Source of the DNA: Nitrospira sp.
Lineage (GTDB): Bacteria > Nitrospirota > Nitrospiria > Nitrospirales > Nitrospiraceae
Direction of reading: 5' to 3'
Assembly (NCBI GenBank): GCA_024998595.1
Contig: JACOEK010000001.1
Location: forward strand, 62,001 to 126,000
Length of the DNA stretch: 64,000 bases
Position numbers and translations under genes: made by a program. Positions 1 to 64,000 of this stretch are shown here, piece by piece. How positions within the stretch are numbered: position 1 is the stretch's first letter; each line of letters opens with the position of its first letter. Below the pieces are notes generated by a model. The model was given only the letters and a program-made list of their open reading frames with translations. It was not told the origin of the DNA and did not search any database.

Positions 1-211
1 CGCTGCCTGTCAGGAGCAGTCCGTCGATTGTCCCGAGGAGGCGGCGACGTGCCGCACGATCGGCCACAAGGGGCAGAATGAGCGGCACCCCACCGAGTTC
101 TTCGATGGCGCGGACATACCGAGCCCGGAGAAAATAGGTGGGCTCCTTGCCGCCCCATTCCTGACGATCACCGGCATTGAAGTCGGGCGTGACTCCGATG
201 ACGGGTTTCAT
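1..211 (-). CDS. Class-I glutamine amidotransferase-like hydrolase (peptidase C26 type), N-terminal fragment
   Basis: Only the first 70 codons are inside the window; the gene runs off the left edge. The reading begins MKPVIGVTPDFNAGD and reaches LLLTGS, the two blocks that open gamma-glutamyl-GABA hydrolase (PuuD-like) and related class-I amidotransferases: a short beta strand with GVTPD, an 'AIEELGGVPLILP' helix-strand, and the DGLLLTGG-type loop. The catalytic Cys-His-Glu lie beyond the edge and cannot be checked. The ATG sits one base after the stop of the upstream exported-protein gene, so the two are probably co-transcribed. Family assignment is fair; the substrate is unknown. Confidence 0.65.
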   Translation of the reverse strand, partial: MKPVIGVTPDFNAGDRQEWGGKEPTYFLRARYVRAIEELGGVPLILPLVADRAARRRLLGTIDGLLLTGS

Positions 212-212
212 A

Positions 213-689
213 CTATCGGATCGGTTCCAATGGCAGTGGCAGGGGCTCTTGAGGGGTATAGTCCCCGGCCTCCCGCGTGGGTTCGCTCGAAGAGACACCG
301 AGGAAGCGGATCGGTTTATCCCCCTTCAAATGATCCGGTGTGATGATGTACGTGCCGTACATGCTGGGAACCCAAATATTTTTTGCAGTCTGCTCACTCC
401 CACCTGAGAACCCGTAGGCTAATCCGCCGACTACTCCTCCACCGATAGCAAACGCCAGTTTGAGCGGGAAGTAGATGATCGTGGCCAGTGCGGATCCTGC
501 TTGAATGCCGACCCCTGAAGGGCTGGCATCGTTCGAGGAGACGGGGACGTTGGAAGCACTGCCCGATTCTTGTGCTGCGACCGGCACAATGAGGATGGCC
601 AGGGAACACAGCCCCACCAGGCCAAGAACCAAGGCGTTCGACCAGAGGCTGCGGCGTCTTTTACAGGACAGATTGACAGAGACGTTCAC
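213..689 (-). CDS. Hypothetical exported protein with glycine-zipper-like segment
   Basis: 158 residues. A GTG start is chosen because an exact GAAGGAGG lies about 8 nt upstream of it. Residues 14-40 form a hydrophobic signal segment ending in VPVAAQ, a plausible signal peptidase site. A second hydrophobic, glycine-rich stretch (about 66-97, with GGGVVGGLAYGFSGG) could be a membrane-inserting glycine zipper. The C-terminus is proline-rich. No family is recognised. It precedes the amidotransferase fragment by one base, so it is the first gene of that unit. Likely located in the periplasm or outer membrane. Confidence 0.7.
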   Translation of the reverse strand: MNVSVNLSCKRRRSLWSNALVLGLVGLCSLAILIVPVAAQESGSASNVPVSSNDASPSGVGIQAGSALATIIYFPLKLAFAIGGGVVGGLAYGFSGGSEQTAKNIWVPSMYGTYIITPDHLKGDKPIRFLGVSSSEPTREAGDYTPQEPLPLPLEPIR

Positions 690-844
690 GTTAAGTGCCT
701 CCTTCGTGCTGAAATGCTGACGGTGTGAAATTAGAAGATGAGTGCTAATAGACTGTCTACAATTGCGAGTACTCCGTTGTCGTTATAACAAATTCATCCC
801 CATTTTCAAACCCCTTCTGCCTTTGTGACAGTCTCTCTGACTGG

Positions 845-1327
845 TCAGATCCCGGAGGTCTCTCTCAGGTCCAACTCAAGCCGAATGGGATCCGTCACTT
901 GTTCCGGTTGCTCGTGGATGATGCGCTGTAGTTCGGTTACGAACGTTGCGACAGCGACGACCTGGTTTTGCTGTTCGATGCCTGCGTGGAGAGCGAGGTT
1001 CAGTGCGCAGGTACATACGGATTGAATGAAGAGTTCATCAGCCCGATGCATCGCTTCATTCCGCTCTTCCTGGCTGCTGTTTTGTAACTGATGTCCAATC
1101 CAGGATGAAAATCCGATCTCCCGACGAACCTGCTCGAGATATTCAAGGGCTACGTCGATGCCGACCTGTACGCCGCCTTTCCAACTGCGCTTCTTTACAT
1201 TGAAGACACAGCGCAGATGGTCGGGCCGATGCTCCACGGGTTCGGGTCCGAAGAAAAATGTAACGCGGTACTGACTTGGATCTGCTGAGGAGGGAATATT
1301 CATAGATGGCCGAAGGCATTGTATCAT
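845..1327 (-). CDS. Hypothetical protein, conserved-looking, no recognised domain
   Basis: 160 residues, cytoplasmic (no signal or membrane segment). The first in-frame ATG is used; a second ATG at 1303 (MNIPSS) is equally possible because neither has a convincing ribosome binding site. The middle is a mostly helical acidic/basic mix (RADELFIQSVCTCALNLALHAG) and the C-terminus is rich in Glu. It is divergent from the M24 peptidase gene starting at 1397, with about 70 bp between them. I do not recognise a family and assign no function. Confidence 0.5.
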   Translation of the reverse strand: MIQCLRPSMNIPSSADPSQYRVTFFFGPEPVEHRPDHLRCVFNVKKRSWKGGVQVGIDVALEYLEQVRREIGFSSWIGHQLQNSSQEERNEAMHRADELFIQSVCTCALNLALHAGIEQQNQVVAVATFVTELQRIIHEQPEQVTDPIRLELDLRETSGI

Positions 1328-1396
1328 TCAGAAAGGCTGAGAGCACCGCCTGATTGCCGGGTGGTTTCGATGTCGAAATGACGTTATGATGCGACG

Positions 1397-2614
1397 ATGG
1401 ATACTTCCTCTCGCTTTATTGCCCAAGTCAGCCGAATTCAGCAAGCCATTCGAGAGCAGCCGGGCATTGACGGATGGCTCTTCTATGACTTTCGCCATCT
1501 TGATCCCATTGCCTACCGGGTGTTGTTGCTGAACCCTTCGATCCATGTCACGCGCCGCTGGTACTACTGGGTTCCGGCGGTCGGAACGCCGGTTAAATTA
1601 CAGCATCGCATTGAGCCGCATGTGTTGGACGGATTGCCGGGCGAGGTGCGGCTGTACGTCTCCTGGCGAGAACAGCAGGCGGCGCTCAGAGCACTTCTTG
1701 AATCGGCCAAACGGATCGCCATGCAATACTCGCCGATGAATGCGATTCCCTATCTCTCGCGAGTGGATGCTGGGACGTTGGAGCTTCTGCGCAGCTTGGG
1801 TCTAGAGGTTGTCACCTCTGCCGATTTGGTCCAACAATTTGAAGCCGTGTGGGATGATGCGCAGTTGGCCTCCCACCAGGTGGCCGCCATAGGGTTGCGA
1901 GCTATTGTGGATGAGGCGTTCAGGTTTATCGGGACGTCTCTGGCCACGGGTCAATCGCTCACTGAATACGGGCTGCAACAATATATCCTCTCCCGGATGC
2001 ATGCTCGCGGTCTGGTGACCTCGAGTGCCCCGATTGCCGCAGTCAACGCCCATAGTGCAGATCCTCACTACGGACCGTCCGCCGAGGGCTCTGCCCCTAT
2101 CCGGCAGGGAGACCTGGTTCTGATCGACTTATGGGCTAAACAACCGGAGCTCCGGGCCGTCTACGCAGATATCACCTGGACCGGCTTCGTCGGGCCGGTC
2201 GTGCCTCCCAGGCAGCAAGATATCTTTCAAATTGTTCGGCAGGCACGGGATGCAGCCGTGACATTCGTGCAATCGCGTGTACGAGATGGATCATTCCCGT
2301 ATGGCTGGGAGGTCGATGATGTGTGCCGACAAGTCATTCAGCAGGCCGGATACGGGGACTATTTCGTTCATCGAACGGGGCATTCGATTGGCGAAGAAGT
2401 ACATGGCAATGGTGCGAACATCGACAATCTGGAAACGCAGGATGCCCGCCGATTGTTGCCGGGCACTTGTTTTTCCATTGAACCAGGAATCTATCTTCCG
2501 GAAGACTTCGGTATCCGGAGTGAGCTGGATGTCTACCTTTCAGCCGATGACGCGGTGGTGTACGGTCAACCGGTACAAACCGAACTCGTCGCGATTTCCC
2601 TCGCCAGTACCTGA
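1397..2614 (+). CDS. M24-family metallopeptidase (Xaa-Pro aminopeptidase-like)
   Basis: 405 residues with the two-part creatinase/aminopeptidase P layout: an N-terminal domain (about 1-155) and a C-terminal pita-bread catalytic domain (about 160-400). All five expected metal ligands can be read: D244 (VLIDLW), D258 (YADITW), H329 (RTGHSIG), E362 (SIEPGIY) and E376 (RSELDV). It should remove N-terminal residues preceding proline from peptides, with two divalent metals, in the cytoplasm. No signal peptide is seen. The ribosome binding site is weak. Whether it is a true prolidase or aminopeptidase P cannot be told from sequence. Confidence 0.85.
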   Translation: MDTSSRFIAQVSRIQQAIREQPGIDGWLFYDFRHLDPIAYRVLLLNPSIHVTRRWYYWVPAVGTPVKLQHRIEPHVLDGLPGEVRLYVSWREQQAALRALLESAKRIAMQYSPMNAIPYLSRVDAGTLELLRSLGLEVVTSADLVQQFEAVWDDAQLASHQVAAIGLRAIVDEAFRFIGTSLATGQSLTEYGLQQYILSRMHARGLVTSSAPIAAVNAHSADPHYGPSAEGSAPIRQGDLVLIDLWAKQPELRAVYADITWTGFVGPVVPPRQQDIFQIVRQARDAAVTFVQSRVRDGSFPYGWEVDDVCRQVIQQAGYGDYFVHRTGHSIGEEVHGNGANIDNLETQDARRLLPGTCFSIEPGIYLPEDFGIRSELDVYLSADDAVVYGQPVQTELVAISLAST

Positions 2615-2749
2615 AGCCGGGTCTTATCCTCACGGATGAGCCGGGCCTTTCTTGACACTCTTTGCATGGGGCGGCTATCGTGAGAGATCGAATGGCCGGA
2701 GGGGTCTCGTGCCTGGCTGGCCCCTAATTTGTGAGGAAGGATACCGAAC

Positions 2750-3604
2750 ATGTTTGGCACGATGGGATTCTCCGAACTGATCATCATCCTGGTTATCGTC
2801 CTGATTATTTTTGGGGCCGGCAAGCTTCCACAAATCGGGGAAGGGGTGGGCAAGGCCCTGAGAGGGTTTAAGAAAGAAGTCAATGACATACCGGCTCAGG
2901 AGGCCGCGCCTGAACAGAGCGATCCTTCAACCGTGTCGTCCCAGAATCAGGTTCAACCGGTAGCAGAAATTGCCCAGGTAGCCCAGCCTGCGCCGGTTGC
3001 TCCGGCCGCTACCGTTCTGAAAGCCACCGCCCCCTATACGCCTGGTCCTGAGTTAACACCTGGTACGACAGCGGCCTTGATGGCTGCGGCTGCGCCGCAA
3101 GGGCCTCAGGTCGCCCAGCCGCCGAAGCCCCGCGTGGCCACGGTCGCACCAAACCAGGCTGCCCCGGGGTCGGCGGTAGCAGAAAGCCATCAACCCCCGA
3201 CGATGGAAGACCGTATGTCGGCTCCGGCACCCGTGATGCGGGCTCAGTATCCCCCTCTTCCTGCTTCTGCCCAGAGTAAGCCGGTGGCCAAGCGTCCTTC
3301 TGCTATTGTGAATAAAGATGCTGTGGCCCGAGTACAGGCAGCGCAGGCTGCCATGCGAGCAAAGACCGGGCAGTCTCAGCCGGCAGCATTCTCTCCCCAG
3401 GACATGCAGGGTTTAGGTGAAGGGCTGGGAGATGCCGTACGGACCTTCCGGCAGGCCGTTGCTGATGTGCGGAGTTCAGTCGACCCTCAAATGCGGACAA
3501 TTCGGGCAGAAATGGATTCTGCGCAAAAAGAACTGGAACAGTCGATCGAAGCAGCCAAGCAAGCGCCGGTGCTGGACGAGGATGCTCCGGCAAAACCGCT
3601 CTAG
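2750..3604 (+). CDS. tatA: TatA/TatB-like translocase protein with long Pro/Ala-rich tail
   Basis: 284 residues; ordinary TatA is 60-100 and TatB up to about 170. Residues 1-22 carry the single membrane helix (FSELIIILVIVLIIFG), followed by the hinge FGAGKLP and the amphipathic helix GEGVGKALRGFKKEV (30-44), which define the TatA/B family. After residue 50 comes some 170 residues rich in Pro, Ala and Gln. The last 60 residues are helical and charged and contain GEGLGDAVRTFRQAV (223-237), a near copy of the N-terminal amphipathic helix. GAGGAAGGA precedes the ATG. No tatC is nearby. Expected role: pore or receptor component of twin-arginine export; the tail is unusual. Confidence 0.85.
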   Translation: MFGTMGFSELIIILVIVLIIFGAGKLPQIGEGVGKALRGFKKEVNDIPAQEAAPEQSDPSTVSSQNQVQPVAEIAQVAQPAPVAPAATVLKATAPYTPGPELTPGTTAALMAAAAPQGPQVAQPPKPRVATVAPNQAAPGSAVAESHQPPTMEDRMSAPAPVMRAQYPPLPASAQSKPVAKRPSAIVNKDAVARVQAAQAAMRAKTGQSQPAAFSPQDMQGLGEGLGDAVRTFRQAVADVRSSVDPQMRTIRAEMDSAQKELEQSIEAAKQAPVLDEDAPAKPL

Positions 3605-3733
3605 CGCCGGGGGCGCCGGCTAGATTGGGTGCGAGTGTAAAGCAGATGTACATAGGCCTTGGTGCCGAGCTGTTATGCTGATTCCACGTGCGTTCCCCTC
3701 CATGCAGCATGAACCCAGTATTCTGAAATCCAC

Positions 3734-4543
3734 ATGAAGTCCGGTTCTTTTTTGCATGCCGGTTCTCACCTCGCGCTGCTATTTCCGTTGATGCTCTTCT
3801 CAACGCTGTCCGGTTGTTATGTCGATGTCCCGCCAGCAGATCCCGAATCTGTTTCGAGAAGATTAAGTGAACTACTCGGTGATCCGGACCCGGAGGTTCG
3901 ACGCACTGCGGCAGAAGCCCTGGGGAAGATCGGGCATCAATCTGCTAACTCGACGCTTATTGCTGCGCTGGCGGACCGAGATCCCCGTGTTCGCGCGACT
4001 GCAGCACTCGCCTTGGGTCGAGTGAATGACCAAATGAGTGGAGCGGCTCTGGTGGAGCACTTAGAGGATCCATCCGAGGCTGTCCGGAGGGCATCGGCCT
4101 TGGCTCTGGGTGAAGTGGGTGTATCTGCAGCTCATGAGGGGCAGATTCTTCAGGCGCTGCGCAACTCGGATGTTTCTACCCGGGTTGCCGCAAGTCTGGC
4201 CCTCTTAAGCCTAGACACCGTCTCATTCTCAACGGATCTCGTCGCGGGGCTGAAAGATTCGGATCCACAGGTGCGTCAAGGGGTCGCAGCGGTTCTGGGT
4301 GAGACGGGGGACGTGAGATCTCTGCCAAGCCTGGTGGGTCTTTTAAAAAACGATGCCGATGCGGGCGTGCGGGCCGAAGCCGCCTTTCGGCTGGGGAAGG
4401 TCGGGGATACCGGTGTTCTGGGTGCGTTGTCAGCGGTTGTCGAGAAGGACTCGAATCCAACGGTTCGAGAATGGGCGCATTGGGCTAGTCGGCAGATTAG
4501 GACATCGCCCGACTCCGGTTCAGTGAGTCCACGAGGCCAATGA
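3734..4543 (+). CDS. HEAT-repeat lipoprotein
   Basis: 269 residues. The N-terminus is a lipoprotein signal with lipobox LSGC (Cys about 28), so the mature protein should be lipid-anchored. From residue 40 to the end there are about seven HEAT/PBS-lyase type repeats of roughly 31 residues with the pattern DPDPEVRRTAAEALGKIG, DRDPRVRATAALALGRV, DPSEAVRRASALALGEVG and so on. Such solenoids bind proteins; no catalytic residues are expected. The last 47 bp overlap the convergent PilZ-like gene on the other strand. Function is a scaffold by inference only. Confidence 0.8.
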   Translation: MKSGSFLHAGSHLALLFPLMLFSTLSGCYVDVPPADPESVSRRLSELLGDPDPEVRRTAAEALGKIGHQSANSTLIAALADRDPRVRATAALALGRVNDQMSGAALVEHLEDPSEAVRRASALALGEVGVSAAHEGQILQALRNSDVSTRVAASLALLSLDTVSFSTDLVAGLKDSDPQVRQGVAAVLGETGDVRSLPSLVGLLKNDADAGVRAEAAFRLGKVGDTGVLGALSAVVEKDSNPTVREWAHWASRQIRTSPDSGSVSPRGQ

Positions 4544-5015
4544 GCCGCGTTTGAGCCTCCGGATCAATGTCGGTGAACTGAATACCCATTCCTGGAAAGA
4601 GCAAATAACGCTCGGGTTTTGATCTCGCCCAGGCGACTTTCGCACGGGTTTCAAATTTCTGGCTCGGTCGGTCTGGCAAGGCAAATTCAACGGTAAGTTC
4701 CGTGCCGGGCGCCAATGGCGTGCTACTTTCAATAAACAATCCCCCTCCGCCTATCCCGCCAGTCAGGCTGTCGAAATGCTTCCCGTCGTCGGTGGTGCAA
4801 TGTACTTTGATCGCGAGGGGAGCCCGTGGATGCGATCGACTATGTGCAAAGCGAGCATCTTCATCAATAGAGAGCATGTGCTCGATCAGGGTTCCCCAGC
4901 CCAGGACGCCCAGTTGTTGCCCCTTTTGGTCGAATAAAGAAACCGTTTCCTGTTCGCAATCAATACCGAGCGTTTTGCCCTGGTGCTCACGCGTGGCGGT
5001 GACAGGAAATTTCAT
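4497..5015 (-). CDS. PilZ-like domain protein, degenerate c-di-GMP motif
   Basis: 172 residues. Residues 1-60 form a small beta-rich N-terminal module beginning MKFPVTATREHQGKTLGID. A PilZ-like beta barrel follows with the RxxxR motif intact (RSHPR) and the second motif written GIGGGGLFIES, where the canonical Asn/Asp and Ser (N-x-S-x-x-G) are both glycine. PilZ domains bind cyclic-di-GMP through these motifs, so binding may be lost or altered. It is a paralogue of the gene ending at 5082 and is convergent with, and overlaps, the HEAT lipoprotein gene. No strong ribosome binding site is seen. Confidence 0.7.
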   Translation of the reverse strand: MKFPVTATREHQGKTLGIDCEQETVSLFDQKGQQLGVLGWGTLIEHMLSIDEDARFAHSRSHPRAPLAIKVHCTTDDGKHFDSLTGGIGGGGLFIESSTPLAPGTELTVEFALPDRPSQKFETRAKVAWARSKPERYLLFPGMGIQFTDIDPEAQTRLIGLVDSLNRSRAMS

Positions 5016-5081
5016 CGTGAAGTCTCAGAGGGTCCGCAGTGAACCGGTCTATCAAAAATTAGGAGCGTGTGTCGAGAATGT

Positions 5082-5672
5082 TTAGTGGGACTCGCCTTGG
5101 GGAATGCCTTTTACGGAATGGACCAGGTTCAGGACGCGACTTCGTGTCTCCGATGCGATATCCGTGAAACGCACGCCCATTCCGGGGCTAAATGTATACT
5201 GGTCTGCTTTTGGACAGACCCACGCGATCACACCTTTTGCCGACATCCATTCGCTTGGAGCTTCAGGCAGCGTAAATTCCATGGCAAGTTTGGTTCCGAC
5301 GGCTAAAGGTGCAAGGCTTTCGATAAATAGTCCGCCGCCGCCGATTCCGCCTGCTCGACTCTCGAAATCCGTGCCATCCGGAGTGTGGTATTTGACGCGT
5401 ATGGAAAGCGTAATCCGGGGTTCTGACCGAGCTTCCCGGGATTGCTGTGGTTTTCGATAGGTCAGAATCTGGTCGACGAGAAAATCCCACGCGAGGCTTC
5501 CCATTGGTTCGCCGTTAATGCCAACCAAGGTGATCAATTCCTTGGAAGAATCAATCTCAAGCGTTTTGCCCTTATGTCTCGTGCTGGATACGACAGGAAA
5601 TTTCACGCGAGCCACCCTAAGAAGTTCCAGGGTTTCCTGGAAAATGCATCTTGGGCAAGTATAGCGCATCAA
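5082..5672 (-). CDS. PilZ-like domain protein, paralogue with N-terminal CxxC extension
   Basis: 196 residues as read from the ATG at 5672; an in-frame GTG at 5606 (VKFPVVSSTRHKGKT) lines up with the paralogue's start, so the true N-terminus is open. If the longer form is right it adds MMRYTCPRC, a CxxC that could bind zinc. The core repeats the neighbour's organisation: KFPV module, RxxxR (RSEPR), then GIGGGGLFIES with the same Asn-to-Gly and Ser-to-Gly changes. The pair lies head to tail about 66 bp apart and is probably a tandem duplication. Likely a signalling or adaptor protein; c-di-GMP binding is doubtful. Confidence 0.7.
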   Translation of the reverse strand: MMRYTCPRCIFQETLELLRVARVKFPVVSSTRHKGKTLEIDSSKELITLVGINGEPMGSLAWDFLVDQILTYRKPQQSREARSEPRITLSIRVKYHTPDGTDFESRAGGIGGGGLFIESLAPLAVGTKLAMEFTLPEAPSEWMSAKGVIAWVCPKADQYTFSPGMGVRFTDIASETRSRVLNLVHSVKGIPQGESH

Positions 5673-5749
5673 TCGAACTTGTCGATAAAAACTGTGATTG
5701 GGAGCGGTCTAGAGCGGGGGGCAAGGTCTACTGCGGTGCTGCGAGGGGA

Positions 5750-5777
5750 ATAAAAAGAGGGGGCCGACGCCCCCTCT
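5750..5777 (-). terminator. Rho-independent terminator downstream of clpX
   Basis: Read on the minus strand, a perfect 9-bp stem AGAGGGGGC / GCCCCCTCT with a 4-base loop (positions 5756-5777) is followed directly by a run of T (from 5755 down). It lies about 45 bp after the clpX stop codon, the expected place for the end of the tig-clpP-clpX transcript. Confidence 0.85.
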
Positions 5778-5819
5778 CCCTACTTGGAAATCATTAAATA
5801 TCTGAATGGTTAGAACTGG

Positions 5820-7076
5820 TTATGCGCTTTTGACGTCTTTGTCCTGTTCAAAGATTCGAATGGGCGCATGTTTCCCACTGATGGCATCTTCGGTGATCAC
5901 GACTTCCTTGATCTGTTTCTGAGAAGGGGCGTCGTACATCACATCAAGCATGGCTTCTTCGAGGATTGCGCGTAACCCGCGGGCACCGGTCTTTTGCGTG
6001 AAGGCCTTCCGGGCTACGGCACTCAAAGCTCCTTCGGTGAATCGCAACTTCACCTTTTCAAAGGAGAGCAGTTTTTCATACTGCTTGGTGAGCGCGTTTC
6101 TGGGCTCTGTGAGGATACGAATGAGCGCTTCCTCGTCGAGTTCATCGAGAGTGGCGACGACCGGCAAGCGACCGATAAATTCAGGGATCAATCCGTATTT
6201 CAGCAGGTCTTCCGGCTGGACATGCGGCAGCAGTTCGCTCAATCGAATATCATTGCGGCCCCGGACTTCGGCTCCGAATCCCATAGATTTTCGGTTGAGG
6301 CGTTGTTCAATAATATGTTCCAGGCCGACAAACGCACCCCCGCATATGAAGAGAATATTGGCAGTATTGACCTGAATGAATTCTTGATGCGGATGTTTGC
6401 GGCCACCTTGGGGGGGTACGTTTGCGACTGTTCCTTCGATGAGCTTCAGCAGCGCCTGTTGAACCCCCTCGCCTGAAACGTCACGCGTAATCGATGGGCT
6501 GTCACTTTTCCTGCTGATCTTGTCGATTTCGTCGATATACACAATGCCACGCTCAGCGCGTTCGACATCGTAATCGGCAGCCTGAAGCAATTTAAGAATG
6601 ATGTTTTCTACATCTTCCCCCACATAGCCCGCTTCGGTGAGTGTCGTTGCATCGGCCAACGTGAAGGGGACATCAAGAAATTTGGCCAAGGTTTGAGCCA
6701 GAAGGGTTTTTCCCGTACCGGTGGGACCGACGACCAGAATGTTCCCTTTTTGGAGTTCGACGTCGTCGACGTCCTTGTCTTTGGCTGATATACGCTTGTA
6801 ATGGTTGTGTACGGCCACAGAGAGGATACGTTTAGCGCGATCTTGACCCACTACATATTGATCAAGATGATGCTTGATTTCGGCCGGTTTCTTCAGCTTT
6901 GAGGAGATTTCCTCCTTCGCTTCTTCCCAATCCTCGGCGATGATGTCATTGCAAAGATTCACGCACTCATCGCAGATGTAGACGGTCGGACCAGCGATGA
7001 GTTTGCGCACTTCGTCCCGGCTTTTCCCGCAGAACGAACAACGCAGGTGCCGATCAATCTTTTCCTGTTTAGCCAT
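5820..7076 (-). CDS. clpX: ATP-dependent Clp protease ATP-binding subunit ClpX
   Basis: 418 residues, normal length. N-terminal zinc-binding domain with C13, C16, C35 and C38; Walker A GPTGTGKT at 117-124; pore loop GYVGED at 150-155; Walker B VYIDEIDK at 179-186; the RKSMGFGAE segment carries the MGF version of the ClpP-docking loop. The hexameric AAA+ unfoldase recognises tagged substrates and threads them into ClpP. AGGAGG stands 4 nt before the ATG. It is the last gene of tig-clpP-clpX, 25 bp after clpP, and is followed by a strong terminator. Confidence 0.97.
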
Positions 7077-7101
7077 GCTGCCTCCTGTAAACCAAGGTCA
7101 A

Positions 7102-7737
7102 CTAGCTCTTGCCGCCATCCTTCCCTGAGTCCGTCGATGCCACCGGCTTAAGGCTCTTCAGGGGGCGTGTGATGACTTCATCGATCAGTCCGTAGCGTTT
7201 GGCTTCTTCGCTGGACATAAAGTAGTCCCGCTCGGTGTCCTGAGAAATTTTATCCAGCGGTTGTCCTGTATGTTTAGCCATGATTTCATTCAGTCGTTCG
7301 CGAATCTTCAAGATTTCACGGGCGTGAATATCGATCTCGGTCGCCTGGCCCTGAAATCCGCCCATCGGTTGATGGATCATGACCCGGGCATTGGGCAGTG
7401 CATAACGTTTGCCTTTTGTCCCGGCTGTCAACAGAAAGGCCCCCATGCTTGCTGCCTGCCCCAAGCAGATCGTATTAATGGACGGTTTGACGTATTGCAT
7501 GGTGTCATAGATGCCAAGTCCCGCCGTCACGCTTCCCCCGGGGGAATTGATGTACAGATTAATATCCTTCTCCGGATCCTCTGCTTCCAGGAACAGCAAC
7601 TGAGCGATAATGAGGTTTGCAAAGACGTCATCAATGGGAGCGCCGAGGAAGATGATGCGGTCCTTGAGAAGACGTGAGTAGATGTCGTAGGCCCGCTCGC
7701 CACGGTTCGTTTGTTCAACAACAATCGGAACTAGCAT
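7102..7737 (-). CDS. clpP: ATP-dependent Clp protease proteolytic subunit ClpP
   Basis: 211 residues. The serine protease triad is present: S97 in GQAASMGA, H122 in [10 protein letters not shown] and D171 in ERDYFMS. The short N-terminus before [14 protein letters not shown] is typical of the self-processed leader. Tetradecameric ClpP degrades proteins delivered by ClpX (next gene) or ClpA-type partners in the cytoplasm. AAAGGA lies about 10 nt upstream of the ATG. It sits between tig and clpX in the order conserved across bacteria. Confidence 0.97.
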
Positions 7738-7863
7738 TCGGCTGAATCCTTTCCGCTAGAAGACTGACGGGTGGAAACTCTTCAGTTTACCATACTCATC
7801 CCGCCGGGAATTTGATGCTCACCGCCCGACCTTCAGTAATGCGACTCTAGGCATTCGTTCCTG

Positions 7864-9234
7864 TTAGCCCTGAATCATTGCGTGCTTGTAAACAAAATCC
7901 AATGCTTTGTCAGCCAGAATTCTTGATCGAAGATCGTTCAGCGTATCTTGACCACCGGCTTGAATCATTCGGGTGACTTCCTCGATTGAAAGTTTGACTT
8001 CGGCAGCGAGTCGCGCAATTTCGTTGCTGAGATCCTCATTTGTCACGGTGATGTTTTCTTTCGCCGCGAGCGCTTCCAGTATGAGCCCAACCTTCACCCG
8101 TCGTTCAGCTTCCGGGCGATATTCCTCCTGGAGCTGTTTGGCCTCATCGGCTTGAGGGGACGTTGGCGAAGGCTCAGCACCGTCACCGGCTTTTCGTTGA
8201 CGGGATTGCAATTGTTGACGAACCATAGCGGAGAGTTCTCGTTCGACCAGCGTTCCGGGAAGCTCGAAATGATGGGTCTCCGCGAGTCGCTTCAAAATCG
8301 TATCCTTGTAGGAATCTTCGATATCCTTTTTCAGGGCCCGATCCATTTCAGTGCGGAGCTTCTCTCGGATTTCCTCCAGGGATTGATAGGGGCCACAATC
8401 CTTCGCAAATTCGTCGTCGAGTGCCGGAAGTTGTTTTCGCTTGATCGACTTCACGGTGCAGCGAAAGGTGACGGTTTTTCCCGCGACCCGTACATCGGGG
8501 TGTGTTGCCGGAAAGGCCTGGGGGATGGTGATCACGTCACCATCTTTTTTGCCGACGAGGTGTGGTTCAATCTCAATTCCCAGGACGGAGGAATGAGAGC
8601 CTATTTTGTGAAGATGTCCAGATTTGGTTGTCCCATCAAGAGCAGTGCCGTCCAATGTGCCCTCAATATCTACAACGGCAAAGTCTCCTTCGGCCAAGGT
8701 CGTTCCGGTTGGAGCAGGGTGTAACTGAGCCATTTGTTCCCGAAGAACCTCGAGCGCCTTTTGAACCTGTTCATCCGTGACCGTTCGCTGATCCTGCTTC
8801 AGAGAGATGGGATTCGGAGCTTTGTAGTCGCGAAGCTCAATCGTTGGTTTGATCTCAACTGTTGCCGTAAAGCTGAAGGGGGAATCTTTCTTAACTTTGA
8901 CCCGTTCTAGCGGTGGAATTTCTACAAGAACAGGAACGATTCCCGCCTGACGGATAGCTCGGTCATAATAATCCGGCACCAGACTTCGAATGACATCCTC
9001 TTCAATCGTTTTTGCATAACGCTTCTCAAGCAATTGGAGGGGGGCTTTTCCAGGTCGGAAGCCTGGAATGCGAACTTGTCGATTCAATTCGGAGTAAGCC
9101 TGGACAAAACGCAGGTTCACTTCGTCCGCAGGAACCTCAATCTTGAGCGCTCGCTTCATGGGGCCGAGTTCAGTCATTTCCATTTTCATAAGGCTATTCA
9201 CGTCCTCCGAGTCCGATAATGTTTGGTGCGTCAC
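7864..9234 (-). CDS. tig: Trigger factor (ribosome-associated chaperone and prolyl isomerase)
   Basis: 456 residues from the first ATG. The family usually begins a few residues before 'LGPMKRALKIEVP', so the ATG at 9189 (MKMEMTELGPMKRALK), 14 nt after GGAGG, is a likely true start giving 441 residues. Ribosome-binding domain with the signature GFRPGKAP that docks on L23; a central FKBP-type domain (GDFAVVDIEGTLDG); C-terminal helical arms with a charged insert. It binds nascent chains at the exit tunnel. First gene of the tig-clpP-clpX unit, followed by a 126-bp gap before clpP. Confidence 0.95.
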   Translation of the reverse strand: MTHQTLSDSEDVNSLMKMEMTELGPMKRALKIEVPADEVNLRFVQAYSELNRQVRIPGFRPGKAPLQLLEKRYAKTIEEDVIRSLVPDYYDRAIRQAGIVPVLVEIPPLERVKVKKDSPFSFTATVEIKPTIELRDYKAPNPISLKQDQRTVTDEQVQKALEVLREQMAQLHPAPTGTTLAEGDFAVVDIEGTLDGTALDGTTKSGHLHKIGSHSSVLGIEIEPHLVGKKDGDVITIPQAFPATHPDVRVAGKTVTFRCTVKSIKRKQLPALDDEFAKDCGPYQSLEEIREKLRTEMDRALKKDIEDSYKDTILKRLAETHHFELPGTLVERELSAMVRQQLQSRQRKAGDGAEPSPTSPQADEAKQLQEEYRPEAERRVKVGLILEALAAKENITVTNEDLSNEIARLAAEVKLSIEEVTRMIQAGGQDTLNDLRSRILADKALDFVYKHAMIQG

Positions 9235-9251
9235 GCCAAGTCACATGAGGG

Positions 9252-9334
9252 TGGTGCGAGAGGGGGGACTTGAACCCCCACGGTTACCCACGAGATCCTA
9301 AGTCTCGCGCGTCTGCCAGTTCCGCCACTCTCGC
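9252..9334 (-). tRNA. tRNA-Leu (anticodon TAG)
   Basis: On the minus strand the acceptor pair is GCGAGAG / CTCTCGC, followed by an encoded ACCA. The anticodon arm is CGAGA-CTTAGGA-TCTCG with anticodon TAG; a class-II variable arm and the GGGGG-TTCAAGT-CCCCC T-arm follow. It decodes CUA and CUG-type leucine codons. It lies just upstream of tig in the same orientation. Confidence 0.95.
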
Positions 9335-9664
9335 GCGACGCTGAGTACTAGGCCGCTCACTGATGGTGCATAAGGAATGGGTATGCACGTGTAAAAGCAC
9401 GATGAATAATGACATTTTGTACCGTCGATCGTGTCTGCCTGTCAACCCATACGCAGGTGGGGCCCGCTTGTTGATATGGCATCTGAGAGGAAATCGTCCT
9501 GAGACAAAATCTATGGTCGAGGCCTCTGTGCGATCGGTGCATTTCCCTTGATAAGAGTTCTTCCGTAGCACTGCGTTCCTTAAGGAGCTGTATAATGAGC
9601 ACGCAGGTATGTCGTGGTACTAAGCTCCCTTCGGGCCCTCTGCTGAAAGAAAGGAGGATACCGT
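9335..9664 (+). other. Intergenic region with no convincing gene
   Basis: About 330 bp between tRNA-Leu (minus) and the exported HEAT gene (plus). Short open frames here lack ribosome binding sites and family features. The tRNA promoter candidate lies at its left end. A TATAAT at 9591-9596, about 70 bp before the downstream ATG, could be the -10 of the rightward gene but has no good -35 partner. It is otherwise featureless to my reading. Confidence 0.5.
9367..9395 (-). promoter_or_regulatory. Putative sigma-70 promoter of tRNA-Leu
   Basis: On the minus strand TTTACA (9390-9395) and TATGCA (9367-9372) are separated by exactly 17 bp, some 30 bp upstream of the tRNA 5' end. Positions are right and the hexamers match four or five of six consensus bases. 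It may also serve tig by read-through. Confidence 0.45.
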
Positions 9665-10750
9665 ATGAAGCGCTGGTGCGTGACCGTTGCAGTCGGGTGT
9701 CTCATTCTGGTGGGCGGCTTCCCACTTTTAGCCGGGGCCTATCGAGACTATTTTAGCGAGGCGCAAAAGAAGGAACTAGGGAAGATCCAAACGGTGTTGG
9801 TTGAGGCGCTCGCCTTGACGGATAAAGGGGCGGGCAATGCCGCTGGAATTTTGGACGTGGTGACGCGACGCATGGGCGAGCTCGGGTATTCGGCCGTCTC
9901 AGATCCCCTCGTTCCGCACGATGTCGTCGTCCGCGTCAAGTGCGAGCAAAGGAAAACGTGGGAGGGCACAGCGTCCGCGGGGGGAGACAATGATTTACCG
10001 GATGCGCCCTCCCGTTTGTGGAAAGGTCCGGCTTGTCAGGTCACCTACGCCTTGGGTGGCATGAAGATCAAATGGCAGAAGGAAGTTCGGACGGAATTTG
10101 AAGATGCTGTCGAGGCCGCCCAATCGGCTCATGCGCCCGACCCCGGGCTGTATGCGATGAATGCCCTACATGCCGCACTGGAGACATACGAGTTCCCCCT
10201 CCTCCTGACCGCAGAATGGGGCCAGCCTGATCGCCTGCTCAAGTTGTTGGATGCCCCACAAACCAGCCAGTTTAGAAAACTAAAAATTATTTCCCTCTTG
10301 GGAGAAATGGTTGCTGACGAGGCTTTGCCTCACCTTACTGAGGCATTGAAGGACAAGGATCTGGCCAAGCAGGCCGCGGTAGCATTGGGCAACATGGGGA
10401 AGGAGGGTATCCCCGTTCTTATCGATATTCTGAAGTATTCCAAGCAGCCTGATCTGCAGGCGGCTGCTGCCAAAGGCCTTGGCGATCTAGGAAATATTCA
10501 TAGCGATGCGAGAGTTGTCCCTCCGCTACTGGAGATGCTTGATGCTCCCGGCATCGACATTGTGGTCCAAACGGAAATTGCCTGGGCGTTGGGGCGGGTA
10601 CCGGATCGGCGGTCGGTTGAACCGTTATTTGCACTGGACCGGAAGCTACAAAAGATTCGGAAGGATCCCCCCGATCCACAGATTAAGAAGTTAAAAGAGG
10701 CGGTATTCTGGTCAATCAAGCAGGTGTATACCGAGGATCAGTACAGTTAA
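9665..10750 (+). CDS. Exported HEAT-repeat protein
   Basis: 361 residues. A signal peptide is clear (MKRWCVTVAVGCLILVGGFPLLAGA-Y). Residues 30-190 form a domain I cannot place, with two Cys (VKCEQRK and GPACQVTY) that could form a disulfide. Residues 205-350 carry HEAT-type repeats (ADEALPHLTEALKDKDLAKQAAVALGNMG and following). A strong AAAGGAGG sits 7 nt before the ATG. It is monocistronic. It resembles the HEAT lipoprotein at 3734 only in repeat type. Probably a periplasmic scaffold. Confidence 0.8.
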   Translation: MKRWCVTVAVGCLILVGGFPLLAGAYRDYFSEAQKKELGKIQTVLVEALALTDKGAGNAAGILDVVTRRMGELGYSAVSDPLVPHDVVVRVKCEQRKTWEGTASAGGDNDLPDAPSRLWKGPACQVTYALGGMKIKWQKEVRTEFEDAVEAAQSAHAPDPGLYAMNALHAALETYEFPLLLTAEWGQPDRLLKLLDAPQTSQFRKLKIISLLGEMVADEALPHLTEALKDKDLAKQAAVALGNMGKEGIPVLIDILKYSKQPDLQAAAAKGLGDLGNIHSDARVVPPLLEMLDAPGIDIVVQTEIAWALGRVPDRRSVEPLFALDRKLQKIRKDPPDPQIKKLKEAVFWSIKQVYTEDQYS

Positions 10751-11026
10751 CAGGCTGCCTTTTGTCTTAGTGCCTCAACTTCTCCGCTCCGCAGAAACAG
10801 TGCGGCCCCCAAGGGCGCGAGCATTCTCCACTACGAGTTTTCTCAAGGATGGGGGTGCCTTTCGTATCGATTGTCGCCCGAAACAGCTGTGCATCATCGG
10901 CAACTTCAAGCTGTGAAAAGACAGACGACTCTGCTATGAGAATCGTGACTGTGTCGTGGAGATCGTGTGTCCAGGGCGGCTAAACCACGCCCGGACATGC
11001 CTAGCACAACAAAGAGGGACAGGACC

Positions 11027-12268
11027 ATGAATGGTATATCGCGACGACGATTCCTGCATGTATCTGCTATGAGCGGTGGCGCCCTGCTCTTCGGAGATCT
11101 CGCCGGGCGTCTGTTCGAAATGCCTTTTGAACGATCGGCTGCCCTGGCGGCTGAACCGATCAAAATCGGCATTCTGGATCCCCTCTCGAGCCCCTATAAG
11201 ACGTCTTCCATTCATGATGTGCATGGGGCCAACGTCGCCGTGGACCTGTTTAACAAGCGTGGGGGAGTAGTGGGGCGGCCGGTGACGATCATGGAGGCTG
11301 ACGATGCCTCTAATCCTGAGGCAGCTCTCAAGGCGGCTACGAAGTTCGTGCAGGACGATCGTGTAGATGTCTTGATGGGTACATTCAATGCGGATTGTGC
11401 GCTCGTTGTGTCCGAGTATGCCAAGAAGGAGAACAAGCTGTTCATGGTGACGGGTTCACATTTGCCTGAATTGACAGGAGCCGCCTGTAATTCACACACC
11501 TTCGTCTTCATGCCCAATGCTTCCATGTTGGCGCAGGCCGTTGTACCCCACTTGGTGAAAGCCTACGGCACTCGATGGTACATGATCACGACCAGCTCGT
11601 TGGATGGGAAAGCCATGGCCCAGGCGATGGCTTCCACCGGTCTCACCCATGGAGTGGAATTTGTGGGTGAAACCCTGATGCCGTTCGGTTCGACGGATTT
11701 TTCTTCGGCATTGACGGTGGCCAAAGACAAACATCCCACGCTGGTCGTGCTCAATCTCTATGGGTGGGATTTGGTTCACGCGCTCAAAGCCTATACCAAA
11801 CTGGAACTGGCCAAGGACAAAATCGGTGTCGGTGGAATGATCGCTGGCGAACAGATTGGCCGTCCCCTCGGGTATGCCAACAATGCCGGCATCTGGGGTC
11901 TCATTTGGGATCCCAAAGTCAATACGGAGGGATCAAAACGATTCATCCAGGGGGTCGTGGATAAGTACAGTCATACTCCGACCTCGCGCTGTTATCTCGG
12001 GTATGCTGCCATGACTCAGATTTTGGAAGCAATCCAACGGGCCGGGACCACTGAAGCCTCCGCGCTCATCAAGGTATTGGAAGGACATGAGTTTGATGGT
12101 CTGAAAGAAGGGCGATCGTACTTCCGGGCCTCGGACCATCAACATGTGCAGGATGTGCTGGTCGGAGAAGCCTATGGCAAGGAGCTAGGACTTGGACACT
12201 ACAAGATTCTGGCGACGGCTGCCGGCGAATCTGTTGCCGCAACTCAGGCGGGTGTCTGCCAGCTGTAA
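11027..12268 (+). CDS. Tat-exported ABC-transporter substrate-binding protein (branched-chain amino acid/amide/urea type)
   Basis: 413 residues from the ATG at 11027, preferred over an in-frame ATG 60 bp upstream because it is preceded by AGGGACAGGA and puts the twin-arginine motif SRRRFL at residue 5. Cleavage is likely after AALAA. The mature part is a type-I periplasmic binding fold: IKIGILDPLSS, the GGVVGRPV loop, DDASNPEAA and VLMGTFNADCALVV are the landmarks of the LivJ/AmiC/UrtA group. It would bind a small amide or amino acid in the periplasm. No permease or ATPase genes are beside it, so it may be an orphan receptor or act with a distant transporter. Confidence 0.85.
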   Translation: MNGISRRRFLHVSAMSGGALLFGDLAGRLFEMPFERSAALAAEPIKIGILDPLSSPYKTSSIHDVHGANVAVDLFNKRGGVVGRPVTIMEADDASNPEAALKAATKFVQDDRVDVLMGTFNADCALVVSEYAKKENKLFMVTGSHLPELTGAACNSHTFVFMPNASMLAQAVVPHLVKAYGTRWYMITTSSLDGKAMAQAMASTGLTHGVEFVGETLMPFGSTDFSSALTVAKDKHPTLVVLNLYGWDLVHALKAYTKLELAKDKIGVGGMIAGEQIGRPLGYANNAGIWGLIWDPKVNTEGSKRFIQGVVDKYSHTPTSRCYLGYAAMTQILEAIQRAGTTEASALIKVLEGHEFDGLKEGRSYFRASDHQHVQDVLVGEAYGKELGLGHYKILATAAGESVAATQAGVCQL

Positions 12269-12288
12269 GCTGAACGGGTAGGGTCGGT

Positions 12289-13740
12289 CTAGTACGAGGG
12301 GGCCAGCGCGGCGAGATGATCCCGGTCGTCAATCGTTTTCCCCGTCGCTGATGCGACGGTAGGGCCCTGCACGATGACCAATTCGAGGCGTCGGTTTTTC
12401 TGGCGGCCTTGTTCAGTTGCATTGGAGGCGATGGGCCTGGAGTCGGCCAAGCCGACCGCTTTGGTTCGCTCGGCGGACATTCCTCCGGTAACCAGTGCCC
12501 GGCGAGCATTTTCAGCCCGAGCCCAGGAGAGTGCCTTATTGTCCGGAAACGTTTTCTGAAGCGCCTTGCTGAGCGTTTGATTGTCCGTGTGGCCGGCCAC
12601 CTGGACGAACTTGTCTGAGAGTGGTCCCAGTACGGTGCCGATGCGTTTGAGCATGGTCATGCCGTCAGGAGTCAAGGCGGCCTCGCCGGAGGCAAACAGC
12701 CAGTTGCTGGACAGCGCGATCGTCAGCCGAGTCCCATCCTGCTTCACAGTGATCGCCTTCTGCCCGTTCTCGCTAGGGAGAACCTTCAGTAGTTCCTCCT
12801 TCATGGCTGCAAAACTTGCATCACGCGCGGTGGATTGCAAGGGACTGGTTGGTGACTGGCGGCCTGGTCGGCCGGAGTCCTTTTCAGCGGATCCAAGATT
12901 TTTGCTGGAAGTCGTTCCGCCCTCTCGCGGAGCCGCAGTTCCTTGGGCGCCCTTCTGACGAGGGGAAAGGTCTCGGGTCTTTTCATTGAGACGTTGCTCA
13001 AGTGCGGCGATTCGGTGCCGGGCCTGGTAAATTTCGGCGATCATCGCATTATATTGAGGCACCAGCTTGTCTCGTTCCATGAGACGCGAGCGAACCGTTT
13101 CAAAGGCTTGTTCCCGGTCTGTGAGCTGCTGATCGAGCGCACCGATGCGCGCTTTTAATGAATCAATGGTCGCCGTGGCAGTTTGTAGTTGGGCGGCGAG
13201 ACTGTCCCGTTCGGCATTCTCAGACCGAACTGCACGGAGATCGTGATCCTGCCGAATGACTTGCGCTTCCAGATCCAGGATGCGGCGTCGGGCGACTTCC
13301 AGATCGGAGACGGCAGCCGAGCGTGTTTGGAGCGCAGCCAGATCTTTCTCTCGCGTCGCCAGCTGTTGTTCCAGGGTTCCAATACGTTGCTTGGCCTGCA
13401 GGAGTTCGTTATTGGCCAGGGTCAGCTGGCCAGCGAGTTTATCGCGTTCAGGGGTGAGTCGGCGCAGCTCGGCCAATTCGGCATCTTTTGAGTTCAGCAA
13501 CTGATCGTACGAGGCAGTGGCGGGCTGGTTCTGGCGATCACCCAATTTACTTTCAAGATCGCGAATACGATCATGAAACTCGCCGAGAGTCGTCAGAAGC
13601 TGCTCGCGCTCCTGTTGAAGGGCCAGGACTTTTGCATCACCAGCCGACGGCGCAGGCGCGAGAGCTTGCGGCCGAGGAGCCGTCTCACAGGCGGATGCGA
13701 GGGCACCGAGAACCATGAGCGCCCATACAGCTCGTCTCAT
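12289..13740 (-). CDS. OmpA-family lipoprotein with long coiled coil
   Basis: 483 residues. Lipoprotein signal with lipobox ASAC (Cys 18). Residues 35-260 are an almost continuous coiled coil made of degenerate repeats of the type ELAELRRLTPERDKLAGQL and KDLAALQTRSAAVSDLE. A Ser/Gly/Pro linker (about 265-310) leads to a C-terminal OmpA/MotB domain (about 335-470) with the peptidoglycan-binding signature VAGHTDNQT and RAENARRALVTGG. The protein would be lipid-anchored and bind the cell wall. A paralogue lies immediately upstream at 13987-15189, separated by a hairpin. Confidence 0.85.
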   Translation of the reverse strand: MRRAVWALMVLGALASACETAPRPQALAPAPSAGDAKVLALQQEREQLLTTLGEFHDRIRDLESKLGDRQNQPATASYDQLLNSKDAELAELRRLTPERDKLAGQLTLANNELLQAKQRIGTLEQQLATREKDLAALQTRSAAVSDLEVARRRILDLEAQVIRQDHDLRAVRSENAERDSLAAQLQTATATIDSLKARIGALDQQLTDREQAFETVRSRLMERDKLVPQYNAMIAEIYQARHRIAALEQRLNEKTRDLSPRQKGAQGTAAPREGGTTSSKNLGSAEKDSGRPGRQSPTSPLQSTARDASFAAMKEELLKVLPSENGQKAITVKQDGTRLTIALSSNWLFASGEAALTPDGMTMLKRIGTVLGPLSDKFVQVAGHTDNQTLSKALQKTFPDNKALSWARAENARRALVTGGMSAERTKAVGLADSRPIASNATEQGRQKNRRLELVIVQGPTVASATGKTIDDRDHLAALAPSY

Positions 13741-13911
13741 ACGATCTCTCCCTGGTCCTCGGGACCGGTGGCGAACGTTGTGAAGGGGCGATAGCCGTCA
13801 CAGAAATATTTCAGACGGGCTGCAAGCCCAGAAGACTGGGACCGATCTGGTGAAAATTGATCAGCGGGTGTGAGCAATGCGTGCCTGATGAATAGGTGAA
13901 AACCGTGCACG

Positions 13912-13949
13912 CCCCAAGAACACGCCGGTACTCTAACGTGTTCTTGGGG
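13912..13949. other. Perfect 13-bp hairpin between two OmpA-family genes
   Basis: CCCCAAGAACACG (13912-13924) and its exact complement (13937-13949) flank a 12-base loop. It lies 37 bp after the stop of the upstream OmpA gene on the minus strand. The T run that follows (TTTT) starts about 10 bases after the stem, so it is an imperfect terminator or an mRNA processing/stability element. Confidence 0.6.
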
Positions 13950-13986
13950 TGGACGCAAGGCGCGTGCAACGCGTGAGGGGCGAGTG

Positions 13987-15189
13987 CTACTGGCCGACCA
14001 CGATTTCGACACGTCGGTTTTTCTGCCGTCCCTCGGCAGTCGTATTGCTGGCGATCGGGCGACTATCGGCATGCCCCTTCGCCACCACTTTGTCTCCGGA
14101 CATGCCCCCTTCAGTTAGGGCTTGGCGTGCACTCTCGGCTCGCGCTTGCGAGAGTTCGGCATTGGTCGGGAATTTTTTCGCGAGTCTTCCCTTGATGGGC
14201 ACATTGTCCGTGTGGCCTGCGACGTGAATCGACCGATCGGGATAGTTTTTGAGGACGCTCCCGATTCGATTCAACACATCGGATCCGCCGGGCTTGAGGG
14301 TGGCTTCTCCGGAGTCGAACAGCAAGGTCGTGGCCAGACCGAGGGTAAGTTGGTCCCCCAGCTGTTTCATCGTCACGTTCCCCTTGGCGACTTCTGCCTG
14401 GAGAAGTTTGGATAAATCGTCTTTCGCCTCCGCGAGGCTGGTCTTTTGCTGGTCCAGGGCGCCCTTCAGGCCGGCCATTTCGTGGTCCCGTCGCGCGATG
14501 TCGCTTTCGAGATCCGACGCCCGCTGCTTGGCTGCGGCGAGATCCGCTACCAGCTTGTCGCGGTCCCCAGCGGCATTTTTCAGAAGCCCTAGCTCTAAAT
14601 CTTTCCCGTTGAGTTGACGCTCCAGCTCAGCAATTCGTTGTTTGGCCTGGGAGAGCTCGGAGGAAAGGCGATCTCGGTCGCCGGCATTGCTTTTCAATCC
14701 GGCGAGTTCCTGGTCCTTCAAGGCGAGTGAACCTTGCAGTGCGGCCAACTCTCCGGCCAGCCGGTCCTTGTCTCCGGCACCCTGCCTCAACGCCGACAGT
14801 TCTTGATCCTTCGCCGACAACTGTCGGTCTGCGTCGGACAATTGGCCCGCCAACCGATCCTTGTCGCCGACGGCGCTCCGGAGGCCGGCTAATTCCCGAT
14901 CGCGCTGGCTGAGTTGGTTTTCCAGTTCGCTGACCCGCGCCTTGGACTGATCCAGCTCGGCGGCGGAGGAGGAACGTAGGCGCGCCAGCTCCCCTTCGAG
15001 ATCCGCCTTCTGACGTTCGAGTTCCGCGATTCGGAGGTCACGCGGATCCGGCTTGGGCGGAACAGGTCGAGGCACAGCCTTCATTTCATTGAGCGCTCGG
15101 CTCGCGGTGTCATTCGGCGAGTGGGCGGTGGTGCAGGCCGTGAGCAGGATTGTGCTCAATAGCACAGGGACAATACGAGAGTCTTTCAT
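13987..15189 (-). CDS. OmpA-family lipoprotein with tandem coiled-coil repeats
   Basis: 400 residues from the ATG at 15189, chosen because AAGGAGG stands 5 nt upstream; a longer in-frame start at 15231 has none. Lipobox LTAC (Cys 19). Residues 55-270 contain five or so tandem repeats of about 30 residues, each reading roughly ELAGLKSNAGDRDRLSSEL then a heptad stretch, giving a long rod. The C-terminal OmpA/MotB domain (about 285-400) includes VAGHTDNVPIKG and SQARAESARQALTEGG. Same architecture as the next gene and probably its duplicate. Expected role: outer-membrane to peptidoglycan tether. Confidence 0.87.
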   Translation of the reverse strand: MKDSRIVPVLLSTILLTACTTAHSPNDTASRALNEMKAVPRPVPPKPDPRDLRIAELERQKADLEGELARLRSSSAAELDQSKARVSELENQLSQRDRELAGLRSAVGDKDRLAGQLSDADRQLSAKDQELSALRQGAGDKDRLAGELAALQGSLALKDQELAGLKSNAGDRDRLSSELSQAKQRIAELERQLNGKDLELGLLKNAAGDRDKLVADLAAAKQRASDLESDIARRDHEMAGLKGALDQQKTSLAEAKDDLSKLLQAEVAKGNVTMKQLGDQLTLGLATTLLFDSGEATLKPGGSDVLNRIGSVLKNYPDRSIHVAGHTDNVPIKGRLAKKFPTNAELSQARAESARQALTEGGMSGDKVVAKGHADSRPIASNTTAEGRQKNRRVEIVVGQ

Positions 15190-15210
15190 GGGTCCTCCTT
15201 CAAAACCAGT

Positions 15211-15239
15211 GATGCCGCTGGACATGTCCAAGCGGCATC
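15211..15239. other. Hairpin between mscL and the OmpA lipoprotein gene
   Basis: A 9-bp perfect stem GATGCCGCT / AGCGGCATC encloses a loop that is itself the palindrome GGACATGTCC plus one base. Read leftwards it is followed by ACTGGTTTTG, so it may terminate mscL transcription or act as a leader structure before the downstream ribosome binding site, 6-7 nt further on. Confidence 0.5.
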
Positions 15240-15260
15240 GATGAATCGTGGCACGTCCGC

Positions 15261-15686
15261 CTAGTGGCGTTGATTTTTCAAAAGATCACGGATTTCCGTC
15301 AGCAGGAGTTCTTCCTTTGGCGGTGCAGGTGGTGGTCCGGGAGGCGTGGCCTTCTTAAAGCGGTTCATTTGTTTGACCACCATAAAAATTACAAACGCAA
15401 GAATCGTAAAATCGAGCAGGGTCTGCAGGAACACACCATAGTTGATCGTGGCGGCGCCGGCGGCTTTGGCTGCGGCGAGGGATTTGCCTTTGGCCTCTTC
15501 GCTCAACGGAATAAAGAGACTGGAAAAATCCATGTGCCCCATGAGGAGACCGATAGGCGGCATGAGGATATCGCTGACGACGGATGAGACGATTTTTCCG
15601 AACGCCCCTCCGATAATGACTCCTATCGCCATGTCGAGCACATTCCCCTTCACGGCAAATTCTTTGAATTCACTCATCATGCCCAT
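15261..15686 (-). CDS. mscL: Large-conductance mechanosensitive channel MscL
   Basis: 141 residues, typical length. Starts [33 protein letters not shown], the family N-terminus with amphipathic helix and first transmembrane helix; the second helix is [21 protein letters not shown]. The periplasmic loop is enriched in Ala/Lys. The C-terminal cytoplasmic helix ([16 protein letters not shown]) follows a PPGPPPAPP linker. It opens under membrane tension to release solutes on hypo-osmotic shock. AAGGAGG lies 8 nt before the ATG. Confidence 0.96.
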
Positions 15687-15736
15687 CGAGCCACCTCCTT
15701 GTGTGAGCCGAATGACTGCCGAATCCGTTTCGGACC

Positions 15737-16849
15737 TTACTGTTTTCGACTGGTGTCGAAGCTATATCCCAGCGTGATCAGGTAGAGGTTGTCGGTATCC
15801 GAAACGCCTGGCGGCGGATTCTTGTTGTATCGCATGGTCCATTGGAATCCGCTGACCAGCCCGCCCCACACTTTGAACCGCAAGCCGGTGTCTGCCGTCA
15901 GGTAGAGATCTTTCGCGTTGGCGAGCGATTGGAAGCCTTCCTGGAAGTGGTACAGACTCACCTGATCGCCGCCCCACAGGGGCCAATTCCATTTGACGGC
16001 CCATCGGCCTCGTGTGCTGGACTTATCATTGGCGAGCTTGAAATCTTCATTGAAGTACGCCGCGCCGGCTTCAGCCCAGAGGGTCATATCTTTCATGATG
16101 CCGGTCAAGTCGCCGCGGTCGAGGAGTTGATAACCAGGCCCCGTGGCGAGAGCGGTGCGCAACTTCAGGTCTTGGAAGGTATCTTGCTCGAAGTACGCCG
16201 ACGCGAACCAATACAACCGCTTCGTCAGAAAGAAGTCAAGCTTGATGGTGCCGCGACTGTTTCGCACGATGAGGTTCTTGGCGTTATCACCGTAGATGTA
16301 CCGTCCTAAGATAGTCAGGCGCAGGGATTCACTGCGGGCGGACATTTCACCGAGCAGGCTCCCGTTTCGCAGATGACTGTTACCGGTGGTTTGCGAGAAT
16401 CCTGCTTGAAGGGCGCCGGTATAAATCACGGCAGGCTGATTCATGCCCACGACTGCATCCAGGGGTATGGTCATCGGAGCGCCCATGGGAGCGGCGTGCA
16501 ACACCATGGTTCCGGGCTCGCCTGGTTGCGCCGTCCCCACGACCGTGGTGCCCTCTTTCAGGCTGAATGGCAAGGGACGATTCACGACCAGTTTGGCCAC
16601 GTTCGGCCACATGATCTTCACGATATCCTCACCGGCGGTGGGCCCGAACGCGGTCTTGATGTGAAGCTCGTCGGCGATCATGCCGAGGACATGCCCGTAA
16701 ATGATGGTACCGTCCTTGAGCGTCACCGAGTCCAATGTCGGTGCCGCGGCTGAGGCATCCGGCGTCACCGGTGCTTCAGCGCTCACACCGGAAGTCGTGA
16801 GCGCCACCGTCAGCAGCGCAAGTAGCAAACATTCAAAACGTCGCATCAT
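15737..16849 (-). CDS. DUF481-type outer-membrane beta-barrel protein
   Basis: 370 residues from the ATG at 16849, preceded by AGGAGG at 5 nt (ATGATG, so either of two adjacent starts). Signal peptide to VSA-EAP. Residues 40-165 look like a periplasmic domain with short beta strands ([23 protein letters not shown]). The C-terminal part (about 170-370) has alternating beta strands and the features of DUF481 (YdiY-like) barrels: [14 protein letters not shown] near its start, and a final strand ending [10 protein letters not shown]. Function unknown; such proteins are often stress-induced outer-membrane proteins. Confidence 0.75.
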
Positions 16850-17238
16850 TCCATCCTCCTGGGGCTTGCGAATGGCAACGATGTGCTGGTTGCCCGATGA
16901 GTGAGACACGTTTGCGTTGTATAATTGATTCTGCGTAGGAGATCAACTTTTCTCCTTCCCGCGCTTCCGCATCGCACTGCGCCGTTGCTGACGCACCAGG
17001 CACGACCCCGCGGCTTCGTCCACAGACCGGGTGTGCTGCTACCGTTTCTCGGCACTGATGAATTCGCATGCGGGTCAGATCGTGGCGGCCTACCTGCGGA
17101 GGACGTGTCTGAGCGGATCATTGTGGAACGGCACATTCAATCTGTCTCACGATGAGACGGCCATGTGAGTGCATCCTCGCGTGCCATCCTCTGGAAAAAG
17201 TCCTTCCCGATGTGGGGTATCCGCGCAGGCGGGGCTCC
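16850..17238 (-). other. Intergenic region without a supported gene
   Basis: Some 390 bp between the LuxR-type gene's stop and the DUF481 gene's start, both on the minus strand. Open frames on both strands have neither a ribosome binding site nor plausible protein composition. It presumably holds the DUF481 promoter, but I cannot point to clear hexamers. Confidence 0.4.
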
Positions 17239-17550
17239 TCATTTGATGCTCGTGAGTCTCCGCGAAGCTTTCGTGCTCTGTGCCGTTGGCTTTGCGTCCA
17301 GAGCGCATTCCGCCGAGGGCACGGTGAGCAGACCTTCCAACAAGGCTAGACGAAGCAGTTGCGCGGAATTCGCGGCTCGGAATTTTCTCAGCAAGTTGGC
17401 ACGATGGGACTCCACGGTTTTTTGTGCAATATGCAGTCGGGCCGCAATTTCCTGACTCGTCAAACCCGCCCAGATGTAATTGAGTATCTCCTGCTCGCGC
17501 GGAGTTGGTTGATCCGGCCGGGGGGTTGAAAACGGGAATATCTTATCCAT
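17239..17550 (-). CDS. Orphan LuxR-type HTH regulator
   Basis: 103 residues. Only the DNA-binding module is present: TPREQEILNYIWAGLTSQEIAARLHIAQKTVESHRANLLRKF (about 16-58) matches the LuxR/FixJ helix-turn-helix with its conserved TxREx(E)IL, S/NKEIA-type and KTVxxHR positions. There is no receiver or ligand domain; the C-terminal 40 residues are unstructured. It may act as a small DNA-binding protein or a one-domain regulator like GerE. It is in the same orientation as the sigma-54 activator ending at 17812, 261 bp away. Confidence 0.85.
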   Translation of the reverse strand: MDKIFPFSTPRPDQPTPREQEILNYIWAGLTSQEIAARLHIAQKTVESHRANLLRKFRAANSAQLLRLALLEGLLTVPSAECALDAKPTAQSTKASRRLTSIK

Positions 17551-17743
17551 CGCTGCTTCACCTGCTCCTTTCTGAAGGTCCTGTCGGTGATCCCACGGAA
17601 TTGCACGCAGTGGTTTGTCCCGGCACTTCTACAAGCTCCGTGCCTGTGATGGGGTAGACTGCGTCAATACGAGTCAGTGCGCTGTATCACGCTGGGAACT
17701 GACTCGACATGGGGGGCATGGCGGCAGGGTGAGACGCATCACA

Positions 17744-17773
17744 TCGTCTTCCGTTGTCTCGCCGGAGACGATA
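17744..17773. other. Imperfect hairpin after the sigma-54 activator gene
   Basis: ATCGTCTTCCG pairs with CGGAGACGAT with one bulged base around a 9-base loop, 38 bp downstream of the activator's stop. No T run follows on the minus strand, so a terminator call would be weak. Confidence 0.35.
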
Positions 17774-17811
17774 TGAGACATCCGCTGTAGAAGACTGTAC
17801 GGAATAGGCGT

Positions 17812-19605
17812 CTAGCTGGCTGGGAGATCGAGTTCGGTCAATCGGCGGTAGAAGGTGGCGCGACTCATGCCGAGGAGGCGCGCGGCTTTGGTGCGGTTTC
17901 CCCGGGCCTGTCCGAGCGCGGACACGAACCGGCTGCGCTCGTCACCGGGGGTGATCGGTTCCGGGTGAAGGCCTCCCGGCTCTCCTCGAAGCTCAGGCGG
18001 GAGATCCGTAGCGTCGAGCGTGTCGCCTTTGCAGTGAATCATGGCGCATTCGATCGTGCTCTTGAGTTCTCGCACATTGCCCGGCCAGTGATATTCCATC
18101 AGGGCGGCCATGGTTGCCGGGCTTGCCCGATGGATGATTTTGCCCATGCTGGCGCGCCCTTCGGCGAGGAATGACATGACCAGCAGCGGAATATCCTCCT
18201 TTCGCTCCTTGAGCGGAGGAAGATGAATGCGGGCGACCCGAATCCGGTAGAGGAGATCAGCGCGAAAGGTCCCCTTGGCCACGTCCTGGCTGAGATTGTG
18301 GTGGGTCGCCGTCAGGACGCGCACGTTAATTTTTCTCGGCTTGGTCTCACCGAGTCGAGTCACCTCCTTTTCCTGCAGCACTCGAAGCAGATTGGTTTGA
18401 ACGGTATGGGGAATATCACCGATTTCATCGAGAAACAGGACCCCGCCCTGCGCGGCTTCAAACAGTCCCTGCTGGTCGTCGATTGCGCCGGTAAATGCCC
18501 CTTTCTTGTGGCCGAAGAGTTGGCTGCCGAGCAGGGAATCCGTCAGGCCTGCGCAATTGGCGGCAATAAAGGGGCCCATGCGCCGGGCGCTGGCCTGGTG
18601 TAAGGCGCGGGCGACCAGTTCTTTTCCCGTCCCGGTCTCGCCTTCAATCAAGACGGTCGAATCCACGCGGGACAGATCTTGGATCTGTTCATAGATCTGG
18701 GTCATCCCACGGCTCTTGCCGATCAAATCGTGATAGTGTGCTTTCAACTCCAGCAGCCGCCGGAGGTGATACACATCCGTCATGTCATGGAGGAAGGCGA
18801 TCTTACTGCGACTGTCCCGCGGGTCGTCATGGACATCTATCTCCAACCAGAGACGTCTGCCTGCCGGTGTTTCGATGTGGCAGCGGACCCGTTCCCGTTG
18901 CGCCACAGGTTGCTCGAGGAGTGCCTGCAACGTCAGCCGATCGGTTTTCGTGAGCGGGAGCAGGCTGTCCCATCGGGGGCCCGGGTTGACGACAGGCGAG
19001 GGTAAATCCAAGAGACCGGCTGCGGACGCACTCAGAAACCGAACGTGCCCTTCCTGGTCGATCAACAGAGTGGCCAGCCCCAGTTGCTGTAAGATGGCCG
19101 CCACGTCATCCCGCGACCGTTCCATGTCCACCAGCTGCCTGCTGAGAATATGCTGGGTGCGTTGATGCCCACGCTCGTGCTCATGTTGTTGGAGTGCCTG
19201 GTCACGCGCCTGTTGAAGCACAGAGGTTTGTTGTTCATAGGCTGCGGCGTTGTGTTGGACGACCAACAGACGACTGGTCTCTATGCGGAGGGCCAACGCT
19301 TCGAAGTGCCAGGGGACGTCGAAGGCGGTCTGTTCAGTCCAGAATCCGGAGCGGTCGATGCGCGTGTCGCGGGCCTGCCACACATCCGCCGCGTCGGCCA
19401 GAAAATTATGCAGGACCGGTGTGCGCGTATCGATGGATAGAAGCTGCGTGGACTCAGCCTCCGGATAAAGGCGAAACAACCAGGCTGGCGGGTGGCCGAG
19501 GATGCGAAATTGTGTGCCGGTAATATGCTCCAGGATGACGAAGTCGAATCGGTGCAAAAGCATTGCGCACAGGAGGTCCGGCGCGTGCGGTGCTGTGTCA
19601 GCCAT
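17812..19605 (-). CDS. Sigma-54-dependent transcriptional activator (PAS-AAA+-Fis) with a novel N-terminal domain
   Basis: 597 residues. Residues 1-130 form a compact domain of unknown family (LLHRFDFVILEHITGTQ, then LFRLYPE), followed by a coiled stretch (about 130-170) and a PAS-like domain (about 170-290, ATLLIDQEGHVRFLSASAA). The AAA+ core (about 300-535) has Walker A GETGTGKE, the sigma-54 contact loop GAFTGA, and FLDEIGDIP. A Fis-type HTH ends the protein (TKAARLLGMSRATFYRRL). There is no receiver domain, so the input is not a phosphorelay. It should activate sigma-54 promoters. It overlaps the GTPase gene by 8 bp (ATGGCTGA), implying translational coupling. Confidence 0.93.
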   Translation of the reverse strand: MADTAPHAPDLLCAMLLHRFDFVILEHITGTQFRILGHPPAWLFRLYPEAESTQLLSIDTRTPVLHNFLADAADVWQARDTRIDRSGFWTEQTAFDVPWHFEALALRIETSRLLVVQHNAAAYEQQTSVLQQARDQALQQHEHERGHQRTQHILSRQLVDMERSRDDVAAILQQLGLATLLIDQEGHVRFLSASAAGLLDLPSPVVNPGPRWDSLLPLTKTDRLTLQALLEQPVAQRERVRCHIETPAGRRLWLEIDVHDDPRDSRSKIAFLHDMTDVYHLRRLLELKAHYHDLIGKSRGMTQIYEQIQDLSRVDSTVLIEGETGTGKELVARALHQASARRMGPFIAANCAGLTDSLLGSQLFGHKKGAFTGAIDDQQGLFEAAQGGVLFLDEIGDIPHTVQTNLLRVLQEKEVTRLGETKPRKINVRVLTATHHNLSQDVAKGTFRADLLYRIRVARIHLPPLKERKEDIPLLVMSFLAEGRASMGKIIHRASPATMAALMEYHWPGNVRELKSTIECAMIHCKGDTLDATDLPPELRGEPGGLHPEPITPGDERSRFVSALGQARGNRTKAARLLGMSRATFYRRLTELDLPAS

Positions 19606-20131
19606 TGGTCTTCTCTGCAGTGGGTGAGGCCTTCGACGTTGCCAGCATGGCGCGAGCCAGGGTGGTGAATGCCTCTTCCACGCCCTGACCGGTTTTGGCG
19701 CTGCTCATCATGAATGACCATCCCTGCTGTGCCAGCTGTGCGAGATCTTGATCCGTAATGTCCCACTCTGCCCTCCGGTCATCCTTGTTGATCAGGACGA
19801 CGAACGGCACGGGACCGAGTGTGTCGGTTGCGCGTTGCTGAATATGCAAGGCGATGTCCAGCGTCGCTCGTCGCATCCCATCAAGCACCAGGAGGTACCC
19901 CGAAGATCCCCGCAGATAGGAAGAGCGAAGTTTTTGGAACTCGTCCTCTCCGTAGAGATCCCACAGGACTATGGTGAGAGGCGTGCCGTCCACCGTCATC
20001 GATCGTTTGTCGACCGTGACTCCGATGGTCGTTTGATACTGTTCTGAAAAGCAGCTGCTGACGAACCGTCGAACCAAACTGGTTTTCCCCACGGCAAAGG
20101 CACCCAGCATACAGATTTTTTTCTCAATCAT
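19598..20131 (-). CDS. Ras-like small GTPase
   Basis: 177 residues. G1 GAFAVGKTS (about 10-18), G2 Thr in YQTTIG, G3 WDLYGEDEF, G4 NKDD and G5 SSAKTG are all recognisable, in the order and spacing of Rab/Ras rather than of TrmE/Era GTPases. The residue after the G3 Gly, Gln in Ras, is Glu here, which predicts slow intrinsic hydrolysis. No lipidation motif or membrane segment is present. It overlaps the upstream OmpA-type gene and the downstream activator gene by 8 bp each, so the three proteins are very likely made together. Role: molecular switch between them, by inference. Confidence 0.9.
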   Translation of the reverse strand: MIEKKICMLGAFAVGKTSLVRRFVSSCFSEQYQTTIGVTVDKRSMTVDGTPLTIVLWDLYGEDEFQKLRSSYLRGSSGYLLVLDGMRRATLDIALHIQQRATDTLGPVPFVVLINKDDRRAEWDITDQDLAQLAQQGWSFMMSSAKTGQGVEEAFTTLARAMLATSKASPTAEKTNG

Positions 20132-21872
20132 GCGGAAGCTCTGACGGCAACGGCTGAATCGTGATGTCCAGTGACGCTCGCCGATGCTGCGGATGCGCGA
20201 CCGTTGCGGGGGCTCCGTGCAGTTCAGGCGTCGGGGCGAGGCCCCTGGTTTGAAACGTGAGCGTGTGAAAGGCGGCGGGGTGAATGGCGTCGAGAACCGC
20301 TCGCGCGCGACTCTCGCTGAGGCGGCGGTTTTGGTTCGGCCCCCCTAGGACGTCGGTTTGGCCGACGATCGACACGGTCACCGCGGCGTCGGTCAGTCGG
20401 GCCATGTCATCCAACTGCCGGAGCATCTCGGCGATGCGGCGGACGGTGTGAAGTTGTTCCGGCGATGCGAGCGCGCTGCTTCCCTGTTCAAAGAGAATCG
20501 AGGCCTCGGTCAACCGTTGACTCAGCTCTTCAAACGACCGGCTCACGAGGCGTCGATCATCATACCCATCGAGGCCCGGTAACGTGCGCGCCAGTGTTCG
20601 GCTCTGCCTGATCCACTCCGCCGGGGCCGTACCTCCGGCAGTCAGGCTGGTTCCTTCCAGGGACAACTGAACGGTTTGCGGTGGCGACAGGACGAATCCC
20701 GCTCGTTTCAGAACGAATGCTGCGTCGAGCGCGTAATAGGGTTGCCATTTCGCATCCACTTGATGTGCATCTATGCCGCTGTCCTGCAGAAGGGCAGCCG
20801 GATCGGCGGCCAGAGGATCGCGAAGGCCGGTGAGCCGATAGCCGCGACCTTCCGACTCAGAGCGGGTCACGACAAGCCCGGGCTGCGCTGCCAAACGAGT
20901 CAGGTAAGTGTGCCAGCGTTGGCGCTCCTGGTAGGCCGACAGACCCCACCAGGCCGTGGCACATAGCGCGACTACCACCAGCACCCATGTCATCGGGGCG
21001 ACACCGCGCCGACGCGATTCGAACTGCGTGCGCAGGCACTCTTCGAGGAGCGGTGTAACACTGGCGAAGGTGGCGGCATCTCCTGTGAACCGGGCTAAGG
21101 CTTCCGGTCGCTCGGCGTGAATACGGTCGAGCGTATCCTGAAGATGCACGCGAAGGTTTTCCGGTGGGGTGCCGCGAATGACGGCGGCGAGGATGGCGGC
21201 CGGCCCCTGTTCGATCCAGACTGTGAGCTCACCGACCTGCAAGGTATTCAGCACTTGGTCCGGGTTGGCGCCGAATGAATCCTGCACGAAGCTGCGGATG
21301 GCGGACAACATGCCGGAAACCAGTGTCTGATCCTGCACGGCCACGGAGTCGCCGGCGGCATGCGCCAGCAGCAGTCCCGTTTCTGTGTGAATGAGAAATA
21401 CCTGTTCGACCCGATAGCGCAACGTGTGCAGAAGGACGATTTCTGCGAAGGGTTTGCCTGTGCGCAGGGCTTCCACTCTCCATTTCACGCTTTGGAGCGA
21501 CAGGCTGTGTTCGATGGTTTGATTGAGAGATTGGACCATGCTCCGCAGGGCATTGGCGATGGCCTGACGAATAGCCGGCATCATGATCGGCGCGATTGCG
21601 TCCACGATCATGTGGGGCTGTCTCCGTACGGACACGCCCAGCGCCTCAGACACATGCGGGGTCAGGACGTGCGTCAATTGGTGATCGCTTTGCCCGCGCA
21701 GCGCGATAGCATCGGGCAGGACGCGGCTGAGGTTCTGCGCATTGAGGTCGATATGTTCGACCTGCTCCTGGAGCTGCTCCAGACGCGTCTGTTCCGGCGC
21801 CAGCAAGAGGCTGCGCAGCTCGGCATAGTCGTGTTCGCCCGGCGTCGTGCCGCCGTTAGGTGACTGCGCCAT
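20124..21872 (-). CDS. Membrane protein: roadblock-like cytoplasmic domain, TM helix, BON-like and OmpA domains
   Basis: 582 residues from the ATG at 21872 (AGGGA 8 nt upstream); a GTG at 21890 would add six. Counting from that GTG: residues 30-150 helical; 160-260 with the strand-helix pattern of roadblock/longin domains (VEQVFLIHTETGLLLAHAAG, LVSGMLSAIRSFV, VGELTVWIEQGP, ILAAVIRG); RRR then one transmembrane helix at 298-317, predicting a cytoplasmic N-terminus; a BON-like part (LAAQPGLVVT, YRLTGLRDPLA); and a C-terminal OmpA/MotB-like domain (460-580, with SIVGQTDVLGG and RRLSESRARAVLDAI). Roadblock domains regulate Ras-like GTPases (MglB on MglA), and the next gene is such a GTPase. Confidence 0.8.
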   Translation of the reverse strand: MAQSPNGGTTPGEHDYAELRSLLLAPEQTRLEQLQEQVEHIDLNAQNLSRVLPDAIALRGQSDHQLTHVLTPHVSEALGVSVRRQPHMIVDAIAPIMMPAIRQAIANALRSMVQSLNQTIEHSLSLQSVKWRVEALRTGKPFAEIVLLHTLRYRVEQVFLIHTETGLLLAHAAGDSVAVQDQTLVSGMLSAIRSFVQDSFGANPDQVLNTLQVGELTVWIEQGPAAILAAVIRGTPPENLRVHLQDTLDRIHAERPEALARFTGDAATFASVTPLLEECLRTQFESRRRGVAPMTWVLVVVALCATAWWGLSAYQERQRWHTYLTRLAAQPGLVVTRSESEGRGYRLTGLRDPLAADPAALLQDSGIDAHQVDAKWQPYYALDAAFVLKRAGFVLSPPQTVQLSLEGTSLTAGGTAPAEWIRQSRTLARTLPGLDGYDDRRLVSRSFEELSQRLTEASILFEQGSSALASPEQLHTVRRIAEMLRQLDDMARLTDAAVTVSIVGQTDVLGGPNQNRRLSESRARAVLDAIHPAAFHTLTFQTRGLAPTPELHGAPATVAHPQHRRASLDITIQPLPSELPHD

Positions 21873-21988
21873 ACCGGTTCCCTGGTTCACAGCGATGAGG
21901 AACGTGCACGGTGGAGAAAATGGGGCGGTGACCGGTGCGGCGCTGCGTACGGAAGACAGTCCGGGACCGTTCAGGCATGGAGGCGGAA

Positions 21989-22603
21989 CTATGCCTGTTG
22001 GGGAGGCTGGTCATGCGAGAGCCTCTGAGAAAGTTCTTGAAACAAGGTCGCCAGGGATGCCCGGTCGGTCTTTTGATGCGAGAGTTGCTGCACGGCCTGT
22101 TCGAGCGTAGCCGACAGGGTCGCATGTTGTTGCGTAAACTCGCCGGTGAGGGATGCCGTCTGATGCTGCAGTTGGTCTCGCAGGTCGCGGTCTGCCTGTT
22201 CACTCTGTTCCCGCAACTGCGCGGCCGTTTGCTGGAGGACCCCGGCAAGAGCGTGAAGCTCTGCGGTCAACGTGCCGACGGCATTCGTGCGGCCCTGCTC
22301 CTCGGTGTTCAGCCGTCCGGTCACTTGATCGACTTCGGTGCGAATGTATTGTTCCAATGAAGCGAAGCGCTCTTTGAGGTCCTGACGCAACTGCGCGGCT
22401 TCTGCGAGCAACTGCGTTTCGAGCTTGGTAAATCGGCGCTCGTGATCGCGGACCTGCGCGCCGAAGAGAATGTCGCGGATCTTGTCGAGATTATTGCCTG
22501 CCGCGGGGTCGTCGGCGAGAGCGGTATCCGATTCTGTCTCGGCGAGCGTGCTCGGTGTTCGTTCCGAACGTCGGGTGCGATCGAGATCCGTTTGCCTGCT
22601 CAT
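21989..22603 (-). CDS. Coiled-coil protein of the GTPase operon
   Basis: 204 residues, cytoplasmic. Residues 1-38 are disordered and charged. The block LDKIRDILFGAQVRDHERRF (39-58) is a distinct motif and is followed by an uninterrupted coiled coil to about 195 (TKLETQLLAEAAQLRQDLKE and onward), rich in Gln and Glu. AAGGAGA lies 8 nt before the ATG and a good extended -10 promoter is upstream, so this is the first gene of the four-gene operon. I infer a structural or adaptor part in the GTPase/OmpA system; there is no enzymatic motif. Confidence 0.8.
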   Translation of the reverse strand: MSRQTDLDRTRRSERTPSTLAETESDTALADDPAAGNNLDKIRDILFGAQVRDHERRFTKLETQLLAEAAQLRQDLKERFASLEQYIRTEVDQVTGRLNTEEQGRTNAVGTLTAELHALAGVLQQTAAQLREQSEQADRDLRDQLQHQTASLTGEFTQQHATLSATLEQAVQQLSHQKTDRASLATLFQELSQRLSHDQPPQQA

Positions 22604-22647
22604 GGTGTCGTCTCCTTGGTCGCAGTCGTCGTCGACGAAAGGCCGCT

Positions 22648-22676
22648 ACAGTAGCATGTTTCCCGAGGTGCAACAA
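22648..22676 (-). promoter_or_regulatory. Putative sigma-70 promoter of the coiled-coil/OmpA/GTPase/activator operon
   Basis: On the minus strand TTGTTG (22671-22676) and TACTGT (22648-22653) are spaced 17 bp, with TGC directly before the -10 (extended -10). It lies 45 bp upstream of the ATG at 22603. Confidence 0.5.
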
Positions 22677-22739
22677 GTCACGAAGGGCCCCCACCGGGTG
22701 ACAATGATAGGGCCGGTCAATAGGTAGTTCGATGTTGAA

Positions 22740-23540
22740 TTAAGACGGATTCAGCAGGCGTACTTCACGTTGCGGAAAGGGAATGTCCACGCCATCGGCG
22801 CGTAATTGCTGGAGGATGGCCTGATTGAGCTCAATTTGCGCAGATCCGACTGAAGCCACCGGCACCCAGGGCCGAATGGACAGGGTAATGGAGGAGTCGG
22901 CGAAGGCGGCAATACCGATCATCGGAGTGGGATCTTGAAGGACCTGGGGGTGTCTGGAGATGAGGTCGCGCAGCACACGGAGTGTGGTCTCGATATCAGT
23001 CTGATAGGAGACACCGATGGAGAGATCCAATTGTCGAATCGTGCCGAAGTTGTGCAGAATTTCTCCGACGACTTTTCGGTTCGGGATGACGATCCTGGAA
23101 TGGTCGGGATGCAGCAGGGTGGTCGTGAAGATATCGATTTTTGCGACATCGCCATGGACGCCCAACAATGAGACATGTTCGCCGACCCGGTAGGGCTTCG
23201 TGAAGATGATCGAGAGCCCTGCCACGACATTGCTGAGTACGCCTTGCAAGGCCAGTCCGACACCGAGACCGGCCACGCCGAGGCCGGCCACCAGTGGGGC
23301 AATTTGCACGCCGAGTTGATCCAGTGCGATGAGCACGCCGAGCAAGACCAGCAGGGTTTTCAGGAGTCGCACAAGGAGCAGACGGAGGGGCGGCTCCAAG
23401 TCTTGTTCATTCAGCCAACGCTCGAAGAGACGACCAACTGAATTGGCCACGAAGAGGGCGGCAACAATGACCAGGATCGCCCCCATGATGCGAAACCCGT
23501 ATTGCACGACGTATTGAGTAATCAAATTGGCCAGTGACAT
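22740..23540 (-). CDS. mscS: MscS-family small mechanosensitive channel
   Basis: 266 residues. Three membrane helices in the first 125 residues; the third (VAGLGVAGLGVGLALQGVLSNVVAGL) is the Gly/Ala-rich pore helix that defines MscS. The beta domain follows (FTKPYRVGEHVSLLGVHGDVAKIDIFTTTLL) with the conserved IPNRKVVGEILHNF segment, then the C-terminal alpha/beta cage part. It releases ions under membrane tension. It lies 15 bp downstream of the AsmA-family gene and is probably co-transcribed with it. Confidence 0.94.
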   Translation of the reverse strand: MSLANLITQYVVQYGFRIMGAILVIVAALFVANSVGRLFERWLNEQDLEPPLRLLLVRLLKTLLVLLGVLIALDQLGVQIAPLVAGLGVAGLGVGLALQGVLSNVVAGLSIIFTKPYRVGEHVSLLGVHGDVAKIDIFTTTLLHPDHSRIVIPNRKVVGEILHNFGTIRQLDLSIGVSYQTDIETTLRVLRDLISRHPQVLQDPTPMIGIAAFADSSITLSIRPWVPVASVGSAQIELNQAILQQLRADGVDIPFPQREVRLLNPS

Positions 23541-23555
23541 GTCTCCTCCGCCGTC

Positions 23556-25667
23556 CTATCGTCCGAACAATCCCTTGAGAAGATCCTTGCCCTGCTTCTT
23601 GAGGTCCTCCGGCTTGGCGGAGCCGTTCAGGAGATCTCCCACCGCGCCTTTGACCTTTTCTTTCACCTGTTCCTGGACTTTGCCGGCGAACATCTTCGTG
23701 TCGAGTCCATAGGAGGGCGCTTGCGTGCTGCCGGTAATCACCAAAGGAAGCGAGAGGCGTCCATTGCTCATGGCGACCTTGGCAATGGGAGAGCCGGCGG
23801 CGATCTTCTGACTCAGGGCTTGGGACAGATTCAGATTCAGTTTCATGTTGAGCGATTGATCGAGACCGATCGTGCCGCCGCCGGTCGCCTGGAAATCATG
23901 GCTGTCCATCAGAACTCGCTGCAGGCCGATCAGTCCTTGTTTGATCACAATGTCGCTTTCGATCGTGGAGAACGCGGTCGCTTTAACATTGTCCAGGGAG
24001 ACCCCGACCACTTTCAGTAACATTGCGGCCTGCTGCAACAAATTGATCCCCTCGAGTTTCCCTTCTCTCACAGACATGCGGCCGGTTCCCGCCAGGGCCT
24101 TCACGAGGTCCGGATGGGTAAATCCACGCCCGCTGATTGCCAGCTCGGCGTTGGCCGTGCCGCTGAGGGATACTTGGTCTGTGCCGACCGCCTGAAGTGC
24201 CGGTCCCACTTGTAGGCCTTGCAGCGCGACGGTGCCCGTGAAGGGCGGGGTTGGAGTTCCGAGACCCAGGGTTCCCTGGGTGCGGAGGAAGCCTCCGAAG
24301 ACTTGGAGCGTGAGGTTGGTAAGTCGGGCCTCTTGTCCCTTCATCTCGGCCGAGGCCTGGAGGTCTTTGATCTCCACAGGTTTTTTCAGGGGTACTGCGA
24401 TGGGCAGGTCGGCGGTATTCACGAGTTTTGAGGTAGCCGTTACTTTCGCCAAGCCGCCGAGGACCGATCCCTTCACCTCGACCCGCGAGCTTCCCAATGC
24501 GACGGTTAGGCCCAGGTTTGGAATCTCTGCGAGATCAAGCGGCGCGGTCCCTTCCTTGGGCGGATACTTGGCCCGGACACTCACATGCAGGTCTTTCAGC
24601 TCGACCGGTTTGGCCAGGGGAACCGCCACCGGAAGGTCGGCGGAATTGATGCTGGCCGAGGCCGCGGTGAGATTGGCCACGCCTTTCGCCGCCGTGCCCT
24701 TGATGTTAATGGCCGAGCCACCCATGACGAGGGTCAAGCCTAGATCAGTCAGGTCCACCTGGCTGGCGGGTGGGGTGTCAGGGGGGACCGGGTAGAGGGC
24801 ATGGACCGTGAGATGCAGATCCTTGATCTGGATGGGTTTCGTCAGCGGCAAGGCGACAGGCAGGTCTGCCGTATCGATTTGCAAGGCATTGACCGTAGCA
24901 TCGAGGTTCCCGCCAACCGCCCGGCCCTTGAGGCCCACTGCCACTTTGCCTAGGCCGAGGTTAAATGTGAACGATTTCACATCCAGCGTTTCGACGAGTG
25001 GTCCGAACGTCCCATCAAGACGCACGGGGAGGTTATAGGGCAGGACGGTCGCTCCCAGGTGCACAGTCGGACTGTCGCCGAGATGGACTGACGTGAGCAA
25101 AAACTCGAGTTGCGTGACGGTGTACTCGGTCGGCTTCGCGGTGGACTCGTCGCGATAGGTCAGTTTCCCTCCATCGATGGAGACCCGGTCTACGGCGAAG
25201 AGCGCCAAGGCTTGGAGCGGACTGCCGGCCGGCTGTCCTGGGGCCTCCGGTTTGGATGGCGCGGCCGGACCAGTTGGTTTGGCGCCAATGGTGGAGATAT
25301 TGAGCTGGCCCTGCGAGTTTTTCAGGACCAGAATAACCGGATCGCGCAGGGTGATCTCTTCAACATCGACCTTGCCCTTGAGTAGCGGCAGCAGCTTGAC
25401 GCCGACATCCAGCGACGCGAGGGAGGCGAAGGGGCCCGTACGGAATGCCGGATCATCCTGGACCACAAACCCGCCGATCCGTGCGCCGATGCGCGGCCAA
25501 ATGGTCAGGCGGATATCCTGTAGTTCGACTTTCCTGTTCAGCGCCTCCTCGATCAACGGGCGATACCGGTCCTGATACCTGTTCAAATCAATGAGAAAAG
25601 GCAAGGCAATGATCAGGATCAGAAGCAGCAGGATCACGACACCGATCCCGACCAGGATTTTCATCAC
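23556..25667 (-). CDS. AsmA-family protein with a triple internal repeat
   Basis: 703 residues. One N-terminal membrane helix (about 4-27) then the AsmA N-domain (LIDLNRYQDRYRPLIEEALNRKVEL). The middle has three near-identical blocks starting at residues 265, 341 and 417 (DTADLPVALPLTKP, NSADLPVAVPLAKP, NTADLPIAVPLKKP), an exact 76-residue period. The C-terminal AsmA_2 part includes LAGTGRMSVREGKLEGINLL and GGTIGLDQSLNMKLNLNLS. AsmA-like proteins are beta-groove bridges for phospholipid transfer across the periplasm; the repeats would lengthen the groove. Inner-membrane anchored. Upstream of mscS. Confidence 0.88.
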   Translation of the reverse strand: MMKILVGIGVVILLLLILIIALPFLIDLNRYQDRYRPLIEEALNRKVELQDIRLTIWPRIGARIGGFVVQDDPAFRTGPFASLASLDVGVKLLPLLKGKVDVEEITLRDPVILVLKNSQGQLNISTIGAKPTGPAAPSKPEAPGQPAGSPLQALALFAVDRVSIDGGKLTYRDESTAKPTEYTVTQLEFLLTSVHLGDSPTVHLGATVLPYNLPVRLDGTFGPLVETLDVKSFTFNLGLGKVAVGLKGRAVGGNLDATVNALQIDTADLPVALPLTKPIQIKDLHLTVHALYPVPPDTPPASQVDLTDLGLTLVMGGSAINIKGTAAKGVANLTAASASINSADLPVAVPLAKPVELKDLHVSVRAKYPPKEGTAPLDLAEIPNLGLTVALGSSRVEVKGSVLGGLAKVTATSKLVNTADLPIAVPLKKPVEIKDLQASAEMKGQEARLTNLTLQVFGGFLRTQGTLGLGTPTPPFTGTVALQGLQVGPALQAVGTDQVSLSGTANAELAISGRGFTHPDLVKALAGTGRMSVREGKLEGINLLQQAAMLLKVVGVSLDNVKATAFSTIESDIVIKQGLIGLQRVLMDSHDFQATGGGTIGLDQSLNMKLNLNLSQALSQKIAAGSPIAKVAMSNGRLSLPLVITGSTQAPSYGLDTKMFAGKVQEQVKEKVKGAVGDLLNGSAKPEDLKKQGKDLLKGLFGR

Positions 25668-25832
25668 GTCCCTCCGCTGAAATGGTCCCGCAGTATAGGA
25701 ATGCGCGCGAAAGGGGTCAATGGTGGCTCATCGGTCGCCGCTCCTTCGTCGTCGCGTCCGGAGGCTTTGTGGCCTGCGCCACCCTGCCGCTTCGGGGTCA
25801 AATCCGATCGAGAGGAAGAGGCCTCCCTTACC

Positions 25833-25861
25833 TTGCCGCCCACCGACCTGCGTGATAAGAT
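25833..25861 (+). promoter_or_regulatory. Sigma-70 promoter of tRNA-Ser
   Basis: TTGCCG (25833-25838), a spacer of exactly 17 bp and TAAGAT (25856-25861), 26 bp before the mature tRNA 5' end. Confidence 0.6.
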
Positions 25862-25887
25862 GCCTCCCTTTGAAGTCGTCCGATCGC

Positions 25888-25977
<90 letters not shown>

Positions 25978-25980
25978 TCG

Positions 25981-26164
25981 AAAGTGCCATGCAAGATGTG
26001 GAAGGTGTGCGAGTCGAATTGTCATCGCGAGTTGATGCGGTGGGATTCGAACGAGGGGGGATCGCGGGGGAGGCACTCCCCTGCGTGGGGAGACACGAGG
26101 GGGCAGGCCCCCTCAGTGGGAGCGCGTACGCGCGACTTCGAATGCCCACCCTCTCCGCCATCCG
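25981..26164. repeat. Structured spacer ending in a second copy of the tRNA-Ser 3' end
   Basis: Bases 26137-26162 repeat 25955-25979 (TTCGAAT, one extra G, CCCACCC..CGCCATC). The same T-arm sequence also occurs inverted at 26039-26051 (GGTGGGATTCGAA), so the segment can fold as one large hairpin. Inside lie three smaller ones: GGGGAG/CTCCCC (26067-26081), GAGGGGG/CCCCCTC (26097-26114) and the perfect palindrome GCGCGTACGCGC (26122-26133). The start (GGAAGGTGTGCGAG at about 26001) weakly resembles the tRNA 5' end. This may be a decayed tandem tRNA-Ser copy, an attachment-site relic, or a small mobile hairpin element. Confidence 0.65.
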
Positions 26165-26268
26165 TTGAAGTCGTGTCGTGTCAGGCATGAAATGAAGCAG
26201 GTATGCGAGGGTGAGCCAGTTACGGCCCGTCCTCCCGCCTGTCATCCCTGCCGGATTACGAAGTTCTC

Positions 26269-26369
26269 GGGGCCGGGCCCTGTGCAACAGAACCCTGTGA
26301 ACCCCGCCAGGTCCGGAAGGAAGCAACGGTAAGCGGTTCGTTCTGTGTGCCGCAGGATCACCTGGCCCC
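26269..26369 (+). ncRNA. ffs: Signal recognition particle RNA (4.5S type)
   Basis: The conserved tip is present: GTGAACCCCGCCAGG, TCCGGAAGGAAGCAACGG, then TAAGCGG. The tetraloop and asymmetric loop that bind Ffh can be read directly. The ends GGGGCC and GGCCCC pair to close a hairpin of about 101 nt, the small bacterial form. It guides signal-bearing ribosomes to FtsY. It lies right before dnaX, an arrangement seen in other bacteria. Confidence 0.93.
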
Positions 26370-26466
26370 ACTTATTTTGACGGCTGGGCGATGCGTGGGA
26401 AGGTTGCCTGCCCCGGCGCTCGAATCCGTCACGCAGCGATTACGTCGTCACTCGAGTCTGGCGAAA

Positions 26467-28335
26467 TTGGATTACCAAGTCTCCGCAAGAAAATATCGGC
26501 CCGGGACGTTTGACGATGTCATCGGGCAGTCACACGTCGTGCAGACGTTGATGAATTCGATCGCCACCAAGCGGATCGCCCATGCCTTTCTCTTCTCCGG
26601 TACACGTGGGGTTGGAAAAACAACGGTCGCGCGGATCTTGGCGAAAGCCCTTAATTGCGAGCAGGGGCCGACGGGTACCCCGTGCAACACCTGTGCGAAC
26701 TGCCAGGAGATCACGCAGGGGACCTCGGTGGATGTGGTCGAAATCGACGGCGCGTCAAATACCAGCGTGGACGATGTGCGGGAGATTCGCGAGAACGTCA
26801 AGTTTACGCCGTTCCGGGGACAGTATCGTGTCTACATCATCGACGAAGTGCACATGCTCTCCAATTCGGCGTTTAATGCGCTGCTGAAAACTCTGGAAGA
26901 ACCTCCGTCCCATGTCGTGTTCATCTTCGCGACGACGGAAATTCATAAAATACCCGCGACGATTCTTTCCCGTTGTCAGCACTATAACTTTCGCCGGATT
27001 TCAAAGGCCGAGATTGTGCAGCGGTTGAGGCATGTGGCGGATCAGGATGGATTGACCATCGAAGACCGTAGCCTAATGGCCCTGGCACGTGCCAGTGAAG
27101 GCAGTATGCGTGACGGGCTGAGTCTGCTGGATCAAATTATCGCGTTCGGCGGCAAGGCGATTCGCCATCAGGATCTTGAAACCTTGCTCGGCGCGGTTCC
27201 GCACGAGCGGGTGCGGGCGATGGTCGAGGCCGTGATCGAGCAAGATAGCGCCAAGGCATTGCAGGTCATCGCCGGTCTGTTGGATCAAGGGCACGACCTA
27301 CGCGCCTACTGCGCCGACCTGGTGGAGTATGTGCGGAATATGTTGGTCGCTGCCGTGGTGCCCGCAGGCCCGGAGTTGCGGGGGCTGATCGAGGCGACCG
27401 ATGAAGATTTGACGCAGCTCGCTCGTGATGCGGAACGGTTCACGGTTGAGCACCTTCAAGAATTATTTCGAATGTGGGCGTCGGCGGAGGATCATTTGCG
27501 GGTAAGCGCGCATCCGCGGTTTGTTCTCGAAACGGTCGCCGTTCGGGCGACCCGTCTGCTGCGCGCACCTGAACTTTCGGCTGGACCGCCGGGGATGAGC
27601 GCGCAGCCGGGTCCCTCACCGGCCGATCGTGGAGCGGGCGCCCGCGTAGCGTCATCATCGGAGAAGGTGGTTCTGCCCAAATCGACGAAACGGGACACGC
27701 CGAAGCCTGGCCAGGACGAGGGGGCCAAGCCGGTTGTTCCGAGCGGCGCTGCTCCAGCGCCGTCTTCTGTGGCGCGTCCTCGTGAGGCGGTTATTCCGCA
27801 GTTTCAGGCTCCCGTTTCTCCTGCTCAGGCTCCGGTCATTGCGAAGGTTCCACTCGAGGCGGCTTCGCCACAATCCGAGACCCTGTCTCCGTCTGTTCTC
27901 TCCTCACCCGCGGCAGAGATCAATTGGGAGGAGTTTCAAGAGGCCGTTTCGGGGCAGCATCCCAATATTGCGCCCTTCCTGGAGATGGGTCGGGTGGTGA
28001 AGATCGAGGGCGGATTGGTCACGTTGGGATTTACCAAGCAGGCGACGGTGGCGCGGTCGATGCTGGAAAAGGAAGACAATCTTCAGGCCTTGGCGGCCTT
28101 GGGAGAACGTCTGTACGGAAGTGCGTTACGTGTTCGAATTATCGAAGTGGCGGAGCAGGATCCGGAGGCCGCCCCGACGATGAAGCAGCTACGAGTGGCA
28201 AAGGAACAGGAACAGCTCGTGATCCTGACGCAACGGGCGAAAGCGCATCCTCTCGTGAAACAAGCTCTGGAGATGTTCGGTGGAGAGTTGGCCGAAGTTC
28301 GCACGACGACTCCGCCGCAGGAGGTACAGGAATGA
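26467..28335 (+). CDS. dnaX: DNA polymerase III subunit gamma/tau
   Basis: 622 residues from a TTG at 26467, chosen because it makes the protein begin (M)DYQVSARKYRPGTFDDVIGQ, exactly where the family starts; the only upstream ATG lies inside the SRP RNA. Walker A GTRGVGKT (45-52), zinc Cys at 64, 73, 76 and 79, Walker B DEVH (126-129), and the SRC arginine-finger motif (ILSRCQHYNF). Residues about 375-480 are a Pro/Ala linker, and the C-terminal domain V (from INWEEFQEAV) should bind the alpha subunit. It loads the sliding clamp at forks. ATGA overlap with ybaB. No slippery A-run is seen for a gamma product. Confidence 0.93.
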   Translation: MDYQVSARKYRPGTFDDVIGQSHVVQTLMNSIATKRIAHAFLFSGTRGVGKTTVARILAKALNCEQGPTGTPCNTCANCQEITQGTSVDVVEIDGASNTSVDDVREIRENVKFTPFRGQYRVYIIDEVHMLSNSAFNALLKTLEEPPSHVVFIFATTEIHKIPATILSRCQHYNFRRISKAEIVQRLRHVADQDGLTIEDRSLMALARASEGSMRDGLSLLDQIIAFGGKAIRHQDLETLLGAVPHERVRAMVEAVIEQDSAKALQVIAGLLDQGHDLRAYCADLVEYVRNMLVAAVVPAGPELRGLIEATDEDLTQLARDAERFTVEHLQELFRMWASAEDHLRVSAHPRFVLETVAVRATRLLRAPELSAGPPGMSAQPGPSPADRGAGARVASSSEKVVLPKSTKRDTPKPGQDEGAKPVVPSGAAPAPSSVARPREAVIPQFQAPVSPAQAPVIAKVPLEAASPQSETLSPSVLSSPAAEINWEEFQEAVSGQHPNIAPFLEMGRVVKIEGGLVTLGFTKQATVARSMLEKEDNLQALAALGERLYGSALRVRIIEVAEQDPEAAPTMKQLRVAKEQEQLVILTQRAKAHPLVKQALEMFGGELAEVRTTTPPQEVQE

Positions 28336-28655
28336 AAAGTCCATTCGGGAATATGTCCAACATTTTGAAGCAAGCGCAGGCCATGCAGGAACAAATGGCC
28401 AAAGTCCAAGAGCAGGCCGCGACCAAAACGGTGTCTGGTACGGCGGGTGGCGGCATTGTGACCGTGACGGTGAATGGCGCGATGGATCTGCTGAGCGTGA
28501 AGATCGATCCGGAAGTGGTGAAGGCCGGTGATGTCGACATGTTGCAGGATCTTGTCGTGGCGGCCGGCAACGATGCCTTGAAGAAATCACGCGAAATGAT
28601 GGCTGAGGAAATGAAAGCCGTGACGGGCGGCATGAAGATCCCCGGCCTGTTCTGA
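28332..28655 (+). CDS. ybaB: YbaB/EbfC nucleoid-associated protein
   Basis: 107 residues from the ATG at 28332, which overlaps the dnaX stop (ATGA) and has AGGAGG upstream; a longer in-frame reading is a dnaX shadow. Starts MKSPFGNMSNILKQAQAMQEQM, then GGGIVTVTVNGAMDLLSVKIDPE, the YbaB core, ending in GMKIPGLF, the family's C-terminal signature. It is a dimeric DNA-binding protein, normally encoded between dnaX and recR as here. Confidence 0.95.
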   Translation: MKSPFGNMSNILKQAQAMQEQMAKVQEQAATKTVSGTAGGGIVTVTVNGAMDLLSVKIDPEVVKAGDVDMLQDLVVAAGNDALKKSREMMAEEMKAVTGGMKIPGLF

Positions 28656-28735
28656 TGTGACCGGCGTCTACCCCTTGTATCGATAGCAGGAGATTTCGGG
28701 GCGCCGGTGCTGTGCTCTGAATATGAAGATGCAAC

Positions 28736-29338
28736 ATGAGTATTGATCAACAGGGACTGCTGGCAAAGTTGGTGCGCGAGCTGGTGCGTTTGCCAGGGAT
28801 CGGCCAGAAAAGCGCGCAGCGGCTGGCCTTTCATCTTCTCAAAGCGGAACGGGAGGATGCGCTGCGGCTGGCCGAAGCGATTCAGGCTGTGAAAGATGGG
28901 CTCTCGTTTTGCCGCCAATGTCGCAACATCGCGGAGGGCGAGCTCTGTGAGTTCTGTCGGGATCCGAAGCGGGACCGCAGCAAGATTCTCGTGGTGGAGG
29001 AGCCGAGCACGTTGTACGCGATCGAGCGTGCCGGTGGGTACCGAGGTCTGTACCACGTCTTGCTGGGGGTCTTATCGCCGCTGGACGGCGTGGGCCCGTC
29101 GGATATTCGTGCGGAGGAGTTGCTTGAGCGGGTCAAAGCCGGAGGGGTGGAGGAAGTCATCGTGGCCACCAATCCCACCATTGAAGGCGAGGCGACGGCG
29201 ATCTACCTGACTCGACTCTTGAAGCCTCACCATGTCCGCGTCACTCGGATCGCCTATGGAATTCCCGTCGGAATGGATATCGAATATGCTGACGAGGTGA
29301 CGCTGGTGAAGTCGATCGAAGGCCGAAGGGATCTATGA
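28736..29338 (+). CDS. recR: Recombination mediator protein RecR
   Basis: 200 residues, standard length. Helix-hairpin-helix at about 11-35 (LVRLPGIGQKSAQRLAFHLL), C4 zinc finger (C59, C62, C71, C74), then the Toprim domain with ILVVEEPSTLYAIERAGGYRG and EVIVATNPTIEGEATAIYL, and the C-terminal Walker-like RIAYGIPVGMDIEYAD. With RecF/RecO it loads RecA on gapped DNA. Third gene of dnaX-ybaB-recR, 80 bp after ybaB. Confidence 0.97.
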   Translation: MSIDQQGLLAKLVRELVRLPGIGQKSAQRLAFHLLKAEREDALRLAEAIQAVKDGLSFCRQCRNIAEGELCEFCRDPKRDRSKILVVEEPSTLYAIERAGGYRGLYHVLLGVLSPLDGVGPSDIRAEELLERVKAGGVEEVIVATNPTIEGEATAIYLTRLLKPHHVRVTRIAYGIPVGMDIEYADEVTLVKSIEGRRDL

Positions 29339-29501
29339 TTTGAGCGGCCTGGTGCCGACAGAAGCCTCAGGCCATGGTCAATGCCCCTGGTCTCGCACCC
29401 ACCTAGGATGAACCGATTGACCCCTCCGATTTCCGGCTGCTATAGTCGAAATTCGTTGGACCGTCTGGCGGCGATACCGGCATAGTGAGACCGAGTATTC
29501 G

Positions 29502-29909
29502 ATGAAGACTTCGGCGAAGAAATCCACCACCACTCGGAAGAAGCCTGCAAAGGCGAACGGGGTCAAGTACCCGGATATTCTGAAAGACCTGGAGGGCCAA
29601 CGTGCGGCCATCCTGGCCGAAGCCGGAGTGGTGCTGACCACTCCTACCGGTTTGGAAGTGTTTCCGGACGTGAGCGACCAGGCGTCCGCAGAGGCCGACC
29701 AGCATTTCTCGTTTCGCATCCGCGAACGGGAGCGAAAACTCCTCAAGAAAATCGATGAAGCATTGGGGCGACTCGCGACGCAGACCTATGGTATTTGCGA
29801 AGGCTGCCGAGGGGATATTCCGTATAAGCGGCTGAAGGCCCGTCCCGTTACGACACTATGCATCGAGTGCAAGACCAGTCAGGAAGAAGCTGAGAAGTCC
29901 CCCCGCTGA
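29502..29909 (+). CDS. DksA/TraR-family zinc-finger protein
   Basis: 135 residues. N-terminal basic, Lys-rich tail (KTSAKKSTTTRKKPAKANG), a coiled-coil region (about 28-95, FRIRERERKLLKKIDEALGRL) and a C4 zinc finger with C99, C102, C120 and C123 (YGICEGCRGDIP ... TLCIECK). Full DksA has an acidic DxxDxA tip that reaches the RNA polymerase secondary channel; here the coiled-coil tip reads DVSDQASAEAD, so activity with ppGpp is plausible but not certain. It is separated from recR by about 160 bp. Confidence 0.85.
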   Translation: MKTSAKKSTTTRKKPAKANGVKYPDILKDLEGQRAAILAEAGVVLTTPTGLEVFPDVSDQASAEADQHFSFRIRERERKLLKKIDEALGRLATQTYGICEGCRGDIPYKRLKARPVTTLCIECKTSQEEAEKSPR

Positions 29910-29959
29910 TTCGCTCCCGTCCCTCCACATCTCTTTTATTGCCCGTCGACACCCTCTAG

Positions 29960-31105
29960 CTACTGGTGTTTGAGGGCTTTGACGCGCGATTGCGCCAGGG
30001 CTGAGCGATCGGCCTCCTCGGGGATCCCTTCGGTAAGTGCCAGATACGTTTCATATTCCGTAATGGCGCGTTTAGGATTGGCGTCCGCAATGGCTTCTGC
30101 CAGGTTAAAACGAGCGATCGCATAATTCGGGCGCATCAGAATCGCTTTTTCGAATGAGGCGAGCGCATTCTGCTTCTCGCCTAACTTGCCGTATACATAC
30201 CCGAGATTGTTCACCACCTCCGGGGAGTTTGGTCGTTGGGCCAGCGACGCGAGCAGTTCGCGCTTGGCCTTTTCCAGATCGCCGGCCGATTCCCAGGAGA
30301 CGCCGAGGCGATGATGGAGTTCCGCTTGCCAGAGCTGACTGGTGAACCCTGACGCGCTTGCCTTCTGGTAGGCGTCGAGCGCGATGGTTTGATTTTTTGT
30401 TCCGCAGTAGGCGAGCTGGGCGGTTTGGCCTCGGGCGAACTGTTGAAGCGACGCAAAGGGTTCCTTATCTTCCGCTCCCTGTGTGTCGAGATGTTGGCCA
30501 CCGGTCTGCTGCCCCGTATCCCGAAGACGATCGAGAAACTCTTTGCGGTAGGGCGAGAACAGTTTGACGTAGGGGTCGATGGAAAAGGATGCAGCCAGGA
30601 GACGAGGCGCCTTTCGGTCGCCCAGCACGAGGTACCGCGTCGTGGTTTTTTCATCCCCCGTGTCGTACATGGTGCTGGATGCCATATTTTGACGATCGGC
30701 CAGTTGCGCGACGGTCAGATAGAATTCCAGACTGGGTTTCAGCTGAGAGAGTGTGTACCGAAGCGTTTTGTAGGGTGCCAAGTCGAGCCCGGAGCGAAAG
30801 ACGAACAGCGTCCCGACCAATGTTCCGTCTTCATCGAAGAAGTACGACTCTTCCCCCTTGGAAACGCTCTGTTCGGCCAGGAAACGGAGTTCTTGCCCGC
30901 TCCCCCAGGCCTGGGTGTGTGGCACGACGCCGGGATGTTGCTCCAGGAATACCTTGCGGGTATCACAGAGTTTCGTGGATCTGAGAAGGTCGAGGTCACT
31001 TTCAGAGGGGGGAAGCGGTGCACGCTGTGGCGGCGGGGTTTCACACCCTGTCAGCAGGACGCAGACGGTGAAGAGTGCAGGCAGCAGTGAGTGCCGACGA
31101 TGCAT
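29960..31105 (-). CDS. TPR-repeat lipoprotein
   Basis: 381 residues. Lipobox LTGC (Cys about 21). Residues 30-230 make a domain of unknown family (TKLCDTRKVFLEQHPGVVPHTQAWG and following). Residues 235-365 are TPR units (TSQLWQAELHHRLGVSWESAGDLEKAKRELL, PEVVNNLGYVYGKLGEKQNAL, YAIARFNLAEAIADANPKRAI). It would be lipid-anchored and hold a protein-protein interaction solenoid. It is convergent with the DksA-like gene, 50 bp apart. Confidence 0.8.
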   Translation of the reverse strand: MHRRHSLLPALFTVCVLLTGCETPPPQRAPLPPSESDLDLLRSTKLCDTRKVFLEQHPGVVPHTQAWGSGQELRFLAEQSVSKGEESYFFDEDGTLVGTLFVFRSGLDLAPYKTLRYTLSQLKPSLEFYLTVAQLADRQNMASSTMYDTGDEKTTTRYLVLGDRKAPRLLAASFSIDPYVKLFSPYRKEFLDRLRDTGQQTGGQHLDTQGAEDKEPFASLQQFARGQTAQLAYCGTKNQTIALDAYQKASASGFTSQLWQAELHHRLGVSWESAGDLEKAKRELLASLAQRPNSPEVVNNLGYVYGKLGEKQNALASFEKAILMRPNYAIARFNLAEAIADANPKRAITEYETYLALTEGIPEEADRSALAQSRVKALKHQ

Positions 31106-31257
31106 GGCCGGATTCGATGCCTCAGGTCAATGCCATACTGGATCGAGGGGCAGAGCATACCTGAACGGCTTTAGAGATGCGACTTGCAGGGGAAGCAATG
31201 AATACTTATCCTCGCCGCCGAGCAAGAAAGATCCCGGTCGGCGAGGTGTCGAGCAGG

Positions 31258-31587
31258 TTACCGGCGTTGCGAGTCGATCATCGAATCTTCGGCCGTGTAG
31301 CCGAAGAGGTACGGCGCATGTCTCGCAATGGCATAGAGTGGCCGGTTCACGGTGTAATCGACAAGGTGACCGACCGGGTGGAGCACAAAGCCTAGCCATC
31401 GGTAAGGATTGTCGTTCGCCTGTGAGGCGGCCATGGGATCGGAATAGACCAGCGAAGTGCTGTCCATTGCGCTATAGATGCTGAGCGGCGCGTTGTAGTT
31501 CTGATCCTGTGTCGCCACCTGATTGGTGGTAGAGCAACCCGTCGTCAGAAGCAGTCCCAAGATGATTGTGGCCAAAGTCCCGCGCAT
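31258..31587 (-). CDS. Small hypothetical lipoprotein
   Basis: 109 residues. Lipobox TTGC (Cys 18) after a hydrophobic segment. The mature part includes NPYRWLGFVLHPVGHLVDYTVNRPLYAIARHAPYLFGYTAEDS, rich in aromatic residues and His; it resembles small envelope lipoproteins of unknown function. It is upstream of, and in the same orientation as, the TPR lipoprotein, 152 bp apart, so co-transcription is possible. Confidence 0.7.
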   Translation of the reverse strand: MRGTLATIILGLLLTTGCSTTNQVATQDQNYNAPLSIYSAMDSTSLVYSDPMAASQANDNPYRWLGFVLHPVGHLVDYTVNRPLYAIARHAPYLFGYTAEDSMIDSQRR

Positions 31588-32150
31588 ACCGTGCCTCTCT
31601 TTCTTCTATCGGAACATTCGAAGAGACGAAGTCTGTTCCTTGTGAGAAAAGTCTAGCGCAGGGTGTTGATTCTGTCCAGTCAGCTGGCCGCCTGGGCCGT
31701 CCTTCAAGGAAGGCGAGACAATTGGCGTGTTGCCCCAGGTGTGCGGGTGAGGAACTATCGAAGGGCGGATTGTGGGTGGTACAGCTGTCGACCCGTGGTC
31801 TCTTCCGTAGGAAGGTGGGAACATAGATTTCTCAGTCGTTGTTGCGGCAATGTTTCCAGCAAATATTAGCAATTTCAGGAACTTTGGAGTTCGCCGTGGC
31901 TATAGTCTGAACATACTTTTTGAGGTCGAGATAATTTTTGAACAAAAATGACCACAGGTGAGGCAGGTGCTGGGTGGCTTCGGCATTCAATTGCTCAGTA
32001 ACTCGAACAAACGGGATGCAACCTCTACCCCGTCGCCTCACCAGTTCGCTAAAGCAACCTGTTACTCTTTCCTCGGGACATTCCGAGTCGCCTGGTGAAA
32101 TCCACCATGCTAGGTTGAGAATGGTTCAAGCACGTGAGAAAGGAAACATC
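31588..32150 (+). other. Variable intergenic region, locally AT-rich
   Basis: 560 bp without a convincing gene. From about 31830 to 31960 the base composition is visibly lower in GC than the neighbours. A 69-codon open frame on the minus strand (31832-32041) has no ribosome binding site and no family features. The first of two 16-bp direct repeats is at 31942-31957. Confidence 0.45.
31942..31957 (+). repeat. 16-bp direct repeat, left copy
   Basis: ACAAAAATGACCACAG, identical to 33067-33082. The two copies flank 1.1 kb containing one hypothetical gene. Sequences of this kind occur at ends of IS21-type elements, but no transposase is present here. Confidence 0.7.
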
Positions 32151-32687
32151 ATGGGCACAGCAATTCTTGTGGTTGTAGGTTTGTCACTGCTCACCACCCT
32201 ACCGAAGTGGTCTGCCTCAAGCCGATGGGTTAGCTATCTGCCTGGCGGGATGGGCTTGGTGTTGCTGTTTCTGACATGGACAGGAGATGGGCTGGCTCAA
32301 TCGGGGAAGACAGGCACCTTTGATGAGCGGGATACCCGTGTGTTTAAGGCCGTTGCATGCACCAAGGACAAGAAGCCGGTCGAAGCCCTGTACTATATCG
32401 CCGCGAGTCGATCAGATTTGTCGGAAGGAAAGCCGTCTCCATCCTCGCAATTGATGAAAGATGAGGTGGGGAACAATTGGCAGGAAATCTCTTCGCAGCT
32501 GACCATGGAGCAGGTGATTGAAGAACGGTATGCCGACACCTATCACACCCTCCTGACTAAAATGATTCCCCTTCTGCAACAGGCGGTCCAAGATAAGAGT
32601 GGCGTAGCCATTGCTGTGACAGAGGTGAACAGTAGGCCAATGGATCAGGGGAAGGACCAGGACGTACCGGTTTGCAGTGTGCAGTAG
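32151..32687 (+). CDS. Hypothetical exported or membrane-anchored protein
   Basis: 178 residues from the ATG at 32151, preferred because AAAGGAAA lies 5-10 nt upstream. Two hydrophobic stretches occur in the first 50 residues (GTAILVVVGLSLLTTL; GGMGLVLLFLTWTGDGLAQ), the second ending in a plausible signal peptidase site. The mature part (FDERDTRVFKAVACTKDKKPVEALYYIAASRSD) is soluble, has two Cys and no recognised family. It stands alone between two copies of a 16-bp direct repeat, in a region that looks recently rearranged. Confidence 0.65.
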   Translation: MGTAILVVVGLSLLTTLPKWSASSRWVSYLPGGMGLVLLFLTWTGDGLAQSGKTGTFDERDTRVFKAVACTKDKKPVEALYYIAASRSDLSEGKPSPSSQLMKDEVGNNWQEISSQLTMEQVIEERYADTYHTLLTKMIPLLQQAVQDKSGVAIAVTEVNSRPMDQGKDQDVPVCSVQ

Positions 32688-33127
32688 TTATGAAGAGACA
32701 TGGCGGATCACCTGAAGCGGGGTGAGGTGGTCACCGAGAGGAGCATTTTTGCCGTGAAAGCTAGATGGAGCCAACTCCTGGTGACTGTAGATCTGGCTTA
32801 GGGCGCGGGATGTAAATAGACGTAACACCGTTCTTAATCACTCCCCTCCAATATCACTCTCTGTTTTCCGGTGCTTTGATCCATCCCAGAACGCGCGGAA
32901 TATCTTCAAAACGTCTTTTTGCGCACAGAGCAAACCAAACCGCTTTTTGTCTACAAGGTTCAAAGGCTCCTCTGAAGCAATTTCCCGAGGATGACGCTAT
33001 GCGCATCATTACCCGGAAAGCCTGCGAGATGGAGTGGAGATTTTGGACCGACGGTCACAACGTGACACAAAAATGACCACAGTGTTGAGGGGTCGGAAAG
33101 GGCTGTCTAGGAAATAGTTGGAAAGGA
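32688..33127 (+). other. Intergenic region, possible element remnant
   Basis: 440 bp. A 66-codon frame (32876-33076) ends at the second direct repeat but shows no family features. Close to the repeat, the GGTCA at about 33053 and TGACC at 33074 form an inverted pair of the kind found at transposon ends. I see no intact gene. Confidence 0.4.
33067..33082 (+). repeat. 16-bp direct repeat, right copy
   Basis: Second copy of ACAAAAATGACCACAG, 1125 bp from the first, 45 bp before the 3' end of tRNA-Val. Confidence 0.7.
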
Positions 33128-33202
33128 TGGTGGGCGATACAGGTATCGAACCTGTGGCCTCTTCCGTGTGAAGGAAGCGCTCTCCCCCTGAGCTAATCGC
33201 CC
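33128..33202 (-). tRNA. tRNA-Val (anticodon CAC)
   Basis: 75 nt with encoded CCA. Acceptor GGGCGAT / ATCGCCC, D-arm TAGCTCAGGGGGAGAGC, anticodon arm CTTCC-TTCACAC-GGAAG giving CAC, T-arm CAGGTTCGATACCTG. Reads GUG codons. Confidence 0.95.
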
Positions 33203-33213
33203 GCGCCGGTGGG

Positions 33214-33243
33214 AGTCTACCACGGTCCGGCAAAAGGGAGCAA
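33214..33243 (-). promoter_or_regulatory. Putative promoter of tRNA-Val
   Basis: On the minus strand TTGCTC (33238-33243), an 18-bp spacer and TAGACT (33214-33219), with TGG before the -10 (extended). It lies 11 bp before the mature tRNA 5' end, which is close but possible. Confidence 0.4.
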
Positions 33244-33412
33244 CAAACCAGATGACCGTCCTATGACCGAATGCAGGTCTGGATAGAGGACAAATCTCCA
33301 TTGCGCGGTGGCGAAGGGGGCGTGCGGTCGAATCAGCCCTCGGTTTCTTGACATCGAGAAAAGGCGATTCTTACAATGGGCCTCCTTCCATCTTTTCAAA
33401 GGTTTCCCATTC

Positions 33413-34729
33413 ATGCGTGAAGATATCGTCATCATCGGGGGTGGTCTGGCCGGCACAGAAGCGGCCTGGCAGGCGGCCAATCGTGGGGCCAAAGTGACGC
33501 TTTATGAGATGCGTCCGAAAGAGACGACGAAGGCGCACAAAACAGGTGATCTGGCAGAACTCGTCTGTTCCAACTCCTTGGGGTCGATGGACCCGCTCAA
33601 TGCGCCCGGCATTCTCAAAGGGGAGATGCGACGTCTGAACTCTCTCGTGATTCGCGCTGCCGAGGAAGCACGGGTGCCGGCTGGCTCGGCATTGGCGGTC
33701 GATCGCGAGGTCTTCGCGCGCGCCATCACGCAGGCGTTGGAAGGGCATCCGAACATTCGGATCACTCGCGAAGAGGTAACGGAGATCCCAGCGGATACTG
33801 TGACGATCATCGCCACCGGCCCGCTAACCTCGGAGAAATTGTCGAAGGCGATCAGCGAATTGACGCATGAACGGCACCTCTATTTCTTCGATGCGATCTC
33901 CCCCATTATCGACGCCGACTCGATCAACATGGACATTGTGTACCGCGCATCTCGGTATGGGAAGGGCGGCGCGGACTACCTGAACTGCCCGATGGACGAA
34001 GCGGCCTACAATGCGTTGTACGACGCGATGATGGCGGCGGAAAAAGTTCAACCGAAAGAGTTCGAGAAAGTTGCGTACTTTGAGAGCTGTATTCCAATCG
34101 AGGTGATGGCGGAGCGTGGCCGACAGACCATGCAGTTCGGGCCGCTCAAACCAGTCGGCCTGGAAGACCCGAAAACCGGCAAGCGCCCCTATGCGGTTGT
34201 GCAATTGCGGACCGAGAATGTACATGGTACTTGCTATAACATGGTGGGATTCCAGACCAAGCTGACCTATCCCGAACAGCGGCGTGTATTTCGAATGATT
34301 CCGGGGCTGGAACAGGCCGAGTTTCTGCGACTCGGCAGCTTGCATCGCAACACCTTCATCAATTCGCCGCAACTGCTGCGCGATACGCTCCAACTGAAGA
34401 CTCGCGGTACCGTGTTTTTCGCCGGACAATTGGTTGGTGTCGAGGGTTACACCGAGTCTGCTGCGATGGGCGGAATCGCCGGCATCAATGCGGCGCGAGG
34501 TCTGGCGAATCAACCGCTCGTCACTCCGCCGCCGAATAGCGCGCACGGATGCTTGATGGCGCATATCACCAAGAGCGACCCGGCGCATTTTCAACCGATG
34601 AATACCAATTTCGGATTGTTCCCGCCGGTTACCGTCAAGACGCGCGATAAGGATCAGAAGCGGCGTCTCATCCAGCAACGAGCGGTTGAGGATTTTGACG
34701 CATGGATCGCGCAATCCGGGCTTTCCTAG
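33413..34729 (+). CDS. trmFO: tRNA (uracil-5-)-methyltransferase TrmFO, folate-dependent
   Basis: 438 residues from the ATG at 33413, since the FAD-binding start (M)[24 protein letters not shown] immediately follows it; the longer frame has no ribosome binding site. Further landmarks: [26 protein letters not shown] and the C-terminal [22 protein letters not shown] that closes the FAD site. It makes 5-methyluridine at T54 of tRNA using methylenetetrahydrofolate and NAD(P)H. It overlaps xerC by 28 bp and starts the trmFO-xerC-hslV-hslU-argB run. Confidence 0.96.
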
Positions 34730-35664
34730 ACGTTCTGGCTGTTCAGGAAGGCGCCTCTCCGCAAACGATCCGCGCCTATACGTCAGACCTGGCCCAGTTC
34801 CACGCGTTTGCCCTGGCCGCGCTGAAGCCTCGCGGAGCGATGACGGTCGAGTCGATAGAAGCGGGCCTGATTCGGGAATTTCTCGCTGCGCGTGATCGTG
34901 AAGGAGACAAGAACACGTCTCTGGCGAGAAAGCTCGCCTGCCTGCGCAGTTTCTTTCGATATCTGATTCGTGTCGGGCGGTTGGCAGTAAATCCGGCGGA
35001 AGATGTGCGGGCGCCGAAACTTCCCAAGCATCTTCCTCATGTCCTCACGAAGGACGATGCCGGGGCGTTGATGGAATTTCCGCGTGGAGAAGGATACGAG
35101 GGTTTGCGCGATCGCGCCATTCTTGAGACGTTATATTCGACGGGCGCGCGTGTCAGTGAATTGGTCGGCATGAATCGTGAGGATATCAGCCGCAGCGAGG
35201 GTGTCGTACGTGTACGCGGCAAGGGAGAGAAAGAGCGAGTGATTCCGTTGAGCCCACTCGCCCTTGAGGCCATCGATACGTATCATGCTCAGGCTTCTGT
35301 CGCGGCCGTCTCGAAATCCTCCGCTCAGGGTTCACAGGATATCGGGGCCGTCTTTCGCAATCGTCGCGGTGGGCGATTGACGACCAGAACGATTGCCCGC
35401 ATCGTCGCCAAATATTCAGGACAGCTGAGCGGCGGATCGATCCACCCCCACACGCTGCGGCATTCTTTTGCCACGCACCTGTTGGATGAAGGCGCCGACC
35501 TGCGTGCCATTCAAGAGATGCTGGGGCATGTGTCGCTCAGTACGACGCAAAAATACACTCATCTTGCGACAGACCAGCTACTCGCGTTATACGATCGCAC
35601 CCATCCCCGTGCCGTCACTGCGGCGGAGGCGGTGAAGGGCGACAAGCAGAAGGGCTCGCGATGA
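34702..35664 (+). CDS. xerC: Tyrosine recombinase XerC
   Basis: 320 residues. N-terminal core-binding SAM-like domain (1-105) and catalytic domain with R150 (STGARVSEL), K174, H250-x-x-R253 ([12 protein letters not shown]), H276 (LGHVSLS) and nucleophile Y285 (TQKYTH). With XerD it resolves chromosome dimers at dif. An insertion of about 15 residues ([16 protein letters not shown]) sits between the strands after K174. The last four bases overlap the hslV start (ATGA). Placement next to trmFO and hslVU, not near an integration site, supports housekeeping XerC rather than a phage integrase. Confidence 0.93.
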
Positions 35665-36197
35665 AGATTCGATCGACCACGGTGCTGTGTGTCAGGCGAG
35701 GCAATCAGGTGACGATGGGTTGTGACGGACAAGTCACCGTCGGCACCACCGTGATGAAACATAACGCCAAGAAAATGCGACGTATGCATAACGATACCGT
35801 CTTGTCCGGTTTCGCCGGCGCCACGGCCGATGCCTTCACCCTGTTTGAGAAGTTTGAAGCGAAACTGGCGGAATATCGCGGCAACCTGACGAGGGCCGCC
35901 GTGGAACTGGCGAAAGACTGGCGGACGGATCGCGTGTTGCGGCGTCTGGAGGCGCTGCTGGCGGTCGCCGATCTCGATCACTCTTTCATCATCTCCGGCA
36001 CCGGAGACGTGGTTGAGCCGGAGGACGGTATTCTCGCCATTGGATCGGGCGGACCCTATGCACTGGCTTCCGCGCGCGCCCTGCTGGCGCATTCCGAACT
36101 GGCCGCCGAACAAGTCGTGCGCGAATCCCTGATGATCGCCGGCGGAATCGACATTTATACCAACCAACAGATTGTGATCGAATCGCTCACGCGTTAG
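35661..36197 (+). CDS. hslV: ATP-dependent protease subunit HslV (ClpQ)
   Basis: 178 residues. The active N-terminal threonine is T6 in [14 protein letters not shown], so a five-residue leader must be removed; GCDGQVTVG and the [18 protein letters not shown] block are typical. The C-terminal [14 protein letters not shown] matches the family. Dodecameric HslV degrades proteins unfolded by HslU. It overlaps xerC by four bases and is 12 bp before hslU. Confidence 0.97.
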
Positions 36198-36209
36198 GAT
36201 CAGCCTGCC

Positions 36210-37613
36210 ATGACGACCGAATCGACCTCCCGTCCACTCAATGTGAATAGCCTCACTCCCCGGCAGATCGTCGAGGCGCTGGATCGTTATGTGATCGGCC
36301 AGCAGGATGCCAAGCGCATGGTGGCGATTGCCTTGCGGAATAGATGGCGCCGGCAACAATTGGCGCCGGAGTTGCGCGATGAAGTCATGCCGAAGAACAT
36401 CATCATGATCGGGCCGACCGGCGTGGGAAAAACAGAAATCGCCAGACGGTTGGCGAAGCTCGCCGAAGCGCCATTTATCAAGGTGGAGGCATCAAAGTTT
36501 ACGGAAGTCGGGTACGTGGGCCGGGACGTCGAATCCATTATTCGCGATCTCACCGAACAGGCGATCAGTTTGGTGAAAACGAAACATCTGGATGATGTCC
36601 AGGAGAAGGCCTCGCGGCTCGGAGAGGAACGCGTCCTCGATTTGCTATTGCCTGGAGCGCCATCCCGTTCGGTCCCGCCAGGATTCGACCATGCTGGGTC
36701 GCGTGCGGAAGCTGCGGAGCCGACAGAGTCGCCTGACGCCACGCGCTCGAAGCTGCGATTGCAATTGCGCGAGGGCAAGCTGGATCAGCGGTCTGTGGAA
36801 GTAGAGGTGAAAGAGCGGGCTTTACCTCTCGGGGTGATCTCGAACGCGGGTGGGATGGAAGATCTCGAAGGGAATCTTCGCGACATGCTGGGCGGCATGT
36901 TCCAGGGAAAGAAAAAGAAACGGGTGATGAAAGTGCCCGATGCCCTGAAGCATCTCACTCAGGAGGAAGCCCAGAAACTGATCGATATGGATGAGGTGGT
37001 GCGAGAGGCCATCACGAAAGTCGAGCAAACCGGCATCGTCTTTTTGGACGAGATCGACAAGATCGCCGGCCGTGAGCGCGCGATGGGCCCGGATGTGTCC
37101 CGTGAGGGGGTACAACGCGATCTCTTGCCCATTGTGGAGGGTTCCACCGTCAGCACGAAACATGGGGCCGTGCAGACAGACCATATCCTCTTCATCGCTG
37201 CGGGGGCTTTCCATGTGGCCAAACCCTCGGATCTGATTCCCGAACTTCAAGGCCGGTTTCCTATCCGTGTCGAACTGGCGCCGCTCACCAAAGAAGACTT
37301 TGTGCGCATCCTGACCGAACCGCGTGGGGCCTTGGTGCGCCAGTATCACGCGCTGATGGCGACGGAAGGGCTCACCGTTGAGTTTAGGGAAGACGGTTTG
37401 GCGGAAATTGCGGCGACGGCGGTGCAAGTCAACGAGCGCACCGAAAACATCGGCGCCCGGCGTTTGTTTACGATCATGGAACGTCTGCTCGAGCAGGTCT
37501 CGTTCGAGGGATCTGAGATGCAAGAGAAGACCATCGTCGTGGATGCCGGGTATGTCCGAACACGGTTGCAGAACATTGTGAAGGATCAGGACCTGAGCCG
37601 CTATATTTTGTAA
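36210..37613 (+). CDS. hslU: ATP-dependent protease ATPase subunit HslU (ClpY)
   Basis: 467 residues. Begins with [35 protein letters not shown]; Walker A GPTGVGKT (68-75); pore loop GYVGRD; intermediate (I) domain about 110-245, Arg/Glu-rich; Walker [10 protein letters not shown]; sensor region [13 protein letters not shown]-terminal [10 protein letters not shown]-type tail (DQDLSRYIL) that activates HslV. The AAA+ hexamer unfolds substrates. Together with ClpXP this gives the cell two self-compartmentalised proteases in this window. Confidence 0.97.
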
Positions 37614-37642
37614 GCGGGGCCAGCCAGAGCGAGGAGTGACGC

Positions 37643-38539
37643 ATGAACAAACTGATTAAGAAAGCGGACGTGCTGATTGAGGCGCTACCCTATATTCGGA
37701 CGTTCAAGGGGAAGACCGTCGTCATCAAGTACGGGGGGCATGCGATGACGGATGCCTCGCTCAAGGCGCGGTTTGCGCAGAATGTGGTGTTGCTGAAGTA
37801 CGTCGGCTTGAATCCGGTCGTGGTGCATGGCGGCGGTCCGCAAATCGATCAGATGTTGGATCGATTGGGGATGGAAGCGAAGTTCAAGCACGGAGTGCGG
37901 GTGACCGATGCCGCGACGATGGAAATTGTGGAGATGGTGCTGGCCGGCCGGATCAACATGGAAATCGTCGATCTCCTCAACCGCCATGGCGGTCAGGCGG
38001 TGGGGTTGAGCGGCAAAGACGGCGGGTTGATGTTGACCAAGCCCTTGACGGCCAAGGCGTGGGCGGAAAGTATTGAAAAGGACATTGATGTCGGCGATAG
38101 CGACGCCGACTTCGGCTTTGTCGGCGACGTGAAGTCGATCGATCCCACGTTACTGCTGAAGCTCCAGGAGGATCACTACATTCCGGTCATTGCCCCCATC
38201 GGCACGGATCGGGAAGGGAACACGTACAACATCAATGCGGACCTCGTTGCAGGGGCGATCGCCGCGGCGCTCAAGGCGGAAAAGCTGGTGATGTTGACCG
38301 ACGTGAAGGGTATCCGGGATGCCAACGGCCGTCATCTATCGACGGTCTCTCGCAAGGATGTACAGCGGATGGTCAAACGCGGCACCATCAGCGAGGGGAT
38401 GCTGCCGAAGGTGCATGCCTGCCTGGATGCATTGGCCGACGGCGTCGGGAAAGCGCATATTGTCGACGGTCGTGTGCCCCATGCCATTCTGCTGGAGATC
38501 TTTACCCACAAAGGTATCGGAACCGAGATCGTCGCCTAG
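37643..38539 (+). CDS. argB: Acetylglutamate kinase
   Basis: 298 residues. KYGGHAM and VVHGGGPQIDQML form the glycine-rich phosphate and substrate loops; RVTDAATMEIVEMVLAG and NINADLVAGAIAAALKAEKLVMLTD are the family blocks. It phosphorylates N-acetylglutamate in the cyclic arginine pathway. A long N-terminal helix (MNKLIKKADVLIEALPYIRTFKGK) is the hallmark of the hexameric, arginine-inhibited form, so feedback regulation is expected. GAGGAG lies 8 nt before the ATG; 29 bp after hslU, probably the same transcript. Confidence 0.97.
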   Translation: MNKLIKKADVLIEALPYIRTFKGKTVVIKYGGHAMTDASLKARFAQNVVLLKYVGLNPVVVHGGGPQIDQMLDRLGMEAKFKHGVRVTDAATMEIVEMVLAGRINMEIVDLLNRHGGQAVGLSGKDGGLMLTKPLTAKAWAESIEKDIDVGDSDADFGFVGDVKSIDPTLLLKLQEDHYIPVIAPIGTDREGNTYNINADLVAGAIAAALKAEKLVMLTDVKGIRDANGRHLSTVSRKDVQRMVKRGTISEGMLPKVHACLDALADGVGKAHIVDGRVPHAILLEIFTHKGIGTEIVA

Positions 38540-38629
38540 CCTGTGAGCCAGCGCCGCCTCACGCGTCAATCACTTTTGAGCGGGGCGCATGATCACCCGG
38601 CTCCCGGCTGATCGGGCACCGATGGGTGC

Positions 38630-39418
38630 GTGGCGCACTTGCTGGAGACAGCCCGGGGTTTGCTCAGTACATTGTCACTTATAAGCCAAGTTACGAAAGA
38701 CTTGGCCGCACGGGAGAACATGGGGCGTAAACTGGTCACGGTAGGGGTTGCTGCTCGGCGTGCGATTAAGGAGATATTTGCGCGTCTCGACTATTCGCGG
38801 CTGGGTCCCATCTATTGCGACGAAGGCGGCGATGAATTTTGGGCCGCGAAGAGAGGGGCCTGTCAGCGTCTCGGAACGAAGGTGGCCACGGCGCTCAGGG
38901 CTCGGCTCAAACGAGGGGGCACCAGTTTGTATGTGGGGGCCGGCGTAGCGGAAATTCCACCGCTGGTGATGGAAACCCTTGATTTGGGTCGGAGCGTGAT
39001 CCCCTGTAACTTACGACGGCAGGAGGTACAGGTCCTCAATCGTGCCTGCGGCGTACTCCCGATCCGCTTCCAGCACCAAGACGCGGGTTCCGTGAAACAG
39101 CGGGTGGATCACCTCTGGCTTGTCAGTGTGCTGAATGATCCTGAACGTTTCCCGGAATTGTCGGTACTGTCATACGGGCGGGCGAATCCTGTGACGTTCA
39201 ATGCCAAGAAATTTCTTGCGGAACAACGGACGGTCGCTCGACTGGTCGATCGTTGCTTAGGCCGGTTAACTGTGCCGGGCTTGGTCACCACGACGGTTGA
39301 AGAGGCGGTATGGGTTGCCGAGTGGTGTCACCGGCGGGGCATTCCCTACAAAATTGATCCGCGCACGTTCGCGTCACCCACCGTGGGCGATCCCATTTGT
39401 GTCATGCGGATTGGGTGA
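38630..39418 (+). CDS. Hypothetical protein with a methyltransferase-like glycine motif
   Basis: 262 residues from a GTG; an ATG at 38720 (MGRKLVTVGVAARRAIKEIF) is an alternative, and neither has a clear ribosome binding site. The segment GTSLYVGAGVAEIPPLVMETLDLGRSVI (about 97-124) has the strand-GxGxxE-helix pattern of motif I in class-I SAM methyltransferases, and NLRRQEVQVLN follows where motif II would be. No substrate motif (NPPY, DPPF) is seen. It follows argB by 90 bp. Treat as conserved hypothetical; an enzymatic role is inference. Confidence 0.6.
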   Translation: MAHLLETARGLLSTLSLISQVTKDLAARENMGRKLVTVGVAARRAIKEIFARLDYSRLGPIYCDEGGDEFWAAKRGACQRLGTKVATALRARLKRGGTSLYVGAGVAEIPPLVMETLDLGRSVIPCNLRRQEVQVLNRACGVLPIRFQHQDAGSVKQRVDHLWLVSVLNDPERFPELSVLSYGRANPVTFNAKKFLAEQRTVARLVDRCLGRLTVPGLVTTTVEEAVWVAEWCHRRGIPYKIDPRTFASPTVGDPICVMRIG

Positions 39419-39455
39419 AGAGGGAGTAGGTGAAGCGCACGGATGACGAATGGGG

Positions 39456-39995
39456 TTACACCCAGAAGCCCGGGCGGGCTTTCTCTGGTCCAGAGAGATA
39501 TTGGCGGGAATACCGGATATAGTTCTGCGCGGATTCGCGAATCCATGCGAGTTCCTGTTCGGTCACCGGGCGTTTGACCTTGGCCGGCGAGCCCAGGATG
39601 AGACTCTTGGGTGGGACGATCGTATTTTCCGTGACCAATGATCCGGCACCAACGACCGAGTCTTCCCCGATCACCGCGCCGTCCATGATGATGGCGCCCA
39701 TTCCGACCAGCACCCGGTTTTGAATGGTGCAGCCGTGCAGCACGACGTTGTGACCGATGGTGACGTCGTCGCCGATGATGAGAGGGTGCGTGTCGTGGGT
39801 GACATGCAACATGCAGAGGTCCTGCACGTTGGTTCGGTGTCCAATGCGGATGTAATTCACATCGCCGCGGATGACGGCATGGAACCAGGCGCTGCAGTCT
39901 TCGCCCATCACGACGTCGCCGATGACGACCGCGGTGTCTTCGACAAAGCAGGATTGCGGGATCGTTGGCCTGATGCCTTGGAAGGTCCGAATCAT
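39456..39995 (-). CDS. Gamma-carbonic-anhydrase-family hexapeptide protein
   Basis: 179 residues. A left-handed beta-helix of hexapeptide repeats (VVIGDV, SAWFHA, RIGHRT, IIGDDV, TIGHNV). The three zinc-ligand histidines of the gamma class can be read: H64 (CMLHV), H82 and H87 (GHNVVLHG). The Gln in the NVQDLCMLHV block is also conserved. It belongs to the YrdA/CaiE/PaaY branch, where carbonic anhydrase activity is variable. A C-terminal helix follows. It is on the strand opposite its neighbours; 84 bp divergent from rimO. Confidence 0.92.
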   Translation of the reverse strand: MIRTFQGIRPTIPQSCFVEDTAVVIGDVVMGEDCSAWFHAVIRGDVNYIRIGHRTNVQDLCMLHVTHDTHPLIIGDDVTIGHNVVLHGCTIQNRVLVGMGAIIMDGAVIGEDSVVGAGSLVTENTIVPPKSLILGSPAKVKRPVTEQELAWIRESAQNYIRYSRQYLSGPEKARPGFWV

Positions 39996-40079
39996 CCGCT
40001 CAATCTAGGATAGCTGCAGGATGAATAGCAAGAGACCTCGTTTGACAGACTTTTCCGCCGTCTCGTAGACTGCCTGCTT

Positions 40080-41537
40080 ATGGCTTCATCATCATTGATT
40101 ACTCCCTCACGGGCGAAACGCAAGAAACCCACGATCGGCTTTGTGAACCTGGGTTGTTCGAAAAACCAGGTGGATTCCGAAGTCATGCTGGGGACGCTGG
40201 TGGCCGGCGGATTCCAGCTCACCGGCGATGCGCGTGCCGCCGAAGTGGTCATCATCAATACCTGCGGCTTCATTGAAGAGGCGAAGCAGGAATCGATTAA
40301 TAGCATTATCGAGCACGGCCGCCTGAAGAAGTCCGGCTCCTGTCGCGTCTTGATTGCCGCCGGTTGCCTGGCGCAACGCTATCAAGGCGAACTCCTAAAG
40401 GAACTGCCCGAGTTGGACGGTGTGGTCGGAACCGGCGAATTCGGACGCATCGCGGAAATCTGCCGCAGCCTCTTGGCCCCGAAAGCGCGTCAGCAACGTC
40501 TCTGGCTCGGGCAGCCACCCTATCTCTATGATGCCGACACGCCGCGCGTCCGTCTGGGCACGCCCCACAGCGCCTATTTAAAAATTGCCGAAGGCTGTAA
40601 CCGCAACTGTGCGTTCTGTGCGATTCCGATCATGCGCGGCAAGCAACGGAGCCGTCCGATCGAGTCCATCGTGGCGGAGGCCAAACGGCTGGCCCAAGAA
40701 GGGGTGAAGGAGCTCAACCTCATTTCCCAAGACACCATCAACTACGGGGTGGACCTGGGGATCAAACAGGGATTTACGGCCCTGTTGCGTGAGTTGGTCA
40801 CCGTGGACGTGCGCTGGATCCGGCCCTTTTATTTGTATCCGCAACAGGTGACGGATGAGTTGCTGGATGTGTATGCCGGCGAGGCGCGCATCACCAAATA
40901 CCTCGACATGCCGCTGCAACATATCAGCGACGGCATGTTGAAGCGGATGCACCGATTGGGTGACCGCAAGCACCTCACGAAACTGGTCGAACGTATTCGC
41001 GCCAAAATCCCCGGCGTCTTTTTTCGAACGGCCTTTATCGTGGGGTTCCCCGGCGAGACGGATGCGCACTTCGAAGAATTGAAGCAGTTTATCCTCGATA
41101 TGGAGTTCGATCGCGTCGCGGTGTTTCTCTATTCTGATGAGGAAGGGACATCGGCGGTCGATCTCGATCGAAAAGTGGATCAAGCCGTAATGGAAGAACG
41201 GCGCAATGAACTGCTGTCTCTGCAGGAGTCCATTTCAGAATCCAAGAACCGTGACTATCTCGGCCGCACGATCGAAGTCCTGGCGGATGGAATTTCCGAA
41301 GAGTCGGACCGGTTGCTTGAGGCGAGGCACCAAGGTCTGGCGCCTGAGATCGACGGAGTTGTCTATTGTGAACGTGGAGTGGCCAAGCCGGGCGAATTTC
41401 TGTCGGTGACGGTGACCGACGTGGTCGGATATGACCTGATGGCTCAGCCTGTCGGGCGTCTTGATGCACAGAAATCGTCTTCTTCCACGTCTCCTGCCCT
41501 GCTCATGCCCAAAAAAAACGGGGCGGGTTACCGGTAA
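40080..41537 (+). CDS. rimO: Ribosomal protein S12 methylthiotransferase RimO
   Basis: 485 residues. The N-terminal MTTase domain has its three Cys (VNLGCSKN, NTCGF, AGCLAQ) for the auxiliary 4Fe-4S cluster; the radical-SAM cluster is CNRNCAFC with the following AIPIMRGKQRSR. The PFYLYPQQ and DMPLQHISDGMLKRMHR blocks set it apart from MiaB. A C-terminal TRAM domain (about 385-455) is followed by a Ser/Lys tail. It adds a methylthio group to an aspartate of S12. The tail after 460 is longer than usual. Confidence 0.95.
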   Translation: MASSSLITPSRAKRKKPTIGFVNLGCSKNQVDSEVMLGTLVAGGFQLTGDARAAEVVIINTCGFIEEAKQESINSIIEHGRLKKSGSCRVLIAAGCLAQRYQGELLKELPELDGVVGTGEFGRIAEICRSLLAPKARQQRLWLGQPPYLYDADTPRVRLGTPHSAYLKIAEGCNRNCAFCAIPIMRGKQRSRPIESIVAEAKRLAQEGVKELNLISQDTINYGVDLGIKQGFTALLRELVTVDVRWIRPFYLYPQQVTDELLDVYAGEARITKYLDMPLQHISDGMLKRMHRLGDRKHLTKLVERIRAKIPGVFFRTAFIVGFPGETDAHFEELKQFILDMEFDRVAVFLYSDEEGTSAVDLDRKVDQAVMEERRNELLSLQESISESKNRDYLGRTIEVLADGISEESDRLLEARHQGLAPEIDGVVYCERGVAKPGEFLSVTVTDVVGYDLMAQPVGRLDAQKSSSSTSPALLMPKKNGAGYR

Positions 41538-41582
41538 GCTTTCGCTCGCCGGCGGCCCGCCCGCTATGATGCACATACCCGC

Positions 41583-43061
41583 TTAGATCTTTGCGCTGAG
41601 ATAGAGGGATGCGCCGCGCCGGTTAATCAAGACCAGAACGGTTTGGCCTTTCGTGAGACTCGATGCGGCCCGATCGAACTCCTTCATGGATGTCACCGGC
41701 TTGCGGTTGATTTCTCGGATCACGTCACCGGGCATCAACCCCGCCCGCTCCGCGTCACTCTCGGGATCAACCGTGGTGACCACCACTCCTTGAATCTTTC
41801 CCTTGAGCCCGAGTTCTTGAGCCGTTTCCCGGTCAAGCTCCTGCACGGCGAGGCCCGCCAACGGTTGGTCCGATGGTGTGGCCTCCGTCCTCGCTACCTG
41901 TTGATTGTCCGGCAGTTCCGCAAGAGTGACGGCCAACTCCTTTTCCTGACCGTCCCGCAACACTTTCACCGTGGCTTTGCTGCCGACCGCGCTGCGGGTG
42001 ACGGCCCGCTGAAGCGTGACTGCATCTTCGACGGTGGTGCCCTGAAATGAGAGGATGACGTCGCCCTGTTTGATCCCGGCCTTATCCGCCGGGCCTTCTT
42101 CCTTCACATCGGTGACGACCGCGCCATTGCTGCCCTTCACGCCGAAGGATTTGGCCAACTCATGGTTCAGATCCTGAATGCCGATGCCAAGGTAACCGCG
42201 AACGACCTTTCCGGTCTTGATGAGGCTTTCGTAGATCGGCTTGCTCATGCCCGTCGAGACGGCGAAGCCGACGCCTTGATACCCGCCGGTTTGAGAAAAG
42301 ATGGCCGTATTGATGCCAATTAATTCCCCTTTGGTGTTCACGAGCGCGCCGCCGCTGTTACCCGGGTTGATGGCGGCATCCGTCTGAATGAAATCTTCAT
42401 ACTGCGTGATTCCCATGTGCCCGCGTCCCAGCGCGCTGACGATGCCCAGGGTCACCGTGGAATTGAGGCCGAACGGGTTTCCGATCGCCAGAACGTATTC
42501 ACCGACCTGAAGGCGGCTCGAGTCGCCCCAGGGAATGGTCGGGAGCTGCGCGCCGTCGATCTTGACCACGGCAATATCACTCTTCGGATCAGTGCCGACG
42601 ATCCGCCCTTTGAACTCTCGTTTATCAGGGAGCGTGACCGTGACTGTTTTCGCTCCTGCGATCACGTGGTTATTGGTCAGCACATATCCATCCTGAGTGA
42701 CGATCACGCCCGACCCTTGCCCACCGCCTCGATGCTCTCGCGGCTCCGATGGCGGACCGAACCGGCGCGGGCCGAATGGTGATCCAAAAAAGTCTTCCGT
42801 TTTCCCGCGCGGGCGGGCGTGGTCGGACACTTCCTCCGCCCCGCTGGTGGTGATGTTGACGACGGCTGGCGTGACCGTCTTGGCCACATCTGCGAATCCG
42901 GCAGCGGGTAAGGCGCCGGTCGGCGCAATCGGGCGTTCCTCTGCAGCTGGCGATGGGTTCGAGGCGTGAGACGGTGAGAGCGGGGTATAGCTCCAGATCA
43001 ACCCGGCGCTCAATGCGGCAATACCGGCTAGGACACTGACTGATTGTACGGGTCGTTTCAT
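41583..43061 (-). CDS. degP: DegP/HtrA-family periplasmic serine protease (Do-type)
   Basis: 492 residues. N-terminal signal anchor (VSVLAGIAALSAGLIWSY), a Gly/Pro/Arg-rich loop (about 80-115, LA-loop position), and the trypsin-like domain with H132 (TNNHVI), D162 (SDIAVVKI) and S236 (GNSGGAL). Two PDZ domains follow (about 285-375 and 395-485). It degrades or refolds misfolded envelope proteins. It lies 120 bp downstream of a sensor kinase in the same orientation, suggesting co-regulation or shared transcription in the manner of CpxAR/DegP. Confidence 0.95.
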   Translation of the reverse strand: MKRPVQSVSVLAGIAALSAGLIWSYTPLSPSHASNPSPAAEERPIAPTGALPAAGFADVAKTVTPAVVNITTSGAEEVSDHARPRGKTEDFFGSPFGPRRFGPPSEPREHRGGGQGSGVIVTQDGYVLTNNHVIAGAKTVTVTLPDKREFKGRIVGTDPKSDIAVVKIDGAQLPTIPWGDSSRLQVGEYVLAIGNPFGLNSTVTLGIVSALGRGHMGITQYEDFIQTDAAINPGNSGGALVNTKGELIGINTAIFSQTGGYQGVGFAVSTGMSKPIYESLIKTGKVVRGYLGIGIQDLNHELAKSFGVKGSNGAVVTDVKEEGPADKAGIKQGDVILSFQGTTVEDAVTLQRAVTRSAVGSKATVKVLRDGQEKELAVTLAELPDNQQVARTEATPSDQPLAGLAVQELDRETAQELGLKGKIQGVVVTTVDPESDAERAGLMPGDVIREINRKPVTSMKEFDRAASSLTKGQTVLVLINRRGASLYLSAKI

Positions 43062-43181
43062 GGGGGCTCCTCCTAGAAGACGGTTGTCTGTACGCGCGGG
43101 AGAGATGGATCCTACGTGCGACAGTCACTAGGAAGGTAACAGCCCTGGATGAGAAAACTATTAGCGAAGAATTAGAAGTCG

Positions 43182-44582
43182 TTAAGCTGCTGCTGCCAAC
43201 GGCAGAACGAGGGTGAAGGTCGAGCCGTTGCCGACTTCGCTCTGAACTTCGATGTGGCCATGGTGGGCTTCCGCAATCCAGGCGCAGATGGCCAGACCGA
43301 GGCCCGTCCCTTTTTTGGTATGGGCCCTGGCATCATCCGTGCGGAAGAAGCGGTCGAAGATCTGTTTGTGCGCGTCCTGAGGAATGCCGATTCCATAATC
43401 GCGCACGGAGAGCCGCGCGGTGGAGCCTTCCACCCGCAAGTCGATTTCGACCTTGCCGTGGGGATGGGAATATTTCACCGCATTGTCGACGATGTTGAGG
43501 ATGAGTTCCCGCAGCCGAAGTTCGTCGCCGCGCACGGTCGCCGGTTGTATCGTGCCCATGATGACATCCACTTCTCGTTCCTGGCCCAGGAGGCAGGCCT
43601 GGCGTTGAATGTCTTCCACTAGGGCTTCCAGGCGGACCGGCTCGCATTCTGTTTTGACCTGGCCCATATCCGCCCGCGAGAGGAACAGCAGCTCCTCCAC
43701 GATACGGGACATGCGGTCGATCTCCTCCAGATTGCTTTCCAGCACCGCGATGTAATCTTCGACGGGTCGGGGACGGCGTAACACTAACTCGCTCTCGCCC
43801 TTCATGACCGTCAGCGGGGTGCGCAGTTCGTGGGAGGCGTCGCTGCTGAACTGCCGGATTTGCGCGAAGGAGGTTTCCAGTCTCGCGATCATGTTGTTGA
43901 AGGTATCGGTCAGGCGCCCGATTTCGTCGGAGGAGCGTTCAGAATGCAGTCGTTGCGTCAGATCGCCCGCCGCGATCCGTTGCGCGGCGACGGTAATGGA
44001 ATCGACCGGGCGTAGGGCGCGTCCTGCCAGAAACCATCCTCCAACCAAGGACACGACCAGCGCAATCGGCGCCATGACGAGCAGGACGAGAAGGAAGCGC
44101 CGGAGGGTTTCCTCGACGCCTTCCAGGGTGGTGCCGACCTGGACGATATACAGTAATGAACCGCGGTAAATAATGGGCACGGACACCAGGCGCAGCGGCG
44201 GTTCGTTGGGGTATCGGGCGGATTCGAAGACGGTGCTGCCGGTAAAGGCGGCTTCCAGGGCCGGGCGGCTCAATGGAACGTCGTGCTGTCGGATATTCGG
44301 GGAGCGGATGGTGATGGTGCCGGTGGGGCTGAAGATCTGAAAGAATTTGTCGATACGGGTGAGTTCAGGAAATTGACTCAATAGGGCATCTTCATCGATG
44401 AGGGGAAGGAAGCCACGGGTCTCCAGCGAGCGCACGGCGGCCGAGGCGGTGTCCTGCAACGACTCATCGACCTGGTCGCGGAGGCCGCGGGCCGTGATGG
44501 TATAGAGCACCACGGAGAACGTCATCAGGATTAGGGCCAGCGCCGTTCCGTACCAGAGGGTGAGCCGGAGTCGAAGGGGCAT
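43182..44582 (-). CDS. Membrane sensor histidine kinase
   Basis: 466 residues. TM1 (about 8-30), a periplasmic domain of about 130 residues, TM2 (about 165-188), HAMP (about 189-240), the phosphoacceptor H251 in SSDASHELRTPLT, and the HATPase domain with N-box ELILNIVDNAVKYSH, G1 DYGIGIPQ and G2 GTGLGLAI. This is the layout of CusS/heavy-metal or envelope-stress kinases. Its ATG overlaps the regulator's stop (TGATG). The signal is unknown. Confidence 0.94.
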   Translation of the reverse strand: MPLRLRLTLWYGTALALILMTFSVVLYTITARGLRDQVDESLQDTASAAVRSLETRGFLPLIDEDALLSQFPELTRIDKFFQIFSPTGTITIRSPNIRQHDVPLSRPALEAAFTGSTVFESARYPNEPPLRLVSVPIIYRGSLLYIVQVGTTLEGVEETLRRFLLVLLVMAPIALVVSLVGGWFLAGRALRPVDSITVAAQRIAAGDLTQRLHSERSSDEIGRLTDTFNNMIARLETSFAQIRQFSSDASHELRTPLTVMKGESELVLRRPRPVEDYIAVLESNLEEIDRMSRIVEELLFLSRADMGQVKTECEPVRLEALVEDIQRQACLLGQEREVDVIMGTIQPATVRGDELRLRELILNIVDNAVKYSHPHGKVEIDLRVEGSTARLSVRDYGIGIPQDAHKQIFDRFFRTDDARAHTKKGTGLGLAICAWIAEAHHGHIEVQSEVGNGSTFTLVLPLAAAA

Positions 44583-45253
44583 CAGTCTACCTTGAGCATA
44601 TACCCACTCCCTCGTATCGTATGGATCAACTTTCGCGCCCGCCCGCGGTCGATCTTATTGCGTAAGTAATTGACGTAGACGTCGATGACGTTGGTGAACG
44701 TGTCGAAGTCTTGATTCCAGACATGGTCGGAAATCATGGGACGGGTCAACACCCGTCCGGCATGCCGCATAAAATATTCCAGAAGGGCATATTCTTTGAC
44801 CGTGAGATCGATACGCTGCCCTCCGCGGGTGACTTCCCGCGTGGCGGGATTGAGGATGAGATCATCGATCTGGAGCGTGCCGGAGGATTCGGCCGTGCCG
44901 CGCCGCAGGAGAGCCCGGACGCGGGCGAGCAATTCGTCGATGGCGAACGGTTTGGTGAGGTAGTCGTCCGCCCCCGCATCCAGTCCCTTGACGCGTTGAT
45001 CGACTTTCGACTGCGCTGTGAGGATCAAGACGGGCGTCTGAATTTTTTCCTTGCGGAGACGAGTCAGCACTTCCATGCCGGGGAGGCCGGGCAGCATGAG
45101 GTCGATCATGATGAGGTCGTAGCTGCCGCTCAGGCCCAGATCGAGACCCTGCGCGCCGTCCTCACAGAGGTCGACCGCATAACTTTCTTCTTCCAGGGCT
45201 CGCTTGATGAAGGAGCCCACCTTGGTTTCATCTTCAACGACAAGTACGCGCAT
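44582..45253 (-). CDS. OmpR/PhoB-family response regulator
   Basis: 223 residues. Receiver domain with acidic pair E7/D8, phosphoacceptor D51 (YDLIMIDLMLPGLPG), Thr in ILTAQSK and Lys in LTKPFAIDELLAR. The C-terminal winged helix (about 125-220) ends VRGSGYMLKVD, typical of OmpR family. First gene of regulator-kinase-DegP; the downstream protease is a likely target, by inference. Confidence 0.96.
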   Translation of the reverse strand: MRVLVVEDETKVGSFIKRALEEESYAVDLCEDGAQGLDLGLSGSYDLIMIDLMLPGLPGMEVLTRLRKEKIQTPVLILTAQSKVDQRVKGLDAGADDYLTKPFAIDELLARVRALLRRGTAESSGTLQIDDLILNPATREVTRGGQRIDLTVKEYALLEYFMRHAGRVLTRPMISDHVWNQDFDTFTNVIDVYVNYLRNKIDRGRARKLIHTIRGSGYMLKVD

Positions 45254-45321
45254 AGGTGCTGCCTGCAGGTGGGTGGATTATAGCAGAGGCAGCCGGTCTG
45301 TGATGAGGTCAAACGTGTGCG

Positions 45322-46464
45322 TCAGGGAAGGTCGATAGAATCCTGGCTGGAACGTTTGGCGGCCTGTAAGCGACAGAGTGTGCGAATGTCTTCCCAGTCT
45401 TCTCCGGGGAGCAGCTGGCGCGCGTCAGTCAGCGGTGTGCCGGCACGTGCGGTGAGCGTGGCGAGCCGCTGATCCATGTTCGGATGGGTGGAGAGAAAAT
45501 CAGGCGGTCCGACATGGTCCTGCTCGGCCTTCTGCAAGGTTTCGTAAAAGGCAATCATAGGGGCAGGATCGAGATGGGCGGCCTGCATCATGCGAAGGCC
45601 TTCGATATCCGCCTCCTCCTCGTGGATGCGACTATAGTGTAAAGATCCCATCGTCTGTGCACCTTGCAGCCCCCAGGCCAGTCCACCGGAGAGGTCTCCC
45701 GACACGGCGGTCAGCAGCAGCGTGCCGGCCGTCTGCTCCAGAATGGCTCTGGTGCTATGGCGTTGATAGACATGCTGGAGTTCATGCGCCAGCACTCCGG
45801 CGAGTTGCTCAGGATTGGTGGTCTGTTCCAGCAGCCCGCGAAGAACCACCACCTGGCCTCCGGGAGCGGCAAAGGCATTCATGGCGGGGTTGTCGACCAC
45901 TGAGAGCGTCACCCGGTAAGGAGAGGCCGGCTGAGTGGCTGCCAACGTTTGCACGACCTGGTCGATCTTCCGAAGTCGTTCCGGGTCCCGGCATTGCTGC
46001 GTCTCTGGGGCCAGATGTTCAACGATCTGCCGGCCAAGCGATTCCTCCCAGAGGGTCGGCACGAACGGCGTGGCCGCGGAGGCGAGACCCGGAATTCCCC
46101 AGCGGTAAAAGCCGATGAGCATGAGCACAATCCCCAGTCCCGCGCCCAGCGTCCAGGCCAGGCGCGCATTGCGCCATGAAGGATTGTGAAAATGTTGTGC
46201 AAGGGCGGGTGCCGCCGCATGGATGTCAGTCAGCAATGCGCGGCTGGCGACAACCACGGCCTCTGCCGGTTCAGGCCCGAACTCCAAGCGGACTGGCTCA
46301 CCGCGATATGTCCCTTGGGTTTGACGAATCTGGCCATACGGCCATTGCTTGCTGCTGCCGTCGGGCATGGCGATCTGCAAGGCGGCGGGGCTTATGGTGA
46401 GGGTAACGCGGTGTCGCGTGGCCGTGCGGCCGTCGAGGTAGTGCGCGGTTCGGTCGGTCGACAT
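45322..46464 (-). CDS. M48-family zinc metallopeptidase with N-terminal beta domain
   Basis: 380 residues. Residues 1-95 form a small domain with short beta strands (VTLTISPAALQIAMPDGS, then WPYGQIRQTQG). A membrane helix at about 101-122 separates it from the peptidase domain. The zinc site is H227-E228-x-x-H231 (LAHELQHVYQRH) with the third ligand in HEEEADIEGLR (281-290). M48 peptidases of this kind (BepA, LoiP) act on outer-membrane proteins. It is the last gene of the zinc-ribbon cassette, two bases after the DUF898 gene. Confidence 0.9.
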   Translation of the reverse strand: MSTDRTAHYLDGRTATRHRVTLTISPAALQIAMPDGSSKQWPYGQIRQTQGTYRGEPVRLEFGPEPAEAVVVASRALLTDIHAAAPALAQHFHNPSWRNARLAWTLGAGLGIVLMLIGFYRWGIPGLASAATPFVPTLWEESLGRQIVEHLAPETQQCRDPERLRKIDQVVQTLAATQPASPYRVTLSVVDNPAMNAFAAPGGQVVVLRGLLEQTTNPEQLAGVLAHELQHVYQRHSTRAILEQTAGTLLLTAVSGDLSGGLAWGLQGAQTMGSLHYSRIHEEEADIEGLRMMQAAHLDPAPMIAFYETLQKAEQDHVGPPDFLSTHPNMDQRLATLTARAGTPLTDARQLLPGEDWEDIRTLCRLQAAKRSSQDSIDLP

Positions 46465-46466
46465 GA

Positions 46467-47744
46467 TTACGAATCCATGTCGAAGCCGGTGTCGAGGAGG
46501 TTCGACAGCCCTTCGCCGGTGACCGACGCGTCGGTGGTGTCTTGCAGCACGCGATCGAGATCAACTGGTCCTTGCAACGACAGCGTGCCGATAAAAAAAC
46601 GGGCATTGCGTACCGTGACCCAGGGCCAGGCCCATCCCAATGTCGTCACGAGGAGCCCGAGATTGCCCAGGTACAGGGTGAACAGTCGTTGCCAGGTGAT
46701 GTCGGAGGAGAACCGGGCTTCCCCGAAGGACGTGTGATTCCAGAAGTATCGCTGTTTTTGTCCCAGGAGCCAGATCCACAAGGGGCCGAGCACAAAGGGC
46801 ATCAACAGCAACGTCAGTCCTGCATTCGCCAATTGTAATGCGAGGGCGAGCCCGCACAGGCCCAGGACGGCATAGGTGGCAAACAGGGTCACTACGAAGG
46901 GGATCATCACCCCGGATCCGTGGCCGGTAAAACGGAATCGCTGGTTGCCGAAATAGGTGTGGGAGTGGAGAAACGCCTGCCGCTGGGTTTGAAAATAGGG
47001 ATAGTAGGTGCCCAGTGTCAGGACCGTGAACAACCATCCCCGAAAATACAGTTTCAAGAAATCCGCGGTGCGTCCTCGAAATGAGAAACGGATGCCCCGC
47101 CACGAGGTGCGGGTGCATCGATACCGGCGCGCGTTCACGATCGCGACGGGGACGTAGAGGAACAGCACCAGGCCGGCCAGCGCTTGCGACAATCCATCGA
47201 TCCACGAGGGAAGGTCCAGAAACGTGTGCGCGGCGGTCAGGAAAAAATAGGGGATGCCGAATATCAACATGGCCTTCAGAAACCCCTGATAGAGTTCCTT
47301 TCCGGTGCCGTGATACACGAACCGGTCGCCTGCGAAAGACGTTTGGCTGAACAGGTACCGGCGGATCTTGGCCTTGGCCCAGAAGTGATACCCGCCCAAA
47401 GTCGCCAGCGTGAGGCAGACGTTCACGACATGCATGCCTAACAGGGTCCCGCCCATTCCATGAAAGGACGCGCGTATGGACGGGGGCATGGACGCCGTCG
47501 CGTCGGGTGTGGATGAGGGATCGGGAACGGAGGACAGCCTGTCCTGCTGGTTCGGCCAGTCTTGCCCGGGGTCTGCTGGTACCGTCTCCACCACCGCGAA
47601 CCGTGCGCCGCATGTCGGGCAGCTGCTGCGAGACGCGGGCGACAATCGCTCCAGGGCGTGGACTCGATAGTGGCTGAGGCAACGGTGACAGGTGACCCGC
47701 GCGGCGCTCGTCTCGTCATGCTGCGCCGCAGTGGTCATGATCAA
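46467..47744 (-). CDS. DUF898 (YjgN-like) membrane protein with N-terminal zinc ribbon
   Basis: 425 residues. Zinc ribbon with C19, C22, C42 and C45. After a Pro/Ser linker (50-90) come DUF898 units, each with aromatic motifs and membrane helices: GGYHFWAKAKIRRYLFSQ, LGTYYPYFQTQRQAFL and LGQKQRYFWNHTSFG precede a hydrophobic segment or follow it, giving about 8 membrane helices. Function is unknown in any organism I can name; an acyl-transfer or lipid role has not been shown. ATGA overlap with the ankyrin gene upstream and a 2-bp gap to the M48 gene downstream. Confidence 0.87.
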   Translation of the reverse strand: MIMTTAAQHDETSAARVTCHRCLSHYRVHALERLSPASRSSCPTCGARFAVVETVPADPGQDWPNQQDRLSSVPDPSSTPDATASMPPSIRASFHGMGGTLLGMHVVNVCLTLATLGGYHFWAKAKIRRYLFSQTSFAGDRFVYHGTGKELYQGFLKAMLIFGIPYFFLTAAHTFLDLPSWIDGLSQALAGLVLFLYVPVAIVNARRYRCTRTSWRGIRFSFRGRTADFLKLYFRGWLFTVLTLGTYYPYFQTQRQAFLHSHTYFGNQRFRFTGHGSGVMIPFVVTLFATYAVLGLCGLALALQLANAGLTLLLMPFVLGPLWIWLLGQKQRYFWNHTSFGEARFSSDITWQRLFTLYLGNLGLLVTTLGWAWPWVTVRNARFFIGTLSLQGPVDLDRVLQDTTDASVTGEGLSNLLDTGFDMDS

Positions 47745-49051
47745 CAGGCGGCCTGATGGCCCAAGGTACAGGCTTGTTGCAGCCCTTGCAGGAACCCTGC
47801 GCTATCGCCTTTTCCCCGCTTGACGATGGCGCGTTCGAAATAGGCTCGACCATGTTGTGGTTGGTGTATGAGGAACTGGTCCCAGAGGTTCAGGGCCTGG
47901 TCCCACTGCCCGCGCATGGTGTATACGGACGCGGCGGCGCTATACGCATTGATGTAGGTCGGATTCAGGCGGATGGTGGCGTGAAAGGCGATGAGCGCCT
48001 CGTCAGGCGAGTCCTTGTGGAGCAAGGCGGTTCCGCGTCCGTAATAGGATTCGTAGTCGTCGGGGTCGAGGTTCAGCGCCTCAGCATAGGCGAAGAGCGC
48101 GTTGTCGCTCTGGCCGTTTTTTTGGAATGCGATCCCCTGCGCGCGTCGGGCCTTGGCTTCAGAAAACTCTCTGCCTCCATGTTCGCGCAGCAGAGCGACC
48201 AGTTCTTGATCCTCGTCATGTTGAGCGATCTCCAGCGGGGTATCGCCGTGACTCTTCTGATTCACCGGAATGCCCCCTTCAAGAAGTCTCTGCGCGGCGG
48301 CCAGGTGCCCTCGCCGGACGGCCCGATGCAGCGCCGAATCACCAGAGATGGAGGTCGCTCTGATGTCGGCCCCGTTGATAAGGAGCGCCTCAATGGTGTC
48401 GGCATGGCCCTGCTCAGCTGCGACCAGTAGCGGCGTATAGCCCTGTTTCCCCTTCGCATTGGGGTTTGCTCCGTGTTGTACCAGCAGTGGCACCAGAGCG
48501 GTGTGCCCTCGCTTGGCGGCTTCAAGGAGCGCTGTCCGCCCCTGGCCGTTGCGTTGGTCCACCACCTGTCCGTCCGCCAGGAGAGAGGCCGCAGCGGAAA
48601 GGTCTCCCCGCGCCGCCGCAAAATGGAGCGGCGTCCATCCATTGGCTTTCAAAATGAATGGCGAGAGCACCAAGCCATCGATATCGTAAGGATCATGGGT
48701 GGTTTTGATTTGTCCGAGCATCCAGTAGGTCATTCCCGACAACAACACATAATTCAACACACAGGCCAGGACAGCCACGGCGATTCCTGTGAGCCGGCGC
48801 GAGAGATCGATCGGAGGATCGCATGCCGACGATCGGTTGATTATGTCTTCATCGGTTGTCCGCGCCCCCGGGTTGAGGACTAGGAGGTTGGCATGGCAGG
48901 AAGGGCAGGCACATTGGTGCAACGGAAGCCCGGCCACGGGTGCGCAGGAGGTGATCGCCTGGCAGAAGGGACAAACTGCGGTTTGTGCAGCGTTCGCCGG
49001 TGTCAGCGGAGGGGATGCAGATATGGCCGCGCCTGGGTGAACGGTAGTCAT
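47741..49051 (-). CDS. Membrane protein with zinc ribbon, ankyrin and TPR repeats
   Basis: 436 residues. Zinc ribbon with C27, C30, C49 and C52 (CPFC ... CACPSC), one membrane helix at about 98-118 (IAVAVLACVLNYVLLSG), then ankyrin repeats from about 140 to 285 (GWTPLHFAAARGDLSAAASLL, GRTALLEAAKRGHTALVPLLV, GYTPLLVAAEQGHADTIEALL and others) and TPR-type repeats to the end (ALFAYAEALNLDPDDYESYYGRG). First gene of the three-gene cassette. Likely a membrane-tethered scaffold; which side of the membrane the repeats face is unclear. Confidence 0.85.
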   Translation of the reverse strand: MTTVHPGAAISASPPLTPANAAQTAVCPFCQAITSCAPVAGLPLHQCACPSCHANLLVLNPGARTTDEDIINRSSACDPPIDLSRRLTGIAVAVLACVLNYVLLSGMTYWMLGQIKTTHDPYDIDGLVLSPFILKANGWTPLHFAAARGDLSAAASLLADGQVVDQRNGQGRTALLEAAKRGHTALVPLLVQHGANPNAKGKQGYTPLLVAAEQGHADTIEALLINGADIRATSISGDSALHRAVRRGHLAAAQRLLEGGIPVNQKSHGDTPLEIAQHDEDQELVALLREHGGREFSEAKARRAQGIAFQKNGQSDNALFAYAEALNLDPDDYESYYGRGTALLHKDSPDEALIAFHATIRLNPTYINAYSAAASVYTMRGQWDQALNLWDQFLIHQPQHGRAYFERAIVKRGKGDSAGFLQGLQQACTLGHQAAC

Positions 49052-49227
49052 GGTGCCTTACGACCCTTCGCCCGGGCGCGTGCTGGACGGTAGCGTAAAT
49101 GGGTGGATCGGTGATTACTGAAAAGAATAGCGCAAAACGGTAGGAGCGCAACCGCAGGGGTGGTGTGGGGCAGGCCGTTGCCAGGGGCTGACCGGGATCT
49201 CAGGGAGAGGGCTCGGGAACCGATGCG

Positions 49228-50883
49228 TTATGCGGGAGGGAAACGCGTAATGGTGACGGGGGCATAGGTGAGGTGCGGGCCGTCGGGCCGGCGGGAGCAT
49301 AACGAATGGCGAAGCCATGCCGTGTCGTTTCGCGTCGGGAAGTCGGCCCGGTAGTGAGCCCCGCGGCTTTCTTCTCGTCCCAATGCGCCGATGACGATGG
49401 TCTCTGCGATCTCCAGCAGGCACTGCAATTCCAGCGCTTGAATCAGGTCCGTGTTGAAAATGTGTCCCTTGTCTTGCACGCACATGTGCTGCGCGCGAAG
49501 TTTCAAGGCTTGAATGGCGCCGAGCGCCTCCTGGATGGAGTGTTTCGTGCGAAAGATCCCCAGGTTCAGGCTCATGGTTTTGCCAAGATCGTCCCGTATC
49601 TGCCAAGCCCGTTCCGGACCGGGGTTGCTCAGCAGGGCATCGATGCGCTGTTGTTCGCTTTGTAGGATGGCGTCGGATACCGACGGCAGCTGATACGCGC
49701 GGATCGCCTCAGCGGCCTTTGTGCCCGTTCGGCGTCCAAAGACGATGGTTTCCAGCAAGGAGTTTCCTCCCAGGCGGTTGGCGCCATGCACACTGACGCA
49801 GGCGCATTCGCCGGCGGCGAAGAGTCCCGGAAGATCGGTTTCTCCCCAGGCATTCGTTCGGACGCCGCCCATCTGGTAATGTGCGCCGGGGCGTATGGGA
49901 ATGGGTGTTTCGATCGGATCGAGACCCGCGAATTCCATCGCCAGCTCTCGAATTTGCGGCAGGCGCTCCAGAATTTTGACGCGGCCCAGATGTCGGAGGT
50001 CGAGCAGGACGCAGCCATCGACGCCTCGCCCCTCTTGAATTTCCTGCCCGATGGCGAGGGATACGGTGGAGCGGGTTGCCAGTTCCATTTGTTCCGGCGC
50101 GTAGCGTTTCAAGAACCGCTCGCCGAGGGTGTTCAGGAGATACCCACCCTCTCCGCGTGCGCCTTCCGTGATCAGGATGCCGGTGTCCTTTAATGTGGTC
50201 GGATGAAACTGGACGAATTCCATGTCCTGCAGGGGAATGCCTGCGCGATACGCCAGGGCCATCCCGTCTCCGGTATTGATCACGGCGTTGGTACTGGTGG
50301 AAAAGATGCGTCCACTTCCGCCGGTGGCCAGAATCACCGCTTTCGCGCGCAGGGTCTGCAATCCGCCATGGATCAGGTCCCAGGCGACTACACCGCAACA
50401 GCGTCCCTGTTCGACCAGCAATGCCGTGACATACCATTCCTCATAGACTTTGCAACGGCGTTTCATCAGTTGTTCGTACATGGCGTGCAACAGGGCATGG
50501 CCGGTACGGTCGGCGGCGTAGCAGGTGCGGGGAAAGCCGGCTCCTCCGAACGGTCGTTGCGCGATACGTCCTTCCGGGGTGCGGCTGAAAATCACGCCCA
50601 TACGTTCCAGCTCTAGAATATCTTGCGGGGCTTCCCTGCACATGGCCTCGATGGCGTCTTGGTCACCGAGATAGAGTCCTCCCTTGGCCGTGTCATACGC
50701 ATGGGCTTCCCAGGAGTCTTCTGCGCCGATGGCGGCGTTGATGCCTCCCTGGGCAGCGACGGAATGGCTGCGGACGGGATGCACCTTTGAGAGAAGCGCA
50801 ACATTAATGTCCGGCGGCACGGCAATCGCGGCCCGCATGCCGGCGAGTCCCGCACCGACAACCAGAATGTCATGGGTTATCAT
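49228..50883 (-). CDS. sdhA: Succinate dehydrogenase / fumarate reductase flavoprotein subunit
   Basis: 551 residues. FAD-binding VVGAGLAGMRAA, the covalent-FAD block RSHSVAAQGGINAA, substrate-site HPTTLKDTG and GARGEGGYLLN, catalytic-region RPGAHYQMGGVRTN and HGANRLGGNSLLE, and the C-terminal GREESRGAHYRADFP. These fit SDH/FRD rather than L-aspartate oxidase (which lacks the late REESRGAHYR form in this exact context, though the families overlap). No iron-sulfur or anchor subunit is in the window. It is divergent from gcvP, 202 bp apart. C-terminal tail is a little shorter than E. coli SdhA. Confidence 0.88.
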   Translation of the reverse strand: MITHDILVVGAGLAGMRAAIAVPPDINVALLSKVHPVRSHSVAAQGGINAAIGAEDSWEAHAYDTAKGGLYLGDQDAIEAMCREAPQDILELERMGVIFSRTPEGRIAQRPFGGAGFPRTCYAADRTGHALLHAMYEQLMKRRCKVYEEWYVTALLVEQGRCCGVVAWDLIHGGLQTLRAKAVILATGGSGRIFSTSTNAVINTGDGMALAYRAGIPLQDMEFVQFHPTTLKDTGILITEGARGEGGYLLNTLGERFLKRYAPEQMELATRSTVSLAIGQEIQEGRGVDGCVLLDLRHLGRVKILERLPQIRELAMEFAGLDPIETPIPIRPGAHYQMGGVRTNAWGETDLPGLFAAGECACVSVHGANRLGGNSLLETIVFGRRTGTKAAEAIRAYQLPSVSDAILQSEQQRIDALLSNPGPERAWQIRDDLGKTMSLNLGIFRTKHSIQEALGAIQALKLRAQHMCVQDKGHIFNTDLIQALELQCLLEIAETIVIGALGREESRGAHYRADFPTRNDTAWLRHSLCSRRPDGPHLTYAPVTITRFPPA

Positions 50884-51085
50884 GAGGTCTTTTGTCCCGA
50901 TACCGTTTCGTGGGCGATCGTTGCCCTGCGCATGGGGTTCGATCTCACTATTACGCTATGGAATTTGGGAAAACAAGCGAGGGGAGTTGCCCGCTGAATG
51001 CTTGGAAAACTCCGTCCTGCATGATAGGTTACTCACGCTGCCTCGAATGAACGAGTGCGTCACCTTATAGCAGGATTTCACCCTC

Positions 51086-53971
51086 ATGCCAGAACCTGAT
51101 TTTCTCGAACCGAACGATACGTTTGTGCCCCGCCATATCGGTCCGACCGAGTCTGAGATCCAGACGATGTTGGAAACATTGAACGTGCCTTCTCTAGAGT
51201 CACTCATCGAGGCGACGGTGCCTGCGGATATTCGGTTGCAGGGTTCCCTGGCGGTCCCGTCCCCGCGCGGCGAGCAGGAAGTCTTGGCGGAACTGCGCGG
51301 CTTGGCCGGGCAGAATCAGGTGTGGCGATCCTTGATCGGGATGGGGTACTACGACTGCATCACCCCACCGGTGATTCAGCGCAATATCCTCGAAGGGCCT
51401 GGATGGTACACCCAATACACTCCCTATCAGGCCGAAATCGCTCAAGGTCGCCTCGAGGCACTGGTCAATTTTCAGACCATGGTTGCGGATTTGACGGGGT
51501 TGCCCCTCGCGAACGCTTCTCTGCTGGATGAGGCCACGGCGGCGGCCGAAGCCATGACGATGTGCGCAGCGATTTCTCGCGCGGCCGGCCACGAACGGAA
51601 CAAATTTTTCGTCTCTGAAACCTGTCATCCACAAACGATTGCGGTCGTACAGACGCGCGCCGAACCGTTGGGGATCGTCCTGCATGTCGGCGCGATTCAG
51701 TCGCTGGATCTGTCCTCAGGCGAGTTCTTCGGGATGCTGCTCCAATATCCCTCGACAGACGGATACGTCGGTGATTACAGCGAGTTTATTACGCGGGCAC
51801 ATGCCGCTGGCGTTTACGTGGTTGTGGCGACCGATCTACTGGCCTTGACGCTGCTGCGTCCTCCGGGAGAGTTCGGCGCGGATGTCGCGGTCGGATCCAC
51901 TCAGCGGTTCGGTGTGCCATTGGGATTCGGCGGGCCGCATGCCGCGTTCATGGCCACCAAGGAGGAGTTTCGACGACAGATGCCGGGCCGGATCATCGGC
52001 GTGTCGAAAGATGCTACCGGGCGTCCGGCTTATCGACTGTCTCTGCAAACCAGAGAACAGCATATCCGCCGGGAGAAGGCCACGAGCAATATCTGCACGG
52101 CGCAAGTGTTGCTGGCGGTCATGGCGGGAATGTATGCCGTCTATCACGGTCCTGCCGGGTTGCGACGGATTGCGGAACGGATTCACGGTCTCACGATGGT
52201 GTTAGCCGAAGGATTGCGCCGGCACGGCTGCGCGGTCGGGTTGGAGCCTGTCTTCGATACACTGCGGGTGCCTCTCTCGCCGGCCCAATCGGAGACCATT
52301 GTGAACCGGGCGCGGCAACAGAAGATCAACCTCCGTCGCTACGACGATCATAGCCTGGGATTGTCGCTGGACGAGTGGAGCAATGTAGAGGAAGTGCGGC
52401 AGCTGCTGACACTCTTCGCCGGTCAGGAGATTTCCGCGGAAGAGCTCCGCACCATTTTCGAATCGGTCGACGGGCGTTATCCGGCGGGACTTGCGCGCAC
52501 CAGCCCCTATCTGACGCATCCGGTGTTTCACCGGTATCACGCCGAACATGAGTTGTTGCGGTATATCCACCGTCTGCAATCGCGAGACCTCTCGCTGGTG
52601 CATTCCATGATTCCCCTCGGTTCCTGCACCATGAAGCTGAATGCTACGGCGGAAATGTTGCCCGTGACCTGGCCGGAGTTCGGGCGGCTGCATCCGTTTG
52701 CTCCCGCCGATCAGGTGCAGGGATACCAGGCCCTGTTCCAGCAGCTTGAGTCGTGGCTGGCCGAACTGACCGGCTTTGCCGCTATCTCGTTGCAGCCCAA
52801 TGCCGGGTCACAGGGCGAATATGCCGGATTGATGGTGATCCGGGCCTATCACCGGCATCGCGGCGAGACGCAACGCGATGTGTGTTTGATTCCGGTCTCC
52901 GCGCATGGGACCAATCCGGCTAGCGCGTCGATGTGCGGCATGACGGTCGTCCCCGTTGCCTGCGATCAGCGCGGCAACGTCGATCTGGCGGATCTCGAGG
53001 CCAAAGCCACGCAGCATCGTAGCCGATTGGCGGCGCTCATGGTGACCTATCCCTCGACTCACGGCGTGTTCGAGGAAGGGATTCGCCGCATGTGCCAGAT
53101 AGTGCATACCCATGGCGGGCAAGTCTACATGGATGGCGCCAACATGAATGCGCAAGTCGGGCTCTGCCGGCCGGCTGATCTTGGCGCCGACGTCTGCCAT
53201 CTGAATCTTCATAAGACCTTTTGTATTCCCCACGGCGGCGGAGGGCCTGGAATGGGACCGATCGGGATCGCCCGTCATTTGATTCCGTTCATGCCGGGAC
53301 ATCCGGTCACCAAACTGGGTGGACCGCAATCGATCGGGCCGGTGTCGGCTGCTCCCTATGGCAGTCCCAGTATCCTCACGATTTCGTGGGTCTACATTGC
53401 GTTGATGGGACGCGAGGGGTTGACCAAAGCGACGCAGGTGGCCATTCTCAATGCCAACTACATGGCCAAACGACTGGAGAAGTACTATCCGGTCTTGTAT
53501 AGCGGAGCCCGAGGATTCGTGGCGCATGAGTTCATTTTGGATTTGCGCCCTCTCAAGGAGAGCAGCGGAGTGGAAGCGATGGATGTGGCCAAGCGCCTGA
53601 TGGATTATGGATTCCATGCGCCTACCGTGTCGTTTCCGGTGGCAGGCACCTTGATGATCGAGCCGACCGAGAGTGAAGTGAAAGGTGAGTTGGATCGGTT
53701 GTGCGAGGCGTTGATCGCGATCCGTGGCGAGATACAGGCCATCGCGGAAGGGCGGCAGCCGCGCGCGGGGAATGTGCTGAAGAATGCTCCTCACACGGCA
53801 TTGGCCGTGACCGCCGCCGAATGGACGAAGGCCTACTCCCGAGAAGAAGCGGCATTTCCTGCTGCATGGGTTCGCGAGAACAAATTTTGGCCGAGTGTGG
53901 GTCGGATCGATGAAGCCTATGGCGACCGCCACCTCTTTTGCACCTGTCCGCCGATGGATGCCGTCTCGTAG
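51086..53971 (+). CDS. gcvP: Glycine dehydrogenase (decarboxylating), P-protein
   Basis: 961 residues, the single-chain homodimer form in which both halves (gcvPA/gcvPB) are fused. N-terminal landmarks [14 protein letters not shown] and [12 protein letters not shown]; the PLP-binding lysine is K710 in [20 protein letters not shown]. It decarboxylates glycine and transfers the aminomethyl group to lipoylated GcvH. GcvT is 5 kb away on the other strand and gcvH is not here. The upstream 200 bp show no glycine riboswitch by eye. It overlaps the following small exported-protein gene. Confidence 0.97.
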
Positions 53972-54614
53972 TCGTGTTCCGGGCGGCGATGTCCGGTGGA
54001 CCGTCGCGGGTCGTCTTCGGCAGGAAGCTGTCGTCCGTCAGCTCGCTGCGAGTTGTCTGCTGCTCAACATTTTCTTCGTCCTGCCCGTGGGGGCTTCTAC
54101 GGAATCCGCTGTTGTTGCGGAGACTCACGTCGAGGATCGTCCGCTCGACGCTGTATCGGGAACGACCTATCGCTCCGGGACAAGGCTCAGGATCACCGGC
54201 ACAGACTGGTCGTTCGTTGTTCCCGATGGTTGGCAGGGCAATCGCCCTGACGATGCAGAGATGCCGTTTCTCATACCTGAGGAAGGCAAGGAACTAGGGA
54301 TGATGTTCCCTCTTACCGGGGTAACACGAGACGGGCTGCGTGAACAACTCCGTGAGCCGCTGTCGTTGTTGCATGGCCTCTCGTTTATCCCGGCCGGCTC
54401 TCAAGCAGAGACCGAGGCATGGATCGCTCAATCGTACGAGGGAGAGGATCTGGCCGGCCGTGCGTTGGCGGTCATGGGAGCCGGCGATACGGCGGTGATT
54501 TATTTTCTCATGGGGCCGCCCCAAGAACTGCCCGTCTTCCACTCCGTACTGGAGCAACTCGGACAATCCACTCGTTTCAGCGAGGCTGGTTCGGGGCATG
54601 ACGCAGCGTTGTAA
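53958..54614 (+). CDS. Hypothetical exported protein
   Basis: 218 residues from the ATG at 53958, which overlaps the end of gcvP by 14 bp; a longer frame from 53895 is possible but would lie deeper inside gcvP. After a basic N-terminus there is a hydrophobic segment ([19 protein letters not shown]) that could be a signal peptide. The mature part ([22 protein letters not shown], then [14 protein letters not shown]) looks like a small compact beta domain, with no family I recognise. Overlap with gcvP suggests translational coupling. Confidence 0.65.
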
Positions 54615-54691
54615 CCGGCATTGATCCGTGCATGTGCCGGGGGCGAAGGTGAAGCAACGACGCATGTTCCTGCTGACCGTACCATTCAAGC

Positions 54692-55684
54692 ATGCAGAAG
54701 ATTTCTCCAACCAAAGTCATTATTGATACCGACCCCGGGGTCGATGACGCGCTGGCTCTTCTGCTGGCCCTGGCGTCGCCTGAGTTGGAAGTTGTGGGGA
54801 TCACTACTGTCTGCGGCAATGTGCCGGTTGGGCAGGGAACGAAGAATTTATTTCGTCTGTTGAATCTTCTCACCCCTCCGCCGGGATTGCTGGTGGGTCA
54901 GGGGGCCGCGCGGCCGTTAGAAGAAGATCTTGAGACGGCCCTCCACGTGCATGGGAGTGACGGGCTGGGTGAGCTCGACTCCCTGCTGACCGCAAATGGG
55001 GCGATGCGGTACCCCTCTGTCCGGCTGCCGCCTCTCCTTTCGACGGCGCAAGATGTGTGGAATGAATGTGTGCGGCGCTACCAGGATGACATTACGCTGA
55101 TTACCCTGGGTCCACTGACGAATGTAGCCGTCGCGCTGAAAGTGAATCCGTTGACCGTGCAGAAGTTTCGCTCGGTGATTGTGATGGGGGGCGCGATCGG
55201 CGTCCCCGGGAACGTCTCGCCGGTGGCCGAGTTCAATATGTATGTCGATCCGCATGCTGCCCATCGGGTGTTTCAAGCGGCGCTCCCGTTAACTCTGGTA
55301 CCGCTGGACGTGACCACCCGTGTCGGCGTGGCCCGAGATGTCCTCAAGACCTGGACGGCCTCATCGCGTGATCCACGCTGTCGTATCGTGGCGGATATGA
55401 CCGCCAAAGCGTTTGATTTTGCCGAACAGGTCGAAGGTCATGGGTTGCTGTACTTCCACGACCCGATGGCCGTCCTCGCGGCCATTGAGTCGTCGTTGAT
55501 GAAAACCGAGCCGTTGCATGTCGACGTGGAAGTGGTCGGGCGAGTGTCGCGCGGCGCTACCGTTGCAGACCGGCGCCATCGTAGGCCGGAGGAAAAAGCG
55601 AGTCCGAACATGCACGTGGCGGTGGATGTCGATGCCGAGCGGGCGTTGAGCGTGATCCGCACTCGATTGTGCCCATGGTCGTAG
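54692..55684 (+). CDS. Inosine/uridine-preferring nucleoside hydrolase
   Basis: 330 residues. The calcium-binding DTDPGVDDA motif opens the protein (12-20); VMGGAIGVPGNVSPVAEFNMYVDPHAA and YFHDPMAVLAAIE complete the metal and ribose site of the family. It hydrolyses the N-glycosidic bond of ribonucleosides to base and ribose. The next gene overlaps by 10-16 bp and is a ribokinase, so the pair forms a salvage route: nucleoside to ribose to ribose-5-phosphate. Confidence 0.93.
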   Translation: MQKISPTKVIIDTDPGVDDALALLLALASPELEVVGITTVCGNVPVGQGTKNLFRLLNLLTPPPGLLVGQGAARPLEEDLETALHVHGSDGLGELDSLLTANGAMRYPSVRLPPLLSTAQDVWNECVRRYQDDITLITLGPLTNVAVALKVNPLTVQKFRSVIVMGGAIGVPGNVSPVAEFNMYVDPHAAHRVFQAALPLTLVPLDVTTRVGVARDVLKTWTASSRDPRCRIVADMTAKAFDFAEQVEGHGLLYFHDPMAVLAAIESSLMKTEPLHVDVEVVGRVSRGATVADRRHRRPEEKASPNMHVAVDVDAERALSVIRTRLCPWS

Positions 55685-56595
55685 TCGTCGGTTCCAGCAA
55701 CATCGACTTGACCGCGCTGGTTGACCGGTTGCCGGCTCGTGGCGAAACCCTGCTCGGGCGCCAGGTCATGCAATCGTTCGGCGGCAAGGGCGCGAATCAG
55801 GCGGTCGCGGCGGCGCGAGCCGGGGCCACGGTCGGGTTTCTGAGCAAGGTGGGAAGAGACGCCAATGGCGCCCTGATAGAACAGCATCTGGCGGCGCAGG
55901 GCTTGTCGCGGATGGTGCTGCTACGAGATGCCGCAGCGCAGACCGGGGTCGCGATGATTCTGGTCGACGCGGCCGGCGACAATCAGATTGTCGTTGTACC
56001 GGGGAGCAATCAGCATCTCACTCCGGCGGACGTGCGCCAACATGCCGGACTGATTTCCGGTGCGCGAGTCTTGCTTGTTCAAATGGAAATCCCCATCGAG
56101 ACGGTGCAGGAATGTCTACAACTAGCTAAGCGACATGGTCTTCTCACCATTCTCAATCCGGCCCCGGCCTGTTCTCTGCCGCCGGAATATGTTCGGATGG
56201 TGGATGTCCTTACGCCCAATGAGCGCGAAGCCTGCGCATTGTCCGGTGTCACAGACCCGGTCGAAGCGGCAAAGATGTTGGTGCGCGGTGGTGTGGGAAC
56301 AGTCGTCGTCACTCGTGGTGCGGAAGGCGCAGTCATCTCACGTGGCAAGGAGGTGATTCCGGTTCCGGCCTTCGTCATAGAGGCGGTTGATTCGACAGGT
56401 GCCGGGGATGCCTTCAATGGAGCCTTAGCCTGTGCCTTGGCTGAAGGGATGCCGATCGAAGCTGCGGTGGAGATGGCTGCTGCTGCCGGGGCATTGGCAA
56501 CCACGGGACGTGGTGCCCAAGCGGCGCTGCCTACCCGGGGTGAGATCGACCGGCTTCGCCTGTCCGGAACGAGACGGATGCGGTCGTTCGCTTAA
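55669..56595 (+). CDS. rbsK: Ribokinase (PfkB family)
   Basis: 308 residues from GTG at 55669; an ATG two codons on (55675) is just as likely. VVVGSSNIDL at the start, the sugar-binding GGKGANQAVAAARAGA, and the catalytic DSTGAGDAFNGALA with the base Asp, all as in ribokinase. It phosphorylates ribose at O5. The start lies inside the nucleoside hydrolase gene, so translation should be coupled. Ends four bases into the convergent TPR gene. Confidence 0.93.
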   Translation: MPMVVVVGSSNIDLTALVDRLPARGETLLGRQVMQSFGGKGANQAVAAARAGATVGFLSKVGRDANGALIEQHLAAQGLSRMVLLRDAAAQTGVAMILVDAAGDNQIVVVPGSNQHLTPADVRQHAGLISGARVLLVQMEIPIETVQECLQLAKRHGLLTILNPAPACSLPPEYVRMVDVLTPNEREACALSGVTDPVEAAKMLVRGGVGTVVVTRGAEGAVISRGKEVIPVPAFVIEAVDSTGAGDAFNGALACALAEGMPIEAAVEMAAAAGALATTGRGAQAALPTRGEIDRLRLSGTRRMRSFA

Positions 56596-57233
56596 TTTCC
56601 TTTGGCGGATTGGGTCCGCAGTTGAGCGAGTACTTGCCGGGCTTCCGGGATGAAGTCGACGCGCTGCAGTTCTTGGGCAAGATCCAGTGCTTTGGTTGCA
56701 ATGGCGACGGCCTCTTCATGTCGCCCGCCGGCGCAGTAACTTTTTGCCAAACTCAATCGGGCATTGACGGCTGCTGGTTCGCGAGCAATCACCTGACGCA
56801 GCAGCAGTTCCCCTTTTTCCTTGTCCCCCCCCATGAACCCCGGTACGCGAACGAGAACGGTTCCTTTGGCGGACAGTGCGTCTAAATGGTCGGGCGCCAG
56901 TTCGAGGGTGCGGTTCAGCTCCTTCATCATGCGGCGGAATCCGAAGAGCGACGAGAGGCTCTCTCCGTCCACCCGCAGTTGCTCGCCGAGATTGCAGAAC
57001 AAGGCAAAATGCGCGTCGGGCGATGATTCGTCCTCCGCAACAGCCTGCTCACCCAGGGCTTGTCCTGAAGCGAAATGTTGAATCCGATCCGTACGAGTCT
57101 GCGCCTGCCGGCCCAGCGAACATTCCTGCATGGCTTCAGCAGTGAGTTGCTGCACGTGTGTGCCTGCGGAAGCCTGATCGGTGATGAGAGCCAGAACGAG
57201 CGCGAACCACAACGCGATGACGAGATATCTCAT
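56592..57233 (-). CDS. Exported TPR-like protein
   Basis: 213 residues. Signal peptide MRYLVIALWFALVLALITDQASA-G. The rest is helical with TPR-like units (ASGQALGEQAVAEDESSPDAHFALFCNLGEQ, MKELNRTLELAPDHLDALSAKGTVLV, LLLRQVIAREPAAVNARLSLAKSYCAGG). Periplasmic scaffold by inference. Convergent with rbsK, overlapping four bases. Confidence 0.8.
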   Translation of the reverse strand: MRYLVIALWFALVLALITDQASAGTHVQQLTAEAMQECSLGRQAQTRTDRIQHFASGQALGEQAVAEDESSPDAHFALFCNLGEQLRVDGESLSSLFGFRRMMKELNRTLELAPDHLDALSAKGTVLVRVPGFMGGDKEKGELLLRQVIAREPAAVNARLSLAKSYCAGGRHEEAVAIATKALDLAQELQRVDFIPEARQVLAQLRTQSAKGN

Positions 57234-57338
57234 GGGAGCACCGGTGATGAGGTGGATCTAGACGAGGGGCGAATGTTACAGCAATCATCCAGCTGAATGC
57301 CAGAGTATAGCATGCAGGTGGTTGCGTGGTTCGGGGGG

Positions 57339-58019
57339 TTACTTTGGAAAGGTTCTGGCCCAGGGTGTGAGCGTGCGAAACGCATTCAATAAGGAGTGGT
57401 AGGGATAGGCGGCATTGCGCCCACTTGGATTCGGAAGCAGCACAATGCGTGAGTCGTAGATCGTCACGGATTGCAGGCCGGGCTTCCGGCCTCTCTGCTT
57501 GGGCTCAAGGGGAAAGAGAACTGGATACAGGGTAATTCCAAGAAGCGCAACCACCCGCGGGCGATACCGATGAATTTTTCCTATCAGCGCCAAGCGGCCT
57601 GCTGCATAGTCCTCGGCTGTGAGGCCGTCAATTCCTGCCGTCGGGCGAGCGACAAGGTTGGTCAGTCCTAGGCCCCATTCTGGAAGCCTTTCGTCGTCGC
57701 GGTACGTGAGCGGCTCCGGCACCAGGGCCGCATCAGAGAGCAGTTTCCAAAAACGATTTGAATGGCCTGCGTAGTGATGGCCGACTTCGGCCGAGCGGAG
57801 TCCAGGGTTGATGCCCACAAATACGATGGTGAGGTCCGGTGCGAGATGGTCAGGCAGGGAGAGTGATACCGGCATCTGTGTATGAATTCCCGAGGGCAAT
57901 GAAAGTTGTGCGTATGAGCCTTCCGGTATCGAAATCCGATCCGTTGAATGAGGCGATTTAGTAGGCGCCAGGCTATTCTGCCACAGAATGGACCCATGCA
58001 TCATGGGGCGTTCGGACAA
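57339..58019 (-). CDS. mug: Mismatch-specific uracil/thymine DNA glycosylase (Mug/TDG type)
   Basis: 226 residues from the first ATG; an internal ATG at 57875 (MPVSLSLPDHLAPDL) would remove a 48-residue leader the family usually lacks, and neither start has a strong ribosome binding site. Motif 1 is VGINPGLRSAEVGHHYAGHSNRFW, with N of GINPG as the catalytic-water residue, and motif 2 is LLPNPSGRNA. It excises U or T mispaired with G. No neighbours suggest a DNA repair operon. Confidence 0.85.
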   Translation of the reverse strand: MSERPMMHGSILWQNSLAPTKSPHSTDRISIPEGSYAQLSLPSGIHTQMPVSLSLPDHLAPDLTIVFVGINPGLRSAEVGHHYAGHSNRFWKLLSDAALVPEPLTYRDDERLPEWGLGLTNLVARPTAGIDGLTAEDYAAGRLALIGKIHRYRPRVVALLGITLYPVLFPLEPKQRGRKPGLQSVTIYDSRIVLLPNPSGRNAAYPYHSLLNAFRTLTPWARTFPK

Positions 58020-58061
58020 TCCGAAAAATCGATGTGCGAAAAAACAATGAGTTACGCTGCA

Positions 58062-58090
58062 TTCTCATACGGCAAGGACCTTGCTATATC
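58062..58090 (+). promoter_or_regulatory. Possible extended -10 promoter for the Lys-rich repeat gene
   Basis: TGC-TATATC (-10 at 58085-58090) with a poor -35 (TTCTCA, 58062-58067) at 17 bp. About 50 bp before the ATG. Confidence 0.35.
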
Positions 58091-58140
58091 GAGGAACCGT
58101 CGGTGGTCGGTAACTTCAAACCTAACAGGAGGTAGTCAGT

Positions 58141-58365
58141 ATGAAGAAGATGATGTTGACGGTCATGGCGGCAGCGTTGTTGGTTGCGTTCAGCGCTCCT
58201 TCGTTCGCTGGCGACGACAAGAAGAAGGAAGAGAAAAAGGGCGGCCACTTCTCCCAGACCCTCTTCGGTGACGACAAGAAGAAGGAAGAGAAGAAGGGTG
58301 GACATCTCTCGCAGACCGTGTTCGGCGAAGAGAAGAAGAAAGACGAGAAGAAGGGCGGCCACTAA
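58141..58365 (+). CDS. Small exported Lys-rich repeat protein
   Basis: 74 residues. Signal peptide MKKMMLTVMAAALLVAFSAPSFA-G. The mature 50 residues are 2.7 tandem copies of a 19-residue unit: GDDKKKEEKKGGH followed by FSQTLF or LSQTVF, ending at the third GGH. Highly charged, probably unfolded in the periplasm. A strong AGGAGGT sits 7-8 nt before the ATG, and a stable hairpin follows the gene, so it is likely well expressed. No known family; metal or polyanion binding through Lys/His is a guess. Confidence 0.8.
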   Translation: MKKMMLTVMAAALLVAFSAPSFAGDDKKKEEKKGGHFSQTLFGDDKKKEEKKGGHLSQTVFGEEKKKDEKKGGH

Positions 58366-58398
58366 GAGCCAACCGTTTTTTGGCGAGGCTAGCTGGCT

Positions 58399-58445
58399 GA
58401 AGAGGTCTCTCATCCGAGTGGTGGGAGGCCTCTTCTGTCGTTTAC
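58399..58445 (+). terminator. Stable hairpin downstream of the Lys-rich repeat gene
   Basis: GAAGAGGTCTCTCATC pairs with GGTGGGAGGCCTCTTC over 16 bp (three G-T wobbles) around a CGAGT loop (58399-58435), then TGTCGTTT. It is 34 bp after the stop. The T tract is weak; it overlaps the end of the convergent NUDIX gene. Confidence 0.6.
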
Positions 58446-58960
58446 CGGTTTCCTCCCTGCCGAATATAGACCGCCTGTAATCCGACGATCGTTTTGGCAT
58501 CCCGTATCGTACCGTCTTCTATTTTTGCGATGGCTTCTTTCAGCGGCATCTCCACCACTTCGAGAACTTCGTCCTGATCCAAATTCTGGGTGCCGAGCCT
58601 CAGGTCTGTCGCGAGATAGATATGGATGACTTCATCGGCAAACCCCGGAGCCGTAAAAATGCTGGACAGGAGTTCGAAGCGACCGGCCTTGTACCCGATC
58701 TCCTCCTCAAGTTCGCGAGCAGCACAGTCTAACGGATCCTCTTTCGGATGCAGTTTCCCCGCGGGGATTTCATAGATGAACCCGTTGGCTGCGTGGCGGA
58801 ACTGGCGGATCAGCACGACCGTGCCATCTTCCTTCAACGGCACGACGGCTGACGCGCCGGGATGGCGGATGACTTCCAGGTCTATCGTGTGCCCATTCGG
58901 CAGGCGCACTGTATCCACATTGAGCGTGACGACGGTACCTTTGTAGATAGATCTGACCAT
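58442..58960 (-). CDS. NUDIX hydrolase, ADP-ribose pyrophosphatase type
   Basis: 172 residues from the ATG at 58960 (MVRSIYKGTVVTLNVDTVRL); a longer in-frame reading would run back into gcvT. The Nudix box GKLHPKEDPLDCAARELEEEIG fits GX5EX7REUXEEXGU. The IRQFRHAANGFIYEIPAGKL block just before it is typical of ADP-ribose pyrophosphatases (NudF). It would split ADP-ribose to AMP and ribose phosphate. It begins 11 bp after gcvT. Confidence 0.9.
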   Translation of the reverse strand: MVRSIYKGTVVTLNVDTVRLPNGHTIDLEVIRHPGASAVVPLKEDGTVVLIRQFRHAANGFIYEIPAGKLHPKEDPLDCAARELEEEIGYKAGRFELLSSIFTAPGFADEVIHIYLATDLRLGTQNLDQDEVLEVVEMPLKEAIAKIEDGTIRDAKTIVGLQAVYIRQGGNR

Positions 58961-58971
58961 GGATGACGGGG

Positions 58972-60081
58972 TTACGGCGAGCCGGGATGTTTTTTGTAAA
59001 AGGGCGGCTTCACGACCACGGCAGGACAAGATCTCCCCCTGATATCGATCAGGATGGACGAACCCGGTTGGGATGCGGCCGGTGTGACGTATCCCATCCC
59101 GATACCTTTTTGCAGAATGGGCGACAGATTTCCGCTGGTGACTTCGCCGATCACCGCGTGCGGCTCTTGCGCGCTGAGGATCTTGAACCCGTGTCGCGGA
59201 ACGGCCTTTTCGACCAGCTCGAAGGCGACGAGCCGCCGCGATGGTCCATTGCTGTGCTGCGCAAGTAGCGTCGTGCGGCCGATGAACTCTCCCTTGTCGA
59301 ATTTCACCACCCAGTCCGCACTGGCTTCGATGGGTGTCGTCTGTTCGTCCATGTCATTGCCGTAGAGTAAGTAGGCCATTTCCAGCCGCAGTAAATCGCG
59401 CGCGCCCAGTCCAGCGGGCTTTATGCCCAGTGGCTGTCCCGCTTCAAGGAGACGATTCCAGATTGTCATGGCTCCTTGGGCCGGAAGATACAACTCATAA
59501 CCTAACTCGCCCGTATACCCGGTCCGTGTCACCAGGGTCGGATGACCACAGATGACGGCGTCGAGGCAGTGGCGGATTTTCAGGAGGTGAAGATCGGTCA
59601 GGCCGACGGCAGTGAGAATGTCGCGTGAGGTGGGGCCTTGAATCGCAATTTGCGCCAGAGTTGTCGACTGATCCTGCACGGTGCAGCCCTGAGCTTGCGC
59701 GACCTTCTCGTGCAACCAGGTCACAATTTTGTCGCGATTTGAAGCATTCACGCAGACAAGAAAATCGTAGGGCTTCACGTGATAGATGAAAATATCATCC
59801 TTGATGCCCCCGTTCGGCGCACAGACCATCGAGTACTGCGACTGGCGAACCGACAGTTTGGACACATCATTGGTGGTGACGCGTTGCAGGAAGGCCAAGG
59901 AGCCAGGCCCTGTGACACGGATGCGCCCCATGTGACTGACATCAAACAATCCCGCATGGCGGCGGACCGTCTGGTACTCATCGACGACCCCGGAATATTG
60001 AATGGGCATCTCCCATCCGGCAAAATCGACCAGCTTGCCTTGTGCTGTGCGGTGGGCGTCTATCAGTGGCGTCTGTTTCAT
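58972..60081 (-). CDS. gcvT: Aminomethyltransferase (glycine cleavage T-protein)
   Basis: 369 residues. Starts MKQTPLIDAHRTAQGKLVDFAGWEMPIQY, the family N-terminus; YTGELGYELYLPAQGAMTIW and GLGARDLLRLEMAYLLYGNDMDE are the folate-site blocks, and the C-terminal GEVTSGNLSPILQKGIGMGYV is typical. It transfers the methylene group from GcvH to tetrahydrofolate with release of ammonia. Same pathway as gcvP, but it is on the other strand with six genes between them. Confidence 0.96.
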   Translation of the reverse strand: MKQTPLIDAHRTAQGKLVDFAGWEMPIQYSGVVDEYQTVRRHAGLFDVSHMGRIRVTGPGSLAFLQRVTTNDVSKLSVRQSQYSMVCAPNGGIKDDIFIYHVKPYDFLVCVNASNRDKIVTWLHEKVAQAQGCTVQDQSTTLAQIAIQGPTSRDILTAVGLTDLHLLKIRHCLDAVICGHPTLVTRTGYTGELGYELYLPAQGAMTIWNRLLEAGQPLGIKPAGLGARDLLRLEMAYLLYGNDMDEQTTPIEASADWVVKFDKGEFIGRTTLLAQHSNGPSRRLVAFELVEKAVPRHGFKILSAQEPHAVIGEVTSGNLSPILQKGIGMGYVTPAASQPGSSILIDIRGRSCPAVVVKPPFYKKHPGSP

Positions 60082-60136
60082 CGGACCTGCGTGAAATCCA
60101 GGGTGAAGGTGCGCGTAGACCGGACTGTGAACCGGT

Positions 60137-60580
60137 CTATCGAACTTCGAGCAATTCTACGTCGAACACCAGTGTCGCATTGGGGGGAATGACTCCGCCG
60201 GCTCCTCGGGCTCCATAACCGAGTTCCGCTGGAATCGTCAGCTTCCGTTTTCCGCCGACCTTCATTCCGGCAACCCCTTCATCCCATCCTCGAATGACCT
60301 GGCCCGCGCCGATTGGAAAGGAGAACGGATCGCGGCGGTCGACGGAGCTGTCGAACTTCTTACCGTTCGTCAACCACCCGGTGTAGTGCACCGTCGCCAG
60401 ATTGCCCGCGGCGGCTTCGCGGCCTGTCCCCACGACGACATCGACGTATTTGAGCCCGGATGCGGTCGTGACTTCTGCCGCCGAACCGGTTTGTTCGCTG
60501 TTTGCCATCATTGGTCTCCCTATAGTCATGAATACGAGTCCCACGATACCCCAAGTTGTCCACCAGAAGCGAGTCTTCAT
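60137..60580 (-). CDS. FKBP-type peptidyl-prolyl cis-trans isomerase
   Basis: 147 residues. Hydrophobic N-terminus ([12 protein letters not shown]) then a single FKBP domain (about 40-147): [67 protein letters not shown]. Active-site aromatic residues Y, F, W and the final F are present. Exported or membrane-anchored folding catalyst in the periplasm. It sits between the FIST-domain gene and gcvT in the same direction, with 55-57 bp gaps. Confidence 0.94.
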
Positions 60581-60637
60581 ACGTACCTTTCTGTTCCCTC
60601 AGTGAGCTGGCTCACGAGATATGACCGGCGAAGTCAT

Positions 60638-61864
60638 TTACTGGTTTAGGCCGGTCTGACGCCGTCGCTCAGGCTCGGAGAAAATGGCAATGCTGGCCGT
60701 ATAGCCATGGAGAAAATTCCGTCCACCGACCGGACCCACTTCTCCCTGTGCAAAAAATCCGGCGAGTGGAATGGCGCCCAATTGTTCGCTCAACACGGAT
60801 GCGTCGTGGTCGGGAATGCCAAAGAGCCCCTTGCCCCGTCCGCAACAACTGAAGAGCAACGCGCCGAGCGGTTGTGATGGGACGCCGTGAGGGGGCGCTG
60901 CGAGCAGGGCATGAAGATCTTCGTCTGCGGAATGCGCGTCACGGACTTGGAACTGGACGGTTTGACCTTCCTGGACGACATCCCCGATGACGATGGCGCC
61001 GGTCTGCTTGTCGGCACCGAGCAGGTTGCGGATCAGGAAATCGCCGCGGGTGAATTGCGCACGTTGCTCATCCATGGCGATGCCGATATGCAATGCCCGT
61101 TGGGCCTGGGCGCGTTCATCACTGCTGAGTTGTTCAAACACTGTCTGGAGGCAATGCAAGGCCGGGATTCCTCCCAGCTCTTGAATGACGTTGTGCTCCG
61201 CTTTCGTGACGATGAAGCGGTCGCCGATGGGACGGCAGCCTTGTGAAATGACCGTGCGCACCGCGATGTTTCCGGACAGGGCCACGCCGACCAATCCGTC
61301 GGTGTATACCTGCTCGTCGAGAAACAGGCGATTTTCGCCCAGGTCCTGTCCCCCGCCGGACAGTCCGCCCAGTGTGCGGGTACCGGGGTAGTGCTCCTCA
61401 ATGACGGCCAGGACTTCTTGCATAGGTGTGGAAAATGGATCGGCAAACAGCATCATGACCTGGTCTGCGCCCCCGGCGTCTTCCATATCCGGCCAATTGC
61501 GCAGCGAGAACTGGTCATGGACGCTAGAAAAGGAGAGCCGCAGCGGTTGGACGAGCACACCGGGGAGGTGAGCCACCCAGAGCGTGGCAGCCGGCCCCGA
61601 CTCAATTTCCCGTCCGGTCGCAATAATCCCTTCGCCTGTACAGCCGACCAGCGTCATCGGACTCAGCGCCGTGCGGAGGGCCTGTGAAAGGGCCTCCGCC
61701 TGGTCTGCGTGTTGCGCCGAAATAAACAGGAATGCCACATCAATTCGCGAGGGGCCCAACTGTTCACGGATGGCCCTGCTCAAGTCGTCGGCGGCAGCTT
61801 GCGCGTCACCCTGGCGGGTGAGGGCGGAAGCAAATCGCAGCGTTGACGGCGGAGTCATGATCAC
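60638..61864 (-). CDS. FIST-domain sensory protein
   Basis: 408 residues. FIST_N (about 35-230; GCTGEGIIATGREIESGPAATLWVAHLPG, and GGLSGGGQD) and FIST_C (about 235-390; LHIGIAMDEQRAQFTRGDFLIRNLLGAD, GALLFSCCGRGKGLFG). FIST proteins bind small ligands, probably amino acids, and are often linked to signal transduction; here there is no output domain, so it may work with a partner. Cytoplasmic. Confidence 0.92.
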   Translation of the reverse strand: MIMTPPSTLRFASALTRQGDAQAAADDLSRAIREQLGPSRIDVAFLFISAQHADQAEALSQALRTALSPMTLVGCTGEGIIATGREIESGPAATLWVAHLPGVLVQPLRLSFSSVHDQFSLRNWPDMEDAGGADQVMMLFADPFSTPMQEVLAVIEEHYPGTRTLGGLSGGGQDLGENRLFLDEQVYTDGLVGVALSGNIAVRTVISQGCRPIGDRFIVTKAEHNVIQELGGIPALHCLQTVFEQLSSDERAQAQRALHIGIAMDEQRAQFTRGDFLIRNLLGADKQTGAIVIGDVVQEGQTVQFQVRDAHSADEDLHALLAAPPHGVPSQPLGALLFSCCGRGKGLFGIPDHDASVLSEQLGAIPLAGFFAQGEVGPVGGRNFLHGYTASIAIFSEPERRRQTGLNQ

Positions 61865-61909
61865 GGGTTGTCCTGCTGAATAGGGATAGGCGGCGTGCAG
61901 CCGACGGCG

Positions 61910-62137
61910 TCAGACGCCAGGATTCATGCGTTCAGGTCGATCCGTCGCGAGCTTCTTGTAGTAGCGCCACATGTACGAGTGATAATCATCAAGTTGTGCA
62001 AGCAGATAATGGAGTTCAGTTGGATCTCGCGTTTCCAGGGCTTGCGCCATTCTCGTCTTCAAAAAGTCCGCAAACTTGTCGCTCTTTTCGAGTGCGGTGA
62101 GAAGCGTGAGTCCGCCTCCCATGGAATAATCAGCCAT
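61910..62137 (-). CDS. Small hypothetical protein
   Basis: 75 residues from the ATG at 62137, chosen because GGAGGGCT immediately precedes it; a longer frame to 62197 lacks a ribosome binding site. Sequence ADYSMGGGLTLLTALEKSDKFADFLKTRM, then LHYLLAQLDDYHSYMWRYYKKL, is helical with many Tyr. No family known. It lies between the P1 peptidase and FIST genes in the same orientation. Confidence 0.6.
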   Translation of the reverse strand: MADYSMGGGLTLLTALEKSDKFADFLKTRMAQALETRDPTELHYLLAQLDDYHSYMWRYYKKLATDRPERMNPGV

Positions 62138-62222
62138 AGCCCTCCGGATCCGATACAGACGAGCCAGGAGAATAGCCGCGGGCCCCTGTAAAAGCAAGGT
62201 GCCGAAGGCGTCGCTCGCCTGT

Positions 62223-63488
62223 TCACCGGCTGATGGTCACGTCTGAGGAGAGCAGTGCACGGAGGCGTGGGATCGAAATGGCCTCGGCCCGAAATCCGTC
62301 ACGGCCCGTCACGGTCGTTGCGCCGGTCAGCGCGTTGAGGATCGCTTCTTCCGTGGCTTCAACCGTCGCGGTAATCACGGCATTCAGATGGGTGTCGGCA
62401 AGATGCGTCATGGAAAAGGTCGGCTCAGCCGGGTAATGAGGAATCATATTGCCGGTGGAAAAGGCCAGCATGAAATCGCCGCTTCCATGGCGTGCGGTCG
62501 AGCCGGTCCTGGCGAGTCCCAATGCCGCGCGCTTTCCGAGTCGAGTCAGTTGGCGGCTATCGAGCGGGGCATCGGTGGCCACGATGACAATGATCGACCC
62601 CTCGGCATTGCCGCTGGATCCTTCACGCGAGACATGCAGGCGTTCCGGATTCGGATCCGGCACCACGCTGGACTGCGCCGGCGCGGCGTCATACCGCTGA
62701 CCGACCGATACGCCGCCCATGACGAGTTCAGGGCGACGGCCGTGGTTGGCGTTGACCAGGACCCCGACCGTAAACCCTCCGTCGGCTGTCGAAAGCCGCC
62801 GGGAAGCTGTGCCGATGCCACCCTTGAATCCATACGAGATCATGCCGGTGCCTGCTCCAACGGTGCCTTCCGAGACCGGCCCGGATGTCGCGTCGTCCAA
62901 CGCCTGCATGACATCAGCTTCGGAGACATGCCGGCCCTGGATGTCGTTCAACCGTCCGTCATCACATTCCGCCACGACCGGTGTGAGGGTATCATCGGTG
63001 ATGCCGATGCCCGGATAGCGACGGAGCATCCAGCTGATGACGCCGTTCGCGACCCGCGGCACATTGAGCGTATTGGTTAGCGCGATGGGATATTCGAGAA
63101 ACCCCGATTCGGCAACCCAGGCCAGGCCGGTCATTTCACCGGTGCCGTTCAGCACAAAGGCCCCGGCGGGGACTTTCTTGTGCCATACATCATCCCGTGG
63201 CACGACGACGGTCACGCCGGTTCGAACCGGTCCCTCCCCGGGCTTCAGCGCACCGTCCCCTCGCAACAATGTGACTTGTCCGACCGTCACTCCCGGCACG
63301 TCGGTAATGGCATTCAGCGGTCCTGGCTCCAATTGCCCGAGTCTCAGCCCCAGTGCGCGTGCGCGTACCCGCGCCTGCTCTACCGTGTCGTTCGAAGCGT
63401 CCGCGCTCCAGCCTGGAGAGACGCAGGTGGTCATCAGAAGAAGGGCGCAGGCGAGTATCGATGGGGAACCGGTGTATGAAGGGCTCAT
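62223..63488 (-). CDS. P1-family (DmpA/S58-type) aminopeptidase
   Basis: 421 residues. Signal peptide to about VSPGWSA. Family landmarks: LGQLEPGPLNAITDVPGVTVGQ, VLNGTGEMTGLAW, TVGAGTGMISYGFKGGIG, VGVLVNANHG. Autocleavage should occur before S298 (AEG-SIIVIVATDAPLDSRQL), the N-terminal nucleophile of the beta chain. Such enzymes cut N-terminal residues including D- and beta-amino acids. Exported to the periplasm. Confidence 0.92.
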   Translation of the reverse strand: MSPSYTGSPSILACALLLMTTCVSPGWSADASNDTVEQARVRARALGLRLGQLEPGPLNAITDVPGVTVGQVTLLRGDGALKPGEGPVRTGVTVVVPRDDVWHKKVPAGAFVLNGTGEMTGLAWVAESGFLEYPIALTNTLNVPRVANGVISWMLRRYPGIGITDDTLTPVVAECDDGRLNDIQGRHVSEADVMQALDDATSGPVSEGTVGAGTGMISYGFKGGIGTASRRLSTADGGFTVGVLVNANHGRRPELVMGGVSVGQRYDAAPAQSSVVPDPNPERLHVSREGSSGNAEGSIIVIVATDAPLDSRQLTRLGKRAALGLARTGSTARHGSGDFMLAFSTGNMIPHYPAEPTFSMTHLADTHLNAVITATVEATEEAILNALTGATTVTGRDGFRAEAISIPRLRALLSSDVTISR

Positions 63489-63536
63489 GCTGACGGCATC
63501 CTCTCTGCATCACGGGATTTGAATAGCGGGGTGAGG

Positions 63537-64000
63537 CTAGATCTCATAGCTGCTCTCTTTGTGGGGCACGACAATGGATGTCCGGGGGTATTCGCTCTGG
63601 ATGGCTGCTGCGAGTGACAGCGCCTGTTTTTCTTCTCCGTGGACCACGAAAATGTGCTGAGGAGCGGGAGAGATCGCTCTCACGTAGGCGAGCAGGTCGT
63701 TCCGGTCCGCATGGGCCGACAACCCGTTAAACACCACCACTTGGGCGCGGCGCGTGGTGGGGATACCGAACAGCGGCACCACGTCCCACCCTTCAACCAG
63801 CCTGCGTCCCAACGTATGTTCGGCCTGAAACCCCACGATCGCGATGATATTGGCTTCGTCCTGAATGGCATGTTTGAGGTGATGGACCACGCGTCCTCCT
63901 TCGCACATGCCGGAGGAGGCGATGATCACGCAGGGGCCCTTCATGTTATTCAAACGCTTGCTTTCATTCGGCGATGAGACATAGCGGATATACCGCGCGG
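63537..64000 (-). CDS. MBL-fold / beta-CASP RNA-processing protein, C-terminal fragment
   Basis: The last 154 codons, read without a stop to the right edge (YIRYVSSPNESKRLNNMKGPC is the visible start of the reading). PCVIIASSGMCEGGRVVHHLKHA is the beta-CASP motif, FNGLSAHADRNDLLAYV is the C-terminal metal/His motif of the MBL family, and HGEEKQALSLAAAI closes the domain. The group includes CPSF73-like and RNase J-like exonucleases or endonucleases. The metal-site HxHxDH lies beyond the window. It precedes the P1 peptidase gene by 48 bp. Confidence 0.88.
   Translation of the reverse strand, partial: ARYIRYVSSPNESKRLNNMKGPCVIIASSGMCEGGRVVHHLKHAIQDEANIIAIVGFQAEHTLGRRLVEGWDVVPLFGIPTTRRAQVVVFNGLSAHADRNDLLAYVRAISPAPQHIFVVHGEEKQALSLAAAIQSEYPRTSIVVPHKESSYEI

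Follow-up and report, generated by a model that had tools for sequence, protein, structure and literature searches.

A Nitrospira locus pairing a DUF898 membrane protein with an M48 metallopeptidase: a candidate envelope protease with an exchangeable third subunit

The three-gene locus and its products

The window, a stretch of 64,000 nucleotides from a Nitrospira sp. contig, contains three tightly packed minus-strand genes (Table 1), which an ORF check placed where the sequence-only reading had put them. They encode a protein with ankyrin and TPR repeats (Pfam Ank_2, E 3e-42; TPR_2, E 2e-13), a DUF898 membrane protein (288 bits against a cut-off of 28) and an M48 metallopeptidase (PF01435, 108 bits against a cut-off of 20.3, E 6e-31). 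All 28 genus loci with DUF898 carry the three genes in the same order, so the triplet is not a product of chance; the locus is a genuine three-gene unit. The spacing had been given as a 4-bp overlap followed by a 2-bp gap. The gap was confirmed, but the overlap was probably misread: the genus alignment favours ATG 47738 over TTG 47744 as the start of DUF898, and this start would leave 2-bp gaps at both junctions and no overlap.

Table 1. Features of the locus and its conserved neighbours (window coordinates).
Feature	Position	Strand	Basis
Slot gene: zinc ribbon-TM-ankyrin-TPR protein, 436 aa	47741..49051	-	ORF; Pfam; present in 28/28 DUF898-positive genus loci
N-terminal zinc ribbon, slot protein, aa 25-60, C27/C30/C49/C52	48872..48979	-	invariant cysteines; four strands in model
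Predicted TM helix, slot protein, about aa 84-106	48734..48802	-	hydropathy; helix 84-118 in AlphaFold model
Ankyrin repeats, about aa 137-293	48173..48643	-	Pfam
TPR repeats, about aa 299-410	47822..48157	-	Pfam
DUF898 (YjgN-type) membrane protein	46467..47738	-	Pfam PF05987 E 1e-85; start by genus alignment
N-terminal zinc ribbon, DUF898, CxxC at aa 17 and 40 (ATG numbering)	47589..47699	-	invariant in genus; co-occurs with slot gene
DUF898 membrane domain, repeated helix pairs and beta hairpins	46500..47474	-	Pfam; AlphaFold models
Conserved C-terminal tail of DUF898 (SVTGEGLSNLLDTGFDMDS)	46470..46526	-	motif in DUF898s across phyla; E. coli YjgN differs
DUF7092-TM-M48 metallopeptidase, 380 aa	45322..46464	-	Pfam
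DUF7092 domain, aa 6-63, predicted PH-like fold	46276..46449	-	PF23368; fold search of homologous region
Single predicted TM helix, protease, about aa 102-124	46093..46161	-	hydropathy; helix 456-488 in homologous model
Peptidase M48 domain, aa 163-340	45445..45978	-	HELQH 227-231; third ligand E282 (EEEAD); plug HPNMDQR 327-333
OmpR-type response regulator, 68 bp after protease gene	44582..45253	-	Pfam; synteny 13/13 genus loci
HAMP histidine kinase, conserved neighbour	43182..44582	-	Pfam; synteny
HtrA-type serine protease with PDZ domains, conserved neighbour	41583..43061	-	Pfam; synteny

The extra beta domain and TM helix that had been noticed ahead of the peptidase correspond to DUF7092 (36.4 bits against a cut-off of 24.5, E 8e-9), PH-like in the model, and to one hydrophobic segment. 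The DUF7092 region of a modelled homologue (model 363-446), which was used for the fold search instead of the window protein, resembles dozens of PH, PTB and FERM-F3 chains (Z 7-8.2, rmsd 2.5-4 A). As far as the sequence can tell, the catalytic residues are intact, and HExxH, the third-ligand E and the HPx4R plug, an element that regulates BepA (PMC7950410), are kept in aligned relatives. Moreover, a pair of cysteines co-varies in the M48 domain (C158/C364 in the window protein), which fits a disulfide and hence an oxidising compartment. In some relatives the charges flanking the TM helix are mixed, leaving the positive-inside analysis ambiguous there, so the periplasmic placement of the M48 domain rests on the folded N-terminal domain and this cysteine pair. 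PA0277 of Pseudomonas aeruginosa, a zinc protease regulated by RsmA and by stringent control, may be a relative of the M48 protein.

The first two proteins do share an N-terminal zinc ribbon, as had been proposed. All eight ribbon cysteines, four per protein, are unchanged in every one of the 14 genus sequences that were aligned, and both ribbons are four-stranded in the AlphaFold model. No Pfam zinc-ribbon model scored above its cut-off for either protein, so it is cysteine conservation and the model that underpin the assignment. For the ankyrin-TPR protein, the RR N-terminal of the TM helix suggests that the ribbon faces inwards and the repeats outwards.

To our knowledge, DUF898 is a widespread domain with no established function. 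A sequence search of the PDB found no solved DUF898 relative, and viral contigs yielded no relatives either. The C-terminal tail motif is common to nearly all DUF898s that are paired with M48. YjgN, the lone DUF898 of E. coli, belongs to the same Pfam family as the window protein but differs in having no M48 neighbour, no conserved tail and no zinc ribbon; in the E. coli control no DUF7092 was found.

Linkage of the pair and co-inheritance of the ribbons

A co-occurrence of DUF898 with M48 had been anticipated from the locus, and the association turned out to be stronger than proposed. In 295 phylum genomes DUF7092 immediately follows DUF898, on its 3' side and in the same orientation, in 48 of 48 cases, in 229 gammaproteobacterial genomes in 22 of 22, and thus in 70/70 overall. 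The pair occurs in at least six phyla, and far from being rarely adjacent the two genes adjoin almost everywhere sampled. A profile detected M48 in 76 of the 77 scanned DUF898 loci, which represent several phyla, and in the 77th an ORF with HExxH stands in its place; a 4-bp overlap marks the DUF898-M48 junction in 35/77. The genes that flank the pair differ between phyla, and in one locus (L188) the gene order is shuffled, yet all three genes are together. We consider the core DUF898-M48 association well supported. Among the Gammaproteobacteria, lone DUF898 genes without M48 alongside were seen in G431, where the tail is retained, and G520, and as an extra copy in G331.

A literature search found no paper describing the DUF898-M48 pair and none on DUF7092. 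The term DUF898 appears in a study of Enterococcus faecalis, not on the pair, in which a mutant of a 101-aa DUF898/DUF4234 protein formed little biofilm. One further paper applies it to the urate oxidase PuuD, probably having confused it with a different DUF number. In plasmid records of Azoarcus, Sinorhizobium, Roseinatronobacter and Magnetococcus the pair is named gene by gene, as M48 and 'YjgN family protein'; these are the same pair as in the window, but without the ribbon-bearing third gene.

The ankyrin-TPR protein, which had been read as a scaffold, is not a core part of the set. In most bacteria sampled the DUF898-M48 pair occurs without an ankyrin-TPR gene. By sequence comparison the gene occupies a conserved slot, newly recognised here, of which the invariant part is a zinc ribbon with a predicted TM helix. 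Behind this homologous ribbon-TM part the predicted periplasmic portion varies by genus, being ankyrin-TPR, Coa1-like or absent. The ankyrin-TPR variant itself is found in Nitrospira and two other genera (g144 and g146), and a restriction to one genus was therefore rejected. Weak ribbon matches in G231 and G599 were likewise rejected as slot genes, being J-domain-like proteins. The ribbons are not only conserved but also co-inherited: outside the genus, ten genomes have both slot gene and DUF898 ribbon and four have neither, with no mixed case of either kind (0/0; Fisher p 0.001). The exchange of slot domains, the conserved DUF898 tail and the downstream two-component and HtrA genes had no place in the sequence-only reading.

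Predicted assembly and competing explanations

A read-through fusion of a naturally in-frame DUF898-M48 pair was modelled by AlphaFold with a mean pLDDT of 88.7 and a pTM of 0.84 over 702 aa, and in this model the two proteins confidently fold as a unit with an interface in silico. The same treatment of ankyrin protein and DUF898 gave a pTM of 0.47, a contrast that is not a clean control, since the DUF898-M48 fusion tethers the two proteins and draws on a deeper, more varied alignment. A predicted complex emerged for DUF898 and M48 but not for the ankyrin protein and DUF898, and contact between the latter two is not supported by the modelling. The DUF898 tail is disordered in the fusion model (pLDDT below 50); the model therefore offers no docking site for it, and tail docking is not claimed.

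The best solved relatives of the window M48 are 3c37 and BepA, an M48 of the same subtype with which it shares HExxH, E and the HPx4R plug as well as a tie between TPR repeats and protease. However, BepA is a single soluble periplasmic chain that contains its TPRs, whereas the window protease is membrane-anchored, has a PH-like N-terminal domain and leaves the TPRs to the separate slot protein; it reaches 103 of the 570 bits of the BepA NCBIfam equivalog cut-off. With Ste24/ZMPSTE24 it would share M48 catalysis at the membrane. Structure alignments with these enzymes extend from the protease into the DUF898 helices (Z 9.4-11.4, 234-247 residues), at an rmsd of 6-7 A that does not permit a common membrane fold to be claimed. 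Ste24 also forms its membrane barrel from the same single chain, whereas here the protease has one hydrophobic segment and a second protein provides the polytopic part. HtpX is another bacterial M48 protease anchored in the membrane, and in E. coli it is under an envelope two-component system, according to titles cited in PMC11078701. It differs in its cytosolic active site and in lacking both DUF7092 and a DUF898 partner, and the HtpX NCBIfam equivalog cut-offs are not reached (at most 33 bits against at least 245).

The idea of a membrane complex around an envelope protease is upheld by adjacency, ribbon conservation and the in-silico fold, though without the ankyrin scaffold at its core. 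We think it probable, if by no means assured, that DUF898 and PH-M48 form an obligate envelope protease, with the slot protein as a periplasmic adaptor that docks through its ribbon. DUF898 would be the polytopic partner, its cytosolic face formed by zinc ribbon, beta hairpins and conserved C-terminal tail. In the M48 subunit a single TM helix would link a cytosolic PH-like DUF7092 to a zinc-protease domain in the periplasm. In Nitrospiraceae the zinc-ribbon-TM anchor of the third protein would dock on the complex via its cytosolic ribbon, and the exchangeable periplasmic domain, here ankyrin-TPR, may recruit substrates or clients. The complex would probably serve in the quality control of membrane or periplasmic proteins, and the neighbouring two-component system and HtrA may take part.

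The obligate linkage and the conserved disordered tail would suit a processed or degraded substrate equally well, and E. coli retains a DUF898 without M48 partner and without tail. DUF898 might accordingly be a dedicated substrate rather than a partner, namely a transporter, or a sensor of membrane stress, that the linked M48 controls in activity or turnover, perhaps via the tail. We rate this as unlikely, although a serious alternative: the high-confidence fused model describes an extensive, fixed arrangement and not a transient one, and a periplasmic M48, if it is such, cannot reach a cytosolic tail.

The gene neighbourhood raises a further alternative. The order FAD-slot-DUF898-M48-RR-HK-HtrA is kept in 13 of 13 genus loci, and g144, g146, g148, g24, g21 and G610 retain much of it. 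Linkage of an M48 gene to an OmpR-type regulator, a HAMP kinase and HtrA is a Cpx-like feature; in E. coli, DegP and the M48 protease HtpX are under Cpx control, to judge from titles cited in PMC11078701. The whole region could then be one envelope stress-response locus, with the slot protein as a sensor that tunes the kinase and not as a protease adaptor. This is distinctly less likely, as most DUF898-M48 pairs of other phyla were not seen with such regulator, kinase or HtrA genes, and the g6 genomes (L073, L191) have regulator-kinase genes that match less well and are convergent. Moreover, a promoter-like site ahead of the response regulator divides it from the cassette and suggests a separate transcript, and the slot ribbons track the DUF898 ribbons even in g6 genomes with a differently arranged two-component system. 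Finally, genus synteny covers the whole region, including unrelated FAD protein and GcvP genes, as mere co-expression of two housekeeping membrane proteins without physical contact and with the ankyrin gene as lineage passenger would allow, but the persistence of the pair across phyla despite different flanks, the cohesion of the shuffled locus, the ribbon co-inheritance, the swapping of slot domains behind a constant ribbon-TM part and the fused model make this very improbable.

Significance

The adaptor-bearing protease that we favour has a bolder version, for which we see only a slim prospect. It would be an undescribed two-gene protease machine in which DUF898 is the polytopic gate of PH-M48 and its tail peptide docks on DUF7092 as on PTB/FERM-F3 domains. 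Swappable cytosolic sensors on DUF898 (zinc ribbon, GYF, TPR) and periplasmic adaptors on the ribbon-docked third subunit would then retarget it between lineages.

The near-obligate tie to one M48 subtype across phyla makes DUF898 a testable protease partner, and would explain why the orphan copy of E. coli has been uninformative. Single-site tests can be aimed at the cysteines, at the tail and at the catalytic residues alike. Exchange of the slot protein would offer a simple natural means to redirect an envelope protease, and the two zinc ribbons would act as the docking code.

The three genes of the cassette and their neighbourhood

The sequence-only reading proposed three tightly packed genes for this part of the window, which belongs to a genome of 4.2 Mb (G000, contig C6), and a minus-strand trio with hardly any gaps was indeed found. 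The reading also had the first two genes overlap by 4 bp. The tight packing stands but the overlap probably does not, since it depends on a mechanically called TTG that adds six bases, whereas relatives begin at the equivalent Met, so that, judged from sequence, ATG 47738 is most likely the start of the DUF898 gene. The N-terminal zinc ribbons claimed for the first two proteins were borne out: each has four cysteines, invariant across 14 sequences of the genus, and both ribbons are four-stranded in the structure model. Judged by its HELQH site, E282 as third ligand and an HPx4R plug, the M48 protein looks catalytically intact.

Cassette genes and downstream features in the window
Feature	Position	Strand	Source
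Ankyrin and TPR repeats	47741-49051	minus	Pfam
DUF898	46467-47744	minus	Pfam
DUF7092 and Peptidase_M48	45322-46464	minus	Pfam
Promoter-like site	45304-45277		
Response regulator, histidine kinase and HtrA protease	41583-45253	same as cassette	

Immediately downstream of the cassette and in the same orientation, all 13 loci of the genus encode an OmpR-type regulator, a HAMP kinase and an HtrA-type protease (assigned with Pfam), and much of this order is kept in other genera of the family. The 68-bp gap before the regulator holds a promoter-like site with an extended -10 (ATCACA-16-TATAAT, preceded by TG), so that the genes from the regulator onwards may form a separate transcript. According to papers cited in PMC11078701, DegP and HtpX, an M48 protease, are under the control of Cpx in E. 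coli, an arrangement to which the cassette with its regulator, kinase and HtrA would be a parallel.

Linkage of DUF898 to the M48 protease

The reading would have been refuted by DUF898 and M48 genes that are rarely adjacent elsewhere; the adjacency proved near-universal in the genomes sampled. Each of the 48 above-cut-off DUF7092 domains in 295 genomes of the phylum comes immediately 3' of a same-strand DUF898 domain, at a distance of 26-316 bp, and the same holds for 22 of 22 in 229 gammaproteobacterial genomes. The probability of such a placement by chance is about 1e-4 for one genome. Conversely, the protease accompanies DUF898 at 50 of 51 places in the phylum and at 23 of 26 in the gammaproteobacteria (weak DUF7092 copies included by eye). 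The 51st place (L174:4813-5706, genome G294), the sole one in the phylum sample that lacks an intact pair, is the remnant of an internal in-frame deletion that fused DUF898 and M48 into a 297-aa frame. Scanning 85,000 species genomes by pattern, a method biased to query-like DUF898s, gave 80 loci, by record title from Nitrospirota, Pseudomonadota, former Deltaproteobacteria, Verrucomicrobiota, Campylobacterota, Deinococcota and Acidobacteriota. M48 adjoins DUF898 by profile in 76 of the 77 with room for a neighbour, and the remaining locus has an HExxH ORF in that position; the two genes overlap by 4 bp at 35 of the 77 junctions. Thus, the pairing is close to obligate.

The same pair occurs in public plasmid records, annotated as 'YjgN family protein' and 'M48 family metallopeptidase'; on the 40-kb Magnetococcus plasmid MAGMO_p1 (L082) it lies near secD and secF. 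In the gammaproteobacterium G331, three of four DUF898 copies (L168-L171) have an M48 partner; the copy at L171 is split across two frames, and one copy has a charged N-terminal extension of roughly 400 aa.

Nearly all paired DUF898s end in the motif S-A-x-G-[ED]-[EA]-x-x-[DE]-[FL]-[FL]-D-[IFL]-[DE]-[ILV]-[GSA]-[LIF], at a near-constant distance from the stop codon; the window protein ends in SVTGEGLSNLLDTGFDMDS. In contrast, YjgN, the E. coli DUF898, has neither a DUF7092 partner nor the tail. The correlation between tail and pairing is imperfect, as an unpaired copy in genome G431 retains the tail.

Membrane topology and structure models

In the model, DUF898 consists of paired helices with Arg/Lys-rich hairpins, on which basis both its ends should be cytosolic. 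The extensions at its N-terminus belong to cytosolic types (several sorts of zinc ribbon, GYF_2, TPR-like). GYF_2 was seen at L059 and L063 (Pfam) and L066 (by eye), a TPR-like module at L070 (by eye) and NHL-like beta-propeller repeats at L064. The protease has a folded domain ahead of a single TM helix and lacks a signal peptide, and its catalytic part should for that reason be periplasmic. One cysteine of the M48 protein precedes the NAxA motif and another follows the HPx4R plug; the two co-vary (both in 40 proteins, neither in 88, discordant in 9, kinship ignored), as would be expected of a disulfide in an oxidising compartment.

For fused models we used pairs that are naturally in the same frame, with the intervening stop codon read as glycine. 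The Methylomonas DUF898-M48 fusion (702 residues; 15 fused rows including the target, plus 108 single-protein rows) reached a mean pLDDT of 88.7 and a pTM of 0.84; for two equal-sized domains without a fixed arrangement a much lower score would be expected. The ankyrin protein-DUF898 fusion, an imperfect control with a shallower alignment and more modular proteins, reached a pTM of 0.47 under the same treatment. Within the DUF898-M48 model the tail is disordered, DUF7092 has a PH-like fold that matches dozens of PH/PTB/FERM-F3 structures (Z 7-8), and the peptidase resembles BepA and 3c37 (Z about 16). ZMPSTE24 and Ste24 align over the peptidase into the DUF898 helices at an rmsd of 6-7 A, which is suggestive only; a search by sequence found no solved structural relative of DUF898. 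The main rival explanation for the pairing is that DUF898 is a dedicated substrate of the M48 protease. We consider it very probable that DUF898 and the PH-M48 protein associate in one membrane protease, of which they would be the subunits.

The slot gene and the ribbon

A profile of ankyrin protein residues 1-112 (ribbon and TM) matched, outside the genus, only genes directly upstream of DUF898 in genomes of the same family; among 147 family genomes, full matches outside the genus occur in 10, all adjoining DUF898. Ribbon and TM are the constant portion of this slot protein; the periplasmic part that follows is ankyrin-TPR in the window genus and in genera g144 and g146, Coa1-like, either with a SnoaL-like domain or lacking one, in g24 and g6 (weak in g148), and essentially absent in g21 and genome G610. 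DUF898 carries the two-CxxC ribbon in all of these 10 slot-bearing genomes and in none of the four that lack the slot gene (G313, G108, G561, G569; Fisher p 0.001, phylogeny ignored), as expected if the two ribbons work together. Genus g6 includes both states, and at L188 the gene order is shuffled, yet all three genes are still together.

In the sole genome of the window genus that lacks DUF898 (G016, L185), a remnant of the ankyrin gene with a frameshift lies close to the end of a contig, reflecting either joint decay or an assembly artefact. J-domain-like proteins at L195:3688-4923 and L196:4208-5089 share a CPSCHANL half-ribbon like that of the slot gene.

The slot protein would dock via its ribbon and act as a periplasmic adaptor, a role for which the chances are about even; the statement as a whole, protease plus adaptor, is on balance probable when weighted to the core pair. 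Membrane-associated M48 proteases with accessory proteins are an already known kind. In the literature searched we found no description of this obligate DUF898 partner, its PH-like companion domain or the swappable ribbon-anchored slot, and the main new result is the slot gene.
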